DNA of 36,853 bases from Lonsdalea quercina subsp. quercina (lineage in GTDB: Bacteria > Pseudomonadota > Gammaproteobacteria > Enterobacterales > Enterobacteriaceae), in NCBI RefSeq assembly GCF_000688695.1, contig NZ_JIBQ01000002.1, forward strand, positions 90,208 through 127,060, written 5' to 3'. The notes below the pieces were generated by a model. That model did no database searches. It saw only the letters and a list, made by a program, of their open reading frames with translations, and was not told the origin of the DNA. The position numbers were made by a program, and so were the translations under genes. Of this stretch, positions 1-36,853 are shown in pieces. Every line of letters begins with the position of its first letter. Position 1 is the stretch's first letter.

Positions 1-395
1 CCCCTCTACTGAGCATTGAAACGGGCGATCCGGTGGTGATGATCAAGCGACTACGGCTGGCGGACGGCGAACCTTTCTGCTTAGAAACCAGCTATTTGCC
101 CCGTGCGTTGATGCCGGATCTGACGGCTGAGATGCTGGAGGAGAGCGGGTCGCTGTATCGGCTGCTGGCGGAGCGCTACCGCCTCTTCGGCGTTTCCGAC
201 GAGGGCACCATTCGCGTCGGGGTCATGAATGAAGAAGAGCAGGCGCTGCTGAACGCCCCGCCGGACAGCCCGGCCCTGATCTATCGCGGCGTAATCGCCG
301 ACCGCTTTCAACAGCCGGTGGAATATCTGGTGTCGGTCAACCATCCGCAGCGAGTCTCGTTTCGTATCAGCCATCGTCCTAACGCCGAGCGCTGA
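1..395 (+). CDS. GntR-family regulator, C-terminal UTRA domain (5' truncated by window edge)
   Basis: The reading frame is open from the third base of the window, so the N-terminal winged-helix half lies outside. What remains (about 130 residues) has the pattern of the UTRA effector-binding domain of HutC-type GntR regulators: an early VVMIKRLRLADGEP segment, then LETSYLP, a SLYRLLAERY helix, and a C-terminal stretch ending in VSVNHPQRVSFRI. UTRA domains bind small metabolites, often sugar phosphates, and switch DNA binding. The target cannot be read from this fragment. The next gene on the same strand is a Dabb protein 166 bp away, so co-transcription is possible but unproven. The internal ATG at 33 is in frame but should not be taken as a start, because domain sequence continues upstream of it. 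Confidence 0.8.
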   Translation, partial: PLLSIETGDPVVMIKRLRLADGEPFCLETSYLPRALMPDLTAEMLEESGSLYRLLAERYRLFGVSDEGTIRVGVMNEEEQALLNAPPDSPALIYRGVIADRFQQPVEYLVSVNHPQRVSFRISHRPNAER

Positions 396-561
396 GACGG
401 CGGTATTTTCGGGGCTGTAGAGTGCGCGCGCGGCGGACGTTTGACGGGCATGGCGGAAAAACACAGCGCCGGCATGCGGGTTTCAGAGGCGGATTACCCG
501 CCATGAAAGTCGCCGCGTAAAGGGCTATGCTCTTTGCAGGACATCACAAACGGAGTCATAA

Positions 562-900
562 ATGATACGCCATATCTTACTTATCACCTTCAAGGAGGAG
601 GCCGAGGAAGCCGATATCGAGCGGGTGAAATCGGCTTTTTTGCAGATGCCGGCCGACATCGAAGGCGTCGTCAGCGTTGAGTGGGGATGTAACGACAGTC
701 CGGAAGGGAAAAATGAGGGCTTCACACACTGCGTGATGATGACGTTTAAAGACGAAGCGGCGCGGCAGCGCTATTTGCCCCACCCAAAACACGATGCATT
801 GAAAGCGATTTTCCGCCCGATTCTGGCTAACCTCATCGTGCTGGACTATCCGATACTCACGCCCCAGAAAGCCCCGCAGCCGGTTACCGCCCCGCGATAA
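562..900 (+). CDS. Dabb-domain (stress-responsive alpha/beta-barrel) protein
   Basis: This 112-residue protein has the layout of a single Dabb domain (dimeric alpha/beta barrel). It opens with MIRHILLITFKEEA, has a central VVSVEWGCNDSPEGKNEGFTH-type segment, then VMMTFKDEAARQRYLPHP and a closing hydrophobic strand (ANLIVLDYPI). Members are small, mostly uncharacterised cytoplasmic proteins, some enzymes and some stress-induced. The start has GGAG eight bases upstream. The last dozen residues are Pro-rich and probably disordered. It stands alone between the GntR fragment and the convergent ulaR. The family call is good; the reaction is unknown. Confidence 0.75.
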   Translation: MIRHILLITFKEEAEEADIERVKSAFLQMPADIEGVVSVEWGCNDSPEGKNEGFTHCVMMTFKDEAARQRYLPHPKHDALKAIFRPILANLIVLDYPILTPQKAPQPVTAPR

Positions 901-913
901 CGTCAGGACGCGT

Positions 914-939
914 TTGCGGCCACCGAACCACGGCCGCAA
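914..939. terminator. Hairpin between the Dabb gene and ulaR
   Basis: TTGCGGCC (914-921) pairs with GGCCGCAA (932-939) around a 10-nt loop, in the gap between two convergent genes. There is no U-tract on either strand, so termination is plausible rather than clear. Confidence 0.3.
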
Positions 940-1081
940 CGCCGTCGCCGACGACCCCTGTCTGACGGTTAAACGCCCAAATCACCGCAGAGGATAACCA
1001 GGCCCGCCGGCGAACCCGGGAAGTTGGCAGAGTCCGGCGTGAAGCTTCATCGCCTGAACACGCCCCGATGCCCGTACAGCA

Positions 1082-1837
1082 CTAGACCAGCATCACCTCG
1101 ACGCCTTTCTCCTTCAGCTGCCGAATGACCTCCGGGTTGGCATCGCGGCCGGTGATAAGCACATCGATGTGTTCGGCGTTGCAGAACAGCATACCCGCGC
1201 GCTGGCCGAGTTTGCTGCTGTCCGTCAACACCGCAAGTTTGCCGACGTGATCCAACATTTTCTGTTCCGCCATCGCCGTCAGCATATCCATTTTGTACAA
1301 CCCTTCGGCCGTGAGACCTTTGCCGCTGGTGAACATCCAATGTCCGGCGTACAGAGACGAAATCTCATCCTGCGGCGCCAGGGTGATGGACTGGCTCTTG
1401 TTGTACTGCCCGCCGATGATGACGACGCCGTCGTGTTCTTGCTCAATCAGATAGTTGGCCAGAGGAAAATAGTTGGTGATGACCTGAACGTCCCGCCCGC
1501 AGATTTCCTTCCCCAGCAGAAAGGCGGTGGAGCCGCAGTTGATGACCGCGCTCTCACCCGGCTGCACCAGCCGGGCCGCCGCCTGAGCGATGCGGACTTT
1601 TTGATCGTGAGTCGAGGTGTTTTGACTGTCCAGCGGCGACCATAGCCGTCTGGTCGGCATCAGCGCCTCCGCGCCGTTGCGCACCTTGCGCACCTGCCCG
1701 GCTTCATTCAGCTTATTGATATCGCGACGCGCCGTCGCCGGAGAAATTGAGAACGCTTGCATCAGGCTGGCCACGGTCAGATGGCGCTTCTCATTCAGCA
1801 GAGCCAGAATGGCGCTGTGTCGTTGTGTTTCTGTCAT
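1082..1837 (-). CDS. ulaR: Ascorbate utilisation repressor UlaR (DeoR family)
   Basis: UlaR represses the L-ascorbate genes and is released by L-ascorbate 6-phosphate (known from E. coli). The 251-residue protein has the DeoR N-terminal helix-turn-helix with [14 protein letters not shown] at about residues 30-43, followed by the effector domain signatures [33 protein letters not shown] and [15 protein letters not shown]. These match E. coli UlaR nearly word for word as I remember it, and the length is the same (251). It is the last gene of the minus-strand ulaG-ulaE-ulaR array, 106 bp after ulaE. Its leader holds three TTATGAT repeats, which suggests its own, probably autoregulated, promoter. 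Confidence 0.93.
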
Positions 1838-1849
1838 TTCATGCCTGAT

Positions 1850-1876
1850 TTATGATTATTTATGATGTCTTATGAT
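1850..1876. promoter_or_regulatory. Three TTATGAT direct repeats, candidate UlaR operator
   Basis: TTATGAT occurs at 1850-1856, 1860-1866 and 1870-1876, exactly 10 bp apart, immediately upstream of the ulaR start codon. Helically phased short repeats are typical of DeoR-family operators. The same heptamer recurs at 4267-4273 in the ulaG/ulaA divergent promoter region. Binding by UlaR is inferred. Confidence 0.5.
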
Positions 1877-1943
1877 TGTATAACGCTGTTTTCAAAAATC
1901 AAAGCACCGGGCGGAGCCGCAGCCCCACCCGCTTGTCCTCTCG

Positions 1944-2816
1944 TCAATTCAATGCCAATCCTGCCTCCTGCGCCATCGTCGTCAAACGCGCCCTGGCTTG
2001 CCGCAGGTGATCGGCCCAATGCGCATCCTGCGCCCACATTTCAATAACCAGCGGCGCCGAATAGTGCATTCCGGCCAGCGTGCGAAAAATGGCGGGGAAG
2101 TCCACCTCCCCTTCCCCAATGCACAGGTCGCGGAACTGTCCCGGAGACTCGGCGCTTACACGGAGCGTGTCTTTGAGGTGGATTTGGACGATATGTTCGC
2201 CGCTCATCTGCAACTCGGTACAGGTATCGTAATTCCAGCCGGTGATATTGCCGACATCGGGATAGGCCATAAAGTAAGGCGAAGGCACCGCCTTCTTGAG
2301 CACTTCGAACTTACACAGCGAATTCAGGTAAGGCGTATCCATAATCTCCACGCCGAGCATGATGCCCGCCCGTTCAGCCAGACGCGCGCTCTCGCGCATG
2401 CCGTCGATAAAGCGTTGATGCGTGGCCTCGCTGTGCGGTTCGTAATACACGTCGTAGCCCGCCAGCTGAATGCAGCGTACGCCCAGTTTATAGGCCAGCC
2501 CGATGGCTTTGCGCATGATGACGCCCGCCTGGTCCCGCACCGAGGGATCGGCCGATCCAAACGGAAAACGACGGTGCGCGCTCAGGCACAAGGAGTGCAG
2601 CGGCAGGCCGTAATGCTCGCACAAACGGCGCAACCGAAAGATCTCCTCATCGCCCCAGTCCAGGCGTTGCAGGCGCTCGTCGGACTCATCGACGGACATT
2701 TCGATAAAGTCGAACCCCAGCGTTTTGGCAGCCTGAATCTTGTGCTCCCAATCCAGCCGCGCCGGCATGGCCTTTTCATACACGCCCAGCCGCAACCCGC
2801 TATTCAGGTGATACAT
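1944..2816 (-). CDS. ulaE: L-ribulose-5-phosphate (L-xylulose-5-phosphate) 3-epimerase UlaE
   Basis: It converts L-xylulose 5-phosphate to L-ribulose 5-phosphate, the third step after ascorbate 6-phosphate ring opening. The 290-residue protein is a xylose-isomerase-like TIM barrel. Signatures include LGVYEKAMPA near the start, GFDFIEMSVDESDERL, CLSAHRRFPFGS, IQLAGYDVYYEP, the metal-ligand Glu in GVEIMD, YPDVGN, VQIHLKDT and the C-terminal LVIEMWAQ. These match E. coli UlaE (284 aa). GAGG precedes the start by about 7 bases. It lies 24 bp after ulaG on the same strand, so the two are probably co-transcribed. The close paralogue SgbU cannot be fully excluded, but every neighbour is a ula gene. 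Confidence 0.92.
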   Translation of the reverse strand: MYHLNSGLRLGVYEKAMPARLDWEHKIQAAKTLGFDFIEMSVDESDERLQRLDWGDEEIFRLRRLCEHYGLPLHSLCLSAHRRFPFGSADPSVRDQAGVIMRKAIGLAYKLGVRCIQLAGYDVYYEPHSEATHQRFIDGMRESARLAERAGIMLGVEIMDTPYLNSLCKFEVLKKAVPSPYFMAYPDVGNITGWNYDTCTELQMSGEHIVQIHLKDTLRVSAESPGQFRDLCIGEGEVDFPAIFRTLAGMHYSAPLVIEMWAQDAHWADHLRQARARLTTMAQEAGLALN

Positions 2817-2840
2817 CGCGCACCTCGTGTCCAGAGAACG

Positions 2841-3908
2841 TTAGAGGAACGAGCGAAACGGCAGCTCGGGTTCATCCGTGAAGATATCGTCAAACCCGCG
2901 CGGATGCTGGTAATGTATTTTGGCCTTGTCCGTCGGGAAGACGTATTTTCCCCCCACCTGCCAGAAGAACGGCTGGAAGCCGTAATTTAGACGGTCTTTT
3001 TTCCGGTGCCATAGCAGCTCAATTTCACCGGGGTCGCTCTGGAAATTCGCCCAAATGTCGTGATGGAAGGGGATGACCACCTGCGTATTCAGCGACTCCG
3101 CGGCACGCAGAATATCCGACGAGGTCATTTTGTCGGTCACGCCGCGAGGGTTTTCGCCATAGGAGAGTAGCGCCACGTCGATCGTATTGTCGTTGCCGTG
3201 CCGGGCGAAATAGTTGGAGTAGTGCGAGTCGCCGGAGTGATACACATTGCCGCCGCTGGTCTTCACCAGATAGTTCACCGCGCGCCGGTCCATCCCGTCC
3301 AGAATGCTTTTATCGCGGGAGGACACGCCCTCAGGCAGCGTCACCAGCGCGGTGCGATCAAAGGCGTCCAGCACGTTGATGGTGATATCGCCAATCGCGA
3401 TCTCCTGCCCGACCTGCGCCACGATGCAGCGCTCGGCCGGCACGCCCCATCCCGTCCAAAGCTCGACACAGGCTTCGGGGCCGATGAATTTCACATGGTC
3501 GCCCGCATTTTGCAGTACCGCCGCCGCCACGTTGATGTCGATGTGGTCAGCGTGATCGTGCGTCGCCAACACCGCATCTATCTTCTTGATACCGAAGGGG
3601 TCGAGAACAAACGGCGACGTACGCAGATTGGGTTGCAGCTTGCGCACGCCGCCCATGCGCATCATCTGATGCTGCTTTTTCATGTAGGGATTGGCGTGGG
3701 TTTTCTTGCCGGTGCCGCACCAGAAGTCGATGGCAATCTGCGTGTCACCCGCAGACTTTAACCAGATGCCGGTACAGCCCAGCCACCACATGGCGAACGT
3801 CCCTGCGGCGACCTCCTCCTGCTCGATCTCTTCGTTGAGCCAGGTCCCCCATTCGGGGAACGTGTTCAATATCCATGACTCCCGGGTAATGTCAGTTACT
3901 TTGCTCAT
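2841..3908 (-). CDS. ulaG: L-ascorbate-6-phosphate lactonase UlaG
   Basis: UlaG hydrolyses L-ascorbate 6-phosphate to 3-keto-L-gulonate 6-phosphate. It has the metallo-beta-lactamase fold with the metal motif THDHADH (His117, His119, Asp121, His122), followed by [11 protein letters not shown] and VIPFHHDIW ligand regions. The open frame extends upstream to 4073, but I place the start at 3908. The protein then begins [13 protein letters not shown] like E. coli UlaG, is 355 residues long (E. coli 354), and has AAGGA about eight bases upstream. The extra 55 upstream codons are low in family similarity. It is divergent from ulaA, as in E. coli, but here leads an arm that also carries ulaE and ulaR. 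Confidence 0.95.
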
Positions 3909-4031
3909 TGTTTTATCCTTTTGCATGATGACAACAACCGCCGTCGACCGGTTTCCATGGGTCGCAGACTCTGTTCCCCCGCCCCGTGTTTTTCGTTTGC
4001 CCCAGGTGCTCATCACAAAAACGCGATCACG

Positions 4032-4058
4032 GTGATTGAAAATGACTATATCAATCAC
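4032..4058. promoter_or_regulatory. Inverted repeat near ulaG, candidate UlaR operator
   Basis: GTGATTGA (4032-4039) and TCAATCAC (4051-4058) are perfect 8-bp arms around 11 bp. The spacing equals that of the second inverted repeat at 4291-4321, which points to one binding protein. The site lies about 124 bp upstream of the ulaG start codon. Confidence 0.45.
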
Positions 4059-4290
4059 AAATATGATTATCAATGATTACTTTTCGCATCTATTGACGAG
4101 CTGACTTGACGGTTTTAACACCCCAAAAACCAACCCCTCTTCACAAAAACCGACAAAACAAAGATATTAACTCATTATTTATATTACATTTTCAGTACCA
4201 AGAGACAAACAACAATAAACTAAAGTGATAATCACAACGCACAGCTTGATCTTCATCGTCGCTTGTTTATGATGATTAAAAAGATCACAA

Positions 4291-4321
4291 AGAAATCACG
4301 TCATGAAAATTCGTGATTTCT
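4291..4321. promoter_or_regulatory. Inverted repeat near ulaA, candidate UlaR operator
   Basis: AGAAATCACG (4291-4300) and CGTGATTTCT (4312-4321) are perfect 10-bp arms around 11 bp. The inner GTGATT core is shared with the ulaG-proximal site, whose centre is about 261 bp away. It lies about 120 bp upstream of the ulaAB start. Confidence 0.45.
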
Positions 4322-4440
4322 CTCGGTTCGACAAAACAGCAGGAGAAGTTAAATCACACGTTGGCAGGAAAGGACGCAGGTAACAGGGATTGAGTTATCA
4401 CCGTCGGGCATATGGCCCTTCACCGATACGGAGCGGCATC

Positions 4441-6189
4441 ATGGAAACGCTATACGCTATTTTTCACATCTTCTACAGCCAGGTTATGACCAAAGCGCCA
4501 CTGCTGTTGGGACTGGTCACCTTGATTGGGTATCTGCTGCTTCGGCGGGATATCTCCACGGTCCTCAAAGGGACGCTCAAAACCATCATCGGTTTCATGC
4601 TGGTCCAGGTGGGCGCCGATACGCTAGTCGCAGGGTTCAAACCGGTGATAGAGAAGATCGCCGAATATCATGGGCTGAGCGGCTCGGTCATTGACCCCTA
4701 TACCGCCATGATGGCGACGATGTCCGTCATGGGGGATCGCTACGCCTGGGTGGGCTACACCGTTCTACTGGCGCTCGCCCTGAATATCCTGATGGTAGTG
4801 CTGCGCCGCTATACCGGTATTCGAACGATTATGCTGACGGGCCACATCATGTTTCAGCAGGCCGGGCTGATAGCGATGTTTTATCTGGTGCTGGGCGCCA
4901 CGATGTGGGAAACCATTATCGCCTCCGCCGTGATCATCGCGCTGTATTGGGGCATCTTTTCCAACATCATGTTCAAGCCGACGGAGGCCGTCACCGGCGG
5001 CGCAGGCTTCTCCATCGGTCATCAGCAGCAGGCGGCGTCGTGGATCGCGACCAAAATCGCCCACCGGCTGGGCGATCCCAAAGAGAGCGTCGATAACCTC
5101 AAACTTCCCCGCTGGCTGAACATCTTTCACGACAGCATCGCCGCGACCGCCATCGTCATGACCGTGTTCTTCGGCATTATTCTGCTCTCCTTCGGCCTGA
5201 AGAACCTGCAGATGATGGCCGGTTCCACCCACTGGAGTATCTATATTCTGGAAACCGGCCTGAAATTCGCCGTGGCCATTCAGATTATCGTCGTCGGCGT
5301 CCGCATGTTCGTCGCGGAACTGTCGGAGGCGTTCAAGGGCATCTCGGAGCGGGTCATTCCCAACGCCGTGCTCGCCATCGACTGCGCGGCCATCTACGCC
5401 TACTCGCCAAACGCCATGGTGTTCGGTTTTATGTGGGGCGCCGCCGGTCAGTTCGCCGCGTTACTGTTGCTCCTCGCCTTCCAATCGCCCATCGTCATCA
5501 TTCCCGGCTTTGTGCCCATGTTCTTCTCTAACGCCACCATTGGCGTCTTCGCCAACCATTTCGGCGGCTGGAAAGCCGTGATGAAGATTTGCTTCGTGAT
5601 GGGCGTCATTGAAGTGCTGGGCTCCGCCTGGGCGATTGCCTTGTTCGCCCACCACGGCACGCCGCTCAACGGCTGGATGGGCATGGCCGACTGGGCGTTG
5701 CTGTTCCCCCCCATTATGCAGGGGCTGTCCTGGTCGCCGCTGTTCCTGTGCGTACTCCTGCTCGGCGCCGTCACCTATATGTTTTTCGCCGCCCGACGTT
5801 TACGCGCGGAAGAAGATGCCACGGCGCCGACGTCGGATCTGCCTGCGGCCGCGACGCTGCCTCTCACCAAACCCGAGCCAGTCAATGCGGAACGGGCCGT
5901 GCGTATTCTGACCGTCTGCGGTAATGGGCAGGGGTCATCCATGATGATGAAAATGAAAATCGCCAAGTTCCTAGAGCAAAGGGACATACCGCATGTGATG
6001 GAGTCGTGCGCGGTGGCGGACTACAAATCGAAGCTCGCGATGACCGACATCATCGTCGCCTCACGCCACCTCGCGGGAGAGATAGAGCCAGGTGCAGGCA
6101 AATTCGTGCTGGCCGTGCAGAACATGCTCAATCCCCAGTCATTTGGCGACGAACTGCTCAACCTGATCAGAACGCATTTTTCCCGCTAA
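4441..6189 (+). CDS. ulaA: Fused ascorbate PTS permease EIICB (UlaA-UlaB)
   Basis: This inner-membrane permease imports L-ascorbate and phosphorylates it. Residues 1 to about 450 are a full-length UlaA-type EIIC (signatures [16 protein letters not shown]-like, [59 protein letters not shown]). A Pro/Ala/Thr-rich linker of about 35 residues follows, then a complete UlaB-type EIIB from about residue 486 ([18 protein letters not shown]) with phospho-acceptor Cys493. In E. coli these are two proteins (465 and 101 aa); here they form one 582-residue chain with no internal stop. The frame opens at 4390, but ATG 4441 matches the UlaA N-terminus and has GGAG eight bases upstream. It heads the plus-strand arm. 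Confidence 0.93.
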
Positions 6190-6226
6190 CGTCCGGCTGA
6201 AGGAACGGCCGAGAAAGGAGCACACC

Positions 6227-6715
6227 ATGAACTTCAAGCAATCACTGATAGATAACGACACTATCCGGCTTCAGGCCCATGCGGCCGACTGGCGGGAAGC
6301 GATTAGGATCGGTACGGGCATGCTGGAGACCGCCGGCGCGGTTGAGCCTGGCTATCATGCCGCGATCATCCGCAGCATTGAGAAAATGGGCGCCTACTTC
6401 GTCATCGCCCCCGGCCTTGCGTTGCCGCATGCACGTCCGGAAGACGGCGTCATACGCACGGCCTTCGCACTGGTGACGCTGGCCACTCCCGTCATCTTCG
6501 ATGGCGAGGATGAACCTGTCGATGTGCTGATCACGCTGGCGGGCAGTACGTCCGACGAACATATCGTAGGCCTGACGGAGGTCACCCAAACGCTGGAGGA
6601 CGAGAGCAGCCCTACCGGCATCAACCTCGACAGACTGCGCACATGTCGTAGCAAGAACGAGGTGTACCGCGCGATCGACAATGCGCTCGCGCAGGCGGCC
6701 AACGAGGAGGGATAA
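6227..6715 (+). CDS. ulaC: Ascorbate PTS EIIA component UlaC
   Basis: This cytoplasmic protein passes phosphate from HPr to the EIIB domain. It is 162 residues long. The active-site region reads APGLALPHARPEDGV, with phospho-His68 in the same place as E. coli UlaC. A C-terminal DRLRTCRSKNEV helix also matches, preceded by a few extra residues (SSPTGIN) compared with E. coli (154 aa). AAGGAG lies just upstream of the ATG. It follows the EIICB gene by 37 bp and is separated from ulaF by only 3 bp, so operon membership is firm. Confidence 0.92.
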   Translation: MNFKQSLIDNDTIRLQAHAADWREAIRIGTGMLETAGAVEPGYHAAIIRSIEKMGAYFVIAPGLALPHARPEDGVIRTAFALVTLATPVIFDGEDEPVDVLITLAGSTSDEHIVGLTEVTQTLEDESSPTGINLDRLRTCRSKNEVYRAIDNALAQAANEEG

Positions 6716-6718
6716 CGG

Positions 6719-7426
6719 ATGTTGAGCAACCTGAAACGAACGGTGTTGGCCGCTAATCGACAGCTGCCGCACCACCGGCTGGTCACCCTCACCTGGGGCA
6801 ACGTCTCGCAGATCGATCGTCAACGCGGGCTGATCGCCATCAAACCGTCGGGCGTGAGCTACGACGCCATGACGGCTGACGATATCGTCATCGTCGATCT
6901 GGACGGCAACGTCATCGAGGGGCGACTTCGACCTTCCAGCGATACCGCCACGCATCTGGTGCTGTACCAGGCGTTCCCTCGTCTCGGCGGCATCGTCCAT
7001 ACCCATTCTCGTCATGCGACGATATGGGCGCAGGCCGGTATGGATATCCCCGTGTTGGGCACCACCCACGCCGACTATTTCTACGGCGATATCCCCTGCT
7101 CCCGCCCGCTGACATCAGAGGAAATCACCGACGACTATGAAAAAAACACGGGCGTGAGCATCGTGGAAACCTTTCGCCGACGGGAGATCGACCCCATTGC
7201 CGTGCCGGGCGTGGTTGCCTATGGCCATGCTCCTTTCTGCTGGGGGAAGGATGCCGAGGAAGCGGTGCATAACGCCGTCGTGTTGGAAGAGGTGGCGGCG
7301 ATGGCGCTGGCGACGCGGCGGCTGAATGACCATATTCGCCTCCCGCAAACTTTGTCCGACAAACACTATTTCCGCAAACACGGCGCTGACGCTTACTACG
7401 GTCAGACTGACGCCACAATGGAATGA
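6719..7426 (+). CDS. ulaF: L-ribulose-5-phosphate 4-epimerase UlaF
   Basis: A class II aldolase-fold enzyme that converts L-ribulose 5-phosphate to D-xylulose 5-phosphate, the exit to the pentose phosphate pathway. At 235 residues it has [21 protein letters not shown] (Asp75), the zinc ligands HTHSRHAT (His94, His96), GTTHADYF and YGHAPFCWG (His170), plus a C-terminal [10 protein letters not shown]. AraD and SgbE share these motifs. UlaF is preferred because the N-terminal region and the neighbours match the ula pathway. It begins 3 bp after ulaC, with the GAGGAGGG run at the end of ulaC acting as ribosome binding site. Confidence 0.9.
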
Positions 7427-7512
7427 TGCTCGCGGCATAAGCCGTTTCACCGCTCATCATGACCCAGACGGCGCATGCCGCCGTCTCAACACTGAAAAAG
7501 GATGCTCATACC

Positions 7513-8157
7513 ATGACTCAGCCCTTATTACAGATTGCGCTGGACTCTACCGATCTTCCCACCGCCGTCGATCTGGCCGCTCGCGTGGCGGAGTATGTCG
7601 ACGTCATTGAAGTCGGCACCATACTGGCCTTCGCCGAAGGAATGAACGCCGTCCGCACGCTGCGCCAGCAGTATCCCGACCATATTTTGGTCTGCGATAT
7701 GAAAACCACGGACGGCGGCGCTATTCTGGCAAAAATGGCCTTTGCCGCAGGCGCGGACTGGATCACGGTGTCCGCTGCGGCCCATATTGCAACGATCACC
7801 GCCTGTAAAAGCATCGCGGACGACTACCACAGAGAAATTCAGATGGAGCTCTACGGCCACTGGACGTGGGAAGACGCGCAGGCCTGGCGAAAACTGGGCA
7901 TCACGCAGGCGATCTACCACCGTTCGCGAGACGCGGAGCTGGCCGGAGTCGGCTGGACGCCTGAAGATATCCAACGCATGCATACCCTGTCGGAGATGGG
8001 ATTTGAGGTGTCGATCACCGGCGGTATCGTGCCTGAGGCGTTGCAGCATTTCCGAGGCATTAACGCCAAAACGTTTATCGCCGGGCGGGCGTTAGCCGGT
8101 GAAAACGGAAGCGTCATCGCCGACGCCTTGCGCCAGGAAATCGCCCGCTACTGGTAA
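7513..8157 (+). CDS. ulaD: 3-keto-L-gulonate-6-phosphate decarboxylase UlaD
   Basis: UlaD decarboxylates 3-keto-L-gulonate 6-phosphate to L-xylulose 5-phosphate. It belongs to the orotidine-5'-phosphate decarboxylase suprafamily (beta/alpha barrel). Visible signatures are LQIALDSTD, DVIEVGTIL, the Asp/Lys/Asp cluster in CDMKTTDGG, GHWTWEDAQ, YHRSRDAE and VSITGGIVP, with the phosphate-binding TFIAGRALAG. The frame opens at 7459, but ATG 7513 (214 residues, E. coli 216) begins with the family N-terminus MTQPLLQIALD and has AAGGA upstream. The 86-bp gap from ulaF is wider than the other spacings in this arm. It is the last gene of the arm. Confidence 0.92.
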   Translation: MTQPLLQIALDSTDLPTAVDLAARVAEYVDVIEVGTILAFAEGMNAVRTLRQQYPDHILVCDMKTTDGGAILAKMAFAAGADWITVSAAAHIATITACKSIADDYHREIQMELYGHWTWEDAQAWRKLGITQAIYHRSRDAELAGVGWTPEDIQRMHTLSEMGFEVSITGGIVPEALQHFRGINAKTFIAGRALAGENGSVIADALRQEIARYW

Positions 8158-8169
8158 CCTTCACGGTGT

Positions 8170-8197
8170 CCGCCCGTTGGCTTTCCCACGCGGGCGG
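8170..8197 (+). terminator. Hairpin after ulaD
   Basis: CCGCCCG (8170-8176) pairs with CGGGCGG (8191-8197), 13 bp after the ulaD stop codon. There is no proper U-tract, so it may be a weak or factor-assisted terminator. Confidence 0.4.
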
Positions 8198-8243
8198 GCA
8201 TCATTCCCCGAGACAGCTCACCGCACCCGCACACCTCCTACGG

Positions 8244-8253
8244 AAAGCGCTTT
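8244..8253. promoter_or_regulatory. AAAGCGCTTT palindrome upstream of the EAL gene
   Basis: This 10-bp perfect palindrome has the CG-centred form common to LacI/GalR-family operators. It lies about 240 bp upstream of the EAL gene, in a 336-bp gap (8158-8493) that otherwise shows only the ulaD hairpin. No regulator of that family is in the window, so this is weak. Confidence 0.2.
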
Positions 8254-8493
8254 ACCGCACCGTTTTGGATATCTCGATGTTTATCATCCAGATAACTCGC
8301 CGTGTCCGTCTTTTTATGCATCGCCCGGTCAACTTCCCTTAATTCTTACCTGAATATTGCCGATAAATTGCCAAGTGAACGCAGTTCATCAGCTTACGAG
8401 CTATACATTTATTAGAGGGCGTCACGATCTTATCGCCCCGCTTCCGGCGGGTGAACGCGTCCATTTTTTCCATCATCCAGGAAATTGCTAACC

Positions 8494-9261
8494 ATGACCT
8501 CCCTATCGCCCCCTTTTATGTCGTCGCGCTGTGCTCACTGCGCGGACAGCCATAATCTGGGCCTCGACTTCACGATGGCGTTTCAGCCTATCGTAGACTG
8601 CGTGACCAAAAGCGTATTTGGCTACGAAGCCTTGGTCCGAGGCTGCAATAACGAGTCTGCCTTCAGCATTATTTCGCAAATCAGCAACGACAAGCGCTAC
8701 GGCTTCGACCAGCTGTGCCGAATCAAGGCTATCGCGCTTGCAGCACGACTGAAGCTGTCCGGCATGCTAAGCATTAATTTTCTACCCAACGCGATTTATC
8801 GTCCTGAACGTTGCATTCGCTCCACGCTGGAAGCGGCCAAAAAGTACCAGTTTCCGATAAAAAACATCATGTTCGAGTTCACCGAGAACGAGCAGGCCCA
8901 TGACAGTAAGCGCATACAGACGATCATAGAATGCTACAAAAAGTTGGGCTTCAAAACGGCGATCGATGACTTCGGGTCGGGTTATTCCGGGCTGAGTCTG
9001 CTGGCGGATTTTCAAACCGATATCGTCAAGCTGGACATGGCGCTGATCCGCAACATCGATCAGGACAAAACACGCCAGACGATCGTCACTCACAATGTCA
9101 ACATGTTGAAATCGCTCAACATTAAGGTACTGGGAGAGGGCATTGAATCAGAAAAGGAATATCATTTTCTTAAAGGGATCGGGATTGATTTCGCTCAGGG
9201 ATATTACTTCGCCAGACCCGGCTTTGAGTCGCTGCCGGAGGTCGATACCACTCTTATTTAG
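8494..9261 (+). CDS. Stand-alone EAL-domain cyclic-di-GMP phosphodiesterase
   Basis: A 255-residue protein that is almost entirely one EAL domain and should linearise cyclic di-GMP in the cytoplasm. Key catalytic elements are present: YEALVRG (EAL at 45-47), NFLPNA, FEFTENE, the DDFGSGYSGLS loop, KLDMALI, GEGIES and AQGYYFARP. An active enzyme is therefore expected. The short N-terminus carries a Cys-X-X-Cys pair (Cys13, Cys16) just before the first barrel strand, which could bind metal or sense redox state. I chose ATG 8494, with AGGA 11 bases upstream, over a TTG three codons earlier. There is no transmembrane segment or GGDEF domain. Confidence 0.88.
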   Translation: MTSLSPPFMSSRCAHCADSHNLGLDFTMAFQPIVDCVTKSVFGYEALVRGCNNESAFSIISQISNDKRYGFDQLCRIKAIALAARLKLSGMLSINFLPNAIYRPERCIRSTLEAAKKYQFPIKNIMFEFTENEQAHDSKRIQTIIECYKKLGFKTAIDDFGSGYSGLSLLADFQTDIVKLDMALIRNIDQDKTRQTIVTHNVNMLKSLNIKVLGEGIESEKEYHFLKGIGIDFAQGYYFARPGFESLPEVDTTLI

Positions 9262-9339
9262 CGCCGCAGACGAGGCGGTTCGCGTCAACGCCAAACCCGC
9301 TAAACCGGCTTTTACCACAGAGACTTTGGATAATTTGGG

Positions 9340-9426
<87 letters not shown>

Positions 9427-9647
9427 TTTGAAGGGCAGCAAGTACGACGGGCTTTTTAATGGTATCGCTTACCTTTCGTCCGCCTCCCCCCTACTTTCCT
9501 CTTGAAAGACGCGCTCAACCGACAAGACAAAACGTCGCCATCATCGGGTAAAAAGACCTAAAACACACACAGTTACCTCGAATATGTATACAAATAGCCC
9601 ACGCTCGCCATATGCAATTTAGAACAAGTTGCCCCCCAATCGGCCGT

Positions 9648-9653
9648 TATACT
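9648..9653 (+). promoter_or_regulatory. Possible -10 element for the acyl carrier protein gene
   Basis: TATACT lies 31 bp upstream of the start codon at 9685. No good -35 hexamer is found at the expected distance, which would fit an activator-dependent promoter. Weak evidence. Confidence 0.3.
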
Positions 9654-9684
9654 GCGCACAATTACAGCGTGTCGGAGAGTTTGT

Positions 9685-9987
9685 ATGAAGCACTCAGAAT
9701 CTGGGCATCGCCGTGACGATGCAACACAATTACTCGTACGCGAGCTGTTGAAAGCCATTGGTATCGATCAGGGACGTATCGACGCCATATTCCAGGGCGC
9801 GCCGATGTATGCCCATGACGGCCTGCTGGATTCCGTCAATCTCATCAGCCTGATTGCCGTTCTCAGCGACCACTATGAAGCCCATGGAAAGCTGACGGGC
9901 GACCTGTTCGATCTCATGGATGAAAACGTTTTCGACGCATTTCATACCCTCGATAGTCTGACGCATTTTCTGCACGAAAAAACCTGA
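9685..9987 (+). CDS. Acyl carrier protein-like protein
   Basis: A 100-residue, acidic, helical protein with the carrier-protein core AHDGLLDSVNLISLIAVL. The Ser of the LDS motif is in the position that receives 4'-phosphopantetheine. The following segments (LTGDLFDLMDENVFDAF, then a last helix LDSLTHFLHE) fit helices III and IV of an ACP or of a DltC-like carrier. It has GGAG 8 bases before the ATG. A KAS III-like gene starts 47 bp downstream, and an Sfp-type transferase lies 1.5 kb away, so all parts needed to load and use this carrier sit together. It is not the housekeeping AcpP. The acyl group it carries is unknown. Confidence 0.75.
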   Translation: MKHSESGHRRDDATQLLVRELLKAIGIDQGRIDAIFQGAPMYAHDGLLDSVNLISLIAVLSDHYEAHGKLTGDLFDLMDENVFDAFHTLDSLTHFLHEKT

Positions 9988-10034
9988 CCTGTTTGTTGAT
10001 ACCCGAATCCCACGGCGATCAGGACGGAGGATGC

Positions 10035-10970
10035 ATGATACACATCAATACCTTAGCCACCTGGGTTCCACCGGCTCGCCTCAGCGCTGAGGACATCATT
10101 ATCCAAACGGGCTATAGCCCCCGCGAAGCCAACACGTTCTGCCAGCTGTTCGGCTTTCGCCGCATCGCCGCGCTGGAGGCCTCCGTCTCTCTTTATGGCG
10201 TTTTTTATCAACTTCTTAGCCAATTGATGCAGCAGTCCTCCGGACCTGACGTTCCCATCGACGCACTCATTTATGTGCATGGTATGCCGGCGCTGTATCG
10301 CGAACAGCCGGCGTGGCTCGCGCGGCTGAAACAGAGTCATCCGTTCGTCAGCGACTCAGCGGGCTGCTACGAACTGGACCAACAGCACTGCGCTACTTTG
10401 TTCTGGGCGCTGGAGCTCGCCCATCGGCTACTGGAAGACAAGCAGGCAAAACGCGTCGCCATTATCGCCGGCGAAACGTTGTCGCCTTTAGGGGCCTCGC
10501 GGCGATACGTGCCGGGCTACACGCTGATTGGAGATGCATTCGCCGCGCTGCTACTGGAGCGTGAAGGCGCTGGTTTACGGTTGGGAAAACCCTTTCTGGG
10601 CCAGCGAATGGAATTTTATGATGGACGGAAGAGCGGCCGGGAAGCGAAAACAGCGTTTTATCAGGCCCACGACGACATGGTGAGGGAGGCTCTGGCAGGC
10701 GCCCAGGCGGGCGATCCCGACAGCCTGTCGCTGCTGCCCCACAACATCAACCGTATCAGCTGGCGTCGCTATATGCGCCGTTACCCGCTGCCGTGCGAAG
10801 CCATCTCGCTCGGCCTGTTGCCGGATATCGGCCACTGCTGCACCGTGGACCCCCTCCTGCTGCTGCCTGCCGCGCTGCCCGCCGTCCGCAACGGGCAACC
10901 GCACGTGATGCTGTCCATCGGGCTGGGCGCCGCCTATGGCAGTTGCTCCGTTTACTACCGCGCGCAATGA
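10035..10970 (+). CDS. 3-oxoacyl-ACP synthase III-like acyltransferase with Cys-His-His active site
   Basis: A 311-residue thiolase-fold protein of the KAS III type. ELDQQHCATLFWALELAHRL aligns with the KAS III nucleophile helix, giving Cys119. LLPHNINRI matches the HQAN-R motif, giving His236. Where KAS III has the third residue in GNTSAAS, this protein has DIGHCCTVDP, so His267 replaces Asn. The change implies altered chemistry, such as acyl transfer or condensation without the normal malonyl decarboxylation geometry; PqsC is a known relative that works with a Cys-His pair. I chose ATG 10035, preceded by GGAGG, over an upstream in-frame codon at 9993. It is coupled to the carrier gene upstream. 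Substrate unknown. Confidence 0.8.
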   Translation: MIHINTLATWVPPARLSAEDIIIQTGYSPREANTFCQLFGFRRIAALEASVSLYGVFYQLLSQLMQQSSGPDVPIDALIYVHGMPALYREQPAWLARLKQSHPFVSDSAGCYELDQQHCATLFWALELAHRLLEDKQAKRVAIIAGETLSPLGASRRYVPGYTLIGDAFAALLLEREGAGLRLGKPFLGQRMEFYDGRKSGREAKTAFYQAHDDMVREALAGAQAGDPDSLSLLPHNINRISWRRYMRRYPLPCEAISLGLLPDIGHCCTVDPLLLLPAALPAVRNGQPHVMLSIGLGAAYGSCSVYYRAQ

Positions 10971-11053
10971 TTGCGCCGATACTTCGCGCCACCCTGCACG
11001 GCGTTTATCGGGCACACTGCAATTATTCTTCACTCTCACAATTTCAGACAACA

Positions 11054-11084
11054 ATGCCCGCGGGCACCGGGCATAATCCTTTTC
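11054..11084 (+). terminator. Terminator-like hairpin after the KAS III-like gene
   Basis: ATGCCCG (11054-11060) pairs with CGGGCAT (11068-11074) around a 7-nt loop, followed by AATCCTTTT. It would close the carrier/KAS unit. I see no gene in the rest of the 541-bp gap (10971-11511). Confidence 0.45.
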
Positions 11085-11511
11085 AGGAAGCGTTTTCGCT
11101 GGCGTAAGCAGGCGGAAATATACAAGGATGTAATAACGTCACGGTCAGAGCGCAGGATTGCGCCATTCGAACAGGGATGAAGACGGATCGTCGCGTTATC
11201 AGCATGGATGTTGTTTGTCTGTCCGTACCAGTTATTTTCATGCTCCAGCGGGATGACGAGAGATGAAAATCAGGATGGAAACGCTTTCTTTCTCTGCTGA
11301 CACTCTGCGTGCATACCACTCATCGTGGTCTGTGCGTCGATACCGGAGAAAACCACGGATGCTACGCCCTTTAAGGATCGGGATATCGGCAAAGGGCGCC
11401 TTCTTCTCTTTCTCGTCGGTGGCGGGAAACATCACGCAAACATTGGCTTACTCTCTCTGCTCACACCGCTGAACGGCACGCGACAAGCGCCGCCCTGAGC
11501 GTTAGCCGACG

Positions 11512-12318
11512 TTAACCCAGCCAGTCCTTTAGCGCGTCCCACTCAGTCAGGGTGGTAAACCGCCAGCTCAACGTAGTCTCGTTGGCCGATAAAATGCAGC
11601 AGTTGAGCGCCAGGCTCGCTTCGTCACACCAGACTTCCTCCATCTGCGCGTTCGCGGGGCGAGAGTCATCCAGCACCTGAATCCGCCCGTTTTCCCGCGT
11701 CAGACAGCTGAACGAGTCCAACGGCTTGCTCAGGCCAAGTCCCAACGCCTTCAGATAGGCTTCTTTGCGAGTCCATATCCGAATAAAAGCCTGTGCATAT
11801 GCCTCTTCATCGCAAAACTGATCCAGCCAGCACGCTTCATCAGGATGAAAAAAGCGCTTCGCTACGCCGCGTTTATGCTCGACACGCCCGCGATTTCCCT
11901 CGACATCGACCCCTACCGCGTCACCCTGTGCGATGGCGAACGCAAACGCAGCCTCGGTGTGGGAGAGGTTGAAGTGAAGCTGTGGATATCGGGGCAAGAA
12001 CGGCTTACCTAACGGGGTGCGGGCAAACGCCAGCTCGTGCGGCAACGCGCGGCACAGCGGCGCCAGCAGGCAGCGTAGAATGCCCTCAGCCAGTTTGCTG
12101 GCGGTGAGCGTATCGTGCGGCGCCATCCGGCAGGCCAATCGCGCCTTGGCAGATGTTTCCGGTCGATCCAGCGTCTCCCGGTGGACCAAAACACACTGTG
12201 GGCCCGCCAGTTTTCGCGCGCTATGCTCAGCGCTACCACAAAAATCCAACGTGTTTTCCTGGCTGATAATCACGCTCTGCGCCCGATTTATCGCGCTTTC
12301 CCTATTCACCTTGTCCAT
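11512..12318 (-). CDS. Sfp-type 4'-phosphopantetheinyl transferase
   Basis: This enzyme would convert apo carrier proteins to the holo form by moving phosphopantetheine from CoA to a serine. At 268 residues it has all the family motifs: TPLGKPFL (about 101-108), LHFNLSHTE (114-122), the Mg-binding VGVDVEGN (135-142; Asp138, Glu140), AKRFFHPDE, and WTRKEAYLKALGLG (182-195; Lys185, Glu186). The length is typical of the broad-specificity Sfp/EntD class rather than of AcpS (about 126 aa). AAGGAT lies 5 bases before the ATG. It is convergent to the carrier/KAS pair and divergent from an AraC-type regulator. It may serve the nearby carrier, or a carrier made elsewhere. Confidence 0.9.
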   Translation of the reverse strand: MDKVNRESAINRAQSVIISQENTLDFCGSAEHSARKLAGPQCVLVHRETLDRPETSAKARLACRMAPHDTLTASKLAEGILRCLLAPLCRALPHELAFARTPLGKPFLPRYPQLHFNLSHTEAAFAFAIAQGDAVGVDVEGNRGRVEHKRGVAKRFFHPDEACWLDQFCDEEAYAQAFIRIWTRKEAYLKALGLGLSKPLDSFSCLTRENGRIQVLDDSRPANAQMEEVWCDEASLALNCCILSANETTLSWRFTTLTEWDALKDWLG

Positions 12319-12663
12319 TTTTCATCCTTGCGAGTCATGTCGGCTGAAAGCGATCGGTTCGAGATCACGTACGTCTGATGGAAACGCATACATAGCAACG
12401 CTGCATCGCGGGCGTTTCTCCTCCCTTGATCCCAGGTCGATTCGGATATTTTTGCGGTATGACCTTTAGAAACAAGTCTTAACGAATTCCTGTTATTAAA
12501 ATCCCGATCACGCTTAAAACACTGACCATTTTCGAGACGAATAATCCCAATAACGAAATGTCGCCATCCCAAAAATGGAATGCTGAGTGGAAAAACCGTT
12601 ACTTATCCCGCTGAAAAAGGCCATTCCAAATATGGCACACAATTTGCGTGAGTCACCCTGTCA
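12319..12663. promoter_or_regulatory. Divergent PPTase / AraC-type regulator control region
   Basis: This AT-rich gap of 345 bp holds two near-identical decamers, CCAAAAATGG (12569-12578) and CCAAATATGG (12626-12635), whose starts are 57 bp apart. The palindrome CTGTCA-A-TGACAG (12658-12670) runs over the first possible start codon of the regulator. These are candidate regulator binding sites. No firm promoter could be assigned. Confidence 0.3.
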
Positions 12664-13320
12664 ATGACAGCAATGACAATAATTAACAACCCAATACCAA
12701 CGCCGTTTTCAGCATTTTTATTAACCGCTCCAGGCACGGTAAATACATTTTTGGATGACACCATGAATCTACATAATGCCTACCCCCACACCTTGGATAA
12801 TGAAAGCTTCAACCATAATCTTATCCAGGATATGTATCGTCGCCACCCCAACCTCAAAAAGACCTTGGAAAACAATAATAAAGCAACCAGGCTGGTAGGG
12901 ATCATCGACTATATTATTGAGAATATCGGCGATAACATCACGCTGGAACAACTCGAAACCGTGAGTGGCAAATCGAAGTTCGATATCTGCCGATTATTTA
13001 ATCAGGTCTATAATATTACGCCCATGCGATGGATCTGGCGCGTACGCGTCACGCTGGCGAGAGAGATTATTCATATTTCGCCTAACTGGTCTCTGACCGA
13101 TATTTGCTATGCGTGTGGTTTCTCCTCGTTGCCTCATTTTTCCCGCTGCTTTACGAAAACGTATAATATTCCGCCGCTGAAATACCGGAAAACCGTCTCG
13201 TCCGACCGCGAGCCGCCCCGTTTTATTAGCAATATGAGCTTCGATATTATTTTCGGAAAACAACGTCATCTGTTTTCTCGTCATGTATTGCTGGATAACA
13301 TCCACAATTTGTCTAATTAA
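12664..13320 (+). CDS. AraC-family transcriptional regulator
   Basis: The protein (218 residues from the first ATG) has a two-helix-turn-helix AraC domain from about residue 80 to 180: IIDYIIENIGDNITLEQLE, FDICRLFNQVYNITPMRW, then LTDICYACGFSSLPHFSRCF and TYNIPPLKYRK. The short, AT-rich N-terminal part has no recognisable ligand domain. The start is uncertain. ATG 12664 has no good ribosome binding site and overlaps a palindrome. ATG 12763 has a weak GGAT and would give about 185 residues. Codon usage is visibly more AT-rich than in the flanking genes, which suggests later acquisition. It is divergent from the PPTase gene, so it may control that gene and the carrier/KAS pair; this is inferred from position only. 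Confidence 0.8.
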   Translation: MTAMTIINNPIPTPFSAFLLTAPGTVNTFLDDTMNLHNAYPHTLDNESFNHNLIQDMYRRHPNLKKTLENNNKATRLVGIIDYIIENIGDNITLEQLETVSGKSKFDICRLFNQVYNITPMRWIWRVRVTLAREIIHISPNWSLTDICYACGFSSLPHFSRCFTKTYNIPPLKYRKTVSSDREPPRFISNMSFDIIFGKQRHLFSRHVLLDNIHNLSN

Positions 13321-13342
13321 CGATCTTGTTCGAGTAAACGAG

Positions 13343-13364
13343 AAAAGTCCGTCACGGGACTTTT
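13343..13364 (+). terminator. Terminator of the AraC-type regulator gene
   Basis: AAAAGTCC (13343-13350) pairs with GGACTTTT (13357-13364) around a 6-nt loop, 22 bp after the stop codon. The T-run is part of the 3' arm. From here to 13607 I see no gene. Confidence 0.7.
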
Positions 13365-13607
13365 ATGGATGGAGGAAGGCACCGCGGTGAGTCAGGTTCG
13401 GAATCGGGGGTGCCGTCCCATTTGACGAGGACGCCCTGCTTTTGACGCAACCCCTCACGTTGATACGTAATCTGCCAAGAAACAGAGGTCGTTTTTATCC
13501 CTGATTGCCGATCCCGCCGCCGCTTTACACGATTCCTCGCGAAAATCAGAGGGGGCGGTGGTGCCGGAAGACGGCGCGATCAGCGCCTACCGCAGCAACA
13601 ATGACAA

Positions 13608-13635
13608 AAAAAGGCATACCTCGGTATGCCTTTTT
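13608..13635. terminator. Strong bidirectional terminator after argG
   Basis: AAAAAGGCATACC (13608-13620) and GGTATGCCTTTTT (13623-13635) form a long, nearly loop-less perfect hairpin with A/T tails on both sides. It ends argG on the minus strand and can also stop transcription from the left. Confidence 0.85.
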
Positions 13636-13661
13636 CAATGCATCAGACGGTAGCCCGACGA

Positions 13662-15035
<1,374 letters not shown>

Positions 15036-15163
15036 TTAGATGGCATTGAGTGTAACCACTCCAACGCCGAATTACGTAAGTTACATCGCACTATATTGGA
15101 CAAAATGCAGAAGAAGATCGCGGCGATTCACACGGTCGACGGCATTTTAATCGCGTACTTCAC

Positions 15164-15202
15164 AATGAATATTTATGCAGAATATATGATTTATAATTTA
15201 AA
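15164..15202. promoter_or_regulatory. Pair of ARG boxes (ArgR operator) upstream of argG
   Basis: Box 1 (15164-15181) carries TGAAT-attt-ATGCA and box 2 (15185-15202) carries TGATT-tata-ATTTA. Both are close to the 18-bp ArgR consensus, and they are separated by exactly 3 bp, the standard ArgR hexamer spacing. The AT-rich boxes probably overlap the argG promoter. Confidence 0.75.
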
Positions 15203-15306
15203 CATCTTTTCAGCCGGACAGGAAGAGACTCGTTAGGATTTTGGCAAAAAATTCATGCTGCCCTGGTATCACGATCCGTTGGCGACACCTCGCCGATGTC
15301 TCTCTG

Positions 15307-15343
15307 GTCCGGATTTAGCCCTATCGTGTCCGGATCTGGCCTT
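15307..15343. promoter_or_regulatory. 21-bp-period direct repeat, candidate AraC-type operator
   Basis: GTCCGGATTTAGCCCT (15307-15322) and GTCCGGATCTGGCCTT (15328-15343) agree at 13 of 16 positions and are offset by 21 bp. This is the half-site period of classic AraC-family operators (araI1-I2). They lie 57-93 bp upstream of the hydrolase start, ahead of an operon that encodes an AraC-type regulator. Confidence 0.5.
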
Positions 15344-15399
15344 CTTTCGTTTCAACGTTGGGCGCATGATAGCCAACAACATGAACGAGGAGATAAACC

Positions 15400-15951
15400 A
15401 TGTCGCGCACTGCACTGTTAATTATTGATGTACAAGACTCTTTCTTACATCGCCCTTTCTGGCAGGAGGACGATCTCCCGGCATTTCAGGAAGCGCTGCT
15501 ACGCCTGATCGATGGCTGTAAACGGCAAAATGTCGCGCTGGTGGATGTGTTTCACGTCGCGACAGAGGGGCCTTTCTCGCTGGAGTCAGGCTTCGTCACA
15601 CGGCAGCGTTTTCTCCATCATCAGCCGGATAAACAAGTCTACAAACACGTTCATAACGCCCTGACTGACTCAGGACTGCATGAATGGTTACAGCAAGAAG
15701 GTATTCACCATTTAATTATCTGCGGCATGCGCACCGAACAGTGCTGCGAAACCACCGCGCGGGTTGCGTCCGATCTGGGCTATCAGGTAACGTTCGTGAC
15801 TGAAGCAACGCTGACCTTCCCGATGACGCACGACGGAAAAACGCTGAGCGCCAGCGAGCTAAAACATCATACCGAAACCGTGTTGAATAACCGGTTCGCG
15901 ACCCTAAGCAGCGTCGAGGCATGTCTGGCGGCGTTGACCCCTACGGAGTAA
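15400..15951 (+). CDS. Isochorismatase-fold cysteine hydrolase
   Basis: A 183-residue single-domain member of the isochorismatase/nicotinamidase superfamily. The catalytic triad is visible: Asp10 (ALLIIDVQDSF), Lys82 (QVYKHVHNAL) and the nucleophile Cys115 in GMRTEQCCETTAR. Members hydrolyse amides or vinyl ethers such as nicotinamide, N-carbamoyl compounds or isochorismate. The exact substrate cannot be read here. GAGG precedes the ATG. A GlxA-type regulator starts 7 bp downstream, so the two form an operon in which the regulator probably controls the hydrolase. Confidence 0.88.
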   Translation: MSRTALLIIDVQDSFLHRPFWQEDDLPAFQEALLRLIDGCKRQNVALVDVFHVATEGPFSLESGFVTRQRFLHHQPDKQVYKHVHNALTDSGLHEWLQQEGIHHLIICGMRTEQCCETTARVASDLGYQVTFVTEATLTFPMTHDGKTLSASELKHHTETVLNNRFATLSSVEACLAALTPTE

Positions 15952-15958
15952 ACACGGC

Positions 15959-16873
15959 ATGGCACGTCAGGTCTATTTTTTGATGTTGCCCGGCGTACTG
16001 TCGCTCGACGTCGCCGGACCGGCGGAAGCGTTACGCCTGGCCGGCGATTTTGACCTGCATTACATCAGTCCGGTTGAGAGTCTGCGCTGTTCTATCGGAC
16101 TCACTCTCAACCAATTGGAACCGCTGCCGACGCCGATGCCGCCGGACAGCATTTTGATCGTCCCCGGCGTCACCCCGTCCGAACATTATTTCGCCACACC
16201 GCTGGCCGAGGTAGCCCGCGACTGGCTGCGCGAGCGGCGGTCTGAACTCGAACGCCAAACACTGACGCTGGTCTGCATCTGCTCCGGATCGCTGCTCGCC
16301 GCGCAGGCGACGCTGCTGGACGGTTATCAATGCACCACCCATCACGATATCCTCGCCCGTCTTTCCGAACAGGCTCCGGCGGCATTAATTAGAGAAAATC
16401 GTATTTTCGTGGAGGACCGCAACGTCTACACCAGCGCGGGGATCACCGCCGGCATTGACCTGGCGTTGCATTTGATCGCCCGTTTCCAGAGCAGCTTGCA
16501 CGCTACGCAGGTGGCCCGGGAGATGGTGGTTTACTTCCGCCGCGCAGGTAACGACGACCAGCTGTCGCCCTGGCTACAGCACCGTAATCATCTCCATCCT
16601 GTGATCCACCGCGCGCAGGATTTGCTGGCTGCGGCACCAGAATCCTCGTGGCCGCTGGATCAGCTGGCGGACCGTGTACATGTGAGCGCTCGCCACCTGA
16701 CACGCCTGTTTCGGGAACATGTCGGGATTACCGTGCGCGAGTATCACGAACAGCTGCGGCTTACCGTGGCGGAACAGCGTATCAGGCAAGGCATCGGCGT
16801 GGAAAAAGCAGCCTTGCTGGCCGGCTTTTCCTCGGCGCGTCAGCTGCGCCGGGCTCAGTCGCGTCAGGCCTAG
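15959..16873 (+). CDS. GlxA-type transcriptional regulator (DJ-1/PfpI domain plus AraC HTH)
   Basis: Residues 1 to about 190 form a DJ-1/PfpI-like domain. It starts VYFLMLPGVLSLDVAGPAEA, has an LVCICSGSLLAAQA nucleophile-elbow segment, and ends with VYTSAGITAGIDLALHLI. The C-terminal 90 residues are an AraC helix-turn-helix: WPLDQLADRVHVSARHLTRL, FREHVGITVREY and AALLAGFSSARQLRRA. The total of 304 residues is usual for this class, whose members often control amine, amino-acid or nitrile-type catabolic genes. It follows the hydrolase gene by 7 bp. Its last codons overlap the end of the convergent wecH by 4 bp. Confidence 0.88.
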   Translation: MARQVYFLMLPGVLSLDVAGPAEALRLAGDFDLHYISPVESLRCSIGLTLNQLEPLPTPMPPDSILIVPGVTPSEHYFATPLAEVARDWLRERRSELERQTLTLVCICSGSLLAAQATLLDGYQCTTHHDILARLSEQAPAALIRENRIFVEDRNVYTSAGITAGIDLALHLIARFQSSLHATQVAREMVVYFRRAGNDDQLSPWLQHRNHLHPVIHRAQDLLAAAPESSWPLDQLADRVHVSARHLTRLFREHVGITVREYHEQLRLTVAEQRIRQGIGVEKAALLAGFSSARQLRRAQSRQA

Positions 16874-17862
16874 CTCACCAGACGGCGACGGTCGATGCGC
16901 TGTAGCCCCAACGAAAACAGCAGGCCGACCGCCAGCGCCATCGCAAAGACGTAAAAAATATCCGCCACCGGGGCGCTTTCGAGCGCCAGTTGATGCGTGC
17001 GTAAATAATGGATCACCAGCGCGTGAACGCCGTAAATCGCCAGAGAATGACGTGCTATCAGCGCCAGTCCCGGCAAGGGTGCCGCGTTGAGGTAATATTT
17101 TCCACTGGCCAACAGACCGGAGGCGGCCAGAAACACCAGCGGTCCGCAGTAGAGATAATAGGTTTGATCGAAGTCGCCGTTGATGAGCGTCAGATGGCGA
17201 GTCCCCAGCGTCACCAGCGCTACCCCTAATACGAAGACGCCGAACGCCACGCGCGCCGCCCAGCGGGGGATCGTCATCATCCCGACGATCCTGCCGGTAA
17301 TGGCGTACAGCAGGTAATAGATGGTATCGCCGAACATATATAGGTTCACCGGCAGCATCTGATGCTGACCGTTCATCAGCGCGGGCATATTGGGATTGGC
17401 GACCACCGCCAGCAATACGATCGCCGCCGCCAGCGCATAACCCGACGCCTGACGCACTTTAATCAGCGGAGAAAACAGGTAAATGATGGTGATGGCATAG
17501 AAAAACCACAGGTGATAGAACACGGGTTTTTGCAGGCTGTCTCGGAGCGCCAGCCACGGATTGATGGGAGTGAGCCACGCCATATAACACAGCGCCAACA
17601 GGCTGTAGAACAAGAGACAGCAACCGATGCGCAGATAGTGTTTACCCTGAGCCTGTCGCTCTCCAAAGAATAGGTAGCCTGAAATCATGAAAAATAGCGG
17701 CACGCAGACGCGAGAGGCGGAATCCAGCAGATTGGCGACGTCCCAATAGAGCGTCCCCACCGCGCTGCCATCGGTGACATACCCTGCGGCGCTGTGGACC
17801 ATCACCACCATCAGGCACGCTATCGCCCGCAGGTTGTCCACCCAGCCGATCCTGTCGGTCAT
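16870..17862 (-). CDS. wecH: O-acetyltransferase WecH (YiaH), acyltransferase-3 family
   Basis: WecH O-acetylates enterobacterial common antigen in the inner membrane. This 330-residue protein (E. coli 331) has about ten membrane segments and the family motifs WVDNLRAIACLMVVMVHS (with the key His), SRVCVPLFFMISGYLFFGER, QKPVFYHLWFFYAI, PVNLYMFGDTIYYLLYA and ARHSLAIYGVHALVIH. It ends QRIDRRRLVS, almost as in E. coli WecH. The frame extends to a TTG at 17889, but ATG 17862 with an upstream GAGGGCG gives the right length. In E. coli the gene is next to glyQ; here it lies 9 kb away. Confidence 0.9.
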   Translation of the reverse strand: MTDRIGWVDNLRAIACLMVVMVHSAAGYVTDGSAVGTLYWDVANLLDSASRVCVPLFFMISGYLFFGERQAQGKHYLRIGCCLLFYSLLALCYMAWLTPINPWLALRDSLQKPVFYHLWFFYAITIIYLFSPLIKVRQASGYALAAAIVLLAVVANPNMPALMNGQHQMLPVNLYMFGDTIYYLLYAITGRIVGMMTIPRWAARVAFGVFVLGVALVTLGTRHLTLINGDFDQTYYLYCGPLVFLAASGLLASGKYYLNAAPLPGLALIARHSLAIYGVHALVIHYLRTHQLALESAPVADIFYVFAMALAVGLLFSLGLQRIDRRRLVS

Positions 17863-17957
17863 CCACGCCCTCGCCCTATTTTTATACAATAATAAACAGA
17901 TTATAGGGTGCCCCGCGGCAACTCAATGTGATTGCGGGGAAATGTCGGCAGATAAAC

Positions 17958-17983
17958 AACAGGGCCGCCGAGGCAGCCCTGTT
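17958..17983 (-). terminator. Terminator after aldB
   Basis: On the minus strand AACAGGGC and GCCCTGTT (genomic 17976-17983 and 17958-17965) form an 8-bp GC-rich stem with a 10-nt loop, followed by TGTTTATC. Confidence 0.6.
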
Positions 17984-18009
17984 CACTTAACGTCGCACCC
18001 ATTTGATGC

Positions 18010-19560
18010 CTAGAACAAGCCCATGGGTTTGTCGGAGTAGCTGACCAACAGGCATTTGGTCTGCTGATAGTGTTCCAGCATCATTTTGTGATTTTCCCGC
18101 CCGATGCCGGACTGTTTGTAACCGCCGAACGCGGCATGCGCCGGATAGGCATGGTAGCAGTTGGTCCACACGCGTCCGGCCTGAATGCCGCGCCCCATGC
18201 GGTAAGTGATGTTCGCATTACGGCTCCATACGCCCGCGCCCAGCCCGTAAGGGGAATCGTTGGCGATCTCCAATGCGTCGTCCAGCGTTTTGAACGTCGT
18301 CACCGCCAGCACAGGTCCGAAGATCTCTTCTTGGAATACCCGCATGTTGTTGCTGCCTTGCAAAATCGTCGGTTCCAGATAGTAGCCCTCGGTCAGATCG
18401 CCGTTCAGCGACTTGCGACGCCCGCCGGTCAGCACCTGTGCGCCCTCTTTCTTACCGATATCGATATAATTGAGGATGGTGTCCAGCTGTCCCGACGACA
18501 CCTGCGCGCCCATCATGGTATGGGCGTCCAGCGGGTTGCCGACGCGAATGGATTCCACCCGCTTGATGGCGCGCTCCATAAAGCGCTCATAAATAGACTC
18601 CTGCACCAGCGCCCGGCTCGGACAGGTACAGACTTCGCCCTGATTGAAGGCGAACAGAGAGAACCCTTCCAGCACTTTGTCGAAGAAGCTGTCCTCTTTG
18701 TCCATGACGTCGGCAAAGAAGATATTGGGGGATTTTCCGCCCAGCTCCAGCGTCACCGGAATGACGTTCTTTGCTGCATAGCCCATGATCTGCTGGCCGA
18801 CTTCGGTCGAGCCGGTGAAGGCGACCTTGGCGATCCGCGGCGATGTTGCCAGATATTCGCCGATCTGCCCGCCTGCGCCGTTAACCACGTTGATCACGCC
18901 CGGCGGCAGCAGATCCTGAATGATCTCCATCATCAACAGGACCGAGAGCGGAGTCAGTTTGGCGGGCTTCAGTACGATACAGTTGCCTGCCGCCAGCGCC
19001 GGCGCCATTTTCCAGCACGCCATCAGCAGCGGAAAGTTCCATGGAATAATCTGCCCGACCACGCCGAGCGGCTCGTGGAAATGGTAAGCCACGGTGTCGT
19101 GATCGATTTCGCTGATCGCGCCTTCCTGCGCCCGGATACAGGCGGCGAAGTAGCGGAAGTGATCGATGCCGAGAGGGACGTCGGCATTGCGGGTTTCGCG
19201 GATCGGTTTGCCGTTATCCCAGGTTTCGGCGTTCGCCAGCAGATCGATATTCTCTTCCATGCGATCGGCGATGCGGTTCAGGATCTGCGCGCGTTCGGCA
19301 GCCGACAGCGCGGCCCAGCCGGCTTTGGCTTCGTGCGCCGCATCCAGCGCCAGATCTACGTCGCGGGTATTTGAGCTGGCGACTTCGCATAACGGTTGTC
19401 CGGTAACGGGCGTCAGGTTGACATAATATTCCCCGCTGGACGGAGGCACCCAGGCGCCGCCGATAAAGTTTTCGTAACGTTTTTTCAGGCTGACATCGAA
19501 GCCGTAGGCTCCAGGCGAAACACGGCTTGAGCTAGAACTGGAAGAAGTGTCATAGGTCAT
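18010..19560 (-). CDS. aldB: NAD(P)-dependent aldehyde dehydrogenase AldB
   Basis: AldB oxidises acetaldehyde and related aldehydes to acids in the cytoplasm. The 516-residue protein (E. coli 512) has the cofactor-binding segments [17 protein letters not shown] and FTGSTEVGQ, the catalytic Glu272 in [10 protein letters not shown], and the nucleophile Cys311 in [11 protein letters not shown]. It ends [15 protein letters not shown], as in E. coli AldB. The N-terminus contains a run of seven serines (residues 6-12), probably a disordered tail. The start ATG has a GGAGACAG-type ribosome binding site. It stands divergent from fdhD. Close relatives such as ExaC share the motifs; AldB fits best. Confidence 0.92.
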
Positions 19561-19897
19561 TTCTGTCTCCTTTGTATGCTGATGCTGCGGACTGAGCGCT
19601 GTATTCGCAGTGACGACACACGGCCAGCTGATACAGAACGGTATGCTTACCTAAACAGAAAATCGTTGGATTCATCCTAGAGGATGTTAATCAATTGTGA
19701 TAGATACAGGCGGTCTGAAAAAGACGGGAATTCGATTCAGCGCTCATTTTTAGGCAACAAATGGAACCTAATGCGAAACAGCGCATCCTACGTCGTCAGG
19801 CATATTCGTCATCACCCGGGGGAGATAACATTCGCGTCCCGCCGCATGCGGTGAAATACTGATGTCACGACGTCACATCACGACCGCAGGAGTACGG
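19561..19897. promoter_or_regulatory. Divergent aldB / fdhD intergenic region
   Basis: This 337-bp gap has no convincing gene. It contains a short palindrome ATCCT-AG-AGGAT (19674-19685) and, next to it, TTGTGATAG, a half-match to a CRP site. The aldB gene of E. coli is under CRP, Fis and RpoS control, but specific sites cannot be confirmed here. Confidence 0.3.
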
Positions 19898-20725
19898 GTG
19901 AAAAACAACCATTCCCAGCGTGAAGATACGCAAGCTCCCTTGATCGGGGCCAGTCGGCGCACCATCTGGCATCAGGAGGCGTTGGCAGAGCCTCGTCGCG
20001 ACTGGCTGGCGGAAGAGGTGCCGGTAGCTCTGGTCTACAACGGCATATCACACGTGGTGATGATGGCCTCACCCAAAGATCTGGAAGCGTTCGCGCTGGG
20101 TTTTTCACTGTCGGAAGGCATTATTCAGTCGCCGAACGACATCTACGGCATCGACGTCGTGCCAGCCTGTCACGGCATCGAAGTTCAGATTGAGCTTTCC
20201 AGCCGTCGCTTTGCCGGGCTGAAAGCCAGACGCCGCGCAATGGAAGGCCGCACCGGCTGCGGCGTCTGCGGCGTCGAGCAGTTGGAGGAGATAGGCAGGC
20301 CGATAGCGCCGCTTCCCTTCACCCAGACATTTTCACTGTCGCGGCTGGCGTCTGCGCTGGCCCGGTTGCCCGATGTGCAGGTCGTCGGGCAGCGGACCGG
20401 CTGTACCCATGCCGCCGCGTGGATTTCGCCGGAAGGCGCGCTGTTGGGGGGTTGCGAGGATGTCGGCCGACACGTCGCGCTGGATAAACTGCTGGGGATG
20501 CGCGCTCGTCAGCCCTGGCAGCAGGGCGCGGCGTTAGTGTCCAGCCGCGCCAGCTATGAAATGGTGCAAAAATCCGCGCTCTGCGGCGTAGAAATTCTCT
20601 TCGCCGTCTCCGCCGCCACCTCGCTGGCCGTCGACGTCGCTCAACGCAGTCAGCTCACCCTGGTGGGATTTTGTCGTCCGGGGCGCGCGACGGTTTACAC
20701 CCATCCTCAGCGCCTGCGCGACTAA
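19898..20725 (+). CDS. fdhD: Formate dehydrogenase accessory sulfurtransferase FdhD (GTG start)
   Basis: FdhD carries sulfur from IscS to the molybdenum cofactor of formate dehydrogenases, acting in the cytoplasm. It is 275 residues long. Signatures include [29 protein letters not shown], the sulfur-carrying [13 protein letters not shown] (Cys121, Cys124), [38 protein letters not shown] and a C-terminal [13 protein letters not shown] place the start at GTG 19898 because AGGAG lies 5 bases upstream, the N-terminus VKNNHSQ parallels E. coli MKKTQQ, and the cysteines then fall at the E. coli numbers. An in-frame ATG at 19862 lacks a ribosome binding site. No formate dehydrogenase genes are in the window. 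Confidence 0.93.
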
Positions 20726-20849
20726 CCGCTTAGACTAATTGGTTGTTAGGCCCAACCATTCTCTTATAAGTGACTGTTGAAAAAGGATTAAAATCAGGAC
20801 GAAACGGCAGAAAGCCAAGAATAACCATTTTCAATATCATTTAATTAAC

Positions 20850-20855
20850 TATAAT
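20850..20855 (+). promoter_or_regulatory. Probable -10 element for sodA
   Basis: TATAAT lies 81 bp upstream of the sodA ATG in an AT-rich leader. The -35 region is poor, as expected for a promoter that depends on an activator such as SoxS. A clear Fur box could not be made out. Confidence 0.4.
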
Positions 20856-20936
20856 GAACTTCATGCTTACGCGGGACTAACAAACCAAGTGCCGCTCCAT
20901 CTATACCAATGCACGCCAACAATGGAGATGCAAAAT

Positions 20937-21563
20937 ATGAGTTACACACTGCCATCCCTGCCCTATGCCTATGACGCACTGGAACCGCATTTCGACAAGC
21001 AAACGATGGAAATCCATCACAGCAAACATCACCAGACCTACGTCAACAACAGCAACGCCGCGTTAGAATCCCTGCCGGAATTCGCGAAACTGTCTCCGGA
21101 AGAACTGATCACCAAACTGGATCAGGTCCCGGCTGATAAGAAAACCGCGCTGCGCAACAACGTGGGCGGCCATGCCAACCACAGCCTGTTCTGGAAAGGC
21201 CTGAAGCTGGACACCACGCTGACCGGCGATCTGAAAGCCGCCATCGAACGCGATTTCGGCAGCGTTGACGCCTTCAAAGAAACTTTTGAGAAAGCAGCGG
21301 CAACCCGTTTCGGTTCCGGCTGGGCCTGGCTGGTGCTGAAAGACGACGGCAAACTGGCGGTAGTCTCAACGGCTAACCAGGATAGCCCGCTGATGGGTGA
21401 AGCCATCTCCGGCGCGTCCGGCTACCCGATCATCGCTCTCGATGTGTGGGAACATGCCTACTACCTGAAATTCCAGAACCGCCGCCCGGACTACATCAAA
21501 GCGTTCTGGAGTGTCGTCAACTGGGACGAAGCCGCAAAACGCTTTGCCGAAGCAAAAAAATAA
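20937..21563 (+). CDS. sodA: Manganese superoxide dismutase SodA
   Basis: SodA disproportionates superoxide in the cytoplasm. The 208-residue protein (E. coli 206) opens [20 protein letters not shown], has metal ligands His27, His82 ([10 protein letters not shown]), Asp169 and His173 ([10 protein letters not shown]), and keeps the Mn-type signature [11 protein letters not shown] with NQDSPLMG. The frame extends upstream to a GTG at 20889, but ATG 20937 matches the family N-terminus and has GGAG upstream. It is a single-gene unit with a strong terminator. Confidence 0.97.
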
Positions 21564-21607
21564 TCTGCCCTAGATAGCCTGCGCCGTTAGCGCGAGCTCA
21601 TCCCCCG

Positions 21608-21640
21608 ACCCGGAATAACCTTAATTATTCCGGGTTTTTT
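21608..21640 (+). terminator. Terminator after sodA
   Basis: ACCCGGAATAA (21608-21618) pairs perfectly with TTATTCCGGGT (21625-21635), followed by a run of T. A textbook intrinsic terminator. Confidence 0.9.
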
Positions 21641-21842
21641 ATTTCCGCATTTCATTCCTTAATACCGAAGTAAATAGTAAAGCTTTCCTTTAGCATGCCG
21701 ATAATTTTCTCGAGCCCTCTTTGATTATTTTCCACCATCCTGTCCAGGTCGGGGGAGATATTCTTCTGGCTAAAACAAATAGCAAATCAACACATTAGGG
21801 ATCTCCCTTAATGACTGAGTTCATTAATAATGGAAGAGTAAA

Positions 21843-23735
21843 ATGGCGATTAAAATAGAAAATATAAAGGTAGGTAAGAAGTTAGGATTAGGCTTCTCTC
21901 TAATTTTAGCGCTGACCCTCCTTATAGCTGCTGTTGGGATGATGTACATCGGGACGCTGAAAGATCGCTTCGATAAAGCGACTTTTAGTGCCCAGATCAA
22001 CGATGAAGTCAACCAGGCTCGCTATTATCGCGTTCTGTACAGCGCGGGGTACCACCCCGATGCCATCAAAAACAATAGCAAACATATTAACAACATCGTC
22101 AATTTAGTCAGCGAAGCAAAAAATAAGTCCTGGTATTTAGATTACGAAGACCGTTTGCAAAAAATATCTGATGCCATTGTCGAATATCAGAAAAAACAAA
22201 AAGATTATGTGGATGCGGTAAATAAAAAAGATCAGATAAGACAAAGCTGGAATATTTCTGACACGCAAACCGCATTAAATGCCTTTGAGCAACAGATTAA
22301 AAATGAAGGTAATTTTCCGCTACAACTCCAAATAGCCAATTTGGATCTCAAACTCACCAACATCCGCTATCAGGCCCGCGGCCTGCTGCTCGCCCTGAAT
22401 GAGGACGCGGAGAAGTCGCTCATCGCCGCGCAGGAAGACGCCGAACAAACGCTGAACCAGTTAATCCAGACGCAACCTGAAGACCGTAAAGCACAGTTGG
22501 CTCCGCTCGTCACATCGCTATCGAACTACAAATCTCAGGTGCGAGCCTATCTTCCGGCTTATCAGGAAGAACTCAAACAGGTCGATCTGCTCGGCGTCCA
22601 GGCCAGTAACCTGATTTCACAGGTCACCAGCATGGTGGACAACGAAACACTCGCGACCCAGAAAGATATCAACGAAGCTACGCTGTGGCTGTCCCTGACG
22701 GCGCTAATCACGCTGCTGCTGGGTATCACCATCGCCCTGTATATCTCTCGCCAGATTACACAACCCTTGAACCAGACCGTCGGTATCGCCGAAAGCATTG
22801 CTGCCGGCGACCTCACCATGCCGATCGCCACAACCCGTCGCGACGAGCTCGGGATGCTGCTAAACGCGATGGCGAAGATGAAAGCCAATCTGCACAACAT
22901 CATTGACGATATTCGTCTGGGCGTTAGCCAGATCAACACCGCCGCCCGAGAAATCGTAGCGGGCAATGACGATCTGTCTTCCCGCACGGAGTCTCAGGCG
23001 GCAGCCGTGGAAGAAACCGCCGCCAGCATGGAACAGCTGACATCGACCGTGAAACAGAACGCCGGCAACGCCCATCACGCCAATAAACTGGTGCTGGACG
23101 CCACCCAGACCGCGCAGTCCGGCGGCAAACTGGTGGAAGAGGTGGTCAAGACCATGTCTGAAATAGAAGGCAGCTCGAAACGCATTGCTGAAATCACTTC
23201 CGTGATTAACGGCATCGCCTTCCAGACGAATATTCTGGCGCTCAACGCCGCGGTCGAAGCCGCTCGCGCCGGTGAACAAGGCAGAGGATTCGCCGTGGTC
23301 GCCGGCGAAGTGCGTAATCTGGCGCAGCGCAGTTCTCAGGCAGCGAAAGAGATTGAAGGGCTGATCTCCACCTCCGTGAATCAGGTCGGGCACGGCGCGA
23401 GACTGGTGAATGATGCAGGGAAAACGATGCACGACATCGTGACTTCGGTCACGCACGTCCATGACATCATGGGCGAAATTACGGTTGCTTCGGATGAGCA
23501 AAGCCGTGGGATTGCGCAGGTTAATGAAGCCATCGTGGATATGGACAGCAGCACGCAGCAGAATGCCGCGTTAGTTCAGGAGTCCACCGCCGCCGCCAGC
23601 TCGCTGGAAGAGCAGGCGATTGTGTTGTCCAATGCCATTGCGGTCTTCCGTCTCTCCAGTACGCAGGAGCGGGAAAACAGCGGGCAGCAGGCGCTGACCA
23701 GCGGTCATGCACAGCAGCTGACCTACAACCCGTAA
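21843..23735 (+). CDS. Methyl-accepting chemotaxis protein with a helical periplasmic sensor
   Basis: A 630-residue chemoreceptor. Transmembrane segment 1 is at about 14-36 and transmembrane segment 2 at about 280-302. The roughly 240-residue periplasmic part between them is Gln/Lys/Asn-rich and all-helical, resembling the helical bimodular (HBM) sensor class. A HAMP domain follows (SRQITQPLNQTVGIAESIAAG onward), then the cytoplasmic signalling helices with the conserved tip at about 458-498 (GIAFQTNILALNAAVEAARA, GRGFAVVAGEVRNLAQRS). The C-terminus lacks the NWETF-type tether for CheR/CheB, so it is probably modified with help from other receptors. GGAAGAG precedes the ATG. The gene is monocistronic. 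HBM receptors often sense organic acids; this ligand is unknown. Confidence 0.9.
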   Translation: MAIKIENIKVGKKLGLGFSLILALTLLIAAVGMMYIGTLKDRFDKATFSAQINDEVNQARYYRVLYSAGYHPDAIKNNSKHINNIVNLVSEAKNKSWYLDYEDRLQKISDAIVEYQKKQKDYVDAVNKKDQIRQSWNISDTQTALNAFEQQIKNEGNFPLQLQIANLDLKLTNIRYQARGLLLALNEDAEKSLIAAQEDAEQTLNQLIQTQPEDRKAQLAPLVTSLSNYKSQVRAYLPAYQEELKQVDLLGVQASNLISQVTSMVDNETLATQKDINEATLWLSLTALITLLLGITIALYISRQITQPLNQTVGIAESIAAGDLTMPIATTRRDELGMLLNAMAKMKANLHNIIDDIRLGVSQINTAAREIVAGNDDLSSRTESQAAAVEETAASMEQLTSTVKQNAGNAHHANKLVLDATQTAQSGGKLVEEVVKTMSEIEGSSKRIAEITSVINGIAFQTNILALNAAVEAARAGEQGRGFAVVAGEVRNLAQRSSQAAKEIEGLISTSVNQVGHGARLVNDAGKTMHDIVTSVTHVHDIMGEITVASDEQSRGIAQVNEAIVDMDSSTQQNAALVQESTAAASSLEEQAIVLSNAIAVFRLSSTQERENSGQQALTSGHAQQLTYNP

Positions 23736-23773
23736 TATCACACTCCGGCAACGCCGGAAGCGCGAGTCACCTC

Positions 23774-23803
23774 GACGGGCTAAGAAAACCCTCTCAGCCC
23801 GTC
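23774..23803. terminator. Hairpin between the chemoreceptor and yiaF-like genes
   Basis: GACGGGCT (23774-23781) pairs with AGCCCGTC (23796-23803) in the 76-bp gap between convergent genes. T-tracts are short, so efficiency is uncertain. Confidence 0.45.
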
Positions 23804-23811
23804 ATTCACAC

Positions 23812-24561
23812 TTAACGCACGGCAATCAGCGGCTGCGCCTTCAAGATCGTCGCCAGATTCTGCTGCTGCGAAGAAAGCTGCGTCATCATGCCGTTGTACT
23901 GGTCAACCTGCGCCTGCGTCTGGAACTGCACGCCATTGCCGTTGAATGTCACCTGAGCGCCCTGCGTTTGCAGATAGTCGCCGACCTGCACCAGCGTCTG
24001 CGCAAAAGAGATACTGACCGGCACCACCGCCGCGACGGCCGTCGCTGGTTTCGTCACCACACGCTCATACACCCGGTTATAAACCGCCTGAACGTCTTCC
24101 GGCTGCTTCAGCGCGTGTCGGGCGTTGTCCGCCTGCACTTTGGCGGTCTGCGTCTGCTGACTGAGCAGATTCAGAGCGCCGGTGCTTTGACGCAGATTTT
24201 CCCGCTCAGTCAGATAATCCTGCGGCACGCGAATGCGTGCGACCTGCTCCAGCATCGGCGTTAAGCTGCCCGCCAGCGCCTGATCCAACTGCTGACCAAA
24301 GCCCGTCAGAATCGCGTAATCCTGCGCATAACGACCGAAACTCTGCTTTTGCTGGTCCGTCAATCCCGGCAGCTGACGCCCCGGTTCCTGTTCCACACCC
24401 TGCAAGAATGCGTTGAACGCCTGGCGCTGCTCTTTGTCTTTATCACCACAGGCCGCCAGTTGCAGCGTCATCAAAACCATAATCACCGGCATCAGCCAGC
24501 GCGAACGGATATCCGCCAACATGTCTACTACTCCTGTTTTTTGTTTCGCCGTCTTGCTCAT
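23812..24561 (-). CDS. yiaF: DUF3053 lipoprotein, YiaF-like
   Basis: A 249-residue protein with a signal anchor (WLMPVIMVLMTLQLAAC) ending in a lipobox LAAC, followed by a helical domain. It matches E. coli YiaF (DUF3053, 236 aa) across motifs such as RQAFNAFLQ, DYAILTGF, IRVPQDYLT, the KVQADNARHALKQ helix and VGDYLQTQGAQVTFNGNGVQF. The function is not known. The frame runs on to 24693, but ATG 24561 has AGGGG 9 bases upstream and gives a sensible signal peptide. In E. coli yiaF lies beside ghrB; here ghrB is 9 kb to the right. Confidence 0.82.
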   Translation of the reverse strand: MSKTAKQKTGVVDMLADIRSRWLMPVIMVLMTLQLAACGDKDKEQRQAFNAFLQGVEQEPGRQLPGLTDQQKQSFGRYAQDYAILTGFGQQLDQALAGSLTPMLEQVARIRVPQDYLTERENLRQSTGALNLLSQQTQTAKVQADNARHALKQPEDVQAVYNRVYERVVTKPATAVAAVVPVSISFAQTLVQVGDYLQTQGAQVTFNGNGVQFQTQAQVDQYNGMMTQLSSQQQNLATILKAQPLIAVR

Positions 24562-24700
24562 AGAAGATTCCCCTGATAAGCATAGCCGAACGGCTTTCCC
24601 GCAAGATGAAAAACAGCGCGCATAATCTGGCTGTTCTCCCCGTAGAGGCTGCGGTGAGATACCGCAACGCAGCCATGTCACACTCAACCGCACCCACCTA

Positions 24701-24726
24701 AAAAAACAGGGCCATTAAGGCCCTGT
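24701..24726 (-). terminator. Terminator after glyS
   Basis: On the minus strand ACAGGGCC, loop TTAAT, GGCCCTGT, then a T7 tract. A strong intrinsic terminator 24 bp after the glyS stop. Confidence 0.9.
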
Positions 24727-24749
24727 CGTCATTCAGCGAGCACAAATTC

Positions 24750-26819
24750 TTACTGCAACACCGAAATGTCAGCCACTTTCAGGAACAGGTTACTCAGTTC
24801 GTTGAGCAGCGTCAGGCGGTTGATCCGCACCTCCTGCTCTTCCGCGTTCACCATAACCTTGTCGAAGAAGCTATCCACCGGCTCACGCAGCTGCGCCAGC
24901 TCAACCAGCGCTTCCTGATAACGCCCTTCAGCGAACCACGGGGCCAGTTTACTGTTCAATGCGGTCACGTAGGTCGCCAGCTGAATCTCTTCTTTTTCCT
25001 TCAGCAGCGAGGCCTGCACGCTGTCATTCAGGCTTTCGGTCGACTTCGCTAGAATGTTGGACACGCGTTTGTTGGCTGCCGCCAACGCAACCGCCTGTTC
25101 CAGCGTACGGAAGTGACTGACGGCCTTCACGCGGGCATCGAAGTCGGCCGGACGGGTCGGACGACGCGCCAGCACTGCCTGAATGGTATCTACCGTATGA
25201 CCTTCTTCCTGATACCAGGCGCGGAAACGGCCCAACATGAATTCGATTACGTCATCGACCACATTGGCGTTAGTCAGCTTGTCGCCATACAGACGCACGG
25301 CTTCTTCCGTCAGCGTTTGCAGATCCAGCGGCAGCTGTTTCTCTACGATGATGCGCAGAGCGCCCAGCGCGGCGCGGCGCAGCGCGAACGGGTCTTTATC
25401 GCCTTTCGGATGCTGACCAATGCCGAAGATCCCAGCCAGGGTATCCATTTTGTCAGCGATAGCTAACGCACACGCGACCGGAGACGAAGGCAGATCGTCG
25501 CCAGCAAAACGCGGCTGATATTGCTCGTTCAGCGCGACCGCGACATCTTCGTCTTCACCGTCATGACGCGCATAGTGCATACCCATGACGCCCTGCGTAT
25601 CGGTGAATTCGAACACCATGTTGGTCATCAGATCGCATTTGGACAGCAGGCCCGCGCGCGTTGCATGATTGACGTCTGCGCCAATCTGCTTCGCCACCCA
25701 TCCGGCCAGCGCCTGAATGCGATCGGTTTTATCTCGCAGTGAACCCAACTGCTGCTGGAACAGTACGGTTTCCAGACGCGGCAGATGGTCTTCAAGACGT
25801 TTTTTACGGTCGGTATTGAAGAAGAATTCGGCATCCGCCAGACGCGGACGCACCACTTTTTCGTTACCCGCAATAATCTGCTGCGGATCTTTCGACTCGA
25901 TATTGGCTACGAAGATGAAGTGCGGCAACAGCTTGCCCGCGTCGTCGTAAACCGGGAAATATTTCTGGTCGCCTTTCATGGTATACACCAGCGCTTCCGC
26001 AGGCACCGCCAGGAATTTTTCTTCGAATGTCGCCGTCAGCACCACCGGCCATTCGACCAGAGACGCCACTTCTTCCAGCAGGCTTTCGCTCAGATCGGCT
26101 TTTCCGCCAATCTTCTGCGCGGCCTGTTCTGCATCGCGTTTGATCATCGCTTTACGCGCTTCGTAGTCTGCAACCACTTTGCCGCGTTCGAGCAAAATTT
26201 CAGGATATTGATCGGCATTATCGATGGTGAATTCGGCTTCGCCCATGAAGCGGTGGCCGCGCAGCGTGCGAGCAGATTCGATGCCCAGCACGGTGCCGGG
26301 GATCAGCTCGTCACCCAGCAGCATCGTCACGGTATGAACCGGGCGAACAAACTGCACATCTGAGTTGCCCCAGCGCATCAGTTTCGGGATCGGCAGTTTG
26401 CCGAGTGCCACGCTCACCATGCCCGGCAGCAGAGTTTGCGCCGCCTGGCCTTTGACCTGCGCACGGAACAGCAGCCATTCGCCCTTGTCGGTGGTCAAGC
26501 GTTCGGCCTGATCGACGGTGATGCCGCAACCGCGCGCCCATCCTTCGGCCGCCTTGGTCGGCTGACCGCTGGCGTCGAACGCCTGCGAGATGGCCGGTCC
26601 GCGTTTTTCAACTTCACGATCCGGTTGAGACGCGCTCAACGCGGTCACCTTGAGCGCCAGACGACGCGGCGCGGCGAACCAGTTCACCGCCTGGTAGGTC
26701 AGGCCTGCCGCATCCAGTTCAGCGCTGAAATTGGCGGCAAAAGATTGCGCTAGCTGACGGAGAGCCTTCGGCGGCAGCTCTTCCGTGCCGATTTCCACCA
26801 AAAAAGTTTTATCAGTCAT
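24750..26819 (-). CDS. glyS: Glycyl-tRNA synthetase beta subunit GlyS
   Basis: The beta subunit of the alpha2beta2 glycyl-tRNA synthetase; it binds tRNA-Gly. It is 689 residues long, the same as E. coli. Motifs along the chain include [20 protein letters not shown] at the start, the B3/B4-like middle region with [15 protein letters not shown] and [15 protein letters not shown], the HD-type domain [49 protein letters not shown], and a C-terminal anticodon-binding domain ending [13 protein letters not shown]. It starts 6 bp after glyQ and ends at a strong terminator. Confidence 0.97.
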
Positions 26820-26825
26820 GGCCTG

Positions 26826-27740
26826 TTAGCTCTCTTTTCTATTACACATCGGGAAGCCCAGCGCCTCGCGGGAGGCGTAGTAGGCTTCGGCTACCGCTTT
26901 GGTCAGCGTGCGAATGCGCAAAATGTAACGCTGACGTTCGGTAACGGAAATCGCCTTGCGCGCGTCCAGCAGGTTGAAGCTGTGGGCGGCCTTCAGGATA
27001 CGTTCGTAGGCAGGCAGCGGCAGCGGGTTTTCCAGCGCCAGCAGTTCCTGAGCCTCTTTTTCATACTGCGCGAAGCAGGTAAAGAGGAAATCGACGTCGG
27101 CATGTTCGAAATTGTAGGTCGACTGCTCCACTTCATTCTGATGGAACACGTCGCCGTAGGTGGTTTTGCCGAGAGGGCCATCGCTCCACACCAGATCGTA
27201 AACGCTGTCCACTCCCTGGATATACATCGCCAGACGCTCCAGCCCGTAGGTGATCTCACCCGTAACCGGTTTGCATTCCAGACCGCCCACCTGCTGGAAG
27301 TAAGTGAACTGCGTCACTTCCATGCCGTTCAGCCACACTTCCCAACCCAGACCCCAGGCGCCCAGCGTCGGGTTTTCCCAGTTGTCTTCAACGAAGCGAA
27401 TATCGTGGATCGTGGGGTCAAGACCCAGCGCCTTCAGCGAGCCGAGATACAGCTCCTGGATGTTTTCCGGCGACGGCTTGATGATCACCTGGAACTGATA
27501 GTAGTGCTGCAGACGGTTGGGGTTTTCGCCGTAGCGTCCATCGGTAGGACGACGTGACGGCTGGACATAGGCGGCGGCAATCGGCTCTGGGCCGAGCGCC
27601 CGCAGGCAGGTCATGGGGTGAGAGGTTCCCGCGCCAACTTCCATGTCCAACGGTTGAACAATGGTACAGCCCTGGCGCGCCCAATAATCCTGTAACGTCA
27701 GGATGAGGCCCTGGAAGGTCTTGGTATCAAACTTTTGCAT
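26826..27740 (-). CDS. glyQ: Glycyl-tRNA synthetase alpha subunit GlyQ
   Basis: The catalytic alpha subunit, which forms glycyl-adenylate. The 304-residue protein (E. coli 303) has [20 protein letters not shown] at the N-terminus, [39 protein letters not shown] (class II core), [20 protein letters not shown], and a C-terminal [15 protein letters not shown]. The frame can be extended to a TTG at 27761, but ATG 27740 gives the family start. No strong Shine-Dalgarno sequence is seen there. It is the first gene of the glyQ-glyS operon. The 264-bp upstream gap (27741-28004) contains only a GC-rich hairpin area after the neighbouring permease. Confidence 0.97.
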
Positions 27741-28004
27741 TTGGATTCGCACGCGATACAAGTGGATTTACAATGAATGCGCCAGTATACCCTCTGAGTG
27801 CAAGATATACAGCCGGAATGCGGCAACAAGTTCATATCCGGACGAATTTACCACGCGTGGCGGGACGCGGTTTCCCAGCCCGAACGCGACGGCAATCCGG
27901 GCCAAAACCCATCGCATTCGAACGTGACTGCGCGAAGGGCTTACGGCATTCGCCGCCGTCCTTCGCTCCCGCCAATGAAGGCGAAACGGGCGGGAACCGG
28001 AGCG

Positions 28005-28811
28005 TTAGCCGAAAAACACGGTTTGCAGCATTTTCAAGCTCAGCAACAGCAACAGCGCCGCAAAAATCTTTCTCAGCGTCGCGACCGGCAGACGGTGCGC
28101 CAGTCGAGCGCCGACCGGCGCCGTGAAGAAACTCACCAGCGAAATCATCAGCACTGCGGGTAGCGATACGTAGCCCAGGCTGTAATGTGGCAGTCCGGGG
28201 GCATCCCAACCGTTGACCATATAACCCAACGCCCCCGCCAGCGCGATCGGCAAACCAACCGCCGCCGACGTACCAATCGCCTGCTGAATACGCACATTGC
28301 ACCAGGTCAGAAACGGCACCGTCAGCGAACCGCCGCCAATCGCCACCAGCGCCGAAATACCGCCAATACCAAGCCCCGCCAGCGAGGTTCCGACCGTGCC
28401 GGGCAGTTGACGATTAGGTTTTGGCTTGAAGTTCATCACCATCTGAAACGCGATATAGGCCATGAAGCAGGAAAAGAAGATCGCCAGCGCCTGAGTCGGC
28501 AATAATGCGGCCAGCCAGGTGGCGCAGAATGTGCCCACCAGAATTCCCGGCGTAATACGCCAAACGACCGGCCACAACACGGCCTGATGCTGATGATGCG
28601 TGCGCAGACTGGAGACGGCGGTAATCACGATGGAGGCCATCGAGGTCCCCAACGCCAGATGGACCAGATGCTCATTTTGTACGCCCTGTGCAGCAAACAT
28701 GGCGGTCAATATCGGCACCATGATGCCGCCGCCGCCAATACCTAATAATCCCGCCATAAATCCAACGATGGCACCAAGCGCCAGATAAGCGATAATCCAC
28801 TCTACAGCCAT
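28005..28811 (-). CDS. TSUP-family (TauE/SafE) membrane permease
   Basis: A 268-residue inner-membrane protein with about eight hydrophobic segments. Both halves carry the family glycine-rich motif: GFMAGLLGIGGGGIMVPIL near residues 17-35, and GIGGISALVAIGGGSLTVPF in the second half. TSUP proteins export or import sulfite, sulfoacetate, sulfur compounds or small organic anions. The substrate is not readable here. It is not the E. coli YfcA orthologue by sequence. It is a single gene divergent from tag across a 495-bp gap. Confidence 0.85.
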   Translation of the reverse strand: MAVEWIIAYLALGAIVGFMAGLLGIGGGGIMVPILTAMFAAQGVQNEHLVHLALGTSMASIVITAVSSLRTHHQHQAVLWPVVWRITPGILVGTFCATWLAALLPTQALAIFFSCFMAYIAFQMVMNFKPKPNRQLPGTVGTSLAGLGIGGISALVAIGGGSLTVPFLTWCNVRIQQAIGTSAAVGLPIALAGALGYMVNGWDAPGLPHYSLGYVSLPAVLMISLVSFFTAPVGARLAHRLPVATLRKIFAALLLLLSLKMLQTVFFG

Positions 28812-29306
28812 CCCTTCACCCCTGACATAGAATATTTCTCATTAATAGTTATATATTTCAATGAAATGTGACATCCACGGACGCATTGCCGCTCACGTCC
28901 AGACTCTGATACTACCGCTGGCGACATCATCGCCTTAGACTACAAACGACGAGTCCCACGTTGGAGAACCAATCTGGCGCGGACCGCCGCCAAAACCTAA
29001 TAGGGTCTGTTGCGCGATCAGACGAATCATCGGGATACATTGCATTGTTCATTATTCATTTACGCTTAAATATCGAAATCCGCCACCTCAAATCCATGCC
29101 AGCGGCCGTCATCGCTGAACTTTAACGCGGTTTCTCTTTACCTTTTGCGATCGGCCCCCACAAAAGCATGGTTGTTCATACAGTATTTAGCGTGTGATGA
29201 TACGGCGGTTCACGGGGAATACCGTGCGGCAGTAGACGTTATTCACGAGGGTCAGGGGTCATGAACCCGTGGCGAATCTTAGCGGAAATTATCAGAGGAG
29301 CATGCC
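28812..29306. other. Intergenic region between the TSUP permease gene and tag
   Basis: This 495-bp stretch has no plausible gene. I see a small hairpin-prone segment near 29250-29275 (GGGTCAGGGGTCATGAACCC) and an AT-rich patch at 28835-28870 that could hold the permease promoter. There is nothing further I can support. Confidence 0.4.
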
Positions 29307-29867
29307 ATGAATCGTTGCGGTTGGGTGACGGCCGACCCGTTATATTTGGCCTATCATGACGACGAGTGGGGCAAACCCTGCACCGATGGCGACAAGCTAT
29401 TCGAAATGCTCTGTCTGGAAGGACAGCAGGCGGGCCTTTCCTGGATAACCATACTGAAAAAGCGCGAACGCTATCGCCACTGCTTTCACCAGTTTGACCC
29501 GGTTAAGATTGCCGCCATGAACGAAGACGATATCGCCCGACTCATGCAAGACAAGGGCATCATCCGCAACCGCCTCAAAATCCAAGCGATCATCGCTAAC
29601 GCCCGGGCGCGTTTAGCGATGGAAGCGCAGGGCGAAAATTTTTCTGACTTCATCTGGTCTTTCGTCAACCACCGCCCCGTGACTAACTTCTACGCAACGC
29701 AGGCCGATGTGCCTGCTCAGACGACCACCTCGGAGAGCCTGTCGAAGGCGCTCAAAAAACGCGGATTCAAATTCATTGGGCCCACGATTTGTTACGCCTA
29801 CATGCAGGCGGTGGGGCTGGTCAACGACCATACGACTGACTGTATTTGCCACCCGAAGCAGCGTTAA
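29307..29867 (+). CDS. tag: 3-methyladenine DNA glycosylase I Tag
   Basis: Tag removes 3-methyladenine from alkylated DNA. The 186-residue protein (E. coli 187) has the zinc ligands Cys4 and His17 at the N-terminus and His175 and Cys179 at the C-terminus. The catalytic Glu38 sits in LFEMLCLEGQQAGLSW. WSFVNHRPV, SKALKKRGFKFIGPTICYAY and MQAVGLVNDH also match. GAGGAG lies upstream of the ATG. It is probably a single-gene unit. Confidence 0.96.
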   Translation: MNRCGWVTADPLYLAYHDDEWGKPCTDGDKLFEMLCLEGQQAGLSWITILKKRERYRHCFHQFDPVKIAAMNEDDIARLMQDKGIIRNRLKIQAIIANARARLAMEAQGENFSDFIWSFVNHRPVTNFYATQADVPAQTTTSESLSKALKKRGFKFIGPTICYAYMQAVGLVNDHTTDCICHPKQR

Positions 29868-29993
29868 CCCCGCGCCACGGGCAACGAAAGAGGCCATCGC
29901 GGCAAAGCCGAACAAGATGGACGGAGTCAGTCCCGCAGGGGCGAAATCTCCCTCTTTTGCTGTCATACTGTCGTGATAATGTAGGTTGAAATA

Positions 29994-30121
29994 ATGCAGG
30001 AAAGGATTGCCTCGCATTTTACTGTTTTGCTTATCGCGCTGGCCGCAGCTTTTTTCCGCGGGCCGCCACGATGTAGGCATTGCTCACTTCGGCGGAGGTA
30101 TCACCGCCATCGCCGATGTGT
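29994..30121 (+). pseudogene. Possible small secreted-protein gene interrupted by a T-run frameshift
   Basis: From ATG 29994 the frame reads MQERIASHFTVLLIALAAAF, a good signal-peptide shape, and then becomes Arg/Cys-rich and unlike a protein. If the T6 run at about 30050-30055 is read as T5, the frame continues FSAGRHDVGIAHFGGGITA, then IADV and a stop at about 30121: a protein-like product of 42 residues. A strong terminator starts 14 bp later. I do not recognise a family. It may be a real frameshift, a sequencing error or chance. Confidence 0.25.
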
Positions 30122-30134
30122 GACAACGGGAAGA

Positions 30135-30180
30135 AATACGGACCAGGATTGCGTCAGCGCTGGTCTGTATTGGGGTTTTT
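30135..30180 (+). terminator. Terminator or attenuator just upstream of yegT
   Basis: AATACGGACCAG (30135-30146) pairs with CTGGTCTGTATT (30160-30171), with one G-U pair, followed by GGGGTTTTT. It ends 27 bp before the yegT start, so it either closes the tag/small-ORF transcript or attenuates yegT. Confidence 0.75.
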
Positions 30181-30207
30181 ACGTTAACGACAATAAAGGA
30201 ATATTGT

Positions 30208-31479
30208 ATGAATAAAACCATGGCTAAACTGGCCTTTATGATGATGATGGAATGGTTCATCTGGGGCGCTTGGTTCGTCACGCTCTGGCCTTTTCTCAAT
30301 CATCACGGTTTCACTCCCACTCAAATTGCCTGGTGCTACTCCTGCACCGCCATTGCAGCCATCATTTCGCCTATCGTGGTGGGATCGCTGACCGACCGCT
30401 TTTTCCCGGCGCAAAAGGTGTTGGCGCTGCTGATGCTGGTCGGGGCGGCCCTCATGTTTTTCACCGCGCAACAAACCCATTTCAACAGCTTCTTTCCGCT
30501 GCTGCTGGCCTACTGCCTGACCTATATGCCGACCATCGCGTTAACCAACAGCATCGCGTTTTCCAACGTTGCGGATGTCGAGCGTGACTATCCGCAGATA
30601 CGCGTAATGGGCACCTTGGGGTGGATTGCCGCGGGCATCGCCTGCGGATTTCTCCCTACGCTGCTGGGCTACGGCGATATCACCGCCACCAAAATACCGC
30701 TTCTGATTGCCGCCGCCAGCTCCGCCGTGCTCGGGCTGTTCGCCTTGTGTCTACCGCACACCCCGCCGAAAGGCCACGGAAAACTCAGCCTCTCCGTCAT
30801 GCTAGGGTTAGATGCGCGCGTGTTGTTGAAAGATCGCAGTTTTCTGGTCTTCTTCATCTGCTCATTCCTGTTCAGCATGCCGCTCTCGTTTTATTACATC
30901 TTCGCCAACGGCTATCTCACTGAAATCGGTATGCCGAACGCCACCGGCTGGATGACGCTGGGACAGTTCTCGGAAATCTTTTTCATGCTGGCGCTGCCTT
31001 TCTTCATCAAGCGCTTCGGCATCAAATACGTGTTGATTCTGGGTCTGGCGACCGCGCTGCTTCGCTATCTGCTTTTTATTTTTGGCGGCACCGAACAGCT
31101 GTTCACCTACGCCCTGCTGTTCATCGGCATCCTTCTCCACGGCGTCAGCTATGACTTTTACTTTGTCACCGCTTATATCTACGTCGATAAAAAGTCTCCG
31201 GTCTTCATGCGCACGGCGGCGCAGGGGCTGATCACGCTCGGATGCCAGGGAATCGGCAGTCTGTTGGGGTATCGACTGGGGGGACAGCTGATGGAAAAAT
31301 GGTTCTCCTACCCCGAACCGGTACAGGGTTTGACATTCCACTGGGCTGGTATTTGGGGCTTTGGCAGCGCCATGATTGCCGTCATCTTTATCACCTTTCT
31401 CGCACTGTTCAGAGAGCCTGCGCAAGGCGTAAAACCGGTTGAGATCAAGCAAAGTCAAAATGGACGGGCAATACCATGA
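30208..31479 (+). CDS. yegT: Nucleoside:H+ symporter-family permease YegT
   Basis: A 423-residue major-facilitator permease of the NupG/XapB class with about twelve membrane segments. It matches E. coli YegT closely: MMEWFIWGAWFVTLWPFL, YMPTIALTNSIAF, RVMGTLGWIAAGIACGFLP, FYYIFANGYLTEIGMPNATG, GQFSEIFFMLALPFF, HGVSYDFYFVTAYIYVDKK and RTAAQGLITLGCQGIGSLLG. It is expected to bring in a nucleoside or nucleoside-like compound; the true substrate of YegT is not established. AAGGA precedes the ATG. It is followed by yegU, but a strong hairpin lies between the two. Confidence 0.92.
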   Translation: MNKTMAKLAFMMMMEWFIWGAWFVTLWPFLNHHGFTPTQIAWCYSCTAIAAIISPIVVGSLTDRFFPAQKVLALLMLVGAALMFFTAQQTHFNSFFPLLLAYCLTYMPTIALTNSIAFSNVADVERDYPQIRVMGTLGWIAAGIACGFLPTLLGYGDITATKIPLLIAAASSAVLGLFALCLPHTPPKGHGKLSLSVMLGLDARVLLKDRSFLVFFICSFLFSMPLSFYYIFANGYLTEIGMPNATGWMTLGQFSEIFFMLALPFFIKRFGIKYVLILGLATALLRYLLFIFGGTEQLFTYALLFIGILLHGVSYDFYFVTAYIYVDKKSPVFMRTAAQGLITLGCQGIGSLLGYRLGGQLMEKWFSYPEPVQGLTFHWAGIWGFGSAMIAVIFITFLALFREPAQGVKPVEIKQSQNGRAIP

Positions 31480-31520
31480 CATAACCCCGTCGTACGTTAA
31501 CATTTAAAGAATTCACAGAA

Positions 31521-31564
31521 GATAGCGTCTTTCCGCATTGCGGAAGGGCGCTATCCTGTTTTGA
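31521..31564 (+). terminator. Long hairpin between yegT and yegU
   Basis: GATAGCGTCTTTCCGC (31521-31536) pairs with GCGGAAGGGCGCTATC (31540-31555) over 16 bp (two G-U pairs) with a 3-nt loop, followed by CTGTTTT. It would terminate or strongly attenuate transcription before yegU. Confidence 0.8.
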
Positions 31565-31583
31565 TCGGGGAGACGCAAAAGAA

Positions 31584-32612
31584 ATGATCATGTCGCAAAA
31601 AAAAGAAAGTCGCATTGCAGGGGCACTCTACGGCCAGATGCTGGGAGATGCTATGGGTATGCCATCCGAACTTTGGCCCCGTACGCGAGTCAAGGCGCAC
31701 TTTGGCTGGATAGATCGTTTTTTAGACGGCCCGCAGGACAATATTGTCGCCCGCTACTTTAAAGCCGGCGAGTTCACTGACGACACCGCCATGGCACTGG
31801 CGTTAGCGGATGCGCTGATTGAATGTCAGGGAGACGTGGTGCCTGATGCCATTGCCGCTCACATTCTCGCCTGGGCTGACCGGGTGGATGCCTATGGCAA
31901 AGTCATGCTGGGTCCCAGCTCAAAAATCGCCCTGACGGCTCTGAAAAATGGGCAGGCTATCTGCGATCTGGAAAACAACGGCGTCACCAATGGTTCAGCC
32001 ATGCGGATCTCGCCGCTAGGATGCGTGGTGCCAACCCACTCGCTCGATCGCTTTATTACCGAGGTCGAACTCGCTTCCAGCCCGACGCATAAATCCGACG
32101 TCGCTATCGCAGGCGCGACCGTCATCGGCTGGGCGGTCTCTCAGGCGGTGGATGGCGTCCGTTGGGAAATGCTGCGCGACCAGCTTCCGGGCGTCGCGAG
32201 AGCGGCCCAGGAAAAGCGGGTGACAACCTACCACGCGTCCATGGCCGCGCGTATCGAGCTGGCGATGGATGTTGCCAACAATTCCGGCGGTACGGAAAGT
32301 ACGATGGATCGCATTTACCACCTGTTGGGCACGACCAGCGATATTCTGGACTCCGTCCCGGCGGCCATCGCGATGGTGGATCTGGCTGGAACGCAGCCCA
32401 ATCGCTGCGCCGTGCTGTGCGCCAATCTTGGGGGCGATACCGATACGATAGGGGCGATGGCGACCGCGATTTGCGGCGCGCTGCATGGCGTGGAGGCGAT
32501 CGATCCGCAATGGCGTCAGCAACTTGATGACGTCAATCATTGCGATATCAGCACCTATGCTCGCCAATTACTGACACTGCGATTGCAGCGGGAAAAGAGG
32601 AAGGACGTTTAA
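31584..32612 (+). CDS. yegU: ADP-ribosylglycohydrolase-family protein YegU
   Basis: A 342-residue all-helical ARH-fold hydrolase. Both di-metal motifs are present: GEFTDDTAMALALADAL (Thr65, Asp66, Asp67) and NLGGDTDTIGAMATAICGAL (Asp285, Asp287). GALYGQMLGDAMGMPSELWP and NNGVTNGSAMRISPLG match E. coli YegU (334 aa). Family members cleave N- or O-glycosidic links to ADP-ribose or ribose. In the yegTUV context a nucleoside-derived substrate is likely, but this is not proven. The start could be ATG 31584 or ATG 31590. The sugar kinase YegV that follows it in E. coli is absent. Confidence 0.92.
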   Translation: MIMSQKKESRIAGALYGQMLGDAMGMPSELWPRTRVKAHFGWIDRFLDGPQDNIVARYFKAGEFTDDTAMALALADALIECQGDVVPDAIAAHILAWADRVDAYGKVMLGPSSKIALTALKNGQAICDLENNGVTNGSAMRISPLGCVVPTHSLDRFITEVELASSPTHKSDVAIAGATVIGWAVSQAVDGVRWEMLRDQLPGVARAAQEKRVTTYHASMAARIELAMDVANNSGGTESTMDRIYHLLGTTSDILDSVPAAIAMVDLAGTQPNRCAVLCANLGGDTDTIGAMATAICGALHGVEAIDPQWRQQLDDVNHCDISTYARQLLTLRLQREKRKDV

Positions 32613-32620
32613 GGCGCATT

Positions 32621-32655
32621 CGATAGCGGGACAGTGATTTACCGTCCCGCTATCG
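32621..32655. terminator. Bidirectional hairpin between yegU and yegW
   Basis: CGATAGCGGGAC (32621-32632) pairs perfectly with GTCCCGCTATCG (32644-32655) in the gap between two convergent genes. U-tracts are weak on both sides. Confidence 0.6.
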
Positions 32656-32699
32656 GCGTTTACCGACGATAACTCAGATCGTCAGGTTCATCGTTATCG

Positions 32700-33443
32700 T
32701 TACCGCTCGGACACGAACACGTATCGGTCGGCACGACAATGATTAATGCTGAACTCGATTGGAACGCCTGCCGCGTCACACACCTGCTGCTTGAGCACCA
32801 GCATCGGTACGGATGCCTTGATATTCATCACAGACACGAAGTGTTCATCCGACGCCTTGGCCGTCACCCAGTTACGCGTATGCTGCGGCGAAATATTCTG
32901 AGCTTTGAAGTAGGCATAGAGTGAAACCCCGATCTCTTCCGGATCGCCTATCAGCGTGGTAGGGACATAAGATGTCACGATTGAAACGGGTTCGTCTTCG
33001 ATAAAACGATGACGTAGCAGGCAATAAACCGGCGTATCCGGTGGTAGCGCCAGCTGTTCCGCCACTTCTTCGTTACACGGCACCACCTTCTTCTCCAGCC
33101 ACATCGTACCTGGATTTTTACCTTTACCCGTCACCTGACAGCTAAAGCTGGCGGCGCTCCCGATTTGATATTCCATTTGGAAATTGATGTAGGTACCGTA
33201 TCCCCGCGTCCGCACGACTACGTTTCGTGATTCCAGTAGTTTCAATGCGTTGCGTACGGTGATGCGGGAAATGCCTAGCAGACGGCAAAATTCACGTTCG
33301 CTGGGTAGAAAGTCACCCTCGCGCAAATCGCCATTTTGCACAGCTTGTTGCAACGCATCGCTAAATTTCACATAGAGGGGCGTGTGGTCCCTCTGCTGTA
33401 ACCGGTGCTGCAACCGCTCTACCAGGGCTGAATATGTGTCCAT
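32700..33443 (-). CDS. yegW: GntR/HutC-family regulator YegW
   Basis: A 247-residue repressor-type protein. The N-terminal winged helix spans about 25-90 (PLYVKFSDALQQAVQNGDL, LPSEREFCRLLGISRITVRN, VRTRGYGTYINF). The UTRA effector domain follows (PVYCLLRHRFIEDEPVSIV, IGVSLYAYF, PMLVLKQQV, PIEFSINHCRADRYVFV). It matches E. coli YegW (248 aa) and lies in the same convergent arrangement to yegTU, so it probably controls them. The start is ATG 33443, with AGGAGG 5 bases upstream; the frame continues 12 codons further without a better start. Confidence 0.9.
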   Translation of the reverse strand: MDTYSALVERLQHRLQQRDHTPLYVKFSDALQQAVQNGDLREGDFLPSEREFCRLLGISRITVRNALKLLESRNVVVRTRGYGTYINFQMEYQIGSAASFSCQVTGKGKNPGTMWLEKKVVPCNEEVAEQLALPPDTPVYCLLRHRFIEDEPVSIVTSYVPTTLIGDPEEIGVSLYAYFKAQNISPQHTRNWVTAKASDEHFVSVMNIKASVPMLVLKQQVCDAAGVPIEFSINHCRADRYVFVSER

Positions 33444-33761
33444 TTCTTCCTCCTGTATCCATGGTGGATAAAGCGTCATCGACGCCTTCCTTGTTAAATA
33501 GTCCCTTGTAACTCAAAAGCTTAGCCATCCAGCCAGCTGTGTATTCCTTACTTCTCTACCACCTCCTAACAAATGTAATGCCCTAAACCATGGGCAAAAG
33601 GTCAACCTATTGTAAAACCATGACGAGCTCGGTATTGATCATACGACACTACATCTTTTAATTTGATTCACTAAATTTGCAGTATTCTTTAGACTCAATC
33701 CCCTTCTGCGGGTTATTTCTCCAATCTTATCGACGATCCCCCGTCATAGCGGAGCTAAATC
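33444..33761. promoter_or_regulatory. Divergent yegW / ghrB intergenic region
   Basis: An AT-rich gap of 318 bp that should hold the promoters of both genes. No operator or promoter with good matches at the right spacing could be assigned. I see no small gene here. Confidence 0.35.
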
Positions 33762-34718
33762 ATGAAACCTGAAATTATCCTGTACAGTCGCATCCCCGAA
33801 GATTTACACGCTCGCCTGTCGTCTCACTTTACAGTCAACGAATTTCAGGGCTTACCACCCGTTGACGATCCTCGCCTGGCGAAAGCTGAAGGGCTGATCG
33901 GGGCCGGCGGTCAAATCGATCAGGCGTTTCTTTCCCACCTGCCGCGCCTGCGGGCGGTTTCGACCGTCTCGGTCGGGTATGACAATATCGACGTCGCCGC
34001 ACTAAATCAAAAAAATGCGTTGCTGATGCATACGCCTACCGTGTTGACCGATACCGTGGCGGATACGGTGATCGCCCTCATGCTCATGACCGCCCGGCGC
34101 GCACTCGAATCCGCAGAACGCGTCAAAGCCGGAGAGTGGCAGCGCAGTATCGGCCGCGACTGGTTCGGCGTTGATGTTCATCACAAAACGATAGGCATTC
34201 TGGGCATGGGCCGGATCGGCATGGCGGTCGCGCAGCGCGCTCACCTGGGTTTCAACATGCCTGTCCGCTATCACGCGCGTCACCGTCATCCTGACGCCGA
34301 ACAGCGCTTTAACGCCCAATACGACACGTTAGAGACCTTGCTGGCCGAGTCGGACTTCCTCTGCATTACGCTGCCGCTAACCCCGGAAACACGCCACCTT
34401 ATCAATCGCGAACGGCTGGCGAAAATGAAGCCTGGCGCCATCCTGATCAACATCGGACGCGGCCCCGTCGTCGATGAGCTCGCTCTAATCGACGCGCTAC
34501 GTAACGGCCAACTGCTCGGCGCTGGCCTGGACGTCTTCGAGACCGAACCGCTGCCGGTGGACTCGCCGCTGTTAACGCTGCCAAACGTGGTGGCGCTGCC
34601 GCATATCGGCTCCGCCACCCACGAAACCCGTTATGCCATGGCCGCCTGTGCGGTGGATAACTTGATTGCCGCGCTGACCGGCGACGTGAAAGAAAACTGC
34701 GTTAACCCGCCATCATGA
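33762..34718 (+). CDS. ghrB: Glyoxylate/hydroxypyruvate (2-ketogluconate) reductase GhrB
   Basis: GhrB reduces glyoxylate, hydroxypyruvate and 2-keto-D-gluconate with NADPH in the cytoplasm. The 318-residue D-2-hydroxyacid dehydrogenase has [26 protein letters not shown], the nucleotide-binding GILGMGRIG (about 145-153), [10 protein letters not shown], and the catalytic Arg233 ([10 protein letters not shown]), Glu262 (DVFETEP) and His281 ([12 protein letters not shown]). E. coli GhrB has 324 residues with the same C-terminal VDNLIAAL-type helix and ENCVNP end. GGAG lies upstream of the ATG. Confidence 0.93.
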
Positions 34719-34737
34719 CGTTCATGACCCGAACGTC

Positions 34738-34772
34738 GACACCCCCGGCGGCTTTCGCTGACCGGGGGTGTC
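34738..34772. terminator. Hairpin between ghrB and the DUF4432 gene
   Basis: GACACCCCCGG (34738-34748) pairs perfectly with CCGGGGGTGTC (34762-34772) in the gap between convergent genes. No T-run follows, but the stem is very stable. Confidence 0.55.
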
Positions 34773-34796
34773 AGAAGGAATCAAAACCGCAGAAAA

Positions 34797-36005
34797 TTAT
34801 TCCACCGCCATCGGCGTCTCCGTGACCGCCGTCGACTGACTCCCCTGAATCTCTTTCACCCGCTGTTCTGTTTTCTGCACCGCATCCGCGTTGCTCAGCA
34901 GACTATAAGTCAGTTCGAACGTCGTACTTTGCCCAGGTTGCAGCTGTTTCACGCGCCCCATCTTACGCTCGACGGTCACCGGATAGGCATAACTGGTGCC
35001 GGGCTCAATACCGGTCACATAACCCTGCTTTTCGGTATCCGTATTTTTCCATAGGGACAACACCGGCAGTTGGCGAGTATCGAACGCAATTGAAACGCCC
35101 TTATCGCCCGCCTTATTCACGAGTGCCGCCAGCGTCTTGCCATCTTTATCCGCATAAGGGGAAACATTAAACACCATCTCATCAAAGTCTTTGGTCGGAC
35201 CTTGATAGGTCGCCCAATCTTTAAGACCGGGCTTCGCATAGTCGTTGAAAGGAGAGATCTCTTTGACTGGCGCGACGAAGCGAGCGCCCTGCTCCAGAAT
35301 CGGTGTGCCAAAGTTGCTGTGATAGATAATTTGGTAATCGCGCGGATAATCCGCCTTGTTGGTCAGCACGTCGTGGATAGTGAACGACTCGCTGCCGGGC
35401 ACGTAACGCAGTTCGGTCCACGTCTCCAGATTGGATTTCTTGAAGCTGTTTTCTTTCAGCAGACCGCGTACAACAATCGCATGCGGCGCTTTGTCGTCGA
35501 TGTCCACCACCACCTTGGATGCGGGCGTATTGCCTGCGCGGCCGTGCAGGGTATACAGCATGCCGTCGCTGGTCACCGGGTGGCCGGTCCATTCATAGCC
35601 GCAGCGCACCATCATTTCGTTGAAGCCTTCCAGCCACCCCAGTCCGTTGCGACTTTCCAGCGTGATCGTATTAGGATTGACGACCTCATCGACCGGCGAG
35701 TCCCATCCAAGGCGGATATTTTTGCCGGTCACATGCAGCAAATCCATGCCGCGCGTCGGGCTCAGCGTAATCTGCAGTCCGTCAGGGCTGGTGATAGTAA
35801 TGATTTTACTGCCCTCCTGACGCCCGCCGTGCAGCACTTTCTGCTCAATGCTGAAAGCCAAGTCTTTCACCTTCAGCGTCTCACTGCCGACCTTCCAGTT
35901 GCCCTTTTCGACATTCGCTTCAGCATCAGTCAGCACAAACGTTTGTGCGGAAATCTGCCAGGACACCAACGCCAGGGAAACGCCCAAAGCCAATAACTTT
36001 TTCAT
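34797..36005 (-). CDS. Secreted DUF4432 (aldose-1-epimerase-like) protein
   Basis: A 402-residue protein with a clear signal peptide (MKKLLALGVSLALVSWQISA, cleavage likely before QTF), so it should be periplasmic. The mature part has the galactose-mutarotase-like beta-sandwich pattern of DUF4432: LSPTRGMDLLHVTGKNI, LGWDSPVDEVVNP, MMVRCGYEWTGHP, YTLHGRAGNTPA, YHSNFGTPILEQGARF and VTGIEPGTSYAYP. It probably binds or epimerises a sugar, but no reaction is established. I start it at ATG 36005, nine bases after GAGG; the open frame begins at 36047. It is convergent to ghrB. Confidence 0.8.
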   Translation of the reverse strand: MKKLLALGVSLALVSWQISAQTFVLTDAEANVEKGNWKVGSETLKVKDLAFSIEQKVLHGGRQEGSKIITITSPDGLQITLSPTRGMDLLHVTGKNIRLGWDSPVDEVVNPNTITLESRNGLGWLEGFNEMMVRCGYEWTGHPVTSDGMLYTLHGRAGNTPASKVVVDIDDKAPHAIVVRGLLKENSFKKSNLETWTELRYVPGSESFTIHDVLTNKADYPRDYQIIYHSNFGTPILEQGARFVAPVKEISPFNDYAKPGLKDWATYQGPTKDFDEMVFNVSPYADKDGKTLAALVNKAGDKGVSIAFDTRQLPVLSLWKNTDTEKQGYVTGIEPGTSYAYPVTVERKMGRVKQLQPGQSTTFELTYSLLSNADAVQKTEQRVKEIQGSQSTAVTETPMAVE

Positions 36006-36396
36006 GCTATGCATCCTCAGTGGCTGAATTGATTTAGCTCTAACCATTGAAGACTACAAATGCCGAACCGGCCAAAATGTGACTACCATCACTGCGTGTA
36101 TTTATGCTGTTTTTTTGGTGTGGATTTGCTGAAGGAGTCACAGAATTGTTAAGTGTTTTTGAATTTTTTGCACTAAAAGTGGGAGGTGAAACCGATCGTT
36201 GCTGACGCGGTTTCAGCCTCCAGCATCACACTCAGGAACGACCACAAAGCTAAATTAAACGCGACGATATTTTATGCTGCCATAAGAAATATCACTGGAA
36301 TAAACGAAGAAAGCGATATTCATCCCGCGTTGCACCGGGATAATACACGGGGTAAGGTGGCGGCCTCATTCGTGTTTCAGCATTTATTGACAAGCT
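36006..36396. other. Intergenic region between the DUF4432 gene and avtA
   Basis: An AT-rich gap of 391 bp that should contain both divergent promoters. An open frame crosses into avtA in another frame from 36186 but shows no family features. No operator was recognised. Confidence 0.4.
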
Positions 36397-36853
36397 ATGA
36401 ACTTTTCCGTCTTTGGCAACAAATTCACCCGCCGCTCCGGTATTACTCAACTGATGGACGACCTGAACAACGGGCTGCGCACGCCCGGCGCCATCATGCT
36501 TGGCGGCGGAAACCCCGCACATATTCCGGCCATGGATGACTACTTCAAATCCCTGTGCGGCGACCTGCTGGAACAGGGCAAACTGACCGATGCGCTATGC
36601 AACTATGATGGCCCGCAGGGGAAAGATACGTTCCTGAATGCGCTGGCCGACCTGCTGCGCGAGACGTTGGGGTGGGAGATAGGCCCACAGAATATTGCTC
36701 TGACAAATGGCAGTCAGAGTGCATTTTTCCACTTATTTAATCTCTTTGGCGGACAAAAAAGCGACGGCAGCCGCAGCAAGGTCATGTTTCCGCTGGCGCC
36801 GGAGTATATCGGCTACGCCGATTCCGGCCTGGACGAAGACATGTTCGTCTCAG
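36397..36853 (+). CDS. avtA: Valine-pyruvate aminotransferase AvtA (3' end outside window)
   Basis: AvtA transaminates pyruvate with valine to form alanine, using PLP in the cytoplasm. The first 152 codons are present. The start MNFSVFGNKFTRRSGITQLM parallels E. coli AvtA, followed by GLRTPGAIMLGGGNPAHIP, LCNYDGPQGKDTFL, NIALTNGSQSAFFHLFNLFG and FPLAPEYIGYADSGLDEDMF. The PLP-binding lysine lies beyond the window. No strong ribosome binding site precedes the ATG. Confidence 0.93.
   Translation, partial: MNFSVFGNKFTRRSGITQLMDDLNNGLRTPGAIMLGGGNPAHIPAMDDYFKSLCGDLLEQGKLTDALCNYDGPQGKDTFLNALADLLRETLGWEIGPQNIALTNGSQSAFFHLFNLFGGQKSDGSRSKVMFPLAPEYIGYADSGLDEDMFVS

Follow-up and report, generated by a model that had tools for sequence, protein, structure and literature searches.

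The closest described system to the locus studied here is Vfm, the quorum-sensing cluster of Dickeya, which comprises vfmA-Z (PMC9306890, PMC7912708) and is organized in the published operons vfmY-K-W, vfmAZBCD, vfmFGHIJ, and vfmE (PMC7912708). None of the Vfm signals has ever been isolated; the literature has regarded the system as peculiar to Dickeya (PMC9306890, PMC7912708), conserved there and not widespread (PMC7912708). In D. dadantii, VfmH carries GAFTDA at residues 231-236 and VfmE carries RWIWR at residues 89-93 (PMC10714721, PMC9045272). Transcription of vfmE requires VfmH in this species; no VfmH-sigma-54 interaction was found (PMC10714721).

We compared this system with a window of 36,853 nucleotides from Lonsdalea quercina subsp. 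quercina (contig C2 of the genome). Four genes of the window and their flanks bear on the comparison:

7459-8157, + strand: ulaD, flanks the ancestral vfm site on the left; abuts vfmY in a Musicola-like genome
9685-9987, + strand: vfmY, predicted carrier, at the head of the vfm biosynthesis operon (orthology, synteny)
10035-10970, + strand: vfmW, KAS III-like acyltransferase, at the end of that operon (orthology, residues)
11512-12318, - strand: vfmJ, predicted Sfp-type phosphopantetheinyl transferase (PPTase; orthologs, alignment)
12763-13320, + strand: vfmE, AraC-family activator of 185 aa (orthologs, position of the RWIWR motif)
13662-15014, - strand: argG, flanks the ancestral vfm site on the right; Dickeya-type, Musicola-type, and g58 genomes likewise have it next to vfm

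The gene order in the window is ulaD - EAL gene - vfmY - vfmW - vfmJ(-) - vfmE(+) - argG(-), and that of the Musicola-like genome is ulaD - vfmY ... vfmW - vfmX - vfmJ(-) ... vfmE(+) ... argG(-). The order, the strands, and both flanks (the ula operon and argG) of the set are those of the full Musicola-like cluster, so the window almost certainly holds the ancestral vfm site, reduced by large internal deletions. The full cluster, found in genomes that we call Dickeya-type (g98) and Musicola-type (g15), both names being inferred for these genomes, spans ~27 kb and contains all four genes. Its operons match the published vfm operons, and it encodes a sigma-54 response regulator with GAFTDA at 231-236 and an AraC protein with RWIWR at 89-93, which together identify it as vfm. 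The gene letters Y and J were assigned here from operon order, and a 235-aa ORF of the cluster was recognized by Pfam as the ABC ATPase VfmF and not VfmH. Synteny and orthology make it almost certain that the four-gene set is a remnant of a vfm quorum-sensing cluster, lying between ula and argG where the cluster originally stood.

Lonsdalea shares with Dickeya the orthologous genes vfmY, vfmW, vfmJ, and vfmE, identically ordered and oriented next to argG, and a vfmE that carries RWIWR and a conserved promoter. It differs in that most of the cluster has been deleted and the system is divided between two loci. Synteny and orthology place most of the biosynthesis operon, vfmX, vfmF-I, and vfmAZBCD among the genes lost, so that four genes remain at this locus in place of a complete biosynthesis, transport, and two-component gene set. 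Faint traces of vfmX, with a weak coding trace, extend to about 11430 between vfmW and vfmJ. The full remnant is present in four Lonsdalea species, and the spacer between vfmY and vfmW is homologous across them, indicating that the internal deletion is older than their divergence. The fifth species (G292) has undergone an additional deletion that fuses a disrupted vfmY with the end of vfmW, and its vfmJ and vfmE stay open; vfmJ and vfmE are thus the common core, and at least one lineage can do without vfmY-vfmW. The expectation of the initial annotation that the genes stay together therefore held for the whole set in four species and failed in the fifth, and also in genus g58, which keeps only vfmF, vfmJ, and vfmE at this site.

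All four genes are intact, and the types first assigned to them were borne out: Pfam backs the KAS III fold, the PPTase, and the AraC protein, and orthology backs the carrier. VfmY, which had no Pfam match, is predicted to be a carrier protein from its orthology to the first carrier of the vfm operon (58% identity to the Dickeya-type ortholog and 42% to the paralog on contig C17). Its predicted attachment site, Ser50 in LLDSVNL, is intact and conserved across all VfmY sequences aligned. VfmW starts at ATG 10035, which has a good ribosome site (the mechanical start was TTG 9993), and is 58% identical to its Dickeya-type ortholog. It matched ACP_syn_III (E 2e-6, 27.9 bits against a curated cut-off of 24), and the C-terminal KAS III model of Pfam scored under its cut-off. 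VfmW is similar to the KAS III family (FabH and relatives, PF08545/PF08541) at the family level and retains the catalytic Cys119 and His236. It differs in that His267 replaces Asn, which breaks the Cys-His-Asn catalytic triad of the family, and in its weak similarity to solved enzymes (best match among solved structures, 8vdb, E 3e-5). Based on these residues, VfmW appears to be KAS III-like and not a canonical condensing enzyme; His (GHC) in the Asn position is a feature of every VfmW and VfmS aligned. An AlphaFold model of VfmW based on a five-sequence alignment reached a mean pLDDT of 52.5 and was left out of the fold searches.

VfmJ is a predicted Sfp-type PPTase; it matched ACPS (PF01648, E 5e-19), its motifs GVDVE and WTRKEAYLK (GxDxE and WxxKEAxxK) are intact, and it is 46-50% identical to its orthologs in Dickeya-type and g58 genomes. 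The AraC ORF was called at 12664-13320 on the + strand, and the true start of vfmE is most likely ATG 12763. VfmE matched the AraC HTH model (HTH_18, E 1e-17), carries the c-di-GMP motif RWIWR at 89-93, and is 83-86% identical to its Dickeya-type, Musicola-type, and g58 orthologs. The window proteins that were scanned included no adenylation, dehydratase, or thioesterase enzyme, in agreement with the initial annotation. An Rfam search of the window found no RNA family, and the E. coli genomes searched gave no match.

A divergent, near-complete vfm-like cluster lies at about 71-99 kb of contig C17 of the same genome. Most vfm genes, including those for signal synthesis, export, and sensing, have a counterpart in it, with about 30-65% identity, and a P450 and a HlyD-type gene are extras. 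Neither a PPTase (vfmJ) nor a VfmE was found in this cluster, and the suggestion that the products of the set serve a pathway encoded elsewhere was upheld, with wiring in trans as its probable form. The genome encodes three PPTases, namely AcpS, VfmJ, and an EntD-like enzyme located away from all vfm genes, the last being a possible alternative to VfmJ for the C17 carriers. Genus g58 (G057 and G184) is divided in a like manner, with vfmJ and vfmE left beside argG and a related cluster lacking both elsewhere. It differs from Lonsdalea in that vfmF (84%), vfmE (83%), and vfmJ (50%) are kept at argG and vfmY-vfmW are absent there, and the neighbours of its second cluster differ from those of the C17 cluster. 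An argG tree is compatible with either one or two origins of the split. Of 392 family genomes, 15 carry vfmE, and vfmJ is found in those 15 and no others; 14 of them also encode a VfmW-type protein. Part of the co-occurrence reflects shared ancestry.

The region upstream of vfmE, about 240 bp, is conserved across genera and contains two predicted sites:

12566-12580, + strand: dyad ATCCCA-N3-ATGGAA, predicted VfmH site, kept across genera
12633-12647, + strand: predicted sigma-54 (-24/-12) promoter of vfmE, TGGCACACAATTTGC, with a sigma-54 match in all seven genera

The dyad sits ~53 bases upstream of the sigma-54 consensus, and the sigma-54 match was found upstream of vfmE in each of the seven genera that have the gene. 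The combined pattern of dyad and sigma-54 site matched once per genome, at vfmE, in all five Lonsdalea genomes; a stricter version occurred a single time in six of the ten other genomes tested. The only VfmH-type protein of Lonsdalea is encoded on C17, other sigma-54 activators being at most about 44% identical. The DNA-recognition segment of this VfmH', GLSRSAFYRRL, is identical to that of Dickeya-type VfmH.

A second element, a putative VfmE box followed by a -10 element, was recognized at two positions of the window:

9615-9649, + strand: vfmY promoter with a degenerate putative VfmE box (CAATTTAGAACAAG) and a TATACT -10, aligned with Dickeya-type and Musicola-type vfmY promoters
11039-11077, + strand: surviving vfmX promoter with a putative VfmE box (CAATTTCAGACAAC) and a CATAAT -10

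The box, CAATTTCARWCAAA, is common to the Dickeya-type vfmY and vfmX promoters and the divergent vfmY'/vfmA' promoter of C17. Because binding of VfmE to the promoters of all vfm operons has been reported (PMC7912708), we infer that this box is a putative VfmE site. A slightly wider form had eight exact matches in the five Lonsdalea genomes, seven of them at the C17 vfmY'/vfmA' promoter by both position and sequence, and in four Dickeya-type genomes all seven matches of the box fell at or near the vfm locus; the consensus behind these counts was composed after both promoter sets had been seen. A reversed control pattern had no match in the five Lonsdalea genomes. Additional matches in g58 genomes are probably due to chance, none being accompanied by a convincing promoter or start of a gene.

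The set is therefore considered a remnant at the ancestral vfm site that is probably still used as one half of a two-locus Vfm system. A partnership in trans, in which the remnant would provide an activator and a PPTase to the C17 cluster, is well supported by genomic comparison. The C17 sensor VfmI' and the sigma-54 activator VfmH' would turn on vfmE in the remnant via the dyad and the sigma-54 promoter, VfmE would activate the vfmY' and vfmA' operons of C17 through the CAATTTCARWCAAA box, and VfmJ would phosphopantetheinylate the C17 carriers. More speculatively, vfmY-vfmW may take part in making the same signal through a second carrier/acyltransferase step. The remnant genes seem to owe their retention to providing the master switch and activating enzyme that are missing from C17. 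Orthology, order, strand, and flanks favor the two-locus system, as do the lack of a PPTase and VfmE on C17, the like split in g58, the co-occurrence of vfmE and vfmJ, and purifying selection after the shared deletion. The Dickeya-type recognition segment on C17, the single dyad and sigma-54 site, the confinement of a VfmH-type activator to C17, and the box at the C17 promoter point the same way. Against it, an EntD-type PPTase could serve the C17 carriers, and vfmY-vfmW duplicate C17 genes and are absent from one species.

Selection on the remnant bears on a different reading, which we consider rather unlikely: the locus may be decaying slowly, with only vfmE (a virulence and c-di-GMP-responsive regulator with other targets) and perhaps vfmJ still of importance, vfmY-vfmW disappearing, and no special link to C17. 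Since the shared deletion, vfmW has had a dN/dS of 0.15 in Lonsdalea (bootstrap 0.10-0.22), compared with 0.14 for VfmW of the Dickeya-type cluster and 0.14 for VfmW' of C17; the values were 0.13-0.20 for vfmY, 0.25 for vfmJ, and 0.02 for vfmE, by far the strongest constraint. The remnant genes are thus under purifying selection, and the retained vfmY-vfmW pair, judged by this selection, appears functional. Slow decay would fit the deletion of vfmY-vfmW in one species, the far stronger constraint on vfmE, and the action of Dickeya VfmE on cell-wall-degrading enzyme genes (PMC7912708). However, the constraint on vfmW equals that of intact clusters, vfmY stands at 0.13-0.20, and the box and sigma-54 sites link vfmE to C17.

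It is also conceivable, though unlikely, that quorum sensing is under replacement in Lonsdalea, the native vfm having been cut to a regulator and a PPTase that drive C17, with vfmY-vfmW adding a Dickeya-type acyl-transfer step to yield a hybrid signal. The initial annotation had proposed a self-standing minimal module, in which VfmJ would activate VfmY, VfmW would load or transfer an acyl group to a small acceptor, and VfmE would regulate these steps independently of any vfm system. The intact catalytic residues and purifying selection agree with such a module, which is nevertheless very improbable: by order and place the set is a vfm leftover at the ula-argG site, the decayed end of a larger cluster that the annotation had itself foreseen as a contrary outcome, and vfmJ and vfmE persist without vfmY-vfmW. 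A recently acquired island with a new acyl-transfer system, to which the low GC of the AraC gene had been taken to point, is refuted to near certainty, since the low GC is real (44% against 55%) but belongs to the ancestral vfmE, whose orthologs in other genomes are equally low (39-45%) and thus give no sign of recent acquisition, and since the site and its flanks are the same in other genera and the locus is found in all five Lonsdalea species.

The open-access papers searched contained no description of vfm genes in Lonsdalea, and the finding is provisionally considered new. Co-mentions of vfm and Lonsdalea in these papers mostly look like reference-list entries. These results extend vfm-type clusters to the tree-pathogen genus Lonsdalea and to additional genera, and the system appears to be divided between two loci, with vfmE and vfmJ always kept. 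The conserved sigma-54 promoter and dyad of vfmE bear on whether VfmH acts through sigma-54 (PMC10714721), and the compact candidate VfmE box is now open to direct testing.

Next to vfmY, the following features were located in the window:

8485-9261, EAL-domain protein gene, between ulaD and vfmY
9330-9433, intergenic DNA of about 100 bp, upstream of vfmY

The closest named model for the EAL-domain protein was RimA, with a score under that model's cut-off. The gene was present at the ulaD-vfmY junction in all of the Lonsdalea species (5/5), whereas the Musicola-like genome carried no EAL gene between ulaD and vfmY. At the site of the Lonsdalea vfm remnant, this gene neighbours that of a c-di-GMP-binding regulator. 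The intergenic segment matched a Dickeya-type genome at two sites that flank its vfm region (79-81% identity), and a second, weaker copy was detected elsewhere in the Lonsdalea genome; the segment looks like a dispersed repeat.

The divergent vfm-like cluster on another contig of the same genome (C17) was adjoined by the following ORFs (locus L046):

C17, about 106.7-117.5 kb, a pair of very long ORFs, 1409 aa and 1635 aa, each showing adenylation-type similarity

This similarity and position suggest that a nonribosomal peptide cluster neighbours the vfm-like cluster.

In the response regulator VfmH, GAFTDA replaced the usual GAFTGA and was invariant in all VfmH proteins aligned (five genera). 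This invariance contrasts with the sigma-54 consensus found upstream of vfmE in all five genera.

Outside the family, a contig of Xenophilus sp. AP218F (L034) encoded VfmW-like (43%), carrier (32%), VfmS-like, and VfmM-like (51%) proteins. Within the family, genome G119 carried vfmE, an HlyD-type gene, and counterparts of vfmF-J and vfmX (L093; C1, about 2129510-2139008), yet no VfmW- or VfmM-type protein was found genome-wide. The G119 locus is possibly a sensing-only vfm locus, hearing the signal without producing it.
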